From: Nanobdellota archaeon
Lineage (GTDB): Archaea > Nanobdellota > Nanobdellia > Parvarchaeales > Parvarchaeaceae
Length of the DNA stretch: 64,000 nt
Reading direction: 5' to 3'
Assembly: GCA_021807125.1 (NCBI GenBank)
Contig: JAKAPK010000001.1
Location: forward strand, 118,354 to 182,353
Shown here: positions 1 to 64,000 of the stretch, in pieces
Layout: the number at the start of each line of letters is the position of its first letter
Position numbering within the stretch: position 1 is the first letter of the stretch
Made by a program: the position numbers and the translations under genes
The notes under the pieces: model-generated
What the model saw: only the letters and a program-made list of their open reading frames with translations
What the model was told of the DNA's origin: nothing
Database searches by the model: none

Positions 1-666
1 TTTCTTGCGTCCGCAATCCAGAAATTAAGATATGGTGGTACGCTTGCGATAACAGCAACGGACTCAGCACCCTTATACGGGAGGGCACCAAAAGCATGCA
101 TTCTTAAGTATGGGGCCGTGTCGCTAAAGACTTCATATTATAATGAGGTCGGGCTCAGGATACTAATAAAACGTGCGGAAGAAATAGCGAATATTTATGG
201 ACGTTCGCTCGAACCGATATTATTTGATGTAAGAAGGCATTATCTAAGAGTTTATCTAAAAGTACGCAAACCAGACAGTTCAAGACCGATAGGGTATATC
301 TTCCAATGCAAGCACTGTCCTTACAGATTAACAGAAGGATACGGCGAAAAATGTCCAGTTTGCGGCTCAAATTTGGTGCGTATAGGGCCATTATGGATGG
401 GAAAGTTATTTTCAAATGAATTAATGCCCAACATTTCAGCGTTTTCAGTGTCTTCTGAAGTAAAGAGTTATGTCGAAAATTTAGCAAATGAAGAACACAT
501 AATCTCGTATTATACTACAAATGAACTGTCTTCTTATCTGAAAACAAAGGAAATACCAATCAATGGTCTCGGCAGCAGGACGGTGTTTGATCCAAAAGGT
601 TTTCGGACTAAAAAAGCACTAAATGAAATAATTGAAGACTGGAAGTCTCTACTTGCTAGATTTTAA
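1..666 (+). CDS. trm1: tRNA (guanine26-N2)-dimethyltransferase Trm1, 3' part (gene starts before the window)
   Basis: Frame 1 is open from base 1 (FLASAIQKLRYGGTLAITATDSAPLYGRAPKAC...); CxxC..CPxCG zinc motif and 'GPLWMGKL' typical of the Trm1 C-terminal half. The GTG at 118 in the ORF track is internal. Confidence 0.85.
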   Translation, partial: FLASAIQKLRYGGTLAITATDSAPLYGRAPKACILKYGAVSLKTSYYNEVGLRILIKRAEEIANIYGRSLEPILFDVRRHYLRVYLKVRKPDSSRPIGYIFQCKHCPYRLTEGYGEKCPVCGSNLVRIGPLWMGKLFSNELMPNISAFSVSSEVKSYVENLANEEHIISYYTTNELSSYLKTKEIPINGLGSRTVFDPKGFRTKKALNEIIEDWKSLLARF

Positions 667-903
667 TTCCCGGTTTATAGCTTGACCCGGCAGGCCTCTT
701 CTAAACCTTACGACAACCTTGCCTTTGCTGCCATGCACACGAGTTACAACTCCTTTTATGACTGCTTTTGAAAATTTTATTTCCATACGAGTGCCGATCA
801 TTTTTTTTGCTTCTTCTCGGTTTTTCGCTGTGGTGGAAACTATCGCCTGATTTAGCGTCTGCGTCTTTCTGCCACGTCTAAAAGAGAGAATTTTCTGGTT
901 CAT
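649..903 (-). CDS. rpl35ae: 50S ribosomal protein L35Ae (eL33)
   Basis: Small basic protein with 'MIGTRMEIKF...VVTRVHGSKGKVVVRFRRGLPGQAI' signature. Confidence 0.88.
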   Translation of the reverse strand: MNQKILSFRRGRKTQTLNQAIVSTTAKNREEAKKMIGTRMEIKFSKAVIKGVVTRVHGSKGKVVVRFRRGLPGQAINRELKSSK

Positions 904-1988
904 ACTTTCTTTTCCGGAGACTTAGGGATGTATTTCTCCTGTTCTTGTGAAGGAGGTCTTAGGTCCTTGTCTATAATCGGTTTCGGAAGCCCCTTCTTTT
1001 CTCTTAGACCATCGATGGTTTTAAGTATTTTATCCACGATTTCCTTTGCTTTTAAGTATTGTTTTGAATATTCGTCACCATTTATGCTCTTAACCTCGCC
1101 ATGCTCTATCCTTTTGAACCATTTCACAACGTCATCCAATTTATCCACATCTTCCTTTGAGAGTAACTTCGTTTTCTCAACAGCAATAGCCATTAGATTC
1201 TTTGATACTTCTTTAGGAACCGGAGGCAAGTAGCCTTCTTCCATTAGGAGCGCCTGTCCGGCAGCAACGACGGACCTAAACAGGTCTTCACTGAGCTTCT
1301 TTGAAAGTGTGTCGTCCGCCCATAAAAGGAGTGCCTCTGCGTTGGCTATGTTTGCATCTATTGATTCCCTCGTAGGTATTATGTTGCCGTTCCTGTATAT
1401 CAGTTGTATAGGCACGAAAAAGCCAGTATCATACACAGCTACACCAGTCTGCAAGAGCGTCATTATTACCGGATCCGGACGTACTATAGCGCTCCAGAAT
1501 TCAGATAGAGGATAAGCTTGTGCGTGTATTTTTTCCGAGAATCCCCGTGCTATCTCGGCCATTTTAGCGAATAATCTTTCTTTTAGCTGTTCAAGTGTGA
1601 ATTTCTGTATATCAGTATCATCAACGATAAATGCTACGTCTATATCAGAAGTGCTTGTGACGCCAGTCTTTGTCTTCGAACTACCGAATACTATTATCGA
1701 CTTTATATATTTTCTAAAAAGACTAAGCACTCTTAGAAAATAAGCCCTTAGTGCATTAGCATCCTTTGCGCTAAGCAGTTTGTTCAGCACATCTAAAGAC
1801 AGTCCTGCAAGCTGACCCGGTGGCTCGGCATGCTCTTTGCCCTCTTCACCAATTTCAAGCCCGACAAACGACGCAAGGTAGTCTATCCTTTCGTCAACTT
1901 CATCCATCTTCGATGAGAGAAGATCTATGTTCGAAAAAAGCTTGTTCAAAGCGCTTTCCGATGGGTCATTATTTTCAGTCTGATGCAT
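900..1988 (-). CDS. MNT-type nucleotidyltransferase fused to HEPN-like helical C-terminus
   Basis: 'IIVFGSSKTKTGVTSTSDIDVAFIV' = GSx(n)SDID nucleotidyltransferase motif. Start moved from 2111 to ATG at 1988 because of a strong SD (GGAGGTAA) just upstream and because the longer form would overlap the divergent gene. Confidence 0.75.
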   Translation of the reverse strand: MHQTENNDPSESALNKLFSNIDLLSSKMDEVDERIDYLASFVGLEIGEEGKEHAEPPGQLAGLSLDVLNKLLSAKDANALRAYFLRVLSLFRKYIKSIIVFGSSKTKTGVTSTSDIDVAFIVDDTDIQKFTLEQLKERLFAKMAEIARGFSEKIHAQAYPLSEFWSAIVRPDPVIMTLLQTGVAVYDTGFFVPIQLIYRNGNIIPTRESIDANIANAEALLLWADDTLSKKLSEDLFRSVVAAGQALLMEEGYLPPVPKEVSKNLMAIAVEKTKLLSKEDVDKLDDVVKWFKRIEHGEVKSINGDEYSKQYLKAKEIVDKILKTIDGLREKKGLPKPIIDKDLRPPSQEQEKYIPKSPEKKV

Positions 1989-2066
1989 ATTTACCTCCGA
2001 TAATTCTAACAGATTAATCTTATATATTTCTTCCTGTTTATATACATTTATTGCCAAATAGGTTTT

Positions 2067-3827
2067 ATGAGCAAACAAGCACCGCTGCCAATAACATTGA
2101 ACCCCTCTCAACTGCAGGAAGTGAGAAAACGAGTTACTAAGATGGGCGCAGGAGAACTCTCCGCGTTTATAAAGGAACTAAAATTAAGAGCAAGTGGCCT
2201 TAACACACACTACGGTGGACCAGTAAACATGAGATACATAAACGATGAGGAGATACCGGATGTAGGCCTTTTGGGGAAGCCAGATGGATTTGCCGTGTCT
2301 AAAGATATAAAAAAGAGATACGAATTTCAGACGGAATATTATTCGCTTTCACAGCAGTTCGCGTTCTTTGGTTATTCGAGGATGAAAGAGATTGAGTCTA
2401 TCGATCCATCGGCCATGTCACAGATAATGTCCCTCGTTTTCGAAAAAAGAAAGATTTTCGAAGATAGGGTAATGCAGTTGATGGGCAGTATAAATCAGGT
2501 GGTTCAATCAGTATTGAGAATACTGTACGAATTAAAGGAATTGGACAGGAACGTAATATTCTATGAGCAACTTAAATCCAAGGACCCTAAGACCATAGAA
2601 AATGCAGAGATGTCAATAAAGAGAATATTCGTAGATACAGTCGATTCTAGGAAAGGAGGGGCCAGTATGCTTTCTCTTGTAAGGGCTGCCAGTCAATCAG
2701 GCGGCGGAGGCCCCGGTTTCACTACTTTAGTCGCAGCGTTCTACTCACCAAGCATCAAGTCTGCAAAGGACGTGGATAAATTGAGTCTTAATGAGCAGGT
2801 AAAGAACATACTAAAACCAAGGGTAGAAGAATATATCCAGTGGAAGAGCATAAACGAGACGGACCTTAGAAACAGAAAATCCATGCTTTTGCAGTATCTT
2901 ACCAGTCAGGTAGGTTCGTATAAGATGTATGTACAATGGGCATCCCAGTACTTGAACATATTGAAACGAATAAACCAGGCCCCCCCACAGTCTGCTGGAA
3001 AATATATGTCATCCCTTAAGACCCCCGACATATTCAATACTGCTGTGTTTTCTTTGAATATGATGGGCTTTAAAGAGATATTTATGGGAGAGTACGACAT
3101 AGAATGGTCAAGACCTTTTGGAAGTAAAGGAATACAGCTGCCGGAATCGGCGTCTCTTAAGACAAACAGCGGCGATCTTATGACGCGTGGCGGCAGGGAA
3201 ACCCAGAGAAGATTCATATATGACAAGGTAAAAAAATACGGTCCTATAGTCATGAGCGCGATAGAGGCCGAATTTTCATTTAGAGAAAAACCAATACTTT
3301 CGGAAGATGTCCCGCAACAGCCACTGCAGTATGAGGGAACTCTTGATCTGAAACTTACTCCCTACTGTTTTACGTTGGAGGAATGGTACCTTTTCAAAGC
3401 AGCTCTTGAAGAACAGATAAGGAAGACCGTTTTTGCAGACATGGACCAGGTACTAACATCTTCGCTGGAAAGCATGAAATCCGATCTTGACAAATACCTG
3501 GAAGAAGCCTCAAAGTTAAAGTTGAAGGAGGACAAACAGAAAAAACCGAACGAATTCGCACTTATGGACATATTCCAGTCCTTTAAGGAGGATTTCCTTG
3601 GAGTAACTAAGTATATACCTACTAATTTTAAATCGGAATCCCCGGAGAATCCTGAGTTTTATACACTTTATACTATGATAGTGAACAAAAGACAAAGTTT
3701 TCTTAAGATGAAGGATGCGTTAAAACTTGGTTTGTTTACGTCCATTAGCGACTCGTCACTTATATATGAGGAATTCAAGAGAAGGGTAAAGCTTTTGAAC
3801 CCTCTTTCCAAGTTCGATATCTTTTGA
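2067..3827 (+). CDS. Conserved-looking hypothetical protein (586 aa), divergent from the MNT-HEPN gene
   Basis: Long ORF with TATA-like TTTATATA 30 nt upstream of ATG; no recognised domain. Confidence 0.75.
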   Translation: MSKQAPLPITLNPSQLQEVRKRVTKMGAGELSAFIKELKLRASGLNTHYGGPVNMRYINDEEIPDVGLLGKPDGFAVSKDIKKRYEFQTEYYSLSQQFAFFGYSRMKEIESIDPSAMSQIMSLVFEKRKIFEDRVMQLMGSINQVVQSVLRILYELKELDRNVIFYEQLKSKDPKTIENAEMSIKRIFVDTVDSRKGGASMLSLVRAASQSGGGGPGFTTLVAAFYSPSIKSAKDVDKLSLNEQVKNILKPRVEEYIQWKSINETDLRNRKSMLLQYLTSQVGSYKMYVQWASQYLNILKRINQAPPQSAGKYMSSLKTPDIFNTAVFSLNMMGFKEIFMGEYDIEWSRPFGSKGIQLPESASLKTNSGDLMTRGGRETQRRFIYDKVKKYGPIVMSAIEAEFSFREKPILSEDVPQQPLQYEGTLDLKLTPYCFTLEEWYLFKAALEEQIRKTVFADMDQVLTSSLESMKSDLDKYLEEASKLKLKEDKQKKPNEFALMDIFQSFKEDFLGVTKYIPTNFKSESPENPEFYTLYTMIVNKRQSFLKMKDALKLGLFTSISDSSLIYEEFKRRVKLLNPLSKFDIF

Positions 3828-5357
3828 TTAAGTGAACGGTTTTAAAGTTCCGTCGTTTTTTATTAGCGAAGGGTTTTCCTTTATTTTTTGGACTATATTT
3901 TTCATTCTTTTCTCCTTTCTTTTTGATATCCAGTAATACCCTTCATCGTTCGTATCATTAGTTATAAGAACGTATACTCTACCCACATTGAAGCGCCCTA
4001 CGCGTCCACGTCTCTGTATACTGCGTATTCCACTCGGTATTGTCTCATAAAAGACCGCAAGATCTACACCCTTTATAGAGATGCCCTCTTCGCTTACACT
4101 GGTGGATATCAGCGCATTGTAGACTCCTGCCTCGAAGTCCCTTACCGTAGCTATTTGCTCCTTTTGTGTCAGTCCTTTCTTTCCCTGACCTATGAATTTT
4201 ACCGCATGCACATTCGGACATGAACCAAGCATCTTTTCTATCACATCGGCCGTGTCTCTATACTGTGTGAACACTATAGCGCGTTCTGAGCCCTTTAGTT
4301 GGCTTTCAAGTATATTCTTCAGAAGCGAAAGTTTAGGATGTTCGATTCCATCACTGAGCAGGCTCTTGCTTTTTTCGTATAATTGTATTATTTCCGGATC
4401 CTTTCCGATTTCTTTGTCGGTCTTTGACTTACCCTGCTTTATTATCTTCTCTAAAAACGCTTCGAATGCACGCAAGCTTTGCGTCGAGATCAAGTTTATT
4501 GCATGATAGATTTTTAGTATCTTCGCTGTCGCTATTATACCTCTTATCGTGTAGAACGAGCGCCCGCCCCTTATCATCTGCCCCTGCAATTTTTTCTGCA
4601 AAAGCAGTACGCTCATACGGTTTATACGGCTGTTAAGCGTGTCCTTGAAGAATCCGCTCTGTTTTAGTGAGCTTATATATGAATCTAGCACTTTCTTTGC
4701 CGATTCAGTCAGTGCTCTCAACTCTGGTTGTAAATCGACTCTAAGCTCTTCCACGAGCTTCGCCTTTATGTAAGGCTTAACGTCCGGATCATCCTCTCCG
4801 CGGATTTCAACGTTTGAGATATTCAGGTTCCTGCATATCGTTATTATTTTGTCGTGATCTGAAGCCGGAGAAGCCGTGAGCGCTATTATATTAGGGTGTT
4901 TCGACGTGTGTAAAAAAGAATCAGCTATCCTTACATAGGAATAATTACCTATCGCATGGTGCGCTTCGTCTACGATCAATATGCTGAAATCCTCCAGATT
5001 TAGAACCTCATTTTTCAAATCGTTTTCGATTGTCTGTGGCGTAGCAAACACCACTCGGCTTTCATCGTACACTTTCTTTCTTTTCTCCTTTGATACGGAT
5101 CCGCTCACGATTCCAAGAGGCAGGGACACAAATTCATCGAAAGTCCTGAAATGTTGGTTTATCAGCGGTTTCGTCGGCGCGACGAACAGAGCCTTAGAAT
5201 CAGGATATTCGGATAGCCTGTAGTCTATGAGCATTATGCTTATCATCGTTTTACCGAGGCCCGTCGGTATTACAATCAAACTGTTTTTATCCTTTGCACT
5301 GTCAACGATGCTGAGCTGATATTTTCTCCTTTCAAGATCTCTTTTTATAAAATTCAT
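3828..5357 (-). CDS. Hef/ERCC4-like superfamily 2 helicase (helicase part only)
   Basis: Walker A 'IPTGLGKT', 'VDEAHHAIG', 'ALTASPA', C-terminal 'SEEGISIKGVDLAVFYETIPSGIRSIQRRGRVGR'. Confidence 0.88.
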   Translation of the reverse strand: MNFIKRDLERRKYQLSIVDSAKDKNSLIVIPTGLGKTMISIMLIDYRLSEYPDSKALFVAPTKPLINQHFRTFDEFVSLPLGIVSGSVSKEKRKKVYDESRVVFATPQTIENDLKNEVLNLEDFSILIVDEAHHAIGNYSYVRIADSFLHTSKHPNIIALTASPASDHDKIITICRNLNISNVEIRGEDDPDVKPYIKAKLVEELRVDLQPELRALTESAKKVLDSYISSLKQSGFFKDTLNSRINRMSVLLLQKKLQGQMIRGGRSFYTIRGIIATAKILKIYHAINLISTQSLRAFEAFLEKIIKQGKSKTDKEIGKDPEIIQLYEKSKSLLSDGIEHPKLSLLKNILESQLKGSERAIVFTQYRDTADVIEKMLGSCPNVHAVKFIGQGKKGLTQKEQIATVRDFEAGVYNALISTSVSEEGISIKGVDLAVFYETIPSGIRSIQRRGRVGRFNVGRVYVLITNDTNDEGYYWISKRKEKRMKNIVQKIKENPSLIKNDGTLKPFT

Positions 5358-5932
5358 ACGAACGTTGCTTTTCCGCCCTTTACTAGTATATCAGCAACGT
5401 CCTTGTCTATTTCTATTACATTCGGAAAAGAAAAAGGACCATATGATTTGTTATTTTTCCATATGAATTTCGGCACATCGGACATTATCTTTATTACTGC
5501 CTTTTCGCTTCCGTCATCCTCTGAATCGCTTTTTTGTACCGCCTTAGGTTCAGCTTCCTTTATCTCACGTATTACCTTGCCCTTATACGAATCGATTACT
5601 TCCTTTAATTTATCAAATAGGACCACTTCTTGTGACAGCATGTTCTGTCGCGTCTTTGGATCCAGTCCGCGTCCCTCTATCGCTATTTGCGTCAGCTTGT
5701 TTATGCGTCGATTTATTATTTTGTTCAATTCCTCTAAAGCGTTCTTTATTTTCGTGGATATTTCGGAAGCCCGATTTTCATCGTTCGATTTTTTGCACTC
5801 TTCGAGCGCTTGCTTGTTTATTGCGATGTATTCTTTCATCTCATCCAAAGTCTTGTCACTAAACGGAGTAAGTTCACCTCTGCTTTCATCTTCAGCTCTT
5901 CTTAATCTTATGAATTCGCTGTAAGTTATCAT
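5354..5932 (-). CDS. Archaeal GINS complex subunit (GINS51/Gins15-like)
   Basis: C-terminal B-domain 'VPKFIWKNNKSYGPFSFPNVIEIDKDVADILVKGGKATFV'; helical A domain; ATGA overlap with helicase. Confidence 0.75.
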   Translation of the reverse strand: MITYSEFIRLRRAEDESRGELTPFSDKTLDEMKEYIAINKQALEECKKSNDENRASEISTKIKNALEELNKIINRRINKLTQIAIEGRGLDPKTRQNMLSQEVVLFDKLKEVIDSYKGKVIREIKEAEPKAVQKSDSEDDGSEKAVIKIMSDVPKFIWKNNKSYGPFSFPNVIEIDKDVADILVKGGKATFV

Positions 5933-5966
5933 AGATAATCTCTATATCAATCAAGATATTAACCTT

Positions 5967-6146
5967 TTACACCCCCGCACCAGGGCCGAAAATTCCCTTG
6001 CTAAGTGCAGAGAAAAAGTTAGCAACTGGAGCGACTATAGATGTTGGACCGACAAATATTAAATATGCTATCACTACTATCAATGCGAGAATCAGAAGTA
6101 TTATATAGAATATTAAGGTCTCACTCATGCCTTTTTTATTTTTCAT
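5967..6146 (-). CDS. Tiny single-TM protein with pilin-like (class III signal) N-terminus
   Basis: MKNKKGMSETLIFYIILLILALIVVIAYLIFVGPTSIVAPVANFFSALSKGIFGPGAGV; start chosen at 6146. Confidence 0.6.
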   Translation of the reverse strand: MKNKKGMSETLIFYIILLILALIVVIAYLIFVGPTSIVAPVANFFSALSKGIFGPGAGV

Positions 6147-6150
6147 AAAG

Positions 6151-6294
6151 TCAAGGCAACCCCGGGATTGACGGCATAAGCTTTCCGATAAAATCCGGTG
6201 CGAACACAACCAGATAAAAAATGACTATTATCAAACATACTATAAGAATTATAATCAAAGTTATTAAGTATTCCGTCATCCCGCGCTTATCCAT
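6151..6294 (-). CDS. Tiny single-TM pilin-like protein
   Basis: Manual translation: MDKRGMTEYLITLIIILIVCLIIVIFYLVVFAPDFIGKLMPSIPGLP; not in the ORF track (too short). Confidence 0.6.
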   Translation of the reverse strand: MDKRGMTEYLITLIIILIVCLIIVIFYLVVFAPDFIGKLMPSIPGLP

Positions 6295-6460
6295 AGTTAC
6301 TGAAGTTCATCCCAAGAGTGTATTTCATAAAGTTGGTTATTATATTAGTTATCTTATAAGGCGTGAAGAATTCCAGCACGGCGATTACTATAATTACACA
6401 TACAACTGCTACCATTATATATTCTAGCAGTTTTCCCTCCACAGCTCCTTTTTTATCCAT
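6287..6460 (-). CDS. Tiny single-TM pilin-like protein
   Basis: Manual translation: MDKKGAVEGKLLEYIMVAVVCVIIVIAVLEFFTPYKITNIITNFMKYTLGMNFSNYG; start/stop overlap (ATGGATAA) with the next gene. Confidence 0.6.
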   Translation of the reverse strand: MDKKGAVEGKLLEYIMVAVVCVIIVIAVLEFFTPYKITNIITNFMKYTLGMNFSNYG

Positions 6461-6623
6461 TGCCGAAAAGCCAGCTGAAAGAGACTACACTCCATAGCTC
6501 TTGGCTTACTGAAAAGCCACCTCCGCTGAAAACGATAAGTATCAGGATTATAGCTACGAGTATTATTATCGCTATGATTATCGCTATTATCTCTGTTAAT
6601 GGAAGTTCTCCCTTTTTATTCAT
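6453..6623 (-). CDS. Tiny single-TM pilin-like protein
   Basis: Manual translation: MNKKGELPLTEIIAIIIAIIILVAIILILIVFSGGGFSVSQELWSVVSFSWLFGNG; ATGGATAA overlap with the next gene. Confidence 0.6.
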   Translation of the reverse strand: MNKKGELPLTEIIAIIIAIIILVAIILILIVFSGGGFSVSQELWSVVSFSWLFGNG

Positions 6624-6654
6624 AGTATACCTATTACGTTACTAAATTAAAGGT

Positions 6655-7086
6655 TTAGCAGTACATTGTACCGCCACCTTCTCCTCCACTGTTATAGAAT
6701 GTGCCGCCGCCCGTCTTTCCGCCGCTGGTGTTACACACATACAAATTTTGAGTATTAAGTGCTACGTTCAATATCGTAATATTGCATGATGATGCACCTG
6801 GCACATATTGACACATTTTTCCAGTCGAATTATACAAAGAATAATTAAGTCCGGGAGTGCCCAAGGTTACCGTAACATAAAAAGAACACACGCCGGAATC
6901 TGTTATTGTGTGTGTCACAAGCTGGCATGTCGCAGGGGTATTTCCAGGGCTTACAGTTACTGGTCCTGAGCCGAATATCGCGGCGAAGAATCCGGATATT
7001 GTAAGAATCAATACTATTACTAAGAAGATGATGACGAGCATCAAGCTTACTATTATCTCTATCGTTGATGCAGCTTTGTTTTTCAT
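6655..7086 (-). CDS. Pilin-like secreted/membrane-anchored protein, 143 aa
   Basis: MKNKAASTIEIIVSLMLVIIFLVIVLILTISGF N-terminus, then Cys- and Gly-containing ectodomain. Confidence 0.65.
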   Translation of the reverse strand: MKNKAASTIEIIVSLMLVIIFLVIVLILTISGFFAAIFGSGPVTVSPGNTPATCQLVTHTITDSGVCSFYVTVTLGTPGLNYSLYNSTGKMCQYVPGASSCNITILNVALNTQNLYVCNTSGGKTGGGTFYNSGGEGGGTMYC

Positions 7087-7087
7087 A

Positions 7088-8644
7088 CTAAGAAACTACA
7101 GCGCACATATACATCTCGTTTTCGCCCAGTACGCCAGGATGGCCAAACGCATTCGATAGATAACCGCTTATGCATGAAACACATTGAGATAGACCACTGG
7201 TAGTGAAAAGTCCAGTACTTATCACATTCGTTAAATCATTATATCCTGGTTGCAGTATGTATTGATTGCATCCGGAATTTGAACTGCAAGCTGCCGTCGT
7301 AGAACCAGCAGCAATACCCGTTACAGCTAATGCAGATACCGTTGTTATACCCAGTTTTCTTCCAGCCCCTTTGTATAAGCCATAATAGAATATTGCTGCC
7401 CTTGCACAGTAATCATAGCAGCTTCCTGGATAATTGTTAAGGTAAGTGAATGGCGCACACTCCGATGGCAGACTTATAGTACTTGGTACAAAGCGTGTCC
7501 CGGAGAGCGAATTAAGGAATAGTATATACAATTGTGCATGACTTATACTCCTATTTATAGCGTCTGGGGAGCTTAAAGTTTTGAAACTGCCATTTGTGTA
7601 GGGTATTTCATCTGTAGCGCCCCCAGGTCTTACATATTCGTAAGCTCCACTTGTTTTATTGACCCAAGTCATGAATAGGTTTATGCCGGGTTGAAGATAA
7701 TTGAAGAAAGTCATGTTGCTGGTTATGCCGGAATTTATGTTCTCAGTCAGAGTGCAGCTAGCAGGTGCGTAAAAAGAGTCTGTGACTGAATTATATACAA
7801 CAGAGCAGTTGTATTTACCAAAGCCCTGCTCAGACGTCGGATTTTGGCTGCAAAAATTAAGGTAATACTGCGTACATGCGTTTATTGAGCCGCTAGCGTT
7901 TTCACACGCCCCCGCGCCCGAATCTGCAGTCGGTACAAATGAGCATCCAACCTGCGAACATAGATATTCAGACATATTGTTAGCTGCTGTAGTAGCTTTG
8001 TTCGGAGTGTTAAGTGGTATGTTAATAACCTGCCCCGGGCCTGCATTGTAATTCACAGAATCCTCACATTGAAAATAATTGTTTGTGGATAATTCGCAAA
8101 GGTTTGGCTGTTGAGTATCGCATGCATATCCTTTTGCGTAATTAGGACAAGCTTGCTCTGCTGTATGTCCTACGCAACTAGGTGTAGAAGAATAAGCCGT
8201 GACGTTTAGATATTTGGTGAAGTTATAGAATGTAACGTTAGAATTAAGGTTAAGGCTTATCTCGCTACAAATTGGCGCTTGATCCTGTATTACCGCCCAC
8301 CCCTGGTCGCCCCCATATTGATACCAGCAACTCGATAATGCAGTAACGATTCCTGAAAAAGCGGTATTTGCGTTGCTTCCAGAATAAGCAGAAGTAGACG
8401 GTGAACAGCCATAAAGAGGAGGTACCAACCCTAACGAATTCAAAGTACTGGAAAGACATGCCACATTGGTTACGCAAAGACCGGTGTTTATGAAGTTTCT
8501 AAGACCAGAACTTGCGAAACAGAGCGAACTATCACTAAAACCGAAACCGAACAGCAGAAAATACGCAAATATAGATATTATTACAAACGCTATTATCGCA
8601 AAAGCTATCCAGAATACGGTGTATTCACCGCCAGTCTCAGCCAT
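7088..8644 (-). CDS. Membrane-anchored Cys-rich ectodomain protein, 518 aa
   Basis: N-terminal TM helix (VFWIAFAIIAFVIISIFAYFLLFGFGF) then ~460 aa ectodomain; 26 Cys counted. Confidence 0.7.
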   Translation of the reverse strand: MAETGGEYTVFWIAFAIIAFVIISIFAYFLLFGFGFSDSSLCFASSGLRNFINTGLCVTNVACLSSTLNSLGLVPPLYGCSPSTSAYSGSNANTAFSGIVTALSSCWYQYGGDQGWAVIQDQAPICSEISLNLNSNVTFYNFTKYLNVTAYSSTPSCVGHTAEQACPNYAKGYACDTQQPNLCELSTNNYFQCEDSVNYNAGPGQVINIPLNTPNKATTAANNMSEYLCSQVGCSFVPTADSGAGACENASGSINACTQYYLNFCSQNPTSEQGFGKYNCSVVYNSVTDSFYAPASCTLTENINSGITSNMTFFNYLQPGINLFMTWVNKTSGAYEYVRPGGATDEIPYTNGSFKTLSSPDAINRSISHAQLYILFLNSLSGTRFVPSTISLPSECAPFTYLNNYPGSCYDYCARAAIFYYGLYKGAGRKLGITTVSALAVTGIAAGSTTAACSSNSGCNQYILQPGYNDLTNVISTGLFTTSGLSQCVSCISGYLSNAFGHPGVLGENEMYMCAVVS

Positions 8645-8685
8645 ACAGAATTATTAAACGGGCTAAATATAAGGTTTTTAGACTG

Positions 8686-9672
8686 TTAGCCGGGATTTGT
8701 TATGCAAACGAACACTCTGTTCTGCGCGTTTACCATAGTATTCAAGAGTATGCCGCAGAATGGGACAGTATAATTCTCTGGTGCGCACCCCAAAATTTTC
8801 GTATTTAGAAGACTGTTAAAACCTCCAATCAGTCCGTTGCTAAGTGAACTTACAGGCATTGTTGTTGCGGCTGCAGAATAGTTAGCGTAACTGCATACAG
8901 ACGCTCGTTCAGATGACGTTATGTTCGGTTGTGCGAATTTCGAATCATAGTAACATGAAGAAGCCCAGTTTATAGGGCAGGCAAAAGAGACCACAAGTGT
9001 AGGATTTGGTACCGCACCAGGTGCTGGAAATGATAGCGAAACAGATGCACCGGGATATCTGAAGTATACAATATCATAATACGAACCATTTTCAACGTGC
9101 GCCGATGTATTAGTATAATTAGCCAGTTCTCCGCTGCCATTCGTTATAAGAACTATCTGCAATGGGCTGTTCGGGTTGTAATAATTTTTATCAATGTAAT
9201 TTATTACGTTGCTGAAGTTGCTTATATCGCCGCTTTCATAATTGTATATCTTGCCATAATAGCAATTGAATATGTCATTGAAATTGCCCTTGCTTAAAAG
9301 CGTATTTCCAGTCTGTTGGTTGTTTCCGGCAAACAGATCAAAGCATGATGCAGCCTTTCCATATATTTGAGTCGCAATATCTGCCGTGCTGTATGCGTTT
9401 ATGTTGCTTTCGGTTATGCACGCAGATTGTATTTGTGCAGCGGAAGCACTGCTTGGGGAAAGATAATTGAAACCCACTGCGCTTATAAACGATGTGAACG
9501 GCTCAAGATAACTATTAACAAGGTTGTACTCGACGAAAGCGAAATAACAGTTGAAACCGAAACTGAGAGCACCTGTAGACATCGAGAACACCAATACGAC
9601 TACAAACAAAATAACACCAGCTATGCTTATTATCAATATTTCTATGAATGTGAGCCACATCCCGCTTGCCAT
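8686..9672 (-). CDS. Membrane-anchored ectodomain protein, 328 aa
   Basis: N-terminal TM helix (LTFIEILIISIAGVILFVVVLVFSM), N-glycosylation-like NxT/S sites, multiple Cys. Confidence 0.7.
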   Translation of the reverse strand: MASGMWLTFIEILIISIAGVILFVVVLVFSMSTGALSFGFNCYFAFVEYNLVNSYLEPFTSFISAVGFNYLSPSSASAAQIQSACITESNINAYSTADIATQIYGKAASCFDLFAGNNQQTGNTLLSKGNFNDIFNCYYGKIYNYESGDISNFSNVINYIDKNYYNPNSPLQIVLITNGSGELANYTNTSAHVENGSYYDIVYFRYPGASVSLSFPAPGAVPNPTLVVSFACPINWASSCYYDSKFAQPNITSSERASVCSYANYSAAATTMPVSSLSNGLIGGFNSLLNTKILGCAPENYTVPFCGILLNTMVNAQNRVFVCITNPG

Positions 9673-9833
9673 CAGCCGCCTCCTCCGAATATATTAGAGA
9701 ATAATGAAAAAGGAGACTGTGTGTTGATCTGGGCATAATACAGTGCAACAATGACTATTGTCATAACTATTAAGCCGGCTATCACCGCGATTAACCATAT
9801 TATTCTCCATTCTATGTCTCCCTTATTATTCAT
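9672..9833 (-). CDS. Tiny single-TM pilin-like protein
   Basis: Manual translation: MNNKGDIEWRIIWLIAVIAGLIVMTIVIVALYYAQINTQSPFSLFSNIFGGGG; ATGA overlap with the 328-aa gene. Confidence 0.6.
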   Translation of the reverse strand: MNNKGDIEWRIIWLIAVIAGLIVMTIVIVALYYAQINTQSPFSLFSNIFGGGG

Positions 9834-9836
9834 ATT

Positions 9837-10337
9837 TTACTGTCCTAGGCACGGGGCGCAATACTTACTGTCTCCCGGTATGCATTGCGGATTTGATATG
9901 TCACAACTCTGTATTTGCGTTGCGTTATCTGCCACAATAGTGCTTTTATCGCAGCTTTCCAATGCCGCTGTATTCGAAGGGGACAAGTTGCTGCACGCGG
10001 CAAGTACGCCCGGGGGCGGGTTGCTTATACAGTTAAGAGCAGCATTTTGGTTTCCACTATAATTGTAATAACACCAGTGCGTTATGCACGTGGATTTAGC
10101 AGTCTGTTGGTTATAACAACAATCGGTGAGATAAGACCGGAATAATGCGGTGCCTTCATATCTATTTGGCCACCCGTATTGTGCGGCAGTAAATTGGTTC
10201 TCGCACAGATTGTTTTGGTTAGGCCCTATAAATAGGGCTGCAGAAAAACTCGCTGAGAATTCTAAGAATATTATTACTGCTACTACAATGGCGAACAATA
10301 CCCCTATAAGTATGAATTCTTCAGCGCTCGTCTGCAT
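9837..10337 (-). CDS. Membrane-anchored Cys-rich protein, 166 aa
   Basis: N-terminal TM (EEFILIGVLFAIVVAVIIFLEF) then small ectodomain with 12 Cys. Confidence 0.65.
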   Translation of the reverse strand: MQTSAEEFILIGVLFAIVVAVIIFLEFSASFSAALFIGPNQNNLCENQFTAAQYGWPNRYEGTALFRSYLTDCCYNQQTAKSTCITHWCYYNYSGNQNAALNCISNPPPGVLAACSNLSPSNTAALESCDKSTIVADNATQIQSCDISNPQCIPGDSKYCAPCLGQ

Positions 10338-10419
10338 AACCTAATTACACAGCAGTTAATATTTTAACTTTGTTAGGACTAAAACCGCCATCAACCGCCT
10401 TCACTATAGTATTAAGGTA

Positions 10420-10830
10420 TTATTTTACTATTATTGGATCCTTCATCAGGACTTCAAACCATTTGTATTGTCCATTTTCTGTTAAAAAGTAAGACCCGAC
10501 CAATGACATGTTGCGGTAAACCCTTGAAGCGCGTTCCTCGGCTATAATCCTTTTGCTTTTTGATAGATTAAGGTACATTCCCGTCTTACTCGGTTTTCTT
10601 GCGTGATTGATACGGGGCCTTCTAAAACTACCCTTTGATACGCGTACACGAACAACTACAAAGCCGTTCTTGCTTTTGTACCCCAACATTCTTGCTCTTG
10701 CAATTTTTGTCGGCCTATCAACTCTAACCAAGATTGGCTCTTTGGTGACTTGTTGGATTATCTCTGCTTTTCTTTCTTTACTCTTGTTTATAAGTCTCTC
10801 GTTTTGTCTTATGTACTTAAAAGCTCCCAT
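10420..10830 (-). CDS. rpl15e: 50S ribosomal protein L15e (eL15)
   Basis: 'RVDRPTKIARARMLGYKSKNGFVVVRVRVSKGSFRRPRINHARKPSK...RVYRNMSLVGSYFL...KWFEVLMKDP'. Confidence 0.93.
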   Translation of the reverse strand: MGAFKYIRQNERLINKSKERKAEIIQQVTKEPILVRVDRPTKIARARMLGYKSKNGFVVVRVRVSKGSFRRPRINHARKPSKTGMYLNLSKSKRIIAEERASRVYRNMSLVGSYFLTENGQYKWFEVLMKDPIIVK

Positions 10831-10928
10831 AAAGCTAAGATATGAATTTTTGAGTATAAATAACTATCAGGGCGAGTAGGCGTATTTTTACGAATATCGA
10901 GACCACATGGAAATGTCACCGAATATAA

Positions 10929-11366
10929 TTAATTGTTTACAGTACCGGTTATGTTTATCTCAACATTGCTGAATGAGATGTTTGTGGGCGTATACTCTAT
11001 GGTTATAGTCGCGGTGAACGGCGACGGCAGAGAAGAAACAGAAAGATTACATTCAGTGTAATTAAGTGCCGGTACGAACGTATTGGTACACAGAATCCCG
11101 TTGGTATTTATGCTGTTCCCGCTAAAGTATATATTGGTAAGATTTATATTCTCATTCAGCAGATTTTGGAATTTTATAATAAAATTGCCATTAAGGTAGC
11201 CCTGCTTTACAACGTTAAGCCCCGGGAATCCGTTGGTATAGGGGTTTGAAGGGCTGCCGAAAGCCTGCGGATAAAATATGTATATGACCGCAAGTGCAAC
11301 TGCTATAGTGGTGAACGCCACACTATAAACCAATAATTGTTCTATAGCTATCTGCCCTTTTCTCAT
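10929..11366 (-). CDS. Pilin-like protein with class III-type signal
   Basis: MRKGQIAIEQLLVYSVAFTTIAVALAVIYIFYPQ N-terminus, beta-rich ectodomain. Confidence 0.65.
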   Translation of the reverse strand: MRKGQIAIEQLLVYSVAFTTIAVALAVIYIFYPQAFGSPSNPYTNGFPGLNVVKQGYLNGNFIIKFQNLLNENINLTNIYFSGNSINTNGILCTNTFVPALNYTECNLSVSSLPSPFTATITIEYTPTNISFSNVEINITGTVNN

Positions 11367-11415
11367 GATTACATTAATGCTTTTTTGCTTATTAAATTGC
11401 AGTGCGTGAAAAGAA

Positions 11416-11487
11416 AGCCTCTGGTGGGGATCGGACCCACGACCTCCCGCTTACGAGGTGGGCGCTCTACCACTGAGCTACAGAGGC
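11416..11487 (-). tRNA. tRNA-Thr (anticodon CGU), probable
   Basis: Minus strand GCCTCTG TA GCTC AGTGGTAGA GAGC-like D arm, anticodon loop CTCGTAA, T arm GTGGG TCCGATC CCCAC, acceptor CAGAGGC, U73; 7-bp acceptor and 5-bp T stems pair. One A-C mismatch in the anticodon stem. Confidence 0.8.
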
Positions 11488-11493
11488 GTATAT

Positions 11494-11661
11494 TTATTTG
11501 AAAAGAGCCGGTTTATTTATCTCTTTAAGATAGCTGGCCTCTGTGACAGAATTCTTTGCTATTGTCAAAACATGGCCACAACCAAAGCACGCAGCCTTCG
11601 ATTTTGCGCTGGTTCGTCTGAATTTACCGCACTTTGGGCATTTTAATATCAAAGTTTTCAT
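11494..11661 (-). CDS. Small zinc-ribbon protein (55 aa)
   Basis: Manual translation: MKTLILKCPKCGKFRRTSAKSKAACFGCGHVLTIAKNSVTEASYLKEINKPALFK; CPxCG and CxxCG. Confidence 0.6.
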   Translation of the reverse strand: MKTLILKCPKCGKFRRTSAKSKAACFGCGHVLTIAKNSVTEASYLKEINKPALFK

Positions 11662-11666
11662 ATGGT

Positions 11667-12398
11667 TTAATTCCTAATCGACGCTATATTGCTGGCAATT
11701 TGCATGAAAGATGCAGCCGTCTTACTTTTAGTGTTCAAAACAGTTATTGGAGTGCCAGTCATCAGTGCACGCGACATTTTTGGTTCTTCCGGTACCTCAC
11801 CAACTATCTTTGTCCTTACCATATGTTCAATGTCGCTCTTCGACATGTTAGACTCGTTTTTTATGTTGACTTTGTTTATGACTATACCGAGGACTTTAAT
11901 CTTGTTCTCTTCAATTTTTTCTTTAAGTTTTTTAGCTTCTATTACGGATGTTATCTCCGGTAAAGTTACAAGAAGAACGTTAACGTCGTTTATAAGTTTT
12001 ATAAAGTCCAGACTGCTGGATGGTCTCGAATCTAGCACTACAAAATCGTATTTGTCGCGTATCTGATTCAAGTGATGAAAAAGATTTATTAATTTGTAAT
12101 CCGCGTTTCCGTCACCAAGTTTCTTAAATATCCTTGAAGGTATTATATCCAGACTTATCTTATCGTTGTGATATATCGCTTTTTCCATCTGTACAGTCCC
12201 GTTTAGGACGTCTTGAAGTGCGTAGTTGAAGTCGCTAAAACCGTAATGCACAGCTACGTGAGGAGTCTCTAAGTTCGTGTCTATTATCAGTACTTTATGA
12301 TTCAACAAAGCCAAAGCCATCGCGATATTTATCGAAGTAGTAGTCTTGCCGACCCCTCCCTTCGGGCTCATTATAGCGATTACCGTTGCCTTTTTCAT
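11667..12398 (-). CDS. ParA/MinD-family P-loop ATPase
   Basis: Deviant Walker A 'SPKGGVGKTTTSINIAMALA', 'FVVLDSRPSSS'. Confidence 0.88.
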   Translation of the reverse strand: MKKATVIAIMSPKGGVGKTTTSINIAMALALLNHKVLIIDTNLETPHVAVHYGFSDFNYALQDVLNGTVQMEKAIYHNDKISLDIIPSRIFKKLGDGNADYKLINLFHHLNQIRDKYDFVVLDSRPSSSLDFIKLINDVNVLLVTLPEITSVIEAKKLKEKIEENKIKVLGIVINKVNIKNESNMSKSDIEHMVRTKIVGEVPEEPKMSRALMTGTPITVLNTKSKTAASFMQIASNIASIRN

Positions 12399-12474
12399 AC
12401 TCTAAATTGTTGATATATAATTAAATACATGTCAGTTAAGCTAAGGTCATCGTATCTTCAGAATTCGTTTAAAG

Positions 12475-12657
12475 CTAGTACTTTCTTATACCGTTTATTT
12501 TTTTGCTGTTCCAGGAAAATTGTTTTATCTTTGCAGTTTTTCCATATCCACAATGTGAACAGTAGCCTTTACGTTTAAGAAAGGACTCCTTTCCACATCG
12601 TCTGCACATTACATGGGGCTGTTTTCTGTTATGCAAGCCCATTCCTGCGGTGCTCAT
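12475..12657 (-). CDS. rpl37e: 50S ribosomal protein L37e (eL37)
   Basis: 'CRRCGKESFLKRKGYCSHCGYG' zinc motifs. Confidence 0.88.
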   Translation of the reverse strand: MSTAGMGLHNRKQPHVMCRRCGKESFLKRKGYCSHCGYGKTAKIKQFSWNSKKINGIRKY

Positions 12658-12890
12658 AACGTAGGGGATATCATGATTATAGTATCTCCTCTAAGGAAAA
12701 CGTTGCCGAGTTTCCTTACGACTTCACCTTCCTTTTTCTCCTCAGAGTTTTCAAGTACTATATTTATGTGGACATCGAAGGCAATCAATTTGCCAGTTAT
12801 CGTGTGTCCATTCTTTAGCTCAACAAGAACAGTCTTGCCCTTCGAACTATTGAGCAAATCTAAAGGTCTTGCATTGTTTTCCGTAACCAT
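12654..12890 (-). CDS. LSm/Sm-like archaeal protein
   Basis: Sm1 'VELKNGHTITGKLIAFDVHINIVLENS' and Sm2 'GNVFLRGDTIIMI'; ATGA overlap with eL37. Confidence 0.9.
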   Translation of the reverse strand: MVTENNARPLDLLNSSKGKTVLVELKNGHTITGKLIAFDVHINIVLENSEEKKEGEVVRKLGNVFLRGDTIIMISPTL

Positions 12891-14531
12891 TTACTCTTCA
12901 CCGTATCCTCCCATACCAGGCATTCTTGGTTGCCCACCGGCAGCCGATTTGCCAGCGGATATTATGTCATCTATCCTCAATATCATTATCGCAGCCTCGC
13001 TGGCGCTTTTTATAGCCTGTTTCTTTGTTCTCAAAGGCTCCAAAACGCCCTGCTTAAACATATCTGATATCTTCGGTTTGTACACGTCAAGTAAATCTAC
13101 GCCCGCCCATGTCTGTTCTTTTTGATGTGCAGCACGCAAATCTACAATTATATCTATGGGATCCATTCCTGCGTTTTCAGCAAGAGTCTTTGGTACTATT
13201 TCGAGTGCGTCTGAGAAAGCGTTAACAGCAAGTTGTTCTCTGCCTTCAAGTTTAGTAGCAAAGTCGCGCAACTGCTTGGATACTTCCATTTCACATGCTC
13301 CGCCGCCGGCTACTATAGCACCGCCGTCTTCTATCACGGACTTTAAGTCGCCCAAGCTGTCTTCTATCGCACGTTGAATTTCATCTACTACGTGTTCGGT
13401 TCCGCCCCTTACCAGTATAGTCACCGACTTTGGATTCTTGCATTTTTCAATGAATGCCAGAGTCTCACCGGCTATTTTATCAACGTGGACCAATCCTGCG
13501 TCTCCTAGAGACGATTTTTCAAGCTCATCGAGTGTCGACACTATCTTTGCGCCAGTCGCTTTACTTATCTTCTTTATGTCGCTTTCCGATACGCGCCTGA
13601 AGCCAAGTATACCGGCTTTAGCAAGGAAATGCTGTGCAGCATCATCTATCCCTTTTTGACATACAACTACGGTTGCACCGGAATCTTTTATTTTAGTTAC
13701 CATATTCTTAAGCATTTTTTCCTCTTGGTTTAAGAATGCTTCTATTTGCTCGGGTTTTTCTATCCTTATTTGAGCATCGATGTTCGTTTTCTCTATTTCC
13801 AATGCAAGGTTCAAAAGGACTATTTTTGCGTCCTTCATGGTTTCAGGCATATTTGGGTGTACCGGTTCTTTATCTATAACGACACCAGCCACAAGTTTTG
13901 AATCTCTTAATCCACCGCCTATCTTCTTTTCTACTTTTATGTCATCAAGTTCGACGCTTTCATTGTTTCCACTGTGGGATTTCACATGCTGTATAGCATC
14001 GACTATAAGTGATATTACATATTCATCTGCACCAGTACTCTTACCGATTGTTGCGGTCTTGACTATCTTTGATAGGTCCTCCTTACTGTTAACATCAAGC
14101 TTTATTTTTAGTTTATCTAGGACCTCTTGCGCTCTATTGGCTGCTAATCTGTAGCCCCTTGCAATAAGTGTAGGGTGTATGCTTTGGTCAAGCAGCGTTT
14201 CAGCATTCTTTAACAGTTCACCGGATAAAATAACTGCTGTAGTCGTTCCGTCTCCGACTTCTTCTTCCTGTGTCTTCGCTACTTCTACAATCATCTTCGC
14301 AGCAGGATTCTCGACTTCCATGTTCTTTAATACGGTAACACCGTCGTTCGTTATCGTTATGTCACCTATATTGTCCACTAACATCTTGTCCATGCCTCGT
14401 GGACCCAGAGTGGATTTTACGCTATTCGCAACCGCTTTTGCTGCGGCTATATTATTTCTTTGTGCATCTTTGCCCGAAGTCCTTGAGTATCCTTCAGGTA
14501 ATATGAAAATTGGTTGAACTGCGTCTGCCAT
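12891..14531 (-). CDS. Thermosome (group II chaperonin) subunit
   Basis: '[29 protein letters not shown]', 'GDGTTTAVI', Gly/Met C-terminal tail; SD GGAGGTAA upstream. Confidence 0.97.
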
Positions 14532-14689
14532 AATTTACCTCCTAAAATATTCCATTTTTTACAATCCAATATACTATTCTGATTAGTATTTATAGCTTTC
14601 ATTTAAAGGCCTTAAACCATATCTATAATCTAAAAATAGACAAATAACCGCATTTTTAATATTCTAAACCAAAAGATTAATAATTTCAC

Positions 14690-15679
14690 GTGCCATCCAA
14701 TAAGATGGCAGATGAGATTCTTGGCCAGAACGAAATAAGACGTGACTATCGAACTGGCGACTATGCCATAATAGCTCCCGATCGTGGCAAGAGACCGGAG
14801 GACTTTCACAATCCAAAAGTTCCAGAACATTCTACGCCCGAAAATTGCCCCTTTGAAAGGGGAAAGGAGAATACAAATACAGAAATAATGAGAGTCGGAG
14901 ATCCATGGCAGATAAGAGCGGTAGAAAACAAGTTTCCAGAGCTTTATGGGAATATTCCAGTATACCAGCGTGACGGCGTTTTCGCTATGATTAGCGGCTA
15001 TGGCTATAACGAAGTTGTAATAGACACGCCTAGCCACAATGAACCCTTCGAATCTATGGACAATGACAGGTTGTTATTGTGGTTAAATATGATAATAGAA
15101 AGAGAAGATGCGCTATATCTTAAAAAGTACATAAAACATGTGCATATGTTCAAGAATTCGGGAAGAGACGCGGGTGAGAGCTTAGACCACGCCCACACGC
15201 AGATAATGGCGTGGCCAGAACTTATAGGAAGGGTGCGCACAGAGTACGATGCAGCTTCAAAATACACTCAGAAAAATGGCAGCTGTCTTTACGAAAAGAT
15301 TTTGGATGTGGAACGATATAGGCTACTTATCGAAACTAACAACTTCGTCTGTATAGCGCCATTTGCCTCCAGAATGGCTGGTGAATCAATGATATTGCCC
15401 AAAAGACACCTTGCTTACTTAGGAGACCTTACAGATAAGGAAAGAGAGGATCTGGTACAAGTTTTGAAGCAGACATTGCTGGTTAATAGATCAATTTTTG
15501 GTAATCTTTCGTACAATTTTGTTTCGCATGAGATAAAAGCGATGGAAGATTTCCATATGCATATAGAAATATACCCGCGTTTGGCTAAATTTGCGGGCGT
15601 AGAGCTAGGCGAAGGCGTATTCGTTAATCAGCTTCCACCGGAGATTTACTCGGAATCTTTCAGAAAATTGCTTAAGTGA
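14690..15679 (+). CDS. galT: Galactose-1-phosphate uridylyltransferase
   Basis: 'RRDYRTGDYAIIAPDRGKRPEDF', 'FKNSGRDAGESLDHAHTQIMAWP', 'FHMHIEIYPR'. True start may be 14705. Confidence 0.85.
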   Translation: MPSNKMADEILGQNEIRRDYRTGDYAIIAPDRGKRPEDFHNPKVPEHSTPENCPFERGKENTNTEIMRVGDPWQIRAVENKFPELYGNIPVYQRDGVFAMISGYGYNEVVIDTPSHNEPFESMDNDRLLLWLNMIIEREDALYLKKYIKHVHMFKNSGRDAGESLDHAHTQIMAWPELIGRVRTEYDAASKYTQKNGSCLYEKILDVERYRLLIETNNFVCIAPFASRMAGESMILPKRHLAYLGDLTDKEREDLVQVLKQTLLVNRSIFGNLSYNFVSHEIKAMEDFHMHIEIYPRLAKFAGVELGEGVFVNQLPPEIYSESFRKLLK

Positions 15680-15848
15680 GCGTCGTATAATTTAAAATAG
15701 TTTAAGAAGGCAGTAGAATTCCGGAATTAAAGCGCTTAAATTTTACTACTGCAGTAATAAGCTTATATCGATTAATAGTCGACGCAACAAAGCTATCTTT
15801 GTAACATCATATATAGCTTATGTGGCGCTGATATAAAAAAAGAAAGTT

Positions 15849-17615
15849 ATGGATTATTTTCTGACAGAAGTGTCATTTGAGGCAGGCAATAAAGTCGGCG
15901 GGATATGGACAGTGCTTACCTCTAAGTCCAGCAAGATAAAAGACACGTTCGGAACGGATTACCTTGCAATAGGATTTTATAATCCGACGCAGGCGGCAAT
16001 AGAGTTTATAGAATCGGACCCTCCAGACTTGATTAAGGATGCGCTTGCTGCAGTAAAACTTGAAGGAGTAGAATTCCATTTTGGCAGATGGGTATCAGCA
16101 AATGATGTTAATCTGCTTTTGATAGATTCTTCTTCCTTCAAAGACATGCACGTAAATGAAATTAAAAAATCATTTTGGGAAAAATTCGGCATAGATTCAC
16201 TCAATGCACCGGATGACTATAACACACCACTTGCATGGTCATACGTAGCAGGCGCCGTTGTAGCTTCGTTGTCCAATAAACTAAATAAAAAGATAGTATG
16301 TCAGGTCCATGAATGGCTTTCCGGCGGGACAGTACTGTACTTAAAATCTAACGGCATAAAAGTTCCGACGGTTTTTACGGTCCATGCAACCGTCTTAGGC
16401 AGGGCTATGGCAAACGCAGGGATCGATACCCTTGAATTCGTAAACTCAAATACTACTATAGATCAATCGCTAGCATACAAGTATTGGGTGGCGGCGAAGC
16501 ACTTAACGGAAAAGGCATCCGCGAAGGAATCTAACGTGTTCACGGCAGTAAGTGACATAGTCGCAAAAGAAGCGGAGCTCATACTAGAAAGAAAAGCAGA
16601 TGTAATAACTTTAAACGGATTGGATAAAGATGACCTGCCAGATGTAGACGGGTTAACAGAAATGAGATCTTCCGCCCTGACCAAATTTTATAATTTTATA
16701 ACTTCGTATTTTCTTCCTTACTATGATTTTAGCCCGAAGAGCGTACCGATATTCTTTACCAGCGGAAGATATGAATTTTTTAACAAAGGATTTGATCTTT
16801 TCATAGACGCGCTCGGAAAACTTGACAAGATGATGCCCGAAAATAAAAGCGTCATAGCCATGATAACTGTGCCAGCAGGTACGGTGGGTTTGAAGAACGA
16901 GGTGGTTGCAAACTATATAACTTACATGAGCATAAAATCTTCTCTAGATGCAGATCTTAAAAATTTTGATAGAGTAGTATCATCCTACGACTTCACTTCT
17001 CAGACTTCATTGGAGAAAGTGTACAGCAAAATAGTCAACGATTCAAGAATGGTAATAACTCAGTTAAGGAGGCCTAAACCGACGTTCCCACCGCTTTGCC
17101 CATTCAGATTGTCTTACCCAGAAGAGACCGATTCAATAATAAACAAGCTTCAGGACAACGGTTTGATAAATGCACCATCAAACCATGTGAAGGTTATATT
17201 TTATCCAAAGTACCTCACAGTCGGGGAGGAGCTCCTAAATCTGACGTATAATGAGCTTATCGCGGTATCAACAGCGGGTTTCTTCCTTTCAAGATACGAG
17301 CCTTTTGGATATACGCCGATAGAAGCCGCAGCCTTCCTTTCAATTCCGTTTACTACCGATCATAGCGGATTCGGAGTCTGCTTACATAATCTTAAATTGG
17401 CGGAGAATGGAGTGTTTGTAGAAGGACTTCTTAACGTTGAAAGGGAGAGCGCAGTAAATAACATAGCCGACGATATGCTTAGATTAGTTACAATGGACGA
17501 CGACAACATATTAGACCTTAAACTCAAAGCCAGAGAGGTTGCGGAGGTGTTTGACTGGGAACATCTTATATCGACTTATTTCAGAGCTTATGAGACTGCG
17601 CTCGGAAAAGTTTAA
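15849..17615 (+). CDS. Glycogen synthase, GT3-like
   Basis: 'LTEVSFEAGNKVGGIWTVLTSKS', 'VCQVHEWLSGGTVLYLKS', 'SRYEPFGYTPIEAAAFLSIPFTTDHSGFG'. Confidence 0.85.
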   Translation: MDYFLTEVSFEAGNKVGGIWTVLTSKSSKIKDTFGTDYLAIGFYNPTQAAIEFIESDPPDLIKDALAAVKLEGVEFHFGRWVSANDVNLLLIDSSSFKDMHVNEIKKSFWEKFGIDSLNAPDDYNTPLAWSYVAGAVVASLSNKLNKKIVCQVHEWLSGGTVLYLKSNGIKVPTVFTVHATVLGRAMANAGIDTLEFVNSNTTIDQSLAYKYWVAAKHLTEKASAKESNVFTAVSDIVAKEAELILERKADVITLNGLDKDDLPDVDGLTEMRSSALTKFYNFITSYFLPYYDFSPKSVPIFFTSGRYEFFNKGFDLFIDALGKLDKMMPENKSVIAMITVPAGTVGLKNEVVANYITYMSIKSSLDADLKNFDRVVSSYDFTSQTSLEKVYSKIVNDSRMVITQLRRPKPTFPPLCPFRLSYPEETDSIINKLQDNGLINAPSNHVKVIFYPKYLTVGEELLNLTYNELIAVSTAGFFLSRYEPFGYTPIEAAAFLSIPFTTDHSGFGVCLHNLKLAENGVFVEGLLNVERESAVNNIADDMLRLVTMDDDNILDLKLKAREVAEVFDWEHLISTYFRAYETALGKV

Positions 17616-18762
17616 TGCGGTCTTCAAGGCCGGAAACGATGTTCATATAGTTTACATATGCTGTGTATGGTGAATCGTACGCATTGAAATACTTGTGTAT
17701 GTCTCCGTCAGCGAACCACTTCGTGCACATATAATAAAAATTATCAGATGTTTGCAGTATTCTCCAGTCTCTTATAAGTTCCTCATTGTTAGAAGACAAT
17801 ACATCATTTCTCATTTTCTTTATCTTTTCGAAAGCGGCATCTTGCATCTTATTACCTAACCATGCCGACACGTCGCGATCTACGTCTGCCCACGAAAGAA
17901 GATAAGGAACATCTACGATACCGACGCTTTTTAGCGAAGCGGTTTCGGATATTTTATTGAATCCGACGCCTCTTTTGATAAGCTCCGATGGCAGGTGTTT
18001 TAGGAATTCCAGTATGCCCGTCTCACGCCATTGATGTTCGCCGAAAGTTTCATAATCCATGAAAAGATTCACCGTTTCACCGTCAGAGCGAGATATCCAA
18101 TCTGAATACTTGTCCGCAGTAAGAGGGAACTCTTTCCACTCTCTTGAGGAGAATCTAAATGATATATCGTCGCTTAGTCTGTAATTCCTTAATAGGACGT
18201 TTATCCCGCCGCTTGGCGGTGAATAAACATAATTAGGCGATCTCCAGTCAAGTATCCTGTCCCACCCTTCCGCTATTATCCCTTTATAACCGAGTTTGGA
18301 TACTACGTTCGCTATATCATTAGAATACATCGCTTCGGTGTTTCTGAATATTTTTGGCACAAAATTAAACTCTTTTTTTATCATATCCCTGTGCATTTTT
18401 ATCTGCTCTGTAAATTCTTCTTTGTCTATAAGGTACGCCAACGAATGATAGTAAGTCTCTTCAAGGATGTCTATGTTACCCGTGTCGAACAGTTCTTTGA
18501 ACACATTAAGCGCATCTTCGTCGAACATCTTTGCCTGTTCTACGAAAGTACCAGTAAAGGAGAAACTTAATTTTAATTCCGGGTGTTTCTTAACGAGTTC
18601 TATTAAGAGTTTTGTTGTCGGTAAATAACATTTGTTTTTTACTCTATCAAATATTTCCCTATTTTTATGTATGTCTATTATCCCGTTTTTTTCACCAAAG
18701 CCAAAAGATCTTTTTAATCTAAAAGGTTGATGCACTTGAAAATAAAGCGTTACATTAAGCAT
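17581..18762 (-). CDS. Glycoside hydrolase family 57 (alpha-amylase-like)
   Basis: 'LYFQVHQPFRLK', 'FRNTEAMYSNDIA', 'NLFMDYETFGEHQW'; convergent 35-bp overlap with glycogen synthase. Confidence 0.85.
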   Translation of the reverse strand: MLNVTLYFQVHQPFRLKRSFGFGEKNGIIDIHKNREIFDRVKNKCYLPTTKLLIELVKKHPELKLSFSFTGTFVEQAKMFDEDALNVFKELFDTGNIDILEETYYHSLAYLIDKEEFTEQIKMHRDMIKKEFNFVPKIFRNTEAMYSNDIANVVSKLGYKGIIAEGWDRILDWRSPNYVYSPPSGGINVLLRNYRLSDDISFRFSSREWKEFPLTADKYSDWISRSDGETVNLFMDYETFGEHQWRETGILEFLKHLPSELIKRGVGFNKISETASLKSVGIVDVPYLLSWADVDRDVSAWLGNKMQDAAFEKIKKMRNDVLSSNNEELIRDWRILQTSDNFYYMCTKWFADGDIHKYFNAYDSPYTAYVNYMNIVSGLEDRIKLFRAQSHKL

Positions 18763-18841
18763 AAAATCGCATAGTCAGCGCAGCATTATAAATTTTAATA
18801 GTATAAAAGAGCATGATTAATAATCAATTAGAAAAGATATT

Positions 18842-19120
18842 ATGAAAGATCAACAAAAAAATCAAGTCACAAAAATCTTTTTTAGGGATAAACCTTTCAT
18901 GCTGCTTCAGATAATATACTATAACAATGGCAAAGTCTATTCAGCTATGATATCAAAAAAGATAGACTGCAGCTATGCCTATATAGTTAAACTACTAAAA
19001 ATAATGAATCGGTTGGGAATCACGTATTTCGAAGGTTCGAGGCACAAGAAGATGGTGTGCCTGTCAAACAAGGGAAAACGTCTTTTTAAGTATTTGGAAG
19101 AAGCATCCGCTGTAAAATAA
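18842..19120 (+). CDS. Winged-helix transcriptional regulator-like protein (92 aa)
   Basis: 'AMISKKIDCSYAYIVKLLKIMNRLGITYFEGSRHKKMVCLSNKGKRLFKYL'. Confidence 0.65.
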   Translation: MKDQQKNQVTKIFFRDKPFMLLQIIYYNNGKVYSAMISKKIDCSYAYIVKLLKIMNRLGITYFEGSRHKKMVCLSNKGKRLFKYLEEASAVK

Positions 19121-19172
19121 TTTTTGAATAAGCGGTCTTTGTAAATGCTTTTAAAAACTTATTGTTTTTCGC

Positions 19173-19637
19173 TCATTCCGATTCTATTGAGTGTGCGTAT
19201 TCGACTATCCTGTTCAGTATTCTTTCTATTATGTAAGGTTTTATGAAGTTTCGTAGTATGTCTTCAAGGTTACCATTTTCCTTTACTCTGTAACCGCCAT
19301 TTATCTTTTCCACAAGCCCGACACGTACTAGTTTTCGTAGGTCCCTCAATATATTAGCGTATACTATCTTAACATCGTGCTGATACAATTCCTTTACTAT
19401 AGCATAACTATCGAGGCCATTTGGGTTAGATTTTCTGGCTTTAAGCAAGATATCCAGTATATGGACTATCGCTATTCTGCTCTCGCCCGGACTTATCAGA
19501 CCTAGAGATATGCAGAACCTCCTTAGGTTAGTGAAACGATCCGTCCCAGGTTTTTCAAATTCACTAAGTTCTATCACTGCGAGAGGCTTATCCTTAAATA
19601 GCCTAGTCCTAACCTTTTCTTCTTGCTCTTGAGCCAT
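19173..19637 (-). CDS. Winged-helix domain protein (154 aa)
   Basis: 'SYAIVKELYQHDVKIVYANILRDLRKLVRVGLVEKINGGYRVKENG'. Confidence 0.55.
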   Translation of the reverse strand: MAQEQEEKVRTRLFKDKPLAVIELSEFEKPGTDRFTNLRRFCISLGLISPGESRIAIVHILDILLKARKSNPNGLDSYAIVKELYQHDVKIVYANILRDLRKLVRVGLVEKINGGYRVKENGNLEDILRNFIKPYIIERILNRIVEYAHSIESE

Positions 19638-19641
19638 AGGT

Positions 19642-21252
19642 TTACGTTTCTTTAGTCATTGTCAACAGTTTATCCATTTTGTTGCTTAACTCAATGAATT
19701 CATCCCGTGTAGCAAAAAGAGGAAGATTTGCCTTCACTCTTTCTATCTCATTAAATTGATCAAGCACCCTCTTGTTCATTTCGCTTATGCTCTTATTTAT
19801 CTCTAGCAATTTTCCCATCGAAGCATTCATCTGGTTGTACATCACTTCAACCCTGGAACTTTCGGCATTTATCTTGTTTTCAGAGTTTTCTACCGAGCGT
19901 GCTATTATCTGGACTTCTTCGAAAAGCTTATTAGCATTTCTTACGACGTTCAGGCCAGAAAGTTTGTTGTTTATTTCCGAAATCTGTTTTGTGGCAGTGT
20001 TGTAATTTTCGAGCGATTTAGCTATTTCTTTCTCCGCCGAGTCTATCCTGTCAGATGTCTTGTCAAGTGTACTTTTTACCGTCTCAGGGTTGTAAGTATT
20101 TATTGTAGCCGTAGCACCCCTTGCCATTTTTATGAATTCCATCAGATGAGTTTGTGTGTCAGTAACGCTTTTTTCGATAGTTTCGAATTCCTTTCCTATA
20201 GAGTCTATTTTGAGCTGCATGCCATTGTTTTGTACGTTTACGGAATTTACGGTATTGCTTACGGTCTTCAGTTTCTCCATCATGTCGCCGTATATTTTCT
20301 TTAGATCGTTTACCTGTGAGATAGTTTCATTTAGGGGCGGAAGACCATTATAAACCGTTTCACTTAACTTGTTTATCTTTTCCGATAGCTCGTTTAACGT
20401 CGCATTTACCATGTTGTTCGACATGTTCAAATCGTCGTTAAGCCTCTTCATCTCCTCATTTATCTTTACCCTAGCTTCTTCGTCAGAAACATATTGTTGA
20501 TTTACCTTTTCTATTATACTGTTAAGATTCGAAACTGTAGTGTTTATATCCAGTGTTAATTGAGTCATCCTATCGTTTGATTTGGACACCGCAATCGCAC
20601 CTTCTGCGTATTGCGAGTTTAGTTTTTCAACGGTAGAATTAAAGCCGAGCGTTATACTGTTCAGGTCGGCCGCGACTTTGGTTATCCTTTCGTTTAGCCC
20701 TTCTAGGACATTACCTTGGTCTGCGTACTTCGTATTCATCTTATCGACTGCGGAATTGAATCCAGACACAGCAGAGCTGAGATCAGCCGACACCCTGTTT
20801 ATATTGCCTTGTATATGGCCCAGTTCCTCTTCTTGAGCGTTATATCTCTTATTTACTCTTTCTACGGTAGAATTGAAAGCTGAAACAACCGATGCTACGT
20901 CAGCAGTAACCTTATTTACGTTATCGGTTATCTTGTTTATGGCAGTTGCATTAGTCGCATTTTGGTCCTTTAAGCTGCTTATGGAATTGTCCACAGAGGT
21001 AGATAGAAACGATATGCCATTCGCCGTCTTCTTTATCCCGTCGTTCAAATCCTGAAGTTTATCAGAAGTGACGAATTTTGACGACATTGACGATATAACT
21101 GCAGAAATATCGTTTATATTCTCTGTTAGATCGTTCATTTTCTTGTTAAGGTAAGAGACTGTGTAATTTATGTAGTTGTTGAAGTCTTCAAGGCTCTGTC
21201 TATACTTTTTGTAATCGTCAGACAGTTCAATTTTAGGCGGATTCTCCAGCAT
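19642..21252 (-). CDS. Coiled-coil protein with tandem 39-aa repeats (536 aa)
   Basis: Long helical, low-complexity, no TM segment; repeats read directly. Confidence 0.75.
   Translation of the reverse strand: MLENPPKIELSDDYKKYRQSLEDFNNYINYTVSYLNKKMNDLTENINDISAVISSMSSKFVTSDKLQDLNDGIKKTANGISFLSTSVDNSISSLKDQNATNATAINKITDNVNKVTADVASVVSAFNSTVERVNKRYNAQEEELGHIQGNINRVSADLSSAVSGFNSAVDKMNTKYADQGNVLEGLNERITKVAADLNSITLGFNSTVEKLNSQYAEGAIAVSKSNDRMTQLTLDINTTVSNLNSIIEKVNQQYVSDEEARVKINEEMKRLNDDLNMSNNMVNATLNELSEKINKLSETVYNGLPPLNETISQVNDLKKIYGDMMEKLKTVSNTVNSVNVQNNGMQLKIDSIGKEFETIEKSVTDTQTHLMEFIKMARGATATINTYNPETVKSTLDKTSDRIDSAEKEIAKSLENYNTATKQISEINNKLSGLNVVRNANKLFEEVQIIARSVENSENKINAESSRVEVMYNQMNASMGKLLEINKSISEMNKRVLDQFNEIERVKANLPLFATRDEFIELSNKMDKLLTMTKET
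20482..20949 (-). repeat. Four tandem 39-aa (117-nt) protein repeats
   Basis: ATAINKITDNVNKVTADVASVVSAFNSTVERVNKRYNAQ / EEELGHIQGNINRVSADLSSAVSGFNSAVDKMNTKYADQ / GNVLEGLNERITKVAADLNSITLGFNSTVEKLNSQYAEG / AIAVSKSNDRMTQLTLDINTTVSNLNSIIEKVNQQYVSD. Confidence 0.85.
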
Positions 21253-21316
21253 GTATAATAATCAAATTTGTGATATTTAAGTGTTTAATATAAATTACGC
21301 TTCAATGGCATTATTG

Positions 21317-22216
21317 TTAAGTTCCGGCCAATTCGTTCTTCGTAATACAGTAACTGCACATATTTTCGGAGGACGGTGCGCCACACGAAGAACAATGCAT
21401 TAGATTCGTGACTTTTTCGGTTTTAAACGTTGATTTTATCTTTAAGAGAACATCCACGACATTTCGTTTAGAACCCGGCATTATATCTTCCATTTCCTTC
21501 ACTTTTCTGGACACAAGACCCCTAAAACCTAGCCCGGCGTACGGACAGGGTGTGTGAAGCGCGTTTATCCCATTTAATATCGCATACATCATCGTTTCCT
21601 TTTCGCTAAGGAGCAAGAACGGTTTTATCCTTGGAACAAAGCCGTCGTCATCCATTATTCCCGATCTAGGGCCCAATCGTACTGTCTTTTCAAGATCATT
21701 TTGAAAAACGTTCATTAACACACTTTCGCACTCGTCGTCAAGATTATGGGCAGTTGCTATCTTGTCCAATGAGTTTTCCTTTGCCGCAAGATTCAACAAA
21801 TACCTCCTTATTATTCCACAGGTGCCACACGGTATGCCTTTCTTTATTTTTACTATTTTATCCATATCCGCGCCGGCAAAATCTTTGTAAGAATATATTT
21901 TGTACTTTATACCCCACAAATCACAGTATTTCTTCATTATGGCGATTGTTTTATCGCGGTATCCTTCTATGCCTTCATCAATAGTTATGGAAACTATTTT
22001 TGATTTATCGAAATTATCAGCAATTATCTTTAGCAGCGAAAGTGAATCCTTACCCCCGGAGTTTGCTATGCCGATTCTTTCACCGGGAGCTATCAGATTG
22101 AACTTTTTTATTGTGCCAAGAGCCGTCCTTTCAAATGTAGAAATGAAGTGACTCCTGCAGAATGTGCCATTCCAGCATGATATAACAGCTTCGGACGTGC
22201 AACTTTCGCATTTCAT
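21317..22216 (-). CDS. tRNA 2-thiolation protein, TtuA/Ncs6 family
   Basis: PP-loop 'GIANSGGKDSLSLL', N- and C-terminal CxxC zinc fingers, 'PCGTCGIIRRYLLN'. Confidence 0.88.
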   Translation of the reverse strand: MKCESCTSEAVISCWNGTFCRSHFISTFERTALGTIKKFNLIAPGERIGIANSGGKDSLSLLKIIADNFDKSKIVSITIDEGIEGYRDKTIAIMKKYCDLWGIKYKIYSYKDFAGADMDKIVKIKKGIPCGTCGIIRRYLLNLAAKENSLDKIATAHNLDDECESVLMNVFQNDLEKTVRLGPRSGIMDDDGFVPRIKPFLLLSEKETMMYAILNGINALHTPCPYAGLGFRGLVSRKVKEMEDIMPGSKRNVVDVLLKIKSTFKTEKVTNLMHCSSCGAPSSENMCSYCITKNELAGT

Positions 22217-22219
22217 ATT

Positions 22220-22426
22220 TCAACCACCTGAAAATACTTCTATGATATTCACGTGCATGCCATCCTTTAGCTTTCGGTCTTTAGTATATATATCACCGCT
22301 ATCGTCAACCACTATTACGCCGTCATCAGGTAATTTTAAGTGGTCAAATATCTCTGAGACCAGCCCCTTCTTCAGATTAAATTCTTTATCTCCAAAATTT
22401 ATGTTGCTGACTCTGATTTTTACCAT
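22220..22426 (-). CDS. Ubiquitin-like sulfur carrier (MoaD/ThiS/SAMP/TtuB-like), C-terminal GG
   Basis: 68-aa beta-grasp-like sequence ending 'VNIIEVFSGG'; between ttuA-like gene and valS. Confidence 0.8.
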   Translation of the reverse strand: MVKIRVSNINFGDKEFNLKKGLVSEIFDHLKLPDDGVIVVDDSGDIYTKDRKLKDGMHVNIIEVFSGG

Positions 22427-24829
22427 CTAAATTTTTAGTTTGTGAGCTTTAATAAGCACTTCCTTGAAAGGTTCAAGGTCCGCAGGTATATCCACCTCAG
22501 ATATCTCTGCGTTCAAGGCGATTCCTTTAGATTTCTTTTTTGTCCATACCATGCTATCGAACTCCATTAAACGAGATAGACGCTCAACACAGTATTTGGT
22601 TCGTAAATCCGCATTTAGAAACTCCATCGCTCCAGGTCTTGTTTTCTCCAACGAAAGTATCAAGTGAGACGCCTCTTTTTTGGTTGCAAGTCTTGCAGTA
22701 TTTATATTGGCATTATTCATTTCGCCATAGACATACTCTGTAACAAAGGGGATTACCGGATTTAAAAGTTCAAGGCAGTTTTTAAACACATAATTAAGCG
22801 TAAACAACGTCGACTTATCACCTGCGTAAGCGTATGGTTTTTTGAGCTCAAGATAATGGTCTGCAAATACATTTATCATGAAATCTTTTAATTCCTTTAC
22901 TCCTTTGAAAAAATTATATTTCAGATAATTTTTAAGCACCGAATTATAAACTGAATCAAACGCATTCATAATCACCGCGTCCATATCGTCGATGACCTGC
23001 TGTTCGCCGTCTTTTTCGTATTTGAATTGTCTGATAAAATTCGCCATATTTCTTAGTTTAGTTATTATTCTCTTTGCTTCGTTGAGTTTGTCCTTAGAAT
23101 ATCTTATGTCCCCGTCCAAAAGATCGCCACTAAGATACACCCATAGTCTTACTATATCCGCGCCGTGCTCTTTTATGGCGTCTTCCATGAATACGCCGTT
23201 ACCCTTGCTTTTCGACATTTTTTCACCTTTCTCATCGGTCACGTGATAGTGTACCAATACCGATTCGAACGGTACGTCTTTTTTCATTAGATATGATTTT
23301 AGAAGGCTATAGAAAAGCCACGTCCTTATAATCTCCTTTCCCTGTACTCTGACAGAAGCAGGGAAGTGCCCTTCAAAGAATTTTTTATCCATGTTATAAC
23401 CAAGTACGAACATATTGGATACGCTAGAATCCATCCAAGTATCAAGCACACGCGTCTCTCCTTTTATGTCTTTTGAACCGCACGTGCAGCTTTCTCCAGG
23501 ATATTGTTCTTTCCACGGCTGATAATACTTGCCAGGTTTAGGTACGAGATATCTGCTGCACTTGTTGCACGACCAAAGCGGTATTTCAGTTCCGTAGAAT
23601 CGCGTGCGTGAGATAGGCCAGTCTTGGTCCACGGAATTTATCCAGTTATCAAGTATCTGTCTTGATTTCTCCGATACAACGCGCATTTTTTTGGATATGC
23701 TAAAGAGCTCATCTTTGAACTCTTTTTGTTTAAGATAAAATTCCTTTTCGGGCAAGAACTCTATGGGAGTATGTGATCTCCAGCATGTAGGTTTTTGTGC
23801 TTTAGTAAGACTGCTTTTTGTCAGAACGCCGGCTGATTTTAAGTCCTCGATTATTTTTTCACGTGCCTTTGACACGCTGAGCCCATCATACTTCACCGTG
23901 TCTTTAATTTTGCCATTGTTACTTATAATTATTTTCTCTTTTAGGCCGAATTTTTTGAATAATACTACGTCATTTTTGTCTCCAAATGAGCATATCATCA
24001 TCAGGCCGGTACCGAAATCTTTGTCTATGGATGTATCGTACACAAGAGGTATTATCGCATTCGTGATCGGCATCACTGCTTTTTTCAATCCCGAGTATCT
24101 TTCATCCGATGGATTTGCTGCTATCGCAGCACAAGCTGGAATAAGCTCCGGTCTTGTAGTAGCTATTTCGAACGTCTTCCCGTCTATATCCAGTTTTATG
24201 AAATTTAGACTGGTTTCTTTTTCTTCATATTCAACTTCAGCGTCCGCAACAGTGGTGTGGCATGCTGAGCAGTAATTTACTATCTTTGTGTCTTCATATA
24301 TCAGCCCCCCGTTCCAAAGCTCAATGAAACTATCTTGTGTCATGCTTCGGTATAGGCTGCTATCAGTCTCGTACATTGTTCCAAGTTTATTAGTGACCTC
24401 TAGTTCATTAAAGGACATTCCGAGCCTTTCCAGTGATTCCTTGTTTTTATTTTCGTATTTGTCAAGTACAAGTTTGCATGCCTTTAGGAACTCCTCGCGC
24501 GGCGTCTTTCTTATGTCTACCCCATATTCTTTTTCTGCCTGTATCTCTATTGGTAAGCCGTTCCTGTCCAGACCAAGTGAGAATAATACATTTCTTCCAG
24601 AGAGTCTCATAAGCCTGGCGATAGTATCCGTGTATGTATTGCTCGCTAGATGTCCAACGTGCAGACGCTCGTTAATGTAAGGCGGAGCGTGATCTATAGA
24701 GAAAATTTCACCGCCTGTGGTTTTATCAAAACGAAAAGGCTTCTCCTTTTTCCAGCGCTCTAATATTGTGTTTTCTACCTGCTCAAATCCAACTTTCTCC
24801 ATATCATAGGTTAAGTTCCTGGTTATCAA
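22427..24829 (-). CDS. valS: Valyl-tRNA synthetase
   Basis: 'PPYINERLHVGH', 'DWPISRTRFYGTEIPLW', 'KMSKSKGNGV', CP1 editing region 'ATTRPELIPACAAIAANP'. Confidence 0.88.
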   Translation of the reverse strand: MITRNLTYDMEKVGFEQVENTILERWKKEKPFRFDKTTGGEIFSIDHAPPYINERLHVGHLASNTYTDTIARLMRLSGRNVLFSLGLDRNGLPIEIQAEKEYGVDIRKTPREEFLKACKLVLDKYENKNKESLERLGMSFNELEVTNKLGTMYETDSSLYRSMTQDSFIELWNGGLIYEDTKIVNYCSACHTTVADAEVEYEEKETSLNFIKLDIDGKTFEIATTRPELIPACAAIAANPSDERYSGLKKAVMPITNAIIPLVYDTSIDKDFGTGLMMICSFGDKNDVVLFKKFGLKEKIIISNNGKIKDTVKYDGLSVSKAREKIIEDLKSAGVLTKSSLTKAQKPTCWRSHTPIEFLPEKEFYLKQKEFKDELFSISKKMRVVSEKSRQILDNWINSVDQDWPISRTRFYGTEIPLWSCNKCSRYLVPKPGKYYQPWKEQYPGESCTCGSKDIKGETRVLDTWMDSSVSNMFVLGYNMDKKFFEGHFPASVRVQGKEIIRTWLFYSLLKSYLMKKDVPFESVLVHYHVTDEKGEKMSKSKGNGVFMEDAIKEHGADIVRLWVYLSGDLLDGDIRYSKDKLNEAKRIITKLRNMANFIRQFKYEKDGEQQVIDDMDAVIMNAFDSVYNSVLKNYLKYNFFKGVKELKDFMINVFADHYLELKKPYAYAGDKSTLFTLNYVFKNCLELLNPVIPFVTEYVYGEMNNANINTARLATKKEASHLILSLEKTRPGAMEFLNADLRTKYCVERLSRLMEFDSMVWTKKKSKGIALNAEISEVDIPADLEPFKEVLIKAHKLKI

Positions 24830-26126
24830 GCAGAATGTGCGAGGTTTTGTTAAGCTCGTAGCCTAGCTCCTTTCCTAATTCTATTCCGGCGCTTATCTTG
24901 TCTATTCCCCCGTGAGAAGGGATATAATGCTCGGGCTTAAGCATTTTTAGGAACATACGATGGTCATTCTTTGATGCATGCCCCGATGCATGCACTTCAT
25001 CCGCTATATTCACACCATACTCTTCAAGTGCTTTTTGAAGCATGCTCCTGTTGGCCATGTTTATCTTTGTTGGTATAGTTCTTGACGAGAATATAACACC
25101 GTCATCGCTAGATAATCTATAATCGAATCTCCCAGTTGCTAATTTGTCTAAGAAGGCGCCCTTTTCGCCCTGGTGGCCGGTGCATATAACTACATATTTC
25201 CCAGGCCTATCCTTTACCATTCTCAATGCGTGGTTTATCTGTACACCCTTTGTGAGTATGTGCGGCATGTTTTTTCCAACTATTTTGCAGTCTATAGCGC
25301 TTCTCAAGTACATATCCATGCTCCTTCCAAACACCAAAACTTCTCTGCCAAGTCTTCTGCTGATGTCTATTATATTTTTTATGCGTGCTATGTGCGAAGA
25401 GAAAGTCGTTATAAACACAGTTTTGTTTGTCATGCTCTTAGTCATAACGTCCTGCAGCATCGTTCTAACAACACTTTCAGAGAAGGTATAACCATCGACA
25501 TCTACATTTGTAGAGTCCGATATTACCGAATGAATGCCTTTCTTGCTTATCTCTTCCATTCTTTTATAATCCGGTTTTCTGCCGAGAGTAGGCTCATTGT
25601 CAAATTTCCAATCGTTTGCGTAAACTGCAGCACCGTAACGCGTGTGCAGGACTGAAAGCACGGTCTGAGGTATAGAGTGCGTTATGTGAACAAATTCAAG
25701 ATTTATTTTATCCGATATATTGTACGTGCTACCTCCATTTAGTCTTATCAGTTTTGGGTTTCTCTCCTTAAAATTGTGCAATAGTTTCTCTATTATCTTT
25801 ATAGTAAAAGGTGTAGCTATCACAGGACAATGATACTTGTTTGCAAGGAAAGGGACTGCCCATACGTGGTCAAGATGACCGTGAGTCAGGACTATGGCTT
25901 TGACTTTGTCCGCATATTTTGCGAAGAAATTTCTGTCATCAGGTATTATTCCATTATCCATTAATGTGTTAGTGTCGTTTGTTGATATTGAGGAATTCTC
26001 ATCCTCATAGTCGACAAGTCGTTCTATGTCTGCACCCATGTCATTTATTACGAATTCACCGTCAACTTCTGTGACAGTCATATTCTTCCCTATTTTGCTG
26101 TATCCGCCAAATGTCATTATTTTCAT
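24804..26126 (-). CDS. RNase J-like beta-CASP metallo-beta-lactamase nuclease
   Basis: 'LTHGHLDHVWAVPFL', 'SDSTNVD', 'HASGHASKNDHRMFLKMLKPEHYIPSHG'. Confidence 0.92.
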   Translation of the reverse strand: MKIMTFGGYSKIGKNMTVTEVDGEFVINDMGADIERLVDYEDENSSISTNDTNTLMDNGIIPDDRNFFAKYADKVKAIVLTHGHLDHVWAVPFLANKYHCPVIATPFTIKIIEKLLHNFKERNPKLIRLNGGSTYNISDKINLEFVHITHSIPQTVLSVLHTRYGAAVYANDWKFDNEPTLGRKPDYKRMEEISKKGIHSVISDSTNVDVDGYTFSESVVRTMLQDVMTKSMTNKTVFITTFSSHIARIKNIIDISRRLGREVLVFGRSMDMYLRSAIDCKIVGKNMPHILTKGVQINHALRMVKDRPGKYVVICTGHQGEKGAFLDKLATGRFDYRLSSDDGVIFSSRTIPTKINMANRSMLQKALEEYGVNIADEVHASGHASKNDHRMFLKMLKPEHYIPSHGGIDKISAGIELGKELGYELNKTSHILLDNQELNL

Positions 26127-27085
26127 ATATTTCTTATAAGTCCCTCCACGTTTTTAAAGTGATTCTCTGTGGCAATGCGCCTAAGAGCCTCCACTACTCC
26201 GCTGCCATACTGCATCGCCTTCTTTTTTCGTTCGGCTATCGCATTCGGAAGCCCAGCTTCCCTGGCAACGTCTCTAAGCATCTTTTTGTCAAGAACTGCA
26301 TCATATTCCTCTTCTGTATCATGGCAAAGAGCAAAGTCTATAACCTTATCGTCAAGATACGGAAGGCTAAAATCTATCTTTTCCATAGTCGCTATTCGTT
26401 TTAGTCTTAGAAGATCATAAGCATGCATATAATACAGCTTATTCTCGACAAACGAATTTATACTGTGGCGCGCTATTGTACGGTGCACGTCAAAACCCAA
26501 AAATAGTTCGTCGCTTCCGAGACCGGTCATAAAGTTTTTAGACCCTGCTGATTTCAAAGCCTTTACGCACAGCAGTTCTACTACGCCCATTATACAGTTG
26601 TATCCGTCTAATCCGCACGCCTTTAGCTCTTTAATTGCCATAATTAGAGAGGAGTCCGTTATACTAACCCGGTTTACCTTTATACCAAGTGCGTCCTCTA
26701 AAATGTCGATTGAAACCATATCATTCGACCCAACGAATCCACAAGAAACGAATTTTACATTGCCGCCCAAATCGATTATTATTTTAGCAAGTAATGACGA
26801 ATCCAACCCGCCAGATACCAGTAGAGCATCAGAGAAAAGCCTTTTTTTAACGGAAGCGTAAAGAAGCTTCTTTAAGCTCGTTTCTGCCCTTAATATACTG
26901 GCTGTTTTTCTGTTTATTGTTACTGAATTATCGGTCGCAAAAAATTCGCTCCTCGGCGGAATTATCAGGTTAAATTTACCGAGACTGTTTTGTATTATAT
27001 CGCTATTTGTGCGATTTGTACCGTATTTTGTGTAGTTTTTTGGACTCCAGTTTATGTCAGCGAAATATTCTTTTTCCTTTTCCAT
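26123..27085 (-). CDS. Asparagine synthase-like ATP-pyrophosphatase domain protein (no glutaminase domain)
   Basis: 'LLVSGGLDSSLLAKII', 'GLGSDELFLGFDVH'. Confidence 0.75.
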   Translation of the reverse strand: MEKEKEYFADINWSPKNYTKYGTNRTNSDIIQNSLGKFNLIIPPRSEFFATDNSVTINRKTASILRAETSLKKLLYASVKKRLFSDALLVSGGLDSSLLAKIIIDLGGNVKFVSCGFVGSNDMVSIDILEDALGIKVNRVSITDSSLIMAIKELKACGLDGYNCIMGVVELLCVKALKSAGSKNFMTGLGSDELFLGFDVHRTIARHSINSFVENKLYYMHAYDLLRLKRIATMEKIDFSLPYLDDKVIDFALCHDTEEEYDAVLDKKMLRDVAREAGLPNAIAERKKKAMQYGSGVVEALRRIATENHFKNVEGLIRNI

Positions 27086-27422
27086 TTCCTTGATTTGTTA
27101 TTATGCTAATTTTGTCACCCTCTTTTATTTTAGAGCGATTTGTAGTCGGTAATTCTAGAACGTGCCTTGCATTATAAGGACCATAATATAAACGCCACGG
27201 TTTTGCATCGGCTATTTTTACCACCTTTCTCTTTTCGTCGAGCCAGATTACCCTTAAACCAAACCTTACAAAATTCATGTGTATATCCTTGACACCGGGA
27301 AGAAAAGCACCGTTTCCAGGCGACGAAACAAACATTAGCCCGAGCACTTTAGACGACATAGTACTACAGAATTTCACGTTTTTAGCTATGCGTCTGCCAC
27401 TTATATAAAAATCAGCAAACAT
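27057..27422 (-). CDS. DUF192 family protein
   Basis: 'LGLMFVSSPGNGAFLPGVKDIHMNFVRFGLRVIWLDEKRKVV...ARHVLELP'. Confidence 0.8.
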   Translation of the reverse strand: MFADFYISGRRIAKNVKFCSTMSSKVLGLMFVSSPGNGAFLPGVKDIHMNFVRFGLRVIWLDEKRKVVKIADAKPWRLYYGPYNARHVLELPTTNRSKIKEGDKISIITNQGNGKGKRIFR

Positions 27423-27432
27423 ATTCTAATTT

Positions 27433-28035
27433 CTAGAACTCCAGTTCTTTGGACACGAAGTCTTCTAGTTCTATTTTATCTATACTTTCCTTTTCTTCTT
27501 TACTCACTGCCATCTCTCTTGCAAGAAGATATAATATCAGCCCTATGCTCTTGCCATTCTTGTTGTTTCCAGGTATTATTAGATCAAGATAGGATACCGC
27601 ACTATCGGTGTTAGCTATGCCTATTATCGGGATGTTTATCTTTTTTGCATCGTTTATTGCCCTTTTGTTTGCACTCGGGTCCGTTACAACTATCACCTTT
27701 GGCTCGAAGAAATTCTTATAGTTAAGGTTCGTTAGCGATCCGGATAGATATCTACCAAAATTAACGCTTATTTTCATTAGTCTTGCAAAGTTGTAAACAG
27801 GATAATAAGCAGCATCCAGAGTGCATACAAGCAGTATGTCCTTTCTGCCGTAATTCTGGAGCATTTTCGCCGCGAGTTTTATTCTTTCATCTATGAGCTT
27901 TATGTTAAATATAGTAAATTTGTTTGCTACGCGCTTGAATACAAAGCCCTCTAGTGCTTTGTTTACCATTTTTGTACCTATCCTAGTGCCATAGGTCTTG
28001 TAGGCTTCCAATTTTTCTATCTTTTTAAATACCAT
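27433..28035 (-). CDS. rpsB: 30S ribosomal protein S2 (uS2)
   Basis: 'YGTRIGTKMV', 'RYLSGSLTNLNYKNFFEPKVIVVTDPSANKRAINDAKKINIPIIGIANTDS'. Confidence 0.93.
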   Translation of the reverse strand: MVFKKIEKLEAYKTYGTRIGTKMVNKALEGFVFKRVANKFTIFNIKLIDERIKLAAKMLQNYGRKDILLVCTLDAAYYPVYNFARLMKISVNFGRYLSGSLTNLNYKNFFEPKVIVVTDPSANKRAINDAKKINIPIIGIANTDSAVSYLDLIIPGNNKNGKSIGLILYLLAREMAVSKEEKESIDKIELEDFVSKELEF

Positions 28036-29199
28036 TTAATTTAACTCCATTAGCCTATTTATCTTTTCCGTCCTTTCTCCTCTATTAATTCCAACTTTTA
28101 AATACTTTGCGGCTAGGCCGACTCCGATATCCGTTATGATCGATATCGGCGTTTCCTCCGACCTGTGTGACATTACTTTGATAAGACCATACTTATCCGC
28201 AAGCTTTGAATATTCAACGACCTTTTCCAAGGTACCTACCTGGTTTGGTTTTATGAGTGTAGAATTAATAGAAGAATAAGCTTTCTCTAGGCGTTCTGTC
28301 ACCGTTGCCGTCATATCGTCTCCTACGACCAAAGCCTTTGTGTGATCTTTAACATATTTGTAGCCTTCCGGGAAATCCTCATCAACCGGGTCTTCTATAT
28401 AATAGATATCAAATTCATCCGCCAATTTTACGATTAAATCGGACTGCTCTTCGCGCGTTATCGATCTTTTGCCATAGATGGGTTTTTTATAATTATATTT
28501 TCCATCCTTAAAAAAGGTGGAAGCGGCAACGTCAACCCCTATTCTTATATCAAGCCCGCGTTCCTTCGATATCTTTCCCACGCTTTTTTTGACTAGTGCA
28601 AGAGACTCATAATTATCCAGGCCAGTTACAAACCCCCCTTCAGGATCAACGCCACCGAGGAATCCGGCGCTCTTGCTTTTAAGCTCTTCTTTTACATCTT
28701 TGTATACCGCCAGTGTGCCTTCAACGCTTTCATTTATGTTTTCTGCCATTGTCGTTACAAGTATCTCCTGGATGTCCATTGACAGACCTGATGCGTGCAC
28801 TCCGCCGCCAAGCACTTTGCAGATAGGCATCATATGGTTTTTTCCGCCAAATAATTCATAAGGCTCTATTCCGAGGTCATTACTTAATCCGTAAATCAAA
28901 GCGTACGATAGCGACAATGACGGGCCGCCAATAAATTCCTGAGAAATGTTCCTTTCTATTTCGAAGATATCGTTTATAGTATCAACTTTTTTGCTTTTTA
29001 ATCTTGACAGAAATTCGTTGAATTTAATTATAACAGAATCCAGACCACCGCTAAACTGTGATACCTCATATTTGCTTGTGCTTTCTCCAGCAGGGGAAGA
29101 ACCCCGAAACGAGCCCCTTTCAGTATCTAGTTTGACTTCTATGGTAAAGTTCGAATTAGAGTTGAGTATCTTTCTTGAAGTTAAGCGCTTTATCTGCAT
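28036..29199 (-). CDS. eno: Enolase
   Basis: 'IYYIEDPVDEDFP', 'VVGDDMTATVTERLEKAY', 'LIKPNQVGTL', 'VMSHRSEETPISIITDIGVGL'. Confidence 0.95.
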   Translation of the reverse strand: MQIKRLTSRKILNSNSNFTIEVKLDTERGSFRGSSPAGESTSKYEVSQFSGGLDSVIIKFNEFLSRLKSKKVDTINDIFEIERNISQEFIGGPSLSLSYALIYGLSNDLGIEPYELFGGKNHMMPICKVLGGGVHASGLSMDIQEILVTTMAENINESVEGTLAVYKDVKEELKSKSAGFLGGVDPEGGFVTGLDNYESLALVKKSVGKISKERGLDIRIGVDVAASTFFKDGKYNYKKPIYGKRSITREEQSDLIVKLADEFDIYYIEDPVDEDFPEGYKYVKDHTKALVVGDDMTATVTERLEKAYSSINSTLIKPNQVGTLEKVVEYSKLADKYGLIKVMSHRSEETPISIITDIGVGLAAKYLKVGINRGERTEKINRLMELN

Positions 29200-29233
29200 A
29201 AAATTTATATCATTCGCATGTTTTTAAGCACAC

Positions 29234-29977
29234 TTATTCAGAGACTTTCCTCACAAATAACAGAAATGCAGTGTGCATTATGCCGCTGCTTTCCGGCCTT
29301 AATATATTTCTGTCCATATCAACTTTCCAGTCGGTTTCTAAGTTCTGTATAAGACGGCTTATTTTCATACATGCGGGCAGAGATTTTATTGTTTTTTGTA
29401 TCTGTATAATCGATGGGAGATAACAGCACACCGTAGCTCCAACTTTAAGATTTTTGCTTATCCCTGGGAGAACCTCATCCGGATCAGGCAAGTCAAGCAA
29501 AGCAAAGTCGAAGTTCTTTTCCTTAACACCACTCTTTATATCCGAATTTACTATCTTAAGATTGTCCGCTCCAAAAAACGTTTTGTTTTTTTCCGCGACT
29601 CTTGCGAAATCTTTTCTTTGTTCATAGGATATGACTTTGCCAGCAGAAGCTATTCCAGATAATATGCAGGCCGCGAATCCGGACCCGGTACCGGCGTCTA
29701 AAATCTTACTGTTTGATTTTACCCCGCCGTACATTATTATACTGCCCATGTCCTTAGGGGTTATTATCTGCGGCAATCTTATCATTTTTTTTAGTAGATC
29801 TATATTATTCGGCTCACACACATAGAAAACACTGCCTTTATGCGTCTTTATTGATTTACCCGGTTTGGCATTTTTTAGGTCAGAGGCGCTTATTATGCCG
29901 AATTCAGTATTGAAATCTTTTTCCGGGTCTACAAATATATATCCTCCTTCCCCAACAAGAAACAATTTTCTTTCCAT
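29234..29977 (-). CDS. trmI: tRNA (adenine-58-N1)-methyltransferase TrmI-like
   Basis: 'RLPQIITPKDMGSIIMYGGVKSNSKILDAGTGSGFAACILSGI'. Confidence 0.85.
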   Translation of the reverse strand: MERKLFLVGEGGYIFVDPEKDFNTEFGIISASDLKNAKPGKSIKTHKGSVFYVCEPNNIDLLKKMIRLPQIITPKDMGSIIMYGGVKSNSKILDAGTGSGFAACILSGIASAGKVISYEQRKDFARVAEKNKTFFGADNLKIVNSDIKSGVKEKNFDFALLDLPDPDEVLPGISKNLKVGATVCCYLPSIIQIQKTIKSLPACMKISRLIQNLETDWKVDMDRNILRPESSGIMHTAFLLFVRKVSE

Positions 29978-30768
29978 TATTGCATTTTTATTATGTTAAC
30001 AAGATTGCCTTGAGCGCCACGCTCAGCGACCTTTTTGGCAGTTGTTATTATAAATGAGACCGTTTTGTGCTCTGTTGCGTATCCGACCGCTTTCACGATT
30101 TCGCTCTTCGATAAACTGGTTTTGTATATTATAAGTACGACTACGTTAAGACCGTAATCACCATACTTGGCAAGATACACGGATTTATCAAGTTTGCTTG
30201 GTTCCTTGAAGCCGAAACGCAATAGAAGTTCAATGTCTTGTTGTGGGTTCGACTGCTTTGCGGTTCTAACAGAATGCGTTTTAGCCTGGACCTGTTCAGG
30301 TGCAGAAGGTTTTATATGTCGCGTGTTCTGGCCAGAAATTATAGTTTTTACTTCTTCGCCAGAAAGTTTATAGTAAAATACAATTTCAAATTGCTGGTTA
30401 GATTCCGAGTCTTTTACTACCGCTTTTTTTATGAAATCGTCCAATCCGCCCAGAATATACCTTTCAACAGGAGATAGGTCCGCACTTTTTACCACTTTGA
30501 GCGTTTTAATTTTGTCAACCAGCGTTTTTTCTTTGCCATTAAGCGTAGAAAATAATCTGTTGAGAGCGATGTCTCTGTCCTTTTCGATAAAATATATTGG
30601 AGATGATCCCAGTTTTCTCGCAGTCCTACTTATGTCGTTTCTGCTCACGTAATAATCAAGTATCGCTGAAGCTTGCGATGTATCTCTGCCTATCGATTCG
30701 GACACATCTATCGTAAGTGCTGGTCCACGGGCTAGAATCGTCATTATCTGACTCAATAACTGATCCAT
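29977..30768 (-). CDS. Hypothetical protein with N-terminal winged-helix-like region (263 aa)
   Basis: ATGA-type junction with trmI; no confident domain. Confidence 0.6.
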   Translation of the reverse strand: MDQLLSQIMTILARGPALTIDVSESIGRDTSQASAILDYYVSRNDISRTARKLGSSPIYFIEKDRDIALNRLFSTLNGKEKTLVDKIKTLKVVKSADLSPVERYILGGLDDFIKKAVVKDSESNQQFEIVFYYKLSGEEVKTIISGQNTRHIKPSAPEQVQAKTHSVRTAKQSNPQQDIELLLRFGFKEPSKLDKSVYLAKYGDYGLNVVVLIIYKTSLSKSEIVKAVGYATEHKTVSFIITTAKKVAERGAQGNLVNIIKMQ

Positions 30769-30852
30769 AAAGTTTGCGTTATATACTGTTACAATTTTTA
30801 ATCTCTTTTTGTCGTATTAAACTTTAATATCCCACTATGTATTCTAAAATTT

Positions 30853-31410
30853 ATGTCAATACTCGGGATGGGAAAACGCGGACAGATATTCACTTTTGAT
30901 TTAATGGTCGCGATATTTGTGTTCTTGTTAATATTCACCTCAATGATACTGTTTATATACTCCGTAGTGGATTCAAGCAACCCATATTCTGCATATTCGA
31001 TTATAACGCTGTCAAACTATGTCAATAATCTTGCTACACAAGGCATAAACACAATCGTCGGCTCCCAAGGATACCCCCAGAATTGGACAAGCGTAGCGTG
31101 CGCATCGATATCCAGACTGGGAATAATGTACAATTATTATGAGGCATCGCCGCAAAAGCTATACAATTTAACTACGCTTCCTTTGGGCTGCATGTCACAG
31201 CTGCTCAGATCTGGCAGTTCCTTCAATATTACGGCGTCATACCTAAATTATTCAACGATAAAGATAACAGAGGGGCTTTCTACACGTGCAATTTCAGTTG
31301 GATTCCAACCGCCTAAGAATCCGAGCTATCTCGTTTCATTACAGAGATACGTAATACTATATCCCGGAAATTCGATAATACGCATAACCTACAAGGTGTG
31401 GTTAACATGA
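30853..31410 (+). CDS. Pilin-like secreted protein
   Basis: 'MGKRGQIFTFDLMVAIFVFLLIFTSMILFIYSVV'; true start possibly 30868. Confidence 0.65.
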   Translation: MSILGMGKRGQIFTFDLMVAIFVFLLIFTSMILFIYSVVDSSNPYSAYSIITLSNYVNNLATQGINTIVGSQGYPQNWTSVACASISRLGIMYNYYEASPQKLYNLTTLPLGCMSQLLRSGSSFNITASYLNYSTIKITEGLSTRAISVGFQPPKNPSYLVSLQRYVILYPGNSIIRITYKVWLT

Positions 31411-32132
31411 GAAAAGGCCAGATATTCACAATAGATACCATAGTTGGCATAATAATAGTAATATCGGTGCTTTCGACTGCGTACGGGTTCTCCTCATATT
31501 ATTCTACACTGAACGCGCTTTCTTCATCAAACAATAATATTGTAGCGACGGTTTCTTCGGCCGCATTTGCATTTATTTCGCTAAATAAGACAACTGCGAT
31601 GCTCGATAATTTTCAGAATGGGGCGATAACCAGTGCGGAATTTTCATCTTATGTCTCGTCTCATCTTGGTAGAGAGCTTACTCTTCCTTATTATGTTTTC
31701 GTCAATACAAAAGAGAACTATTCTAACGGCAGCTCGTATCTTGTTGATACATTCAATAATAGCTATGCGAATTTCAATAGTCAAAACAGTTTCATATCGA
31801 TACCAGAGGTCGTTTTGGTATCAAATTTTAGTAGCCTATGCGGCAATACCTGTAGCACGCAGTTCTCCGCAGGCAGTATCTTTCCTACACAGTCTACAGA
31901 GGTGGCGGCCACCAACTGTACGGTATTTAACAATGTAGGGGTGCATGTAACGGGTTGGACCGTCCGGAACAATACTCCGGCAGGAAGCTGTACGATAACC
32001 GCAGGAACTTATTCTTCGGCGTTGCCGAATAATTATCTTATAAAGGCATATACGTCCGCAGGCTCATTCTTGGGTAACACTACTCTGCACATCTTAGGCC
32101 TCGACGTGGTGTCCATCGAGGCCCAAAGCTAG
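31398..32132 (+). CDS. Pilin-like secreted protein, paralogous N-terminus
   Basis: 'MRKGQIFTIDTIVGIIIVISVLSTAYGF'; overlaps previous gene. Confidence 0.65.
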   Translation: MVNMRKGQIFTIDTIVGIIIVISVLSTAYGFSSYYSTLNALSSSNNNIVATVSSAAFAFISLNKTTAMLDNFQNGAITSAEFSSYVSSHLGRELTLPYYVFVNTKENYSNGSSYLVDTFNNSYANFNSQNSFISIPEVVLVSNFSSLCGNTCSTQFSAGSIFPTQSTEVAATNCTVFNNVGVHVTGWTVRNNTPAGSCTITAGTYSSALPNNYLIKAYTSAGSFLGNTTLHILGLDVVSIEAQS

Positions 32133-32375
32133 CTAAATAAAGTATATAGGTTTGTTGTTTTCGTCCGATTTTAGTTTGTTTTCTATGTTGTCTAATACAG
32201 AGCTTATGTCACCCTTATATTTGCCCTGTTTCACAGCAAGATCATTTATCCTGACCAAAGATTCGCTGAGAGCCACAGCTTTGTCGAAAGAAAGCTCATT
32301 TCTATACTGGTTATACAATGTAAAGTTTTCCAGTATCCTCCTGTAAATAAGCTCCGCCTCCTCCAGTTTCCTCAT
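32133..32375 (-). CDS. Small helical hypothetical protein (80 aa)
   Basis: ORF with coding-like composition between convergent gene and ABCE1. Confidence 0.5.
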   Translation of the reverse strand: MRKLEEAELIYRRILENFTLYNQYRNELSFDKAVALSESLVRINDLAVKQGKYKGDISSVLDNIENKLKSDENNKPIYFI

Positions 32376-32478
32376 TTTTCCTCCCCTCCATACCTTTATT
32401 TATCGGAACTTATTAAAAAGAACTAGTTTTATATTACGTAAATATTACTTACACATTTCCAATGGAAACGAAAAATCA

Positions 32479-34200
32479 TCAGTCTTCTTGGAAAAATTCT
32501 CCTCTTGCTTTTTGCTCAACGTCCATTCTGCTTTTTGGCTGATTTATGCGAGGCCTACCGGTGTCTATGTCACGTCTCATAGTTATATCCACAGTTTTCA
32601 GAAACGCATTTATTGCAGCCTGAGTATGCAGTATATTTTCAGCAGTGCCAAGCTTCGCTTTTTTCCCTGTAAAAATCATTGTCCTAGAAGTTATAGAATC
32701 TATGAACATCACATCATGGTCTATAACCATAGCACATTTTTTAGTAGATGAAATAAAATTAGATATTGCGTTCATACTCTCTAAACGGTCTTCTATATCA
32801 AGATTCGCAGACGGTTCATCAAAAAGATATAGGTCGGCATCTGTTATTAGAGTGGATACTATAGCAACCTTCTGAAGTTCTCCTCCGGATAAGTTTCTAA
32901 CGTTCTTGTTAAGCAGCTTGTCTACACCAAGTTTGTGAATTGTGTCAGTTATCGCTTGGTTGTCAGTATACGACGGCTTCACGCTGGCAAACGCGTCCTG
33001 CACAAGCATATCCACTTTTTTAAGGAATTGCGGTTTGTATGAGATTTTAATGCCCAAATCCATTTTTCCCGCAGCAGTATCAATGAGCCCAACAAGGGCG
33101 CGCATGAACGTGCTCTTGCCTATCCCGTTTGGACCTATTATCCCGATTATTTCGCCGCGGTTTATGCGGCCAGCGTTCACTTTAAGCTTGAAATCACCGA
33201 CTTCTACATCGAAATTCGACCAGGATACGGCCGGTACAGAATCATATTCCGAAAGGGATTTTTTTATCTTTATTTCATATGGCCGAAACATAACGTTCTC
33301 GGTTGGAAGGTATCCTTTTATATAATTGTTTATACCGTTTCTAGTCTGCATTATTCTTGAGACTACCCCATAATTTGCATCCGAGCCGTAAAGGATTTGT
33401 ATGAAGTCTGTCATATAATCCAACATTATAAGGTCGTGTTCCACAATTACTATAGTTTTATCTGTAAGTGAACTTCTAATAAGCTCGGCTACCTTTATCC
33501 TCTCAGTCACGTCTAAATAATTCATAGGCTCGTCCAGTATGTATACGGCCGCGTCTTCGTCTAAAACGGAAGCTAGTTCTACGAGTTGTGACTCGCCGCC
33601 AGAAAGAGTGCTAGCGTCCCTATCATAAAGTTCTGGATCTACAAGAGCGTACCTGTTCGTTTTAACGAGATCCGACACTTTTCCGTGCAATTCAAATTCT
33701 TGAGGTTTTTTAGAGATCTTCAGCCCGTTTCTGTACAGAGACGTAAGAAATGGTTGTATGTCCTTTCCGCGGAATCTCTTTATTATCTCGTCATCCGATA
33801 TAGTGGATTCTATCGAACCAAAATTCGGCTTTAAGATGTTCGATATTAAATTGAGGTTTGTAGTTTTGCCTATTCCATTTCTTCCTATTAGACCAAGGAT
33901 CTTGCCGTTTACCGGCGTAGCTATATTGTATATCCTGAATGTGTTTATGCCGTATTGAAAGACTATCTCCTTCATCATTTCATCGGGTAAATTTATCACA
34001 CGTATAGCATCGAAAGGACAGCGATTAACGCATATTCCACACGAGATACAAAGCGATTCATTTATAGCGGCCTTGCCGTTTGCCTTGGGATAGACGGTCT
34101 CCTTAAGACCTTCCCTGACACGTGGGCAGACTTCAGCGCATATATAATTGCAACTTTCCGGCGCCTGACATTCCTGCTCTTTTATAACTGCAATTCTCAT
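32479..34200 (-). CDS. ABCE1/Rli1 ribosome-recycling ATPase
   Basis: Two ferredoxin clusters (CxxxCxxxCP; CISCGICVNRCPFDAI), two ABC domains with 'GRNGIGKTT' and 'GPNGIGKST', 'LSGGE' twice. Start at MRIAVIKEQ (34200). Confidence 0.95.
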   Translation of the reverse strand: MRIAVIKEQECQAPESCNYICAEVCPRVREGLKETVYPKANGKAAINESLCISCGICVNRCPFDAIRVINLPDEMMKEIVFQYGINTFRIYNIATPVNGKILGLIGRNGIGKTTNLNLISNILKPNFGSIESTISDDEIIKRFRGKDIQPFLTSLYRNGLKISKKPQEFELHGKVSDLVKTNRYALVDPELYDRDASTLSGGESQLVELASVLDEDAAVYILDEPMNYLDVTERIKVAELIRSSLTDKTIVIVEHDLIMLDYMTDFIQILYGSDANYGVVSRIMQTRNGINNYIKGYLPTENVMFRPYEIKIKKSLSEYDSVPAVSWSNFDVEVGDFKLKVNAGRINRGEIIGIIGPNGIGKSTFMRALVGLIDTAAGKMDLGIKISYKPQFLKKVDMLVQDAFASVKPSYTDNQAITDTIHKLGVDKLLNKNVRNLSGGELQKVAIVSTLITDADLYLFDEPSANLDIEDRLESMNAISNFISSTKKCAMVIDHDVMFIDSITSRTMIFTGKKAKLGTAENILHTQAAINAFLKTVDITMRRDIDTGRPRINQPKSRMDVEQKARGEFFQED

Positions 34201-34369
34201 TTTGTTAATCTCATATTTACACTTATTCTCAGAAACGTTATATTTAAAAGCTTTTAGTAGCCAATGTGCAAGAAACAAGAAATTTTTGTGCAGTTTAAGG
34301 GATAATAGAGACAGGTTCCTTACAAGTTAAAAATGTATTAATTATGGCGGTTTCAAAGGCATTATATAG

Positions 34370-36145
34370 ATGAATATGGCGGATTACACACTCGATAGTG
34401 AATTTAATGATGCATTCAAGCAGCAAGTGCTGGGAATGTCAACCCCTGCACAGAACCAGTTGGAAGAATTTTCAAAGCTTTTAAGGAATGGTTCTAAACT
34501 CGTTGAAATCAACATAGCCACGCTTTACGGTGTTCCAGGTGGTGGACATGAAGGAACATCTTCTGAAAACATAAGTCGAGCGGAACGAGAGGCTATAGGA
34601 AACCTGGCTAAACTCAACGAGGTGGATTTGAGCGTTCATGCTCCGTGGGGCGTAAATCTTACTGGAATAAACCCACAGAACGGTGAACTGGATCCCTCCT
34701 ATAAAGACATGGCAAAAAGAGAGATAGCTGCGTCTTTAAAATTCGCTGACGACGTAGCAAAGTCCGCCGGGAAAGAGAACATGCCGGTCATCTTTCACGC
34801 ATCCTATGAGAGAGGGTTCGGTAGCCCGGAACCCAAGAACATGATTGTAGCATTCAATACAGAAGAAGGCAAGGTGGTTCCGATAAGACAAGAAGTCATA
34901 AACAACATGGATGAAAGGCAGTTTATGAACACTTATGGAGAACTGATAAGAAAAGCTTACAAAAATACGAAAACTGATCCCGAGCAGATAATATCAGATA
35001 TAAAATCCGGTTTAAAAAGCGAGGTTTCTGAAGGTACAAAACGAGTGATTCTTTCACCAGAAGCAAACATGAAACTCTTCAACGCGGTGCAGATATCAAA
35101 ACTTTCGCAGGAAAGAGCTTCCCTTGAAACGAATAGGTATAATCTTGAGCTTCAGCGCATGGATTATCTAAGGCGAGAAGCCGAAGCAAAGCGAAGGCAG
35201 GATGCATCCGAGCTGAAATCATCAGTCGAGCAGCTGGAAGCGATAAATGAAATGGAAGCATCCATTAACTTAAGACAAAAAATGCTTGAAAGTCAAATAG
35301 AAGGGTTGAAAAACAAGCAGACCCTCGTCAGATACGATGAAAAAGCACCGGAGCTAGCAGCGAAAGGCATAGCTGAAGCTGCTCTTTACTCAGCATTCGA
35401 GACAAACACCAAACCTATGATATTGATAGAAAACACCATGGATCCTTCAATGTCTTTGAGTAAACCAGAGGACGTTGTAAAATCTGTACAGAAAGCAAGG
35501 GAAGATTTTATAAGGGTAGCGACCAAGGAGGGTTATATGACCCATGACGGAAAGAAAGTCTTGATGTCGGATGAGGAAGCAGCAAGATTGAGCAATGACC
35601 TTATAGGCATAAACTTGGACGTGGCGCACCTCAACGTATTCAAAGGTTTCATAAACCCAGCGACTGGAAAGAACTACACTGATAAGGACATAGTAAAGAT
35701 GGCTGAAGCCACTAAAGATTATTTGAGAAGGTATCACTTAAGCGACAACATGGGAAATACCGACGCACATATACCGCTAGGGCAGGGGACGACACCAATA
35801 AAGCAGATACTTGATACTTTGAAATCACAGGGAGTCGAGGTACCGGCAATAATGGAAACGTTCGGCGGTCTTGGTGGTATGGATCTCGGAATTGTGCAGT
35901 CTTATCAATATCTCGGCCAACCTTGGTCAGAGAATGCGCCTTACCAAAGCATGGCATCGTTTGCAGCTCACCCGTATTCATCGCTTGTCGGTAATTATTC
36001 GGCATATTCGAATTTAGGTCTAAAGTACGATCCTTTCTCTTACGCTTCTGCTGGTTTCACTGGTTTAATGCCGGGAGCCGGCGGTGGTTACATAGGTCAA
36101 AAAGGAGGGGACAGCGAAGGCTTTAGCGGCCTACCGATGGGATAA
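34370..36145 (+). CDS. TIM-barrel (endonuclease IV/xylose isomerase-like) protein with coiled-coil insertion, 591 aa
   Basis: 'VDLSVHAPWGVNLTG', 'GINLDVAHLNVFKGF', 'HLSDNMGNTDAHIPLGQGTTPIKQIL' resemble the AP endonuclease 2 fold; charged coiled-coil insertion and Gly-rich tail. Confidence 0.6.
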   Translation: MNMADYTLDSEFNDAFKQQVLGMSTPAQNQLEEFSKLLRNGSKLVEINIATLYGVPGGGHEGTSSENISRAEREAIGNLAKLNEVDLSVHAPWGVNLTGINPQNGELDPSYKDMAKREIAASLKFADDVAKSAGKENMPVIFHASYERGFGSPEPKNMIVAFNTEEGKVVPIRQEVINNMDERQFMNTYGELIRKAYKNTKTDPEQIISDIKSGLKSEVSEGTKRVILSPEANMKLFNAVQISKLSQERASLETNRYNLELQRMDYLRREAEAKRRQDASELKSSVEQLEAINEMEASINLRQKMLESQIEGLKNKQTLVRYDEKAPELAAKGIAEAALYSAFETNTKPMILIENTMDPSMSLSKPEDVVKSVQKAREDFIRVATKEGYMTHDGKKVLMSDEEAARLSNDLIGINLDVAHLNVFKGFINPATGKNYTDKDIVKMAEATKDYLRRYHLSDNMGNTDAHIPLGQGTTPIKQILDTLKSQGVEVPAIMETFGGLGGMDLGIVQSYQYLGQPWSENAPYQSMASFAAHPYSSLVGNYSAYSNLGLKYDPFSYASAGFTGLMPGAGGGYIGQKGGDSEGFSGLPMG

Positions 36146-36147
36146 AT

Positions 36148-36933
36148 ATGGATGAAAACACTGAGAAGGGGAGACTCGAATTAAAGGGATATGATGCGGC
36201 TTATAAGTTCTCCAAGGATATATTTAAAGATTATCCCAAAATAATAAAGACACTTATCCTGTTTGGCTCTTACAGCAAGGGCAAGCAAACAGAAAGCAGC
36301 GATGTCGATATAATGATAATAATGGACGATCTTCTTAACAATCTCGATGAGAAATTTCTCGGTCCATTCTATGCCGATGTCGATAAACTTGTAAAACTAG
36401 AAAAGTCAGTAAAATTCCATATGAACTTTGTAACGCTGACGGCTTTCTGGAGAGGAGTCATAGCAGCGGATCCAGTTTCGGTAAATGTGTTAAAATACGG
36501 CGTTCCGCTTATAGATACCGGGTTTTTCGAACCTTTGCAGGCACTTCTTCAAAAAGGGGAAATAAAGCCCACTGAAGAGTCGATTTATGCATCGCTTACA
36601 AGAAGCGAGATACTTGCAAACTCGGCGAAAGCAAGGTTCAACGGCACACTGTTAGATTTGTACTGGTCCGTAGTCAACTCGGCGCAGGCGGTAATCATGA
36701 GAAACGGTGAAGTTCCTCCTTCTCCTGAGATAATAGGAGGTTTGCTTGAATCTCTTTCAAGAATGAGTGTTATTAGCACAGAGGACGCGAAGACGTTCTC
36801 GGAGATATACTCCCTGGGTAAAAAGATAATGCACAATGAAAAACTGGAACTTTCAGGTGAAAAAATAGAGCAGTTAATATCGAAAACGCTTGAATTCAAT
36901 GAGAAAATGTACAGTCTGGCTTCAAACAAATAA
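36148..36933 (+). CDS. MNT-type nucleotidyltransferase with HEPN-like C-terminus
   Basis: 'LILFGSYSKGKQTESSDVDIMIIM'; similar along its length to the protein at 900-1988 (e.g. 'DTGFF.P.QL', 'PT.ESI.A', 'S.V..GQA..M..G..PP.PE'). Confidence 0.75.
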   Translation: MDENTEKGRLELKGYDAAYKFSKDIFKDYPKIIKTLILFGSYSKGKQTESSDVDIMIIMDDLLNNLDEKFLGPFYADVDKLVKLEKSVKFHMNFVTLTAFWRGVIAADPVSVNVLKYGVPLIDTGFFEPLQALLQKGEIKPTEESIYASLTRSEILANSAKARFNGTLLDLYWSVVNSAQAVIMRNGEVPPSPEIIGGLLESLSRMSVISTEDAKTFSEIYSLGKKIMHNEKLELSGEKIEQLISKTLEFNEKMYSLASNK

Positions 36934-36972
36934 AACCTATAAACAATGACGCATGCAAAGGCTTATTAATAT

Positions 36973-37581
36973 GTGCCGAATACTGTACATATGTACAATA
37001 AATTGAACATAAGCGAAAATACCCTTTTTACGTTGTCATTGTTTTCCGGGGGATTTAATAAAGAGTATCACGTACGTGAGATTCAAAGGATCCTTGGTAT
37101 AGGATTAGGTACGGTACAATTCTCACTGAGAGCGCTGGAAAAAAGGACGGTACTAAGATCTAAAAAGATAGGGAGGAGCCGAGTATACTTTATAAATAAA
37201 ACGGAAATAAGCCGTTTCTATTTTGTAATGGCAGAAGCATATAAAACCACGGCATTCCTTGCAGGAAAAGGCCTGCTCAGGGAAGTGATCGAAGCAATTA
37301 ACCCATATATCGGGGAGATCGGTCTTATTTTCGGCAGCTATGCAAAGGGACTGGAAAAGGAAGGATCGGATCTTGATGTATTTGCAGTAGGCGAATATGC
37401 CAAAGACGAGATAAATAAGATAGGGAAACAATACAATTTAGACATAAGCGTTAAATCTTATCCGCCAAAAGTTTTTTATGAGTACATGAGAAAAGACGTT
37501 CTAATAACAGAGGTATTGGATAATCACCTAGCTTTCAAAGGCATAGATAGATTTGTGAATGCGGTATTTGATTATGGATAG
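36973..37581 (+). CDS. HTH-MNT nucleotidyltransferase (antitoxin-like)
   Basis: wHTH 'EYHVREIQRILGIGLGTVQFSLRALEKRTVLRSKKIGRSRVYFIN' + 'GLIFGSYAKGLEKEGSDLDVFAVG'; true start may be ATG 36991. Confidence 0.75.
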   Translation: MPNTVHMYNKLNISENTLFTLSLFSGGFNKEYHVREIQRILGIGLGTVQFSLRALEKRTVLRSKKIGRSRVYFINKTEISRFYFVMAEAYKTTAFLAGKGLLREVIEAINPYIGEIGLIFGSYAKGLEKEGSDLDVFAVGEYAKDEINKIGKQYNLDISVKSYPPKVFYEYMRKDVLITEVLDNHLAFKGIDRFVNAVFDYG

Positions 37582-38044
37582 ATTCCTATGGTGCATAAAG
37601 AAAAACGCATTCGAAATGGTAACACCCAACGAGAATCTTTCTCTGGCTTACTTGACAAAAGCAAGAGATGCACTCGCAGCTGCAAGTGCCGAAATATCAA
37701 GAGAGTGGCGGATATCCGCAGCGTATTACTCAATGTATTTTTCTCTTTATTCTATTTTAATGAGGGTAGGGATAAAATGTGAAAACCATTCGTGTACTTT
37801 AGCCTTTGCAGGCCGCTTATTAAAGAAACACTTTTCCATGGAGGATATAGACTTTTTGAATGAATCGCTAAAAGCGAGGGTCGATGCACAGTACTATGTG
37901 AACAGAAAAGTCACTGATAAACAATATGAGGATATGCTAAAACGAGCACCGCAAATGCTGGTAAAATGTAAATCGCTTCTCGAGCAATTGACCGAAGAGG
38001 AAATAAACTCCATAAGAAGCAATACCTTCAAAATGATAAGATAG
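37559..38044 (+). CDS. HEPN domain protein (toxin-like partner)
   Basis: 'REWRISAAYYSMYFSLYSILMRVGIKCENHSCTLAFAGRLLKKHF...DFLNESLKARVDAQYYVNRKV'; overlaps the MNT gene. True start may be 37574 or 37616. Confidence 0.75.
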   Translation: MRYLIMDRFLWCIKKNAFEMVTPNENLSLAYLTKARDALAAASAEISREWRISAAYYSMYFSLYSILMRVGIKCENHSCTLAFAGRLLKKHFSMEDIDFLNESLKARVDAQYYVNRKVTDKQYEDMLKRAPQMLVKCKSLLEQLTEEEINSIRSNTFKMIR

Positions 38045-38069
38045 CGACAATTTTCGATGCAAAATATAG

Positions 38070-38112
38070 GAATTCAACGAGAAAATGTACAGGCTGGCTT
38101 CAAACAAGTAAA
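38070..38112 (+). pseudogene. Fossil copy of the 3' end of the MNT-HEPN gene 36148-36933
   Basis: gaattcaacgagaaaatgtacaggctggcttcaaacaagtaaa vs 36892-36934 gaattcaatgagaaaatgtacagtctggcttcaaacaaataaa: 40/43 identical, both read EFNEKMY(S/R)LASNK-stop. Confidence 0.8.
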
Positions 38113-38114
38113 TT

Positions 38115-38666
38115 CTATATAAGTACGCTGAAAGCATAGCCTATGACTGCACTCAGCAGAGAGATGACCAAACCAACACTTATCGATTTAGCCGCGTTTT
38201 TTATCCGTTCTCCAGTGTTTTCGCTGTTATAAGCACCTATTGCACCCAAAAGAAGCAACGCCAGCGTAAGCGAGAAGACGCTCGATTCTCTCATCTGTGA
38301 AGCTGAATAACCATAAGACACTAGATAAGGCAGAAGTATTATGAGGCTCCCTATTAAAGTAGCTAGGAATATCGTGGCAGCATATATTATGCTTTTTCTG
38401 TGCCTGAGCTCCGTAAGTTTGTTGGGCTTGTATTCCCTGACAAAAAGAGCTTCTTTATACTCCTTCATGCGCTGGCCGGTAACAAAGTTCTCCGCATTAT
38501 ATACACTGAAAAAATTTGACAGCGCACCAGTTATGCCCACAAGAGCCACGGATATAAAGGTAAAATTGTAGCTGTTAAGAAACGAAACACCCAAGGAAAG
38601 GCCTAAACCTAGAAAAAGACCGTCGCTTATCCCGAATACGAAATACCTTGAACTAGCCCTTTCCAT
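38115..38666 (-). CDS. CCC1/VIT1-like membrane transporter family protein
   Basis: 'RYFVFGISDGLFLGLGLSLGVSF', multiple TM helices, cytoplasmic charged loop, 'SVFSLTLALLLLGAIGAYNS'. Confidence 0.55.
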   Translation of the reverse strand: MERASSRYFVFGISDGLFLGLGLSLGVSFLNSYNFTFISVALVGITGALSNFFSVYNAENFVTGQRMKEYKEALFVREYKPNKLTELRHRKSIIYAATIFLATLIGSLIILLPYLVSYGYSASQMRESSVFSLTLALLLLGAIGAYNSENTGERIKNAAKSISVGLVISLLSAVIGYAFSVLI

Positions 38667-38940
38667 CTGTGCTGTTCACGGTAGCCTCGTCAAGGCTTCT
38701 TATGACTGCGCCCCTCTCCGTGAGGGCCATTTTAACACCTTCAAAGTCTATTTTGCCTTCTATGGTGATTTTTAAACCTTCAGTCTGTATGTCCACTTCC
38801 TCTACTTTTATAGAAACATTCCCTTTCTTTACATGTTTTGCTATGTCGGAAGCGAGTTCTATTATATCGTATTCACCGACCGGTTTGGCTGCGTCTATAA
38901 CCAATCTACTCAAAAACATAGTCAAAATACCCTTTCTCAC
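38653..38940 (-). CDS. DUF211 family protein
   Basis: 'RLVIDAAKPVGEYDIIELASDIAKHVKKGNVSIKVEEVDIQTEGLKITIEGKIDFEGVKMALTERGAVIRSLDEATV'. Confidence 0.75.
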   Translation of the reverse strand: MRKGILTMFLSRLVIDAAKPVGEYDIIELASDIAKHVKKGNVSIKVEEVDIQTEGLKITIEGKIDFEGVKMALTERGAVIRSLDEATVNSTDGKG

Positions 38941-38982
38941 TATTTATAGATTATACCGATATTAAAGCTTTGGATATAAACT

Positions 38983-39396
38983 CTAGAAACGTATTTTCGC
39001 GAAATCTTCCTTTGACACAATAAAAGTGTCTTTTTTATCTGGCTCTACGAGCGGCGCATGCTTGATGTAGCAGACATCTGAAATCGCCGTTGTCGCATGC
39101 CATATGCGAGGTGCTATATCTACCTCTGCCGGCGCTTTAACCCTGAATTTTTCATCGTATTTGCCGTCAAACACTTCGAATTCTATCTCACCGGATACGA
39201 TGAAGAATTTTTCGGGGTTTTTCGACGGATCCGAACCCATATGATATTCCCGTCCTGCCACTTCACCAGCCTTTCTGTAGAAGATACGAGTGCCCTTAAT
39301 TTCTTTGTCGTACCAACCGTACACGATGTTCTTATCGTCACGTGATTCCTTTTCAGGTTGTTTTATAGTTATCCCAAGCATAGTTAGATTTAACAA
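38983..39396 (-). CDS. Cupin-like domain protein
   Basis: 'GREYHMGSDPSKNPEKFFIVSGEIEFEVFDGKYDEKFRVKAPAEVDIAPRIWHATTAISD'. Confidence 0.7.
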   Translation of the reverse strand: MLNLTMLGITIKQPEKESRDDKNIVYGWYDKEIKGTRIFYRKAGEVAGREYHMGSDPSKNPEKFFIVSGEIEFEVFDGKYDEKFRVKAPAEVDIAPRIWHATTAISDVCYIKHAPLVEPDKKDTFIVSKEDFAKIRF

Positions 39397-39444
39397 TAAA
39401 TCTATAAAATGATTCAGACTTAAAATACCTGCTTTATAGTAAGG

Positions 39445-39452
39445 TTTAAATA
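39445..39452 (+). promoter_or_regulatory. TATA-like element TTTAAATA, 29 nt from ATG 39474
   Basis: Same spacing as other + strand genes in the window. Confidence 0.55.
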
Positions 39453-39473
39453 TGTGTATCTTTTAGCATTATT

Positions 39474-39833
39474 ATGTTCAATAAAAGAGCACAAGGATTG
39501 CCGATTAACACAATAATATTGATAGCAGTCGGATTGCTAATATTGGTTCTTTTTATAGTATTTCTTCTTGGAGGTTTTGGCAGCTTGGGTGGAGCAAAAT
39601 CAAATCCTTATGCATCCTTTAGCTCGTCATGTCAAAGCGCTTGTTCTACAGATCAACTTAGTGGAGGTTCAGGCGAGCCAGCTAGTTTTTGTTCATTGAA
39701 TACTACGATAAATGGCGCAACAACCTATTGTGATAGCCCTTCCATGTCAACTTATCCTGGCGGCCATTGTACTGTTGGTTCCACGACTTATGGTGGTGCT
39801 TCAGGTCAGACCACGTGTACGGGCCATCCGTAA
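39474..39833 (+). CDS. Pilin-like small secreted protein with Cys/Ser/Gly-rich ectodomain
   Basis: 'MFNKRAQGLPINTIILIAVGLLILVLFIVFLLGGFGSLGG'; TTTAAATA 29 nt upstream. Confidence 0.65.
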   Translation: MFNKRAQGLPINTIILIAVGLLILVLFIVFLLGGFGSLGGAKSNPYASFSSSCQSACSTDQLSGGSGEPASFCSLNTTINGATTYCDSPSMSTYPGGHCTVGSTTYGGASGQTTCTGHP

Positions 39834-39908
39834 ATAATTTTTGTTGCAGACAGCCAAATTAAGCTTTAATAAGAAGTGTTTATTAGTCTTTAATAGGAAT
39901 TTAAGAAT

Positions 39909-40523
39909 ATGCTAAACAGAATAGGTGCTGCGGGGGCAGTTGTAAGCGTCGTCGGAATGACGCTTCTTGCGATAGCTGTAATGTATCTGTTTTACACGCA
40001 CACTTTCATAGTGAATCTATGCCCTACAGGGAAAAATCTTATTGATACGGCAATCGGTCCGATGTGTTATCCCAGTCTCAATAATACGATAATAGTGGAT
40101 GGAAAACCGTATTACAACAATGTCACGGTAGTGAACGGCAGCACGCAGATAAACTTTGAAGTTGTTGGTAAAGAGCCCCTCCTATCAATATGGAATCAGA
40201 ACATAAGTGAGCCGCCGAAGTCATATATTTTCCTTACGATACCCGATACTTTTAGCGTGCACATGCAGTACGTCTCAAACGTAACCACAGATATAATAAT
40301 TATGGACAATAAAAATTATATTGCTTGGGCGAACAAACAGCCGTACACCGCTGTCGCGACTTACACAGGAACTGGCATATCCTTCTGGTTCAACGAAAGT
40401 GACGGCTGTGCAGGTTATGTCGCTGTAATAACGCAGCCGAATAATGGCGCTTTTTCATTGACCCCGCACGAGACGGCCTTGTACGCTCCAAGTAACCATT
40501 CCACAGGCGCATGTGTTCCTTGA
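39909..40523 (+). CDS. Membrane-anchored secreted protein (204 aa)
   Basis: 'MLNRIGAAGAVVSVVGMTLLAIAVMYLFYTHTF' then NxT/S-rich ectodomain. Confidence 0.65.
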   Translation: MLNRIGAAGAVVSVVGMTLLAIAVMYLFYTHTFIVNLCPTGKNLIDTAIGPMCYPSLNNTIIVDGKPYYNNVTVVNGSTQINFEVVGKEPLLSIWNQNISEPPKSYIFLTIPDTFSVHMQYVSNVTTDIIIMDNKNYIAWANKQPYTAVATYTGTGISFWFNESDGCAGYVAVITQPNNGAFSLTPHETALYAPSNHSTGACVP

Positions 40524-40557
40524 AACCGATAATTAAACCTACCGAGGCACAAAATTC

Positions 40558-40565
40558 TTTAAATA
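40558..40565 (+). promoter_or_regulatory. TATA-like element TTTAAATA, 29 nt from ATG 40587
   Basis: Spacing consistent with a leaderless transcript. Confidence 0.55.
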
Positions 40566-40586
40566 TTATCAGATTTTAGATAGGTT

Positions 40587-41201
40587 ATGGATTTAAACGC
40601 GTTTGAAGCAGTATCGGCATTAAAAAAATTTTATTCTGATGAAGAAATGTCACCTAAATTAACAAAGCTTTTCGTATCAGGCACTAAAGTAGGCGTTTCT
40701 TTGGAAAATCAGAATGGCGTTCTAAACCTGAAAGCAGTCCACCCGCTTAGACTTTACGCGAGAGACGTCTATAATATACTCCTTAGGCTGTACTTCGTAC
40801 GAAGCACGAATCTTACCATAAATTTCCAGGACAACGGAAAACAGAAGAGCGTTTCCAAGACTTTTGGCCCGGAAGAGGATATAGACGAAATAATAAATGA
40901 TCTTCTCGGTCTGCCCCACGAAAGTATAACCGATGTCGTTATAGAAACCGAATATTTCACGCTCAGGGAAACACAAAACGTAAGCGACAACATAAACGTA
41001 GTATTAAAGAAGGAATCACCCAAGATGCTTTTTAAGAGTCTTGTGAATTATCTTTTCCCGTTTGTAAACATGACAGTTGAAAACTCGGCAAAAGAAGACC
41101 TGTCTTTCTTAAAGAAGGACGATGAAGTCACAGTAGAACTTGATATAAATGTAGACGGTACTCCCCTTGGAATAAAATCAAAGAAAGTAAGGCTCGTCTG
41201 A
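40587..41201 (+). CDS. Hypothetical protein, first gene of the KaiC/GTPase/Roadblock operon
   Basis: ORF with leaderless-type promoter (TTTAAATA 29 nt upstream), 5-nt gap to next gene. Confidence 0.7.
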   Translation: MDLNAFEAVSALKKFYSDEEMSPKLTKLFVSGTKVGVSLENQNGVLNLKAVHPLRLYARDVYNILLRLYFVRSTNLTINFQDNGKQKSVSKTFGPEEDIDEIINDLLGLPHESITDVVIETEYFTLRETQNVSDNINVVLKKESPKMLFKSLVNYLFPFVNMTVENSAKEDLSFLKKDDEVTVELDINVDGTPLGIKSKKVRLV

Positions 41202-41206
41202 AATTT

Positions 41207-41875
41207 ATGGGGTTTTTGTCCACAGGTTTTAAATCTTTCGATACTAAGACACAGGGTCTAGAGACTAAGAGCACGTACTTGATAGTGGGCTCAAAAGATA
41301 GCGGAAAAGAAATGTTCGTATACAAGCTAGTTTCATCGCTCTTGGCGAATAAAGCGGACGTAGTGTATGTTTTAACCCGAAAAAGTTCGACTGATCTCGT
41401 TACAGACATTAATAAAACAGGATTCAATCTTGGCCAGTATCTTGGTGAATCGTTCAAAGTCTTGGACGATTTCAGCAGGACAATATCACCGACTATGGTA
41501 GACAATGCCTTCACCAAAGTATTGAATGGACCGGTGGACCTTACCGGACTTAACGTTGCGGTGTCTTCCGTAAGCAACGAATTCTTAAGGAATGGAGGGG
41601 AAGTAGTCGACGTATTCGATTCTCTGTCACAACTGCTGATATATAATAACAGCCCTACGCTTTTCAGATTCCTTCAGTTTGTCTGTGGAAAATCAAAATT
41701 AAGCGGTGTGACTTCGATTTTTCTTTTGGACGAAGAGATGCACACTCCAGAAATAAACGAGACTATACGCTCTCTTATCGACGTAGTGATCTCACTGAAG
41801 CTTGAGAACGGCAAACGGTATTTTACGATGTCCGGCGGGCAGAAAGAGGTGCTAGATTGGAGTCTGCTTGAGTGA
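41207..41875 (+). CDS. KaiC/RecA-superfamily-like protein with altered Walker A
   Basis: 'TGFKSFDTKTQGLETKSTYLIVGSKDSGKEMFVYKLVSSLL' (GxxxxGKE), 'VVDVFDSLSQLLIYNN' Walker B-like. Confidence 0.65.
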   Translation: MGFLSTGFKSFDTKTQGLETKSTYLIVGSKDSGKEMFVYKLVSSLLANKADVVYVLTRKSSTDLVTDINKTGFNLGQYLGESFKVLDDFSRTISPTMVDNAFTKVLNGPVDLTGLNVAVSSVSNEFLRNGGEVVDVFDSLSQLLIYNNSPTLFRFLQFVCGKSKLSGVTSIFLLDEEMHTPEINETIRSLIDVVISLKLENGKRYFTMSGGQKEVLDWSLLE

Positions 41876-41917
41876 TATGGAAGTTACAGTTATAAACAGA
41901 AAGGTGTTAATTTAAAT

Positions 41918-43117
41918 ATGAGTGATCCTTTTTTTGGTGTGGGCAAACTTGACGGTGATCTGGATGGCTTTCCACCTCAAAAGACCGTAGTCATAAACGC
42001 GTCTCCGGACGTAGGCAACGAAGTGTTCGGTTACCAGATATCTCATGCAAACTTGTCGAACGACAAGAAAGTGCTTCTATTCTTAAACAGGATGTCCCCT
42101 GCTGCGTATCTAGCGGAAATGAAAGAATACAACCTCCCTGCAAATGACAACTTGAAGATAATAGACGCATACAGCAACATAACGGGGATAAAATCTCAAC
42201 CCACTAAAAACATCGTAGCCGTAGATAACCCTTACAATAAAGAGGAAATCTCAAAAAAATTGAGCGCCGAATTGGATGCCGGATACGACTTGGTGATATT
42301 CGACTCTCTTTCACTTTTTTCTGACATATTCGATATAGATTTCATGTTTTCCATAATAGACCTTGTCAACAGTAAAATAAAAGATTCAAAACTTTCATCA
42401 GTAATGTTATTCACCGACTGGGGTTACGGCGAAGACGTAGTTTCAAGACTTTACAAGAGTGCAAATGCGACGATAGAAGTCAAAGGCATAGAGAAAAGAG
42501 TCATATTCGGCCAGTACTTTGCCGTTGTAAAATGCGATTGGATAGAAAAAAGTATGCCTAGGACTGCACTTTTTAAAGCAGTTAAGCCGGGCGGAATAAA
42601 AATATACATACCGAAAATACTTGTTACCGGACCAACGGATGCTGGTAAGAGTTCATTCATACATAGTGCTTCGAAAACGGCCGTTAGCGTCGATAAGCTC
42701 GGCGGTACTATCGCTTTAGACCATGGACATATAGATTTTGACGGATACTCTGCCGATCTTTTCGGGACTCCTGGACAGGAGAGATTTGACCCGCTTCTTG
42801 AACTACTCGGCGGAGAAGCAATAGGTGTCTTGCTAGTCGTTGACTCGACTAAACCGGATCAATTCCCCAGAGCATTAGAAATGCTGCGAAAAACAGAGAC
42901 TTTCGGACTGCCGATAGTCGTAGTCGCAAACAAAGCGGATTTGAATGGCGCTTTGGAAACAGACGACATAAGAAAAAGATTGCATTTAGAGGACAGCGTT
43001 CCAGTCATAAAAACCGTTGCGGAGGATCCTTCGAGCATAGATCCAAACCAACCGACAAAATTGAAGAGCGAAGGGGTAGACAGTGCACTCAGATCGCTTT
43101 TTAGTCAATTAACTTAA
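41918..43117 (+). CDS. Fusion: degenerate KaiC-like domain + Ras-like/MglA/CvnD-type small GTPase
   Basis: N-term 'VINASPDVGNEVFGYQISHANL...YDLVIFDSLSLFSDIF'; C-term G1 'GPTDAGKSSF', G3 'DLFGTPGQERFDPLLELL', G4 'ANKADL'. Confidence 0.8.
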   Translation: MSDPFFGVGKLDGDLDGFPPQKTVVINASPDVGNEVFGYQISHANLSNDKKVLLFLNRMSPAAYLAEMKEYNLPANDNLKIIDAYSNITGIKSQPTKNIVAVDNPYNKEEISKKLSAELDAGYDLVIFDSLSLFSDIFDIDFMFSIIDLVNSKIKDSKLSSVMLFTDWGYGEDVVSRLYKSANATIEVKGIEKRVIFGQYFAVVKCDWIEKSMPRTALFKAVKPGGIKIYIPKILVTGPTDAGKSSFIHSASKTAVSVDKLGGTIALDHGHIDFDGYSADLFGTPGQERFDPLLELLGGEAIGVLLVVDSTKPDQFPRALEMLRKTETFGLPIVVVANKADLNGALETDDIRKRLHLEDSVPVIKTVAEDPSSIDPNQPTKLKSEGVDSALRSLFSQLT

Positions 43118-43123
43118 AAGATA

Positions 43124-43130
43124 TTTAAAT
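43124..43130 (+). promoter_or_regulatory. TATA-like element TTTAAAT, 29 nt from ATG 43153
   Basis: Suggests a dedicated internal promoter for the Roadblock gene. Confidence 0.5.
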
Positions 43131-43152
43131 GGTGAGGGATAAATAATCAATT

Positions 43153-43527
43153 ATGACGACAAAATCCGAACTTATAAAGCAGGTCCTAGATCATCTCAAT
43201 AATGTCGGAGGTATAAGAGCTTCTGCGGTAATTTCAGCGGATGGCCTTCCAATGGTCTCATCTATGCCGGAAGATGTTAACCCAAACACGTTTGCAGCTA
43301 TGTTAGCTTCCATGGTAGGATCTGCAGAGACCGCGCTTAAATCGATAGGTTCAAGAAACGTGCTCGAAAGGGTAGTCGCAGAATCAAAGGATGTTCGCGT
43401 TGTCGCGGTTCAAGCCGGACCGGATGCAATACTTACGATAATGATAGACCCAAGCACCAATTACGGTCTTATACTTCTTGAAGCAAAAAAAGCTTCTGAT
43501 GACATAGAAAAAGTGATGAAGCAATAA
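43153..43527 (+). CDS. Roadblock/LC7 domain protein
   Basis: 'VLDHLNNVGGIRASAVISADGLPMVSSMPEDVNPNTFAAMLASMVGSAETALKSIG'. Confidence 0.88.
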   Translation: MTTKSELIKQVLDHLNNVGGIRASAVISADGLPMVSSMPEDVNPNTFAAMLASMVGSAETALKSIGSRNVLERVVAESKDVRVVAVQAGPDAILTIMIDPSTNYGLILLEAKKASDDIEKVMKQ

Positions 43528-43578
43528 ATTCTAATTCAGATCCAGCTTCAGATATTCGTAAAATGTGTAATCATAATA

Positions 43579-43601
43579 ATGGGGGCATATAATGCCCCCA
43601 T
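43579..43601. terminator. Perfect 10-bp hairpin (ATGGGGGCAT-ata-ATGCCCCCAT) in a convergent intergenic region
   Basis: Read directly; between Roadblock gene (+) and ftsZ (-). Terminator function is inferred. Confidence 0.55.
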
Positions 43602-43652
43602 CAGAGTGGAGGAAATTGAAGATCGAAATACAAAAATAATAAAAATCGAAAA

Positions 43653-43671
43653 GGGCCATAGATAATGGCCC
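43653..43671. terminator. Second hairpin (GGGCCAT-agata-ATGGCCC)
   Basis: 7-bp perfect stem, ~50 bp from the first hairpin and just past the ftsZ stop codon. Confidence 0.5.
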
Positions 43672-43680
43672 CATATCGAT

Positions 43681-44763
43681 TTACCTCAGTACTTCTATGC
43701 CAAGTTCTTGGCTTATTGCACCAGTGGTCTTGGACAGAGTGGTCACATCCTCAGGACCAAGAAGATAAGGCGAGCTTACGCCCGTTATTATCGTCATGAC
43801 CCTAAGTTTACCGCTCATGTTTTCATCTATCCTAGCACCCCAGATAACTACTGCATCTGGATCTAGCGCTTCGGTAGCCTGTCTTCCTATCTGATCGACT
43901 TCAGATAGTGTAAGATCTGGACCGCCAGTTATGTGTATAAGTGCACCTTTAGCACCCTTGTAGCTTACATCAAGAAGAGGGTTGCTGAGCGCACGTTTCA
44001 CGACCTCATTAACACGAGAGTCTGAAGCATCCGTCTCACCAATTCCTATCACAGATACGCCACCTTTGTTCATTATCGCTTTTATGTCAGCGAAGTCAAG
44101 GTTGACAAGGGAAGGTATGGCTATAGTTTCGACTATTCCTTTTATCATAGTAGCGACTACTTCATTCGCAACGTTGAAAGCCTGGTCCAGTGGAAGGTTT
44201 CCCGCTATGGACACAAGTTTGTTGTTGTCAATTACTATGACGGTATCGGAAGAGCCCCTGAGTTCCTGCAGTCCGAGTTCTGCATGCTCGACTCTCTTCC
44301 TCTCCGTCTTGAAAGGCATAGTAACTGTGCTTATAACTATAGCACCGAGTTCTTTGGCCATTTTTGCGACTACTGGAGCACCGCCAGTACCTGTTCCGCC
44401 TCCGAGTCCAGCGCAAACGAACACCAAGTCCGCACCTCTTAGCGAATCCTTTAGTTCTCTCGCAGATTCTTCAGCTGCCTGTTTTCCCTTCTCCGGAAAA
44501 CCACCAGCACCGAGTCCTCTTGTAGTCTCCTTTCCAATCAATATTTTTTTGTCAGCACTTCTTGCATTAAGATGTACCTGATCAGTGTTTGCTATTATGA
44601 CTTCTGCACCCTTGACACCCTTCTTGTAAAGCCAGTGTGCCATGTTGCAACCGCCACCTCCTACGCCGACCACTTTTATCAGGGCCTGACTGAACAACGT
44701 TTCATCAACTGCGTTGTTCTTCGCTGCCTTTAATGCGCTTTCCATTAAAAGGTCCATTACCAT
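43681..44763 (-). CDS. ftsZ: Cell division protein FtsZ
   Basis: 'VVGVGGGGCNMAHWLY', 'FVCAGLGGGTGTGGAPVVAKMAKELGA', 'NLDFADIKAIMNKGG'; strong SD AAAGGAGGTAA upstream. Confidence 0.97.
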   Translation of the reverse strand: MVMDLLMESALKAAKNNAVDETLFSQALIKVVGVGGGGCNMAHWLYKKGVKGAEVIIANTDQVHLNARSADKKILIGKETTRGLGAGGFPEKGKQAAEESARELKDSLRGADLVFVCAGLGGGTGTGGAPVVAKMAKELGAIVISTVTMPFKTERKRVEHAELGLQELRGSSDTVIVIDNNKLVSIAGNLPLDQAFNVANEVVATMIKGIVETIAIPSLVNLDFADIKAIMNKGGVSVIGIGETDASDSRVNEVVKRALSNPLLDVSYKGAKGALIHITGGPDLTLSEVDQIGRQATEALDPDAVVIWGARIDENMSGKLRVMTIITGVSSPYLLGPEDVTTLSKTTGAISQELGIEVLR

Positions 44764-44844
44764 TTTTACCTCCTTTGAGTTAATAAATATAAAAGCTTAA
44801 AGCTTTATATTTACTCTCCTCCTCTTATTTTTATAAAGAACAGT

Positions 44845-44985
44845 GTAAGTCTCCCAACTTACGATAAATACAACAAATTTGGATGTTACCAGCATTCAAA
44901 TTTGTATTCTCTTTTTATTGATTGTCAATACTAATAATATTATAATCTTCTCTCTTTAAAAATGTTATTGAACTGCAGTTCAATA
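44845..44985. promoter_or_regulatory. Palindrome-rich intergenic region upstream of ftsZ
   Basis: Contains GTAAGT-ctccca-ACTTAC; 13-bp stem ACAAATTTGGATG-ttaccag-CATTCAAATTTGT (one G.T); 20-bp perfect palindrome TATTGAACTGCAGTTCAATA. Confidence 0.6.
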
Positions 44986-45046
44986 TTACTAAATATACAC
45001 ATGCAATGAGAAAAGCCTTTAATCTTTAGCCGTTAACATATAGCTT

Positions 45047-45496
45047 ATGCCCAGCGGAAGTGCAGCGTCTTATTTTTTGATAACAGTTTTGATATTGCTG
45101 CCGATAATAATACTGTACCTGTTATTCACTTATCCGCAAGTATTCTCTTTTTTGGAAGGGACACAAATAAACGGATTCCTCGACATCTCGGTTACGTCGG
45201 CATCGGTTAACTCGACCATGATATCGCTCACACTTAAAAACGGGCTGGCATTTCCAGTGAGCATACAGAACATAACGGCCTACTCCAACGGAACGCTTTA
45301 TTCAAAATTCAAATGTTATGGTCAATTGCAGATAGTATCAGGTAATGAGTTATTCCAATGTTATGTGAACGGGACATTCAATCCAAACAATTTTTTTGCG
45401 AAAATAAACATAACTTATGAATTGAATAATCAAGCCAGTAAGATTGGGGTATCCAGCGGTACAATATCCATAAATAACCCCCTTATTAAGATTTGA
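45047..45496 (+). CDS. Membrane-anchored secreted pilin-like protein (149 aa)
   Basis: 'AASYFLITVLILLPIIILYLLFTYPQVF' TM then beta-rich ectodomain; TTTAATC 29 nt upstream. Confidence 0.65.
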   Translation: MPSGSAASYFLITVLILLPIIILYLLFTYPQVFSFLEGTQINGFLDISVTSASVNSTMISLTLKNGLAFPVSIQNITAYSNGTLYSKFKCYGQLQIVSGNELFQCYVNGTFNPNNFFAKINITYELNNQASKIGVSSGTISINNPLIKI

Positions 45497-45556
45497 TTGT
45501 CGGGTTGCTCAACATTAAAATACTATGGCTAATGAGTCATAGTATCGACTGCCCAT

Positions 45557-46858
45557 ATGTCAAAAAAAACTGCCTCCCTTTCAAGGTTCGTTCAGGGCGA
45601 CATCCTGGAAGTGGACATTAAAGGGAGTAAACTGCACGGTTCATTTATAAATTTTGACGAATCCGACGGTATTCTGGTGCTTAAGTTGAAATCAGGTTAT
45701 GATGTGGCTTTGTCAAAGAAAGAGGTAAATTCCATTTCGCTTTTAGAGCACAATGAGGTTAAAAAACAACCCGAAACTGCAACAAAAAAGCCAGAACAGG
45801 ATTTTGACATAGAGTTAATAGCTACAGGAGGCACGATCGCGTCAAAAATAGATTATCGCACGGGAGGGACATCTCCTTCCTTTTCCGGGGATCACTATAT
45901 CGAGTTGGCACCGGAAATGTCAAAATACGGCAGAATTAATGTAAAGGTTCTGATGAACATATGGTCAGAGAACATGCTTCCTTCTGACTGGGTAAAAATA
46001 GCAAAAGAAGCATATTCAGCGATAAACAAAGGGGGGGCGAAAGGCGTAATAGTGACTATGGGCACAGATGCTATGCATTTTGCAGCGTCGGCATTATCGT
46101 TTCTGTTAAATCCACTGTCTGTTCCGGTAGTTATAACCGGTGCACAAAGGAGTTCTGATAGAGGTTCGTCCGACGCCTCCTCAAACCTATTGCTGTCGTC
46201 TATTGTCGCATCAAAGTGGTCCGGCGGCGAATCTGTAGTCTGCATGCACGCGACGGTAAATGACGATTATAATTTCATATTAAGAGGTAATAGGGTTAGA
46301 AAGATGCACACCGAAAGGAGAGATGCATTCAGACCGATAAATACGCCACCGCTGGGAAAAGTATTTCTGGATGGTAAGATAGAAGACATAGGCGAGCACA
46401 TAACTAAATCGGATAAAACGGCAATAGACACAAAATTGGATGCGAATGTTAAGCTTTTAGCAAGTTACCCAGGTATGGGCGGAGAAGCGATAAAATATTA
46501 TCTTGGCAGGAAAGTGCACGGTCTTGTAATAGCAGGTACTGGCTTTGGGAATCTGCCTATAGCAGATAAGTCGTTGATGTCAGCCCTAAAAGAGGCTAAT
46601 AAGAAAGAAGTACCTATAGTAATAACTTCCCAAACGGTATATGGCTCAACAAACAAGTTCGTATATAGCGCGCTAAGAGAGCTTTCTTCATTGGAAAACA
46701 TAATATACGTAAACGACATGCTCACCGAAACCGCATTCACGAAGCTTATGTTCGTACTCGGTCACACCCGAGATATAAAACGAATAAAAGAGACAATGCA
46801 GACACCACTGGCCGGAGAACTAAGTACGCGCAGTGCGATAACGGACTACCTTATATGA
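45557..46858 (+). CDS. gatD: Glu-tRNA(Gln) amidotransferase subunit D
   Basis: 'ELIATGGTIASKIDYRTGGTSPSF', 'GVIVTMGTDAMHFAASALSFLL'. Confidence 0.95.
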   Translation: MSKKTASLSRFVQGDILEVDIKGSKLHGSFINFDESDGILVLKLKSGYDVALSKKEVNSISLLEHNEVKKQPETATKKPEQDFDIELIATGGTIASKIDYRTGGTSPSFSGDHYIELAPEMSKYGRINVKVLMNIWSENMLPSDWVKIAKEAYSAINKGGAKGVIVTMGTDAMHFAASALSFLLNPLSVPVVITGAQRSSDRGSSDASSNLLLSSIVASKWSGGESVVCMHATVNDDYNFILRGNRVRKMHTERRDAFRPINTPPLGKVFLDGKIEDIGEHITKSDKTAIDTKLDANVKLLASYPGMGGEAIKYYLGRKVHGLVIAGTGFGNLPIADKSLMSALKEANKKEVPIVITSQTVYGSTNKFVYSALRELSSLENIIYVNDMLTETAFTKLMFVLGHTRDIKRIKETMQTPLAGELSTRSAITDYLI

Positions 46859-48702
46859 ATATAAAGTGTGGTTTTGAGTGGCACATCCAATTAAATACAG
46901 GAAAGCTTTTCTGCAGGTGTAATTCGAACATAAAAGAAAGTGAAAAGGAAGACGCGGATATAAAAAGGACACTAAAGCCTTCATCCGGCGAGAGCGGCAC
47001 AGTAGATAGAAGCGCTTCGTTCGAAGCACAGAGGGAAAAGGCTGCCATTTATAGAGCGTTTTTCGATTCTGACTGCCTGGTAGACATAGACGAGGAACCG
47101 CCTCATGACGTGGATCAGGAAGCGCTCAAGGTCGCATACCAAATGGCATCTGCCCTTAAATGTGCCTCGTTGGATAACATAATCTTCATGAGAAAAGTTA
47201 TAGTCGACGGCTCAAACACAAGCGCTTTCCAAAGGACTGGGCTCATAGGATTTAGCGGAAAATTCGATGCGCCGACAAAAACGATCAGCATAGATTCGGT
47301 TACTTTAGAAGAGGATTCAGCCAGGAAAGAGAAGGAGGATCAGTCATTCATATACTATAAACTAGACAGGCTCGGTATCCCGTTAGTGGAGATCGCCACG
47401 GGTATAATAGAAACGGATGAAAACGAGGCCAAAGGGATAGCACTTGCCTTTGGCAAATTCACGCGATTGTTCAATGTCAGAAGGGGGATCGGAACCATAA
47501 GACAAGACGTAAATCTTTCAATAGAAGGCGGGAGTAGAGTTGAGCTGAAAGGCTTCCAAAATATAAGGGAGATGGACAGAGTAATAATGAACGAATACAA
47601 ACGGCAGTCTTCTCTTCTTCAAATACAGAAGGAAAAGAATTATCTTCTAAAAGAAATGAAGGCGCTTGAATACAAGGAAATAAACGATGTTTTTGCAGCG
47701 ACCGAATCCAATATAATAAAGAAAAGCAATTCAGAGGGCAAGATTATAATAGGCGTAAGATTAACGAGCATGAAAGGATTGCTCGGTACAGAGCTTTTTG
47801 AAGGCAAGAGATTCGGCACGGAAGTAAGTGACTATCTAAAGATAAAGGACGGTGCAGGCATAATACATTCCGATGAACTACCAGCGTACGGCATATCCGA
47901 AGCGGAAAAGAACGGCATAGCAAAGCACTTAGAGTGTGGCGAAAATGATGCATTCGCAATATCAATAATAAATAAGAATAGATCGGACCCAGCAGTAAAA
48001 ACGTTTTTAGAGAAGGTATTAACGGATATGTACAACAGGATTTCATCGCTGCTTTCCACAGTCCCATCTGAAGTTAGACTTGTTTTGGAAGATAATTCTA
48101 CCATGTTCATGCGGCCAATGGGCGGAAAAGACAGGATGTACGTGGAAACGGACCTGCCGATAGTAAAAGTCAGCAAAGAGATAATGGACAGTGCGGCTTC
48201 GTATTCGGACTTGAGTCTAGAAAAGATAGAGAAGCAATACGGTTTAAGCGAGGAATTCTTGAATATGCTGATATCCTCAAACAAGCTCGAGAAAGCCATC
48301 GATCTTCATAAAAAATTCTCAGTGCCTTTCAGCGTGCTCGTTTCAATTATGGTAGATGACTACAGATACGTAAAAAGAAAATTCGGTTACTTGGTAGGCG
48401 ACAGAGACATAGAGGAAATAATAAGACTTATATCAAACGGAACAGTAGCGAGGGATTCAGCGAGATTCATAATGGAAAGCATTGCTATGGGGAGATCACA
48501 CTCGGTAAAGGAAACAATAGAGAAGTTTTCTTTAAAGAAAATATCCCGCAAAGAACTTGAAAACGCAATAAATAAATTGATGACTTCAAACAAGGAAATG
48601 CGGGTGGACACGATCATAACTAACTTGAGAGACATACTGGGTCACTCATTCGATGCAAAGGACGCGTATGAGATAGCGTCGAAGCTTGTAAAACATGGAT
48701 AG
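46855..48702 (+). CDS. gatE: Glu-tRNA(Gln) amidotransferase subunit E
   Basis: 'CGFEWHIQLNTGKLFCRC', 'GFSGKFDAPTKTISIDSVTLEEDSARK', 'IRQDVNLSI'. Confidence 0.95.
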   Translation: MNIKCGFEWHIQLNTGKLFCRCNSNIKESEKEDADIKRTLKPSSGESGTVDRSASFEAQREKAAIYRAFFDSDCLVDIDEEPPHDVDQEALKVAYQMASALKCASLDNIIFMRKVIVDGSNTSAFQRTGLIGFSGKFDAPTKTISIDSVTLEEDSARKEKEDQSFIYYKLDRLGIPLVEIATGIIETDENEAKGIALAFGKFTRLFNVRRGIGTIRQDVNLSIEGGSRVELKGFQNIREMDRVIMNEYKRQSSLLQIQKEKNYLLKEMKALEYKEINDVFAATESNIIKKSNSEGKIIIGVRLTSMKGLLGTELFEGKRFGTEVSDYLKIKDGAGIIHSDELPAYGISEAEKNGIAKHLECGENDAFAISIINKNRSDPAVKTFLEKVLTDMYNRISSLLSTVPSEVRLVLEDNSTMFMRPMGGKDRMYVETDLPIVKVSKEIMDSAASYSDLSLEKIEKQYGLSEEFLNMLISSNKLEKAIDLHKKFSVPFSVLVSIMVDDYRYVKRKFGYLVGDRDIEEIIRLISNGTVARDSARFIMESIAMGRSHSVKETIEKFSLKKISRKELENAINKLMTSNKEMRVDTIITNLRDILGHSFDAKDAYEIASKLVKHG

Positions 48703-49288
48703 ACTAAATCTTTCCAGAAAATTGTCTTCTCTTAAGCCCATAGATACGCCAAAAATAAAATTTGAACAATATCAAACTGATATAAAGACAGCAGTCTCGT
48801 TTCTATTTTTTATCAATTCAATTGTCGGACTAAAGTCTATGAAAGTCGCGGACCTGGGCTGCGGAAATGGGATACTCGGGATAGGCGCTGCCCTTTTAGG
48901 TGCTGAAAAAGTGGATATGTACGATATAGACCCGAAAACGGTAGAGATAGCATCCGACAATGTAAACGCACTAAATCTTACTGAATGTGCTTCGTTTTGC
49001 GCGGATTTTTTCGATGTCCATGGTAATTATGATGTTGTTTTGTCGAATCCGCCGTTCGGTTTTCAAACGAATTTCAGCATTGAGACATTTCTAGAAAAAG
49101 CATATGAAATGTCTAAAAACGTCTTTGTATTGTATAAACATAACAACTTTGCAGAATCGCTTGCTGAAAAGAAAGGCTTCAAGATATATGAGCTCGGCGA
49201 CATAAGATTAAAGAGAACCGCAAGATTCCACAAAAAAGAGGCAGTTGATTTACCTATTTGTATAGTTTATAGGACAAGCAACGATTAA
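48695..49288 (+). CDS. METTL5-like RNA N6-adenine methyltransferase
   Basis: 'FEQYQTDIKTAVSFLF', 'VADLGCGNGILGIGAALLGA', 'NPPFG'. Confidence 0.88.
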   Translation: MDRLNLSRKLSSLKPIDTPKIKFEQYQTDIKTAVSFLFFINSIVGLKSMKVADLGCGNGILGIGAALLGAEKVDMYDIDPKTVEIASDNVNALNLTECASFCADFFDVHGNYDVVLSNPPFGFQTNFSIETFLEKAYEMSKNVFVLYKHNNFAESLAEKKGFKIYELGDIRLKRTARFHKKEAVDLPICIVYRTSND

Positions 49289-49314
49289 AAGTAATGCTGC
49301 TATAAAAGAAATAT

Positions 49315-51246
49315 ATGCCTTTGAATTCCAAAAAGGGAATAACCGCTCTTGCGCTGGTGGTTTTAATAGTTATAATCCTCGCGATAATAATACTGATAGC
49401 TTTCATAACCCCTATAAATTCAGTAATAATAAACGAGCTAGCTCATATAGGAAAGAGTATAGGGTTAGTACAAAACGGTACTCAAACTGGCGGTGGTGGC
49501 AACGGAAGCAACAACGAGCTCCTTTTTCAGTCTGTTAATTTTACCTTGTTTAATTGTTCCACGCCAACGTCGTGCTCGCGATTCAGCAATTCTACCCTAT
49601 TATTGTACGTTAACTACAATGGACAGAATCTTTCGAACAATGCAACCAAAAACATAACTTTTCCCTATGTACATCCCGGACAGTATATATACAAAACGTA
49701 TAACTTCACCTCCGGCAATGCGTTTTATTACGCTAACCTATCTCTAGCTAAGTTATCCGCAGGAGAAACATACGGCATTTATTATTTCTTTTCCTCCTTC
49801 TTTACGGTATTCAAGAGATCTGTCGTACCTTATAATTCTTCAGGATATTGGTGGAGCGTTACTTATAACGGGATTACCGAACAGGCGAAAGGACAGGCTC
49901 CAATAAGCTTCAATAACCCCTTTAGCAGCGGTTCAGTGCCAGGTTATACTTTTTCTGTGCAGACACTGTCAAATACAACTGGGCAGTGCACTACCACTTT
50001 CACTCCCTCTCCTGCATCTGGTTTTGCAAACGTGGGCTCAACCGCTAGCATAGCATTCTCACCTTCAACCGTTTGCACGACAATGTTTACTGAATCAGGT
50101 CTTCCGACGGGCTATACCTGGAATATCACGTACGACGGCGTAACAAAAGTGAGTTCTGGTATTTCTATATCCTTTACGGGCAGCTCTGGAGGACCGTTTA
50201 TATACAGTGTACCCTTGCAGATGAATTCTACATCAGGTTACTGTCGTTTGGAGAGTGCTTATGTACCTAACCAGACTTCAAGTAGTGTCACGGCAGGACA
50301 TAATACCCCAGTACCTTTCTTTGCGTCTACAGGATGCCGTATCGGATATTCGCCAGAGACCGAACCATGGTCTGTAGAAGCCATAAATACCAGCAACAAT
50401 ACTGCCTTTCCGGCTTCTATTAGTGCGTCTTATCCGCTAAACGCGGTAATGTCTCCTAATGGCAAGGTTTTATACATGATTAATCACGCTGGAGACGAGG
50501 TCACGGTTGTAAACACTTCCAGCTATTCCGCGATAACTAATATAGTATTTCCTTCTCCCATCGGTGCAGCATCCGGATTGACCACTTCTGCAGATGGCAG
50601 GTTCGTATACATCGATGTAAATGGACCTAAGGGCAATTTGTCTGTAATAGACACGTCTACATACAAAATCATAAAGAACATTACCGTAGGCGCCGGCACT
50701 GACGGAGTAGCAGTGACACCGAATGGAATGTCCGTCTATGTTGCAAATTATGGTGATAATACGGTCTCAGTTGTAGATACCTCCACTTTTTCTACCATTG
50801 CGACCATTCCTGTCGGCATAGAACCAGAAGGAATAGCGATAACTCCGAACGGTAAACTTGCTTACGTTGCGGATTATGGCGCAAAGGCAGTCTCTGTAAT
50901 CAATACATCCAGCAATAAGGTACTATACACTGTAACTTCATTGGGCGGGAACCCGGAAGGAATAGCGATAACTCCGAACGGTAAACTTGCGTATGTATCT
51001 ATAAGTGGCAGTGTCATTGTCGTTATAAATACGACAACGAATTCGATAATAACAACTATAGGAACTTCGGGAGCGGGTGTTATAGCGATAACTCCCGATG
51101 GTAAGTTCGTTTACACCATCACTCTTGGCGGAAGCGCTTTTTCCGTGATAAACACGAGTAGTAATCAAGTTATAAGCACCTTCGGTTCTGTTCCATTTGG
51201 CGGCGATATTGGCGATTTAGCGATTAATACCAAAGAATCCATATGA
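49315..51246 (+). CDS. Surface-anchored protein: pilin-like N-terminus, thermopsin-style 'ESGLP' modules and YVTN-type beta-propeller
   Basis: 'NSKKGITALALVVLIVIILAIIILIAFI'; 'MFTESGLPTGYTWNITYDGV'; repeated 'GIAITPNGKLAYVA..G..VSVINTSSN'. Confidence 0.8.
   Translation: MPLNSKKGITALALVVLIVIILAIIILIAFITPINSVIINELAHIGKSIGLVQNGTQTGGGGNGSNNELLFQSVNFTLFNCSTPTSCSRFSNSTLLLYVNYNGQNLSNNATKNITFPYVHPGQYIYKTYNFTSGNAFYYANLSLAKLSAGETYGIYYFFSSFFTVFKRSVVPYNSSGYWWSVTYNGITEQAKGQAPISFNNPFSSGSVPGYTFSVQTLSNTTGQCTTTFTPSPASGFANVGSTASIAFSPSTVCTTMFTESGLPTGYTWNITYDGVTKVSSGISISFTGSSGGPFIYSVPLQMNSTSGYCRLESAYVPNQTSSSVTAGHNTPVPFFASTGCRIGYSPETEPWSVEAINTSNNTAFPASISASYPLNAVMSPNGKVLYMINHAGDEVTVVNTSSYSAITNIVFPSPIGAASGLTTSADGRFVYIDVNGPKGNLSVIDTSTYKIIKNITVGAGTDGVAVTPNGMSVYVANYGDNTVSVVDTSTFSTIATIPVGIEPEGIAITPNGKLAYVADYGAKAVSVINTSSNKVLYTVTSLGGNPEGIAITPNGKLAYVSISGSVIVVINTTTNSIITTIGTSGAGVIAITPDGKFVYTITLGGSAFSVINTSSNQVISTFGSVPFGGDIGDLAINTKESI
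50827..50990 (+). repeat. 35-nt exact direct repeat between adjacent propeller blades (50827-50861 and 50956-50990)
   Basis: gaaggaatagcgataactccgaacggtaaacttgc present twice, 129 nt (43 codons) apart. Confidence 0.9.
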
Positions 51247-51335
51247 ATCGTTAGTAAAGTACATACTAAAAAAGATATTAAAGCAATCGCTGTTGGTTAA
51301 TCATTATAAATGCAACAGCCTTAGCCCTGCTTTAT

Positions 51336-52094
51336 TTGCAGTCATTTGATACAATGGAAGAAACGAAAAGGAAAAATTCAGATTATATAGAGAGAGCCGG
51401 TAAGGAAGTAAAAAATAGACTCTCAGTAAACGATCTAATCTCGAGGTTAGTCAATCTCGTCGACGGTCTGGAAAAGGCGGAGAACAATGCGTTCGAGGCG
51501 CTTTTTGATGCCTATTTTCTGTATTTTCCAGAAGGCGCATCGCTGCTGAAGGAACGGGACAGGTTCATAGAGTCCATCAGGGGAAACATAACAAGAGAAA
51601 AACTAGCATCATTTCTAAGCATAACCAGTTCAAGCATGGGATATGACATGTCAGATGCAGATTTAAAGTTGTTAGAAGACGTGATAAAACAGATATCTAA
51701 TCTAAAAGAACTTTCAAAATCGATAAATTCACACATGGACGCCGTTGTTCGGACAAATTATCCAAATCTGCACGCAGTTGCAGGTACACTCGTTGCTGCA
51801 AGACTGATACTCCTTTGCGGAGGCGTAAAGCAACTTTCATTTATGCCGAGCTCAAAGATACAAGTATTAGGCGCGGAAAAAGGGCTGTTTACAAAGAGCA
51901 AGAGAACGCCGAAGTATGGCGTTATCTACCATCACGCGGCGCTGGAAAGCGCTAATCAGAAAAAGCGCGGCAAAATAGCAAGAATAGTCGCATCCTTTAT
52001 AAGTCTTGCTGCAAAAGTAGATTATTTTTCGAAAAAGGACGAGTCGAAGATTCTACTCGATAAAATGAATTCAAAAATAAGGTCATTAAAGTGA
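51336..52094 (+). CDS. Nop5/Nop56-58-like C/D box RNP protein, short form
   Basis: 'LKELSKSINSHMDAVVRTNYPNLHAVAGTLVAARLILLCGGVKQLSFMPSSKIQVLGAEKGLF...TPKYGVIYHH' Nop domain. Confidence 0.9.
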   Translation: MQSFDTMEETKRKNSDYIERAGKEVKNRLSVNDLISRLVNLVDGLEKAENNAFEALFDAYFLYFPEGASLLKERDRFIESIRGNITREKLASFLSITSSSMGYDMSDADLKLLEDVIKQISNLKELSKSINSHMDAVVRTNYPNLHAVAGTLVAARLILLCGGVKQLSFMPSSKIQVLGAEKGLFTKSKRTPKYGVIYHHAALESANQKKRGKIARIVASFISLAAKVDYFSKKDESKILLDKMNSKIRSLK

Positions 52095-52765
52095 TGGAAC
52101 TCAACAAGGTGATGGATAACGTTTATTGGGTGGGGAATAACAGGCGAATGCTCGTTTCTTTAAACCTTGTTAAGGAGCAGAGTGTTTACGGTGAACGCCT
52201 TGTCGATGTAAAGGGAACACAGTATAGGGAATGGATACCTTTTAGAAGTAAGCTTGCCGCTGCAATATACAAAGGAGTACGGGGAATCGAGCTTCATAGC
52301 GGTTCAAGAGTCCTTTATTTGGGTGCGTCTTCAGGAACGACGGTTTCCCATGTGTCTGACATAATAGGACACAACGGCCAGGTATACGCAGTTGAGATAG
52401 CAGAAGAAATGGGAGTGCATCTTATACTTCTGGCAAAAACAAGGGATAACTTGTTTCCCATAATCGCCGATGCCTCAAGAATCTCAGAATATAAAGACAT
52501 AGTACCAAAATGCGATTTTTTATATCAAGACATAGCCCAAAAAGATCAAATAGGCATATTCATAGAAAATGCGAATGCCTTTTTGAAGAGAGGAGGATTC
52601 GGTGCTATAGCTATAAAATCGAGAAGTATAGACGTAACTGAGTCACCGTATAAGGTTATAGCAGCAGCCAAATCCCAGCTTCAAAAAAGGTTTATCATAA
52701 CGAATTCGGTTCCCCTTTCCCCGTTCCAAAAGGACCATGAGCTGATATTTATAAGAAACGGGTAA
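52091..52765 (+). CDS. flpA: Fibrillarin-like rRNA/tRNA 2'-O-methyltransferase
   Basis: 'YREWIPFRSKLAAAIYKG', 'VLYLGASSGTTVSHVSDIIG', 'GQVYAVEIA'. Confidence 0.95.
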   Translation: MMELNKVMDNVYWVGNNRRMLVSLNLVKEQSVYGERLVDVKGTQYREWIPFRSKLAAAIYKGVRGIELHSGSRVLYLGASSGTTVSHVSDIIGHNGQVYAVEIAEEMGVHLILLAKTRDNLFPIIADASRISEYKDIVPKCDFLYQDIAQKDQIGIFIENANAFLKRGGFGAIAIKSRSIDVTESPYKVIAAAKSQLQKRFIITNSVPLSPFQKDHELIFIRNG

Positions 52766-52809
52766 TTCTACCGGGAAAGGATAAATACGATAAATTGGTA
52801 TCTTAAGAT

Positions 52810-53592
52810 ATGCCAGACTACATACCGCAAATAAGCTTGGACCAACAGAATCTCGAACTTAAAATAATTGAAGCAAAGCGTCTTATAGATAAGATAGAGC
52901 ATGAGCTTGGAATTTTTGCATGGGAGCCATCCGAGGAACTGCCTAAAACAGTTATATCCCAAACGAAACCATTAGAAAAGACGACCATCCCCAGTATGAT
53001 TAAGATACCAATAGCCCCCGCATTTTACCAAGCACCTAAAAACGCCAATGTACAGCCTACTTTCACACGCAGTACTACGCCTATGACAAAACAAGAGAAA
53101 GTGATAGAGGAAACGGATAGTATACCTTCGAACTCTATGCCCGTTCAGGCAGTAGAAGTAAAGAAACCTAATGCAGAAACCGCGCAGGTACAAACAAGCC
53201 AGATTGCAGTTGCAAATAGGCCTGTGTCAGGTACAGAAAACGATTACTCTAGCATCAAAGAGAAATTTAGGCAATTAGAAGAAATGAAATCGACAATCGA
53301 AATGCTTCGTCAAAGCGTCGAAGGCATGAAATCTCCGCAGGCGCAGGCCGGACAACAGCAGATTCCCGTTTCAAAGCCGCAGCAATACGTTCAAAAGCAG
53401 CAGCCGCAGGTAACACAGGCAGAAATAGAGAATTTAAACGCACTCATAAGAAAACTCAATGAACTCGTAAATAGCAATTTCATGGTTGCAAATGAACTTA
53501 AAGAAATAATAAATGAAACAAGAAACGCAAGTAAATCCTCAAGAATTTCCGAACTAATGAGAAGATTAGCGGAAGCAAGCACAAATGGGTAA
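52810..53592 (+). CDS. Hypothetical protein with Q/P-rich linker and C-terminal helices (260 aa)
   Basis: Coding-like ORF overlapping the following gene start; no known domain. Confidence 0.6.
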   Translation: MPDYIPQISLDQQNLELKIIEAKRLIDKIEHELGIFAWEPSEELPKTVISQTKPLEKTTIPSMIKIPIAPAFYQAPKNANVQPTFTRSTTPMTKQEKVIEETDSIPSNSMPVQAVEVKKPNAETAQVQTSQIAVANRPVSGTENDYSSIKEKFRQLEEMKSTIEMLRQSVEGMKSPQAQAGQQQIPVSKPQQYVQKQQPQVTQAEIENLNALIRKLNELVNSNFMVANELKEIINETRNASKSSRISELMRRLAEASTNG

Positions 53593-54838
53593 GACAGTCT
53601 TTATAATCGTCGATGGTATGGGCGATAGGCGCATCAATCAGCTTAATAACAATACTCCTTTAGGATACGTACTTAAACCGAACATCGCCACCTTACTTAA
53701 AGAAGCGGCATGCGCTTATCCCTCAGTTTTAGGCAAACTTGCACCGGAGAGCGATGCCGGCGTCTTGGCAGATTTAGGCTATGACCCAGTCCGATTTTCT
53801 ACTGGCAGAGGGTGGTTCGAGTGCCTTGGTTTGGACATGCATCCCCGGGAAGGAGATATAAGTCTGAGAGTTAACATAGGTGAGTCAACAAGAGGAAAGC
53901 TAAAATCGGTAAGGACTTACCTTTCCATAGACGAATTCAGGACATTGGAAAAGGAAATAAATAACAAAGTCTCCTTACCAGTGGAATTTGAATTTAAAGC
54001 CGGAGAAGGCTACCGCGCCGGTCTTATAATAAGGGCGAAGTCAAAGACTTTTTCAGCCTTCATTTCAAATACGCAACCGGGCTATGCCGTTAAATTCTTT
54101 GGAGAAAATAAGTTAGGGTTTGCAAGACAGGTTAAAATAAATATAGTCCCAAAAGTAAAAGCACTTAAATCCACTGCAGACTATACCGCCAAAATACTCA
54201 ATATTTTCGTAAGCGAGGCAAATAAGGTTTTAGCAGCTTCTCAAGTAAACAAAGAACGCGAGAAAGAGGGCAAAAATCTAGCTAACTGCATAATGTTAAG
54301 AGACGGTGCGGTTAAAGATCCCAGGCTTTTTGATATAAACAAAAGATTTAATAAGAAGTGGTCTGCCGTGCTCGGAATGCCTTTGGAAAAAGGAATAGCA
54401 ATCGCTTCTGGAATGAAGGTTTTTGATACTGGAGAATCTGAAAACGTGGAGAAGGACTTAAAAAAGAAGACAGAAGCTGCAATACGGGCGCTTCAACAGT
54501 CGGACTGCGTTTATCTGCACATAAAACAGACAGACGCCGCATCACATCTTGGCAATTTTGTGGAGAAATGCAGGGTGATAATGCTTATAGATGAAATAGT
54601 GATAGGGAACTTGTTACACTCGCTGGATATACCTTCAGGAGACCGGCTGGTGCTAACGTGTGATCATGTAACTTCTTCTTCGCTGAAGATGCATGTTAAT
54701 GACAGGATCCCCGTGTTACTTGCAAGCAGAAAGTTTGGAAGATGTGGGGAATTCGGCGAGACTTACTGTTCAAAGCATGCTTTAAAGAACATAAAGAAAG
54801 CAACGGACATAATGCCGTTCGTAATGGATAAGCTATGA
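53585..54838 (+). CDS. apgM: Archaeal 2,3-bisphosphoglycerate-independent phosphoglycerate mutase
   Basis: 'IIVDGMGDRRINQLNNNTPLGYVLKPNIATLLKEA', 'ESDAGVLADLGYDP', 'LHIKQTDAASHLGN', 'LTCDHVTSSSLKMH'. Confidence 0.93.
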   Translation: MGKTVFIIVDGMGDRRINQLNNNTPLGYVLKPNIATLLKEAACAYPSVLGKLAPESDAGVLADLGYDPVRFSTGRGWFECLGLDMHPREGDISLRVNIGESTRGKLKSVRTYLSIDEFRTLEKEINNKVSLPVEFEFKAGEGYRAGLIIRAKSKTFSAFISNTQPGYAVKFFGENKLGFARQVKINIVPKVKALKSTADYTAKILNIFVSEANKVLAASQVNKEREKEGKNLANCIMLRDGAVKDPRLFDINKRFNKKWSAVLGMPLEKGIAIASGMKVFDTGESENVEKDLKKKTEAAIRALQQSDCVYLHIKQTDAASHLGNFVEKCRVIMLIDEIVIGNLLHSLDIPSGDRLVLTCDHVTSSSLKMHVNDRIPVLLASRKFGRCGEFGETYCSKHALKNIKKATDIMPFVMDKL

Positions 54839-56547
54839 GTAATCAGGAGCTAGCGAACCTATTCTATGATATAGCCGATATGCTTGATATACAGGGCATA
54901 AAATGGAAGCCATTAGCTTATAGAAAGGCCGCGCTTACCATATCCACGCTTTCTACTGATATAACCGAAGTGTACAATCAGGGGAAGCTAAGAGAACTTG
55001 AAGGAGTCGGCGAAGCGATATGCAAAAAGACAGAGGAATACATAAAGACAGGTAAAATAGCAAAGCATGAGCAGCTTAAAAAGAGGTATCCGATAGACTT
55101 CTCCACATTTCGCTTAATAAGGGGCCTGGGCCCACGGACAGCATATACGCTGTACCTAAAATTGAAGATAAAAAATTTAGAAGACCTGAAAGACGCTCTT
55201 GCAAACAATAAAATACGCGGTTTGGAAGGCTTCGGTGTAAAGAGCGAGAACGAGCTAATAAACAGTGTAAACGCTTTTTTAAAGATGGGAGAGCAGGGAA
55301 GAAAACCGCTCGGTTTCGTTATAGAATACATTAACGGAATTATCAAGGAACTTCGCGATTCCGGAATTTTTTACCAGGTCGAAATCGCGGGATCAACAAG
55401 GCGAATGAAAGAAACTGTTGGAGATTTTGATATACTGTCCTCTGCCGCAGATGCAAGAAAAGCGACGGCCCTTTTTATAAAGTTGAAGGAGGTCAAAGAA
55501 GTTCTTGTAAGCGGAGAAACGAAGACATCCGTTAAACTCGATAATGATATGAACTGCGATTTGCGCGTTATAGACAAGAATTCTTTTGGTGCCGCCATGC
55601 AGTATTTCACAGGAAATAAGGACCACAATGTTAAACTTAGAAAGATAGCAATATCTAAAGGGCTAAAACTCAACGAATATGGCTTATTTAAAGGTAAAAA
55701 ATCGATAGCGGGAAAGACGGAGGAAAGCGTATACTCTTCTTTGGGAATGAAAGTCATGCCGCCGGAACTTCGAGAAAACATGGGTGAAATAGAAGCTTCG
55801 CAGGAAGGGAGGCTGCCGAAATTGGTCGAATACACCGAAATTATTGGCGATCTGCACGCTCATACAAACGACAGTGACGGAGCAAATTCTCTTGATGAGA
55901 TGGTAAGAGGGGCAAAAAAACAGGGTTTGCGTTATATAGCAATAACAAATCACAGTAAGAGTCTTAAAGTAGCAAAGGGACTTGATGAAAAGAGATTCAT
56001 AGAGTTGTTCAATAGAATAGACAGAATAAACGAAACTGAAAACGACGTGCATGTCCTTAAAGGTGTAGAACTAGAAATTCTTAAGGATGGGAGCCTGGAT
56101 CTGCCGAGTAAACTTCTTAAACAGATGGATTTCGTAGTCGCAGCAGTACATCAAAATACGAACCAGGACAGGACCGAACTTACAAATCGTGCATTATCCG
56201 CTATAAACAGCGGTTTAATAACCTCCTTTGCACATCCAACTGGCAGAATAATAGGCCAAAGAGAAGGAATGAACATAGACTTAAATAAAGTTTTCGAAGC
56301 ATGCGAGAAAAATTCTGTCTGTGTGGAGATAAACGGATATCCTGAACGTTCAGACCTCCCTTTTGACATCGTCAAAACAGCAAACGAATCCCATAAGTTG
56401 TTATTCAGTTTAGGGAGCGATTCACACAGGGTCGATCACTTGAGGTTCATACACATGGCAACGGCGATAGCCAGGCGCGGATGGCTCGAAAAAAGGAACG
56501 TTATAAACGCGTTCGATTGCAAACAGGTAATCTCCCTGAAACGCTGA
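54835..56547 (+). CDS. PolX-type DNA polymerase with PHP domain
   Basis: HhH 'LEGVGEAICKKTEEYI', 'AGSTRRMKETVGDFDIL', PHP 'GDLHAHTNDSDGANSLDEMV', 'FSLGSDSHR'. Confidence 0.92.
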   Translation: MSNQELANLFYDIADMLDIQGIKWKPLAYRKAALTISTLSTDITEVYNQGKLRELEGVGEAICKKTEEYIKTGKIAKHEQLKKRYPIDFSTFRLIRGLGPRTAYTLYLKLKIKNLEDLKDALANNKIRGLEGFGVKSENELINSVNAFLKMGEQGRKPLGFVIEYINGIIKELRDSGIFYQVEIAGSTRRMKETVGDFDILSSAADARKATALFIKLKEVKEVLVSGETKTSVKLDNDMNCDLRVIDKNSFGAAMQYFTGNKDHNVKLRKIAISKGLKLNEYGLFKGKKSIAGKTEESVYSSLGMKVMPPELRENMGEIEASQEGRLPKLVEYTEIIGDLHAHTNDSDGANSLDEMVRGAKKQGLRYIAITNHSKSLKVAKGLDEKRFIELFNRIDRINETENDVHVLKGVELEILKDGSLDLPSKLLKQMDFVVAAVHQNTNQDRTELTNRALSAINSGLITSFAHPTGRIIGQREGMNIDLNKVFEACEKNSVCVEINGYPERSDLPFDIVKTANESHKLLFSLGSDSHRVDHLRFIHMATAIARRGWLEKRNVINAFDCKQVISLKR

Positions 56548-56657
56548 TCTATGTAATCATCGTTAAAAAATAATCAAAAGATTTCGTATCAATATAGCTG
56601 TCGAGAAGACTCACGTAAAGTTTAAATCAGTCTGTAAAGTATAATTATTATGCCGTT

Positions 56658-57353
56658 ATGGTCGAAAAAATAAAAAGCGGAATACCCGGACTGGATCCTT
56701 TGATAAACAACGGTTTTGTTAAAAATAGCGTAGCGTCGGTTTACGGTTCTCCAGGTGCAGGTAAAAGCGTTTTTTGCATGGAGTTTCTGAGAGAGGGTAT
56801 AAACAACGATGAAAAAGTGTTTTACATAAGCATGGAGCAGGACCTGGATTCCTTTTTGAAAGGCGCAGAAGCGTTTGGCTTTATGGAATTTAGAAAAGAA
56901 CTCAATAGAAATTTCGTTTTCTTGAAAATGAGCGGCCATGACTTCAAGAATTTTTTATCCGTGGAATTGCCTAAGATACTTCAGGCACGTGAAGGCAAAC
57001 ATTCAAGAATAGTGATAGATCCGCTTACGCCGTTCTTGTGGGAGATAAAGGATCCATCATTGCAAAGGACGATATTAGGGGATACTTATTCCATGTTAAG
57101 GTCATTCGGTACGGTGATAGTCACTATAGAAAAATACGGAGACATCAATAAGCTTGAACTTTCAGAGGAATTAGCAATACCATTGTATCTTTCGGACATG
57201 GTTATTTTAATGTCTATGATACAGAACCAAAATTTCTATCAGAAAGCCATATCAATAATAAAGATGCGTTTCTCGTCACACAGCACAGGCATGCACCCGT
57301 TCGATATAACAGAGAAAGGCATACAGATATTTCAGGATCAGCCCGTATTCTAA
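56658..57353 (+). CDS. KaiC/RadA-like ATPase with intact P-loop
   Basis: 'SGIPGLDPLINNGFVKNSVASVYGSPGAGKSVFCMEFLREGI', 'SRIVIDPLTPFL'. Confidence 0.88.
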   Translation: MVEKIKSGIPGLDPLINNGFVKNSVASVYGSPGAGKSVFCMEFLREGINNDEKVFYISMEQDLDSFLKGAEAFGFMEFRKELNRNFVFLKMSGHDFKNFLSVELPKILQAREGKHSRIVIDPLTPFLWEIKDPSLQRTILGDTYSMLRSFGTVIVTIEKYGDINKLELSEELAIPLYLSDMVILMSMIQNQNFYQKAISIIKMRFSSHSTGMHPFDITEKGIQIFQDQPVF

Positions 57354-57362
57354 TACGTATTT

Positions 57363-59684
57363 ATGCGACTTTACGGCGGAATAACGAAACTAAGCAGACT
57401 TTACAAAACTGGTCAATCATCTGTAGAGTTCATGATATCATATGGCTGGGTATTCCTTATCGTAGGTCTGGTCCTTGCGCTTCTTTTTTATACAGGCATT
57501 CTTAATTTCAATTTTTTCGTGTCTAAAAACACGCAGATATCCGGTTTTTCCTCCAATATGGAAGTTACGTCCGCGTATGCAAATTCCACCGAGATGGCAA
57601 TAGTGGTCGTTAACAACGGAAACAGCAAAGCGAACCTATCCTCCGTGATTTTTAATATAAATTCGGCGAACAATTCTATGTCATGTGCTTATACTTCATT
57701 ATATCCTGGCCAACAGACTGTATGCTACGCGTCCGTATCTTTATCTTCTCCTGTTTATACGAACGTTTATATAGACTATTCATATTTTAACGGTCTTGCC
57801 GCAGAAACGGCAGTATCTTATGGCAGTATATTTTTGACGCTTACACAGGGGAATATACCGCTAGAATCATCAGAGCTTATAACAGTAATCACTGAAAGCG
57901 GTCTGCCATCCGGCACGAGGTGGTACGCGACGCTCGGTTCGAACTATGAGAATTCGACTTCTGACCAAATAGTGTTTTATAACAGCGTCGGAAATTATGG
58001 CTATTCAGTTAAAAAGATATACAATGTTTCCGGATCTTGCAATACCACAAAGGCCCCCTCATCGCAGTCTGGAAATCTTAATGCGGGCTCGGTGCTTAAG
58101 GTAGTATTCTCAAAGGCCCAGACCCTCTGCATGCTCAACATGACCATTTCCAATAAACAATCAAAACCAACGGCATCTCCTTTTCAACAACTTCTTGTCT
58201 TTAATGCTTCCAACTACCAAAACTGGGAAGCTTCTAATCTAAACAATATAGTATTTCTTTTTAAGAACTATTCAATTGTACCTTCTTGGCTTGAGAGTGG
58301 CAACAGCAAGACATCGCAGCGCACTTTATATTGGCTAAAAATACCCCCTATACCTGCAAACAGCAACCTAACCGTATATATGGCGTTCAACATGAGCCTT
58401 GTAAATAGTATGAACAACGTAAATACGGGCGAAGCGCCTTCACTTTCAGGTACATATGGACAATACGATGATGGTGCGAATATCTTCAACTTCTATGACA
58501 ACTTTGCGGGTTCGTCGCTTAATGCGACAAAATGGGCTTCTTACGGAAGCAACGGTTCATCGGGAAGTCTTTCGGACATAATCGTCAACAATGGTTTGTC
58601 GTTGACAGGCGGCGGCTATGATTTAGGCACGAAATTTGCGACATGGCTTTATTCGAATGTGCCCTCATCAGAACTAACGTCAAATTTTACCGCAGATACT
58701 TACGAGAAGGGATTAACATCTTCAGGCATCTATATTCCAGTCTCCCACTCTTCGACAAGCACGTCTATCTCCATGTCTATATCAAATCAATACGGCTATG
58801 ACTTGTATCTGTGCGCCGGAGGTGCGGGTAACGCGGCGCTTACGTCTGTTTCCTGGACAGTGGATGCACAGGATTTTGAGCCATTTTCAGCGATAGGGCA
58901 TCAGACGGGGCAGTCGTGTTCTGAAAGTACTTCAAGCGGCGGAAACGATCTTGCTTTGGCAGGTATTGGGATCGACAACGCTACAAGTTACACTAAGTAT
59001 ACTTCCGCATCCACAGGTTATACTTCTTCGCAGTCTTTAACTTATACCGTATCAGTACCTAACTCCTTTGTAATTATAATGGTCAGCAGTGGATGGTATG
59101 GGATCTCAAGTGTAAGTATACCAGCAGGATGTACTAAAGAACAGTTTGTCACAGGGCCAGACACCTATGAAAGTGCGTATATAGCGGTTTGTCCGAATCA
59201 GGCCGCAAACAATTACGGCGTAACTGCAAGTCTCAGCGGAAGCGGTTCGGCCAGCATAGTCGCTTATGTTTTCCAGCCGGGCAATCCAAATACATTCAGA
59301 TGGGGCTTTACAGATACAGCACCAACAACATGGCTGAACACTGGAAACGGCGTAGGACTGGCAGATTTAAGTAATTCAAGCATGTGCGCATCTTCAGAAA
59401 AAGTAGGCTCAACATCTTCATCATGTATCGGAAGCTATACCGGAAACTCTTATAATAATTATTCAATCGGCTTCTCCACAGCACAGGCAGACTATTATCT
59501 TAACAATTATACCTCGAAAGTTTCATCAATACTTACGAATCTTCCTTCATTGTCGTCTTCTATAGGTTTTAGCCTATCCAACGAGATGAACAGCCAAGTT
59601 AATATAAGCTGGACTAGATTAAGGAACACACCCCCGAATGGGATCATGCCATCAGTGAAATTCGCTTACGCAGCATTTCCTTAA
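57363..59684 (+). CDS. Large surface protein: pilin-like N-terminus, 'ESGLP' module, DUF2341/lectin-like domains (773 aa)
   Basis: 'GQSSVEFMISYGWVFLIVGLVLALLFYTG'; 'VITESGLPSGTRWYATLG'; 'NIFNFYDNFAGSSLNATKWASYGS'. Confidence 0.75.
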   Translation: MRLYGGITKLSRLYKTGQSSVEFMISYGWVFLIVGLVLALLFYTGILNFNFFVSKNTQISGFSSNMEVTSAYANSTEMAIVVVNNGNSKANLSSVIFNINSANNSMSCAYTSLYPGQQTVCYASVSLSSPVYTNVYIDYSYFNGLAAETAVSYGSIFLTLTQGNIPLESSELITVITESGLPSGTRWYATLGSNYENSTSDQIVFYNSVGNYGYSVKKIYNVSGSCNTTKAPSSQSGNLNAGSVLKVVFSKAQTLCMLNMTISNKQSKPTASPFQQLLVFNASNYQNWEASNLNNIVFLFKNYSIVPSWLESGNSKTSQRTLYWLKIPPIPANSNLTVYMAFNMSLVNSMNNVNTGEAPSLSGTYGQYDDGANIFNFYDNFAGSSLNATKWASYGSNGSSGSLSDIIVNNGLSLTGGGYDLGTKFATWLYSNVPSSELTSNFTADTYEKGLTSSGIYIPVSHSSTSTSISMSISNQYGYDLYLCAGGAGNAALTSVSWTVDAQDFEPFSAIGHQTGQSCSESTSSGGNDLALAGIGIDNATSYTKYTSASTGYTSSQSLTYTVSVPNSFVIIMVSSGWYGISSVSIPAGCTKEQFVTGPDTYESAYIAVCPNQAANNYGVTASLSGSGSASIVAYVFQPGNPNTFRWGFTDTAPTTWLNTGNGVGLADLSNSSMCASSEKVGSTSSSCIGSYTGNSYNNYSIGFSTAQADYYLNNYTSKVSSILTNLPSLSSSIGFSLSNEMNSQVNISWTRLRNTPPNGIMPSVKFAYAAFP

Positions 59685-59764
59685 ATTTTTTACATTTAAG
59701 ATCAATGACTGTCCGACAATTTCCGTACAGAAGTTTTATATATTAACTCCATCTATAACGTGCT

Positions 59765-60173
59765 ATGAAATCAGAATATCTCGTTAAAATTGGATCCGTA
59801 AGCCTGTCGGGCGAGATAGCTGCACTTAGTCCCGACTACATATTAAGTATGCAGCGTTTACCCACAATCCGTAAAAGCCAATAAAGAACGTCTGTTAAAT
59901 TCTTTAATACTAGTCTCAAGCAATAGCTTGTCAGCAGGTCAAAAGATGATGCTTTTTGATGTCTTATACTACGGAGAAGCAGACAGTCCGAACAGGTTTG
60001 TAGACATTTTCAGCATGAATCGCGGTTTATCAAGGTCCGCTGCCTGGGACAGGCTTAATAGCCTAAAAAGACTTGGCATGGTTGAATACCGCTATATCGA
60101 AGAAAAAGTCAGCATGCTGAGGTTAACTGATGCCGGCTTTATAGTTCTAAGGGGTATTTATGCGGAAGAATAA
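59765..60173 (+). pseudogene. Possible frameshifted/split winged-helix gene
   Basis: Frame 2 ORF 59765-59884 (MKSEYLVKIGSVSLSGEIAALSPDYILSMQRLPTIRKSQ*) has a TATA at the leaderless spacing. Frame 3 then continues NKERLLNSLILVSSNSLSAGQKMMLFDVLYYG...LTDAGFIVLRGIYAEE to 60173 without an obvious ATG start. Confidence 0.45.
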
Positions 60174-60450
60174 GCATTTGGAGATAGTGCTGCCAGACAG
60201 TATGGACAGTAAAATACTTTTCAATGGCAATTATAAAAGAGATTCTCTTGGAAGGGCGGATAGGTCACGAAAATACGACGGGCTATGGAGCGCATACAGT
60301 ATAGCAGCAATGCTAAATCCAGATATGATCGAAATATTAGCTGAGCTACCGCGTATTGCCAGTAACGAAGCATTTGAACCTATTTTAAGTTTTAAACCGA
60401 ATAATCGTGAATATAAATTACAAAAACCAATTAAAATTCTATGGAAATAG
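60160..60450 (+). CDS. Hypothetical protein (96 aa)
   Basis: Overlaps HTH gene end and thrS start; coding-like. Confidence 0.55.
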   Translation: MRKNKHLEIVLPDSMDSKILFNGNYKRDSLGRADRSRKYDGLWSAYSIAAMLNPDMIEILAELPRIASNEAFEPILSFKPNNREYKLQKPIKILWK

Positions 60451-62348
60451 ATTTCGAGGGCAAGAAGAAACGCTTTGAGGAGCCGAAGTCTCCTATAGAA
60501 TTAGCTAAAGAGTTCAATGCGGACTTAAAGGGTAAACTCGTTGCTAAAGTAAACGACGAACTTTTTGATCTCGGTCGGAAGATAGATTTTGACGCCAAAG
60601 TGCAACTGTTGGATTTTGATTCAAAGGAAGGAAAATCCGTTCTATGGCATTCGAGCGCGCATATCATGGCCGCAGCAGTGTTAAGATTGTATCCCCATGC
60701 GCTTCTCGGTATTGGACCGGCTATAGATGATGGATTTTATTATGATTTCTACAATCTTAAGATAGGTGACAATGACCTACAGAATATAGAAAAGGAAATG
60801 AAGAAGATAGTCGATGAGGACAGCAAGTTCGTTAGAAAAGAATTGTCAAAACGTGAGGCGGAGGAGTTGTTCTCTAAAAACAAGTTCAAAATCGAGATTC
60901 TTAAGGATGTTGAAGGTAAAATAACCGCTTATCAGACTGGCGATTTTTTAGATCTTTGTAAAGGACCGCACATTCCTTCAACCAGGTATGTTAAGGCTTT
61001 AAGACTTCTGAAAGTCGCAGGCGCATACTGGAAGGGAGACAGCAAGAAAGAAGTGATGACTAGAGTATACGGCGTATCTTTTCCATCAAAGGCACAGCTA
61101 GACGAATACTTGAAGTTTGAGGAAGAACGTTCAAAACATGACCATAAAAAGATAGGCAAAGAACTGGAGCTTTTCATGGTTCCAGAGCTTTCGCCCGGCT
61201 GTCCGATATTTACCCCGCATGGCGCATCCGTATACAATGAGCTCATAAGACTTGCACGGGAGCTTGACAGAAAATACGGCTATCAAGAGATAATATCTCC
61301 GATGATAGCCAAGATAGACATGTGGAAGGTAAGCGGGCATTTTGAAAAATATAAAGATAACATGTATAAGGTAACTCCATTTTCAAAAGGGGAAGAAGAA
61401 TATGCGCTCAAACCCATGAGCTGTCCTTTCTCCATACTTATTTTCAAGTCGAAGGTAAGAAGTTATAAGGACCTCCCGCTTAGATTCTCCGATTACGGAT
61501 TAGTACACAGATACGAACTTGAGGGTGCGTTGGATGGGCTATTAAGGACTAGACTTATACATCAACAGGACGCACACGTCTATGTAATGCAGGAACAGAT
61601 AGAGAGCGAGATACTGCGGCTGTTCGATATGGCCAAAGACATATACGCGCTTTTCGATCTTAAACCAATAATGGTGCTTGCAACCAGACCTAAGGACAGA
61701 ATAGGCACTGAGGAGATGTGGGATGCTGCAGAATCCGCTTTAAAGAACTCTCTTGAGAAAAGTGGATATAAATACAGCATAAAGGAGGGCGACGGTGCGT
61801 TCTATGGGCCGAAAATAGACATATACGTGCTCGATTTCACCGGCAGACCAGAGACTGCATATGCCGTATCGACTATACAGGTAGATTTCAACCTGGCCGT
61901 CAGGTTTGACGCAAAATACATAGGCAGCGACAATAAAGAGCACAATCCAGTGGTCATACACAGGTCCATAATGGGATCTTATGGCAGATTTATGGGTATA
62001 ATATTGGAAAACACCAGTGGTGACCTGCCGCTATGGATAATGCCAGTGCATGCTAGGGTCCTTTCGCTTACCGAGAGGAACAACAAATACGCAGAGAAAG
62101 TATTCGGCATGATAAACGATGCAGGAATAAGAGTAGAACTAGATAGTAGTAGTTCAACTCTGGAATACAAAGTAAGGGATGCGCAACTTAAAAAGATACC
62201 TTACATGATAATAGTTGGCGACAAGGAAGAAAAGGCAGGTAAGATAGCCGTCAGATCCAGAGACGGAAAGACCAGCTATGCTATAGATTTGATGGAGTTT
62301 ATAGATTCAATGAAAGATGTGATATCCAAGAGAAAATTTAAAGTTTGA
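60441..62348 (+). CDS. thrS: Threonyl-tRNA synthetase, bacterial-type (TGS + HxxxH editing domain)
   Basis: 'VLWHSSAHIMAAAVLRLYPHALLGIGPAIDDGFYYDF', 'MSCPFSILIFKSKVRSYKDLPLRFSDYGLVHRYELEGALDGLLRTR'. Confidence 0.93.
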   Translation: MEIDFEGKKKRFEEPKSPIELAKEFNADLKGKLVAKVNDELFDLGRKIDFDAKVQLLDFDSKEGKSVLWHSSAHIMAAAVLRLYPHALLGIGPAIDDGFYYDFYNLKIGDNDLQNIEKEMKKIVDEDSKFVRKELSKREAEELFSKNKFKIEILKDVEGKITAYQTGDFLDLCKGPHIPSTRYVKALRLLKVAGAYWKGDSKKEVMTRVYGVSFPSKAQLDEYLKFEEERSKHDHKKIGKELELFMVPELSPGCPIFTPHGASVYNELIRLARELDRKYGYQEIISPMIAKIDMWKVSGHFEKYKDNMYKVTPFSKGEEEYALKPMSCPFSILIFKSKVRSYKDLPLRFSDYGLVHRYELEGALDGLLRTRLIHQQDAHVYVMQEQIESEILRLFDMAKDIYALFDLKPIMVLATRPKDRIGTEEMWDAAESALKNSLEKSGYKYSIKEGDGAFYGPKIDIYVLDFTGRPETAYAVSTIQVDFNLAVRFDAKYIGSDNKEHNPVVIHRSIMGSYGRFMGIILENTSGDLPLWIMPVHARVLSLTERNNKYAEKVFGMINDAGIRVELDSSSSTLEYKVRDAQLKKIPYMIIVGDKEEKAGKIAVRSRDGKTSYAIDLMEFIDSMKDVISKRKFKV

Positions 62349-62889
62349 ACGTTCTGTCGGTTAGGCCCTGCAAGTCCTCAAAGAACTTTTCATTGGTCCT
62401 ATTTGTCTGCATCATGAAGAAAACTGCCTTCGTGGATTTTTCTCTGACGAGGGATGCAAGTGAATGTATAAACCTTAACATTGAGTTTTGTGAATTGTAA
62501 ATAAGAAAGGTAGTTATTGAATCCAAAACAACCAGCGTGTTTTCGCCACCGTTTATGGCCGAAGATATTTGCATATGTAAAGACGTGAGGTCCTCGGGCG
62601 AATTGCAGAATATACAATCCGTAACCGCTTTTGGTTCTTCCGTGCCAGAAAGAGATCTGCTGATAGTGTCTATTATAGTGGTGCACTTCAGCTTATTTTT
62701 TTCACAAGTTTCCCTTATGTTTGAACCTGGAACAGTATTAGATATGTAAATAGATCTAAAACCTTTGCTTTCAGCAAGCGACAGCAATTTATACACACCT
62801 TCTTCAAGTTTCCCCCTGTCCTGAGCCATCACTAAACTTATGTGAGTATCAAATATGTCCTGGATCATATTATTTTTAGTTTGTTCCAC
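62338..62889 (-). CDS. KaiC/RecA-like protein without a recognisable P-loop (183 aa)
   Basis: 'TLVVLDSITTFLIYNSQNSMLRFIHSLASLVREKSTKAVFFMM' resembles 41207-41875 'VVDVFDSLSQLLIYNNSPTLFRFLQFVCGKSKLSGVTSIFLL'. Confidence 0.6.
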   Translation of the reverse strand: MEQTKNNMIQDIFDTHISLVMAQDRGKLEEGVYKLLSLAESKGFRSIYISNTVPGSNIRETCEKNKLKCTTIIDTISRSLSGTEEPKAVTDCIFCNSPEDLTSLHMQISSAINGGENTLVVLDSITTFLIYNSQNSMLRFIHSLASLVREKSTKAVFFMMQTNRTNEKFFEDLQGLTDRTFKL

Positions 62890-62948
62890 GAAGTCTTATA
62901 GGATTTGATGTACATAAACGTTTAAAAGCTTTAAACAGGATAATTCAC

Positions 62949-63326
62949 TTATAGTTTTTTTAGTGCTATCTGGCCGGATTGACCCGGGCGATTAACAACT
63001 ACAGCCTTTCCCGCAGAGGTTTCAACAATGCTTCCTTTTGTTACTATGTTTCGACGGGCATATTCTCGGTTAGCCTTGTTCTCTAGTACCCTTATAACTT
63101 CAACCTTTGCAGATTTCTTTGTCGACGGATCGAACATATTTGCCGATTTTAATTTTAGTGATCTAACTTTATACGAACCGCCGCGTCCTCTTATGAGTTT
63201 AACTTTATTGTCCCCTACTTGGAGGCTTGCCGCCGGCGTTATGCTTTCACTCCTGCGTTTGTCGCGTCTCTTCCCCTTTACGCCCCCGCCTTTTTTCCTC
63301 AAAGTCGAAGAAGCCGTTTTTGACAT
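62949..63326 (-). CDS. rps8e: 30S ribosomal protein S8e (eS8)
   Basis: 'KGKRRDKRRSESITPAASLQVGDNKVKLIRGRGGSYKVRSLKL', 'NIVTKGSIVETSAGKAVVVNRPGQSGQI'. Confidence 0.93.
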   Translation of the reverse strand: MSKTASSTLRKKGGGVKGKRRDKRRSESITPAASLQVGDNKVKLIRGRGGSYKVRSLKLKSANMFDPSTKKSAKVEVIRVLENKANREYARRNIVTKGSIVETSAGKAVVVNRPGQSGQIALKKL

Positions 63327-63375
63327 ATCAGAATGGTATGCGACTGGTAGTATTTAAAACTTTTTACGCAGTACG

Positions 63376-64000
63376 CTAATCTATAGAATTTAAAATATCA
63401 ACATTTATTTTACCTTTTAATAAATTCTTAAATCGCCGCGCATCCTCTTCGGTACCTATTCCCGAACCATAATGTGCAGGTATGGTCAAATCAGCCTTTA
63501 TTTTTATAGCAGCTTCTGCCCCTTCCTCCGCAGTCATGACGTATATTCCGCTTATCGGTAACAGTGCTATATCGACCTTTACATCGGCCATTTCTGGGAT
63601 TAAGTCAGTGTCTCCTGCTATGTATATGCGCACGTCGTCAACTATAAACACATACCCGACGTTACCGTATTCTTTTGGATGAAAGACCTCATTTTTTGTC
63701 TTGAATTTATTCGTATTATAAGAATGGACCGTCTTTATCGGTACGTCCCCGACTATCTTAAATTCATTCGGTTTGACCAGCACAAGCTTATTCTTAATCC
63801 CGTCAAATTTATCCGAACAGTTCTGCGGAGCAACAATCACACCAGTGTCCTTTATTACCTTTTTTATGCTCTGTAATTCTAAATGGTCGTAATGGTCGTG
63901 GGTTATTAGAACGACATCCGCCTCGTGGTATTCCTTCTGTATCATGTAAGGATCGGTGAAAACAGTCGTTTTTTTACCTTTTATCCTGAAACAATTATGC
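63376..64000 (-). CDS. Metallo-beta-lactamase fold hydrolase (UlaG-like), 5' end beyond window
   Basis: 'LITHDHYDHLEL', 'IYIAGDTDLIPEM'; reading frame continues upstream of the ATG at 63945 as HNCFRIKGKKTTVFTDPY to the window edge. Confidence 0.85.
   Translation of the reverse strand, partial: HNCFRIKGKKTTVFTDPYMIQKEYHEADVVLITHDHYDHLELQSIKKVIKDTGVIVAPQNCSDKFDGIKNKLVLVKPNEFKIVGDVPIKTVHSYNTNKFKTKNEVFHPKEYGNVGYVFIVDDVRIYIAGDTDLIPEMADVKVDIALLPISGIYVMTAEEGAEAAIKIKADLTIPAHYGSGIGTEEDARRFKNLLKGKINVDILNSID

Follow-up and report, generated by a model that had tools for sequence, protein, structure and literature searches.

A conserved DPANN gene module built around a KaiC-like/MglA-type GTPase fusion, with a possible link to type IV pili

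The DNA analyzed here (the window) is a stretch of 64,000 nucleotides on contig C7 of a Parvarchaeota-like DPANN assembly that comprises 652,905 bases in 7 contigs and is 79% complete; its close match in GenBank, Nanoarchaeota archaeon DBS2-5.bin35 (locus L002), belongs to the same species. Four genes on the + strand (positions 40587–43527) form a module encoding X204, an alpha/beta protein of 204 aa (40587–41201); KaiC1, which is KaiC-like and has a defective Walker A motif (41207–41875; PF06745, 1.7e-11; DUF7504, 1.5e-11); a 399-aa polypeptide composed of a KaiC-like domain and an MglA-type small GTPase (41918–43117); and a Roadblock/LC7 protein (43153–43527; PF03259, 1.2e-15, 57.5 bits against a cut-off of 23) that is a likely GTPase regulator. 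All four open reading frames lie at the coordinates and on the strand given for them in a preliminary description of this sequence. Directly upstream of the module, on the same strand, are the genes for sec119, a pilin-like protein with a class III signal peptide (39474–39833) which is kept in most Parvarchaeota loci, and sec204, a secreted protein held in the membrane by an N-terminal anchor (39909–40523) and present in 20 of 21 loci. In this upstream pair (39474–40523) the signal segment KAQGLPINTIILIA hardly varies, unlike the remainder.

The order X204-KaiC1-fusion-Roadblock on one strand is kept in all 21 Parvarchaeota loci, a set retrieved with one protein query, and X204 is present in each of them; such constancy goes far beyond what chance would give. 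The gene-neighborhood survey of DPANN genomes that had been advised shows conserved linkage, and the module is real and under-described. Beyond Parvarchaeota, profile searches with the GTPase domain located the fusion in four further DPANN families (G004, G160, G302 and, in diverged form, G282), and KaiC1 is kept in five families. Matches to the fusion in a class-wide sample of 378 genomes, which is also the source of the Roadblock and ATPase counts given below, sit in open frames of 350–434 aa, one 264-aa frame excepted (G324:C78), so that this sample contains no clear case of the GTPase as a stand-alone protein. An assembly artifact joining two genes is ruled out by the 21 Parvarchaeota loci together with the 350–434 aa frames of the four other families; the KaiC-like domain and the GTPase are thus truly fused in one polypeptide, as first read from the window. 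Outside DPANN, where plasmids were searched, the GTPase matched CvnD-like proteins, which were among the best of these matches, and Thermus/Deinococcus proteins, and the KaiC part was never covered. A plasmid search with KaiC1 matched a few haloarchaeal proteins, and a profile search of the PDB with the GTPase alignment gave no match at E ≤ 1e-12.

The N-terminal half of the fusion (41918–42592, + strand) falls below the Pfam KaiC cut-off in the window protein, and its orthologs in G004 and G160 match at 5e-25 and 2e-24, respectively. The structure search suggested for the region 41918–43117 gave an AlphaFold model with a mean pLDDT of 87 in which this half adopts a KaiC fold, matching the KaiC-like protein 2dr3 (TM 0.81) and FlaH/ArlH of S. 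acidocaldarius (4yds, TM 0.75). It is a paralog of KaiC1 (hhalign probability 98.5%, E 1.7e-15). Neither domain has an intact Walker A motif for ATP binding: KaiC1 carries GSKDSGKE at this position (41288–41311, + strand), with no Ser/Thr, and in the fusion the P-loop is lost and reads NASPDVGNE (41996–42022, + strand). The degeneracy of both domains, noticed from these two motifs, extends to every relative. In an alignment of 21 fusion sequences, including the diverged one of G282, the P-loop lysine is absent from all 21 (ASPxVGNE in Parvarchaeota, STPGVE-like or similar sequences elsewhere) and the Walker B aspartate is retained in nearly all. KaiC1 has no Ser/Thr after GK in Parvarchaeota, G320, G302, G160 and G004 (e.g., GNKESGKE, SAPLAGKK, SPPLEGKE), and in G282 the GK itself is missing. 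The dN/dS values of X204, KaiC1 and both halves of the fusion are about 0.01–0.06 where synonymous sites are unsaturated, which argues that the degenerate KaiC domains are not decaying. The KaiC-like domains of the module share with ArlH/FlaH and with archaeal KaiC-like proteins (PF06745, DUF7504) a common fold and, in the relatives G160 and G004, a location in pilus- or archaellum-type loci. Unlike those proteins, they are devoid of the P-loop lysine or of the following Ser/Thr, one of them is fused to a GTPase, and the KaiC-like sequence scores 21–47 bits with the NCBIfam ArlH/FlaH models, short of their cut-offs of 194–215.

The C-terminal half of the fusion (42593–43114, + strand) contains a small GTPase at residues ~230–375 (small_GTP, 1.3e-16; Arf/Ras Pfam families, 1e-8 to 3e-7). 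The motifs G1 (GPTDAGKSS, 42629–42655), G3 (GTPGQE, 42764–42781) and G4 (NKAD, 42929–42940), all on the + strand, are intact as the preliminary description had it. G1–G4 are likewise intact in 20 of the 21 aligned sequences, GTPGQ occurs in G3 in 20 of 21, and the G2 threonine (LGGT, LGTT or LGET) is found in all but the G282 protein. MglA Groups 2–5, of which Group 4 is archaeal, are marked by GTPGQ in G3 together with a G2 threonine (PMC4316618); judged by these motifs, the fusion GTPase carries their signature and differs from MglA Group 1, which has an arginine in G2. The survey that defined these groups was limited to proteins of 150–240 aa and excluded those above 240 aa (PMC4316618), so that the fusion, which at 399 aa is outside the size range of the stand-alone family, would have fallen outside it. 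In the G282 relative (L140:1687-2736, - strand) the GTPase is degenerate, with GAPGDD in G3 and NR for NK; this is perhaps a pseudo-GTPase version, and with its GTPase damaged, GTP switching would not be universal among the fusions.

The Roadblock gene adjoins the fusion in 21/21 Parvarchaeota loci, as expected of the coupling between MglA-type GTPases and MglB/Roadblock genes. Among the 378 genomes, 31 encode the fusion and 32 the Roadblock protein, all 31 fusion genomes have Roadblock, a single genome (G287) has Roadblock without the fusion and 346 have neither (Fisher p ~1e-44, uncorrected for relatedness; the counts are not independent, since 28 of the 31 fusion genomes belong to one family). 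Counted by family in the same sample, the fusion occurs in four and Roadblock in five. No other evidence speaks as strongly for joint action of the two proteins as this co-occurrence (31/31), and with the sequence signature it upholds the suggestion that GTPase and Roadblock form a pair like MglA/MglB or CvnD/CvnB.

MglB regulates MglA, control of type IV pili by the two proteins is known from bacteria, and related GTPases and Roadblock proteins exist in archaea. The module shares an MglA-family small GTPase and a Roadblock protein with the MglA-MglB pair of Myxococcus and Thermus, which controls type IV pili and polarity; unlike in that pair, its GTPase makes up the C-terminal half of a chain that begins with a KaiC-like domain, and it is archaeal. 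A GTPase and a Roadblock protein are also common to the module and the Streptomyces conservon CvnA-D, and sensors are encoded nearby in the relatives of the module. The actinobacterial conservon consists of four genes, for a histidine kinase, a Roadblock protein, a DUF742 protein and a GTPase. The module, in contrast, has the KaiC fusion and KaiC1; neither a histidine kinase nor a DUF742 protein turned up among its genes or beside them, and its classification as a conservon was rejected.

X204 matches no Pfam or NCBIfam family above chance. Its AlphaFold model (pLDDT 88) consists of helix-strand-strand repeats and has no significant match in the PDB. A relationship to Roadblock was considered and rejected: Foldseek matches to Roadblock/Ragulator chains were weak (probability 0.2–0.35, E ~0.1, high rmsd) and profile comparison gave no support. 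A weak relative (E 7e-5) occurs in G167 (L037:9319-9954, - strand), where neither a GTPase fusion nor a KaiC gene adjoins it, and suggests that X204 is part of a wider, undescribed DPANN protein family; a match in G229 was judged to be due to chance.

The individual parts of the module are of known kinds, and the pairing of its GTPase with Roadblock resembles MglA-MglB. Text searches of the literature (KaiC with Roadblock or GTPase, archaeal Ras-like GTPases, Roadblock GTPases of DPANN) returned no description of the fusion, in agreement with its presentation as novel; the principal survey of KaiC proteins in archaea lay outside the coverage of these searches, and an earlier mention may exist. 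No account was found of KaiC joined covalently to a GTPase, of two KaiC paralogs that both have defective P-loops, or of X204, and all three are apparently undescribed. Archaeal type IV pilus loci repeatedly contain genes for Roadblock (arCOG02603) and KaiC (Makarova et al., 2016, PMC4858521); the module consists of the same kinds of genes, and in the accessible portion of that account the KaiC-GTPase fusion is not described.

The fusion is encoded together with a type IV pilus ATPase and platform genes in G160 and G004, and not in Parvarchaeota or G302. In G160, pilins, a 600-aa ATPase of the T2SSE/VirB11 type and two TadC proteins precede the fusion on one strand; after it come a small transmembrane protein, Roadblock, a metallo-beta-lactamase-fold protein and HAMP-like sensors with further Roadblock genes, and further along PAS-like, FIST and KaiC1-like proteins. 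The run of genes that includes the fusion on this contig (C25; L055/L117) has three Roadblock genes interleaved with HAMP-like sensors, a lipoprotein and the metallo-beta-lactamase-fold, PAS-like and FIST proteins, and looks like a multi-input sensory operon. G004, a single-contig genome, has pilins leading directly into the fusion, followed by a transmembrane protein and a Roadblock gene that is cut by the contig end; an ATPase and two TadC genes adjoin the pilins on the other strand, and at the opposite end of the contig are genes for a HAMP protein and for a protein resembling KaiC1. In G302 the order is fusion-Roadblock-PAS-KaiC1-like, with no pilus motor genes nearby, and the pilin is missing from G302.

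In the window, about 10 kb upstream of the module, lies a gene (30853–31410, + strand) for a pilin homologous to the one beside the fusion in G004 and G160, paired with a second pilin-like gene (31398–32132, + strand). The class III signal motifs of this pair are KRGQIFTFD and RKGQIFTID, and the pair is kept upstream of the module in 3 of 4 relatives checked. Orthologs of the 30853–31410 pilin occur in 27 of the 31 fusion genomes and in G160, and in 15 genomes they are on the contig of the fusion at a distance of 2.6–12.2 kb. A single nearby pilin is weak evidence, as proteins with class III signals are not uncommon within the window.

A related type IV pilus ATPase (E ≤ 1e-140) is present in 23/31 fusion genomes and 148/347 others (171/378 in total); exact co-occurrence with the fusion was looked for and not found, the ATPase family being far more widespread. 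The incomplete genome of the window is without this ATPase and a genome of the same species (G328) has it. G088, which is 98% complete, has no related ATPase but still encodes the pilin, along with a second type IV pilus-like ATPase that is divergent. Outside the window, on contig C7 of G000 (positions 1699-6008; L142), a divergent 746-aa type IV pilus-like ATPase is followed by a 696-aa protein with multiple transmembrane segments resembling a doubled TadC; the 746-aa ATPase is found in nearly all Parvarchaeota genomes checked and is separate from the two-TadC system.

The binding of ArlH, which belongs to the KaiC family, to the motor ATPase ArlI depends on nucleotide, and ArlH has been proposed as a switch (PMC8978795). 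MglA stimulates the formation of type IV pili in Myxococcus (PMC7519303). The reading preferred here, to which a probability of about 0.55 is assigned, is that the four genes encode an MglA/MglB-like switch tethered to a type IV pilus-type motor through an ArlH-like domain that does not bind ATP. From the genomic context we infer each of its elements: the GTPase activity, the action of Roadblock, the docking on an ATPase and the pilus as output. The fusion would be an MglA-type GTPase covalently joined to an ArlH/KaiC-like domain deprived of its ATP-binding P-loop, and Roadblock would probably regulate it (as a GAP or in a GEF-like manner, as MglB does for MglA). KaiC1 and the N-terminal domain of the fusion would most likely dock on an ATPase of the type IV pilus/archaellum type, as ArlH does on ArlI, and because the KaiC-like halves would sit there, the GTP state would set where or when pili are assembled. 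The HAMP, PAS and FIST sensors encoded near Roadblock in the relatives would supply the input. The KaiC-like domain may act as a scaffold, as the preliminary description supposed.

This reading is supported by the pilins and motor genes beside the fusion in G004 and G160, by the homologous pilin linked to it in Parvarchaeota, by the conservation of the fusion and its co-occurrence with Roadblock, by the MglA-type motifs and the KaiC/ArlH fold, and by the published work on ArlH, MglA and archaeal pilus loci cited above. It is weakened by several observations: in Parvarchaeota the module is not beside type IV pilus ATPase or TadC genes, the related ATPase occurs in only part of the fusion genomes and is missing from G088, G302 has the fusion with no pilus locus nearby and lacks the pilin, the GTPase of the G282 relative is damaged, and the model assigns no role to X204, whose fold matches none known. 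The lack of an adjoining ATPase in Parvarchaeota and G302 and its absence from G088 would suit a general, conservon-like membrane-signaling switch in which sensors reach the GTPase by way of Roadblock, the outputs are not pili (e.g., gene expression or secretion) and the pilus link is incidental; the sensors near Roadblock in G160, G302 and G004 and the CvnD-like plasmid matches of the GTPase point the same way. Such a switch is considered rather unlikely, however, as it leaves aside the linkage to pilus genes, the ArlH-like domain within the same chain as the GTPase and the missing histidine kinase and DUF742 partners.

The fusion might also be catalytically idle, with a GTPase that no longer cycles and with KaiC1, X204 and the fusion in a static complex. 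The defective P-loops of both KaiC domains and the degenerate GTPase of G282 are in line with this, but intact G1–G4 motifs in 20/21 sequences under strong purifying selection and the strict pairing with Roadblock make it improbable. More improbable still is a coupling of the module to FtsZ, with a role in cell division or polarity. The preliminary description had the module convergent with ftsZ, and in the window ftsZ is indeed convergent with the Roadblock gene; the same is seen in only 2 of the 21 loci, L016 and L002, the latter of the same species, and ftsZ was not seen beside the fusion in other families, so that convergence is not a conserved feature and the division link was dropped. 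Of the outputs put forward at first (polarity, surface structures or division), surface structures are favored, since the fusion lies in type IV pilus loci of other families and a homologous pilin is encoded near it in the window, and division is not.

If the four genes do encode a pilus switch, the GTP state would take over as the signal controlling the motor, because the ArlH-like part cannot bind ATP through a normal P-loop. More tentatively, a GTP cycle run by Roadblock and the sensors may replace the ATP binding or phosphorylation of ArlH in the control of the type IV pilus motor, possibly steering pili toward a host. A protein that unites the switch with an ArlH/KaiC-type motor-binding domain points straight to the output, and the question can be put to the test with only four small proteins. 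The module would be a case of ancient degenerate KaiC domains kept under strong purifying selection, and it would open a regulatory way in to the surface appendages by which episymbiotic DPANN archaea may reach their hosts.
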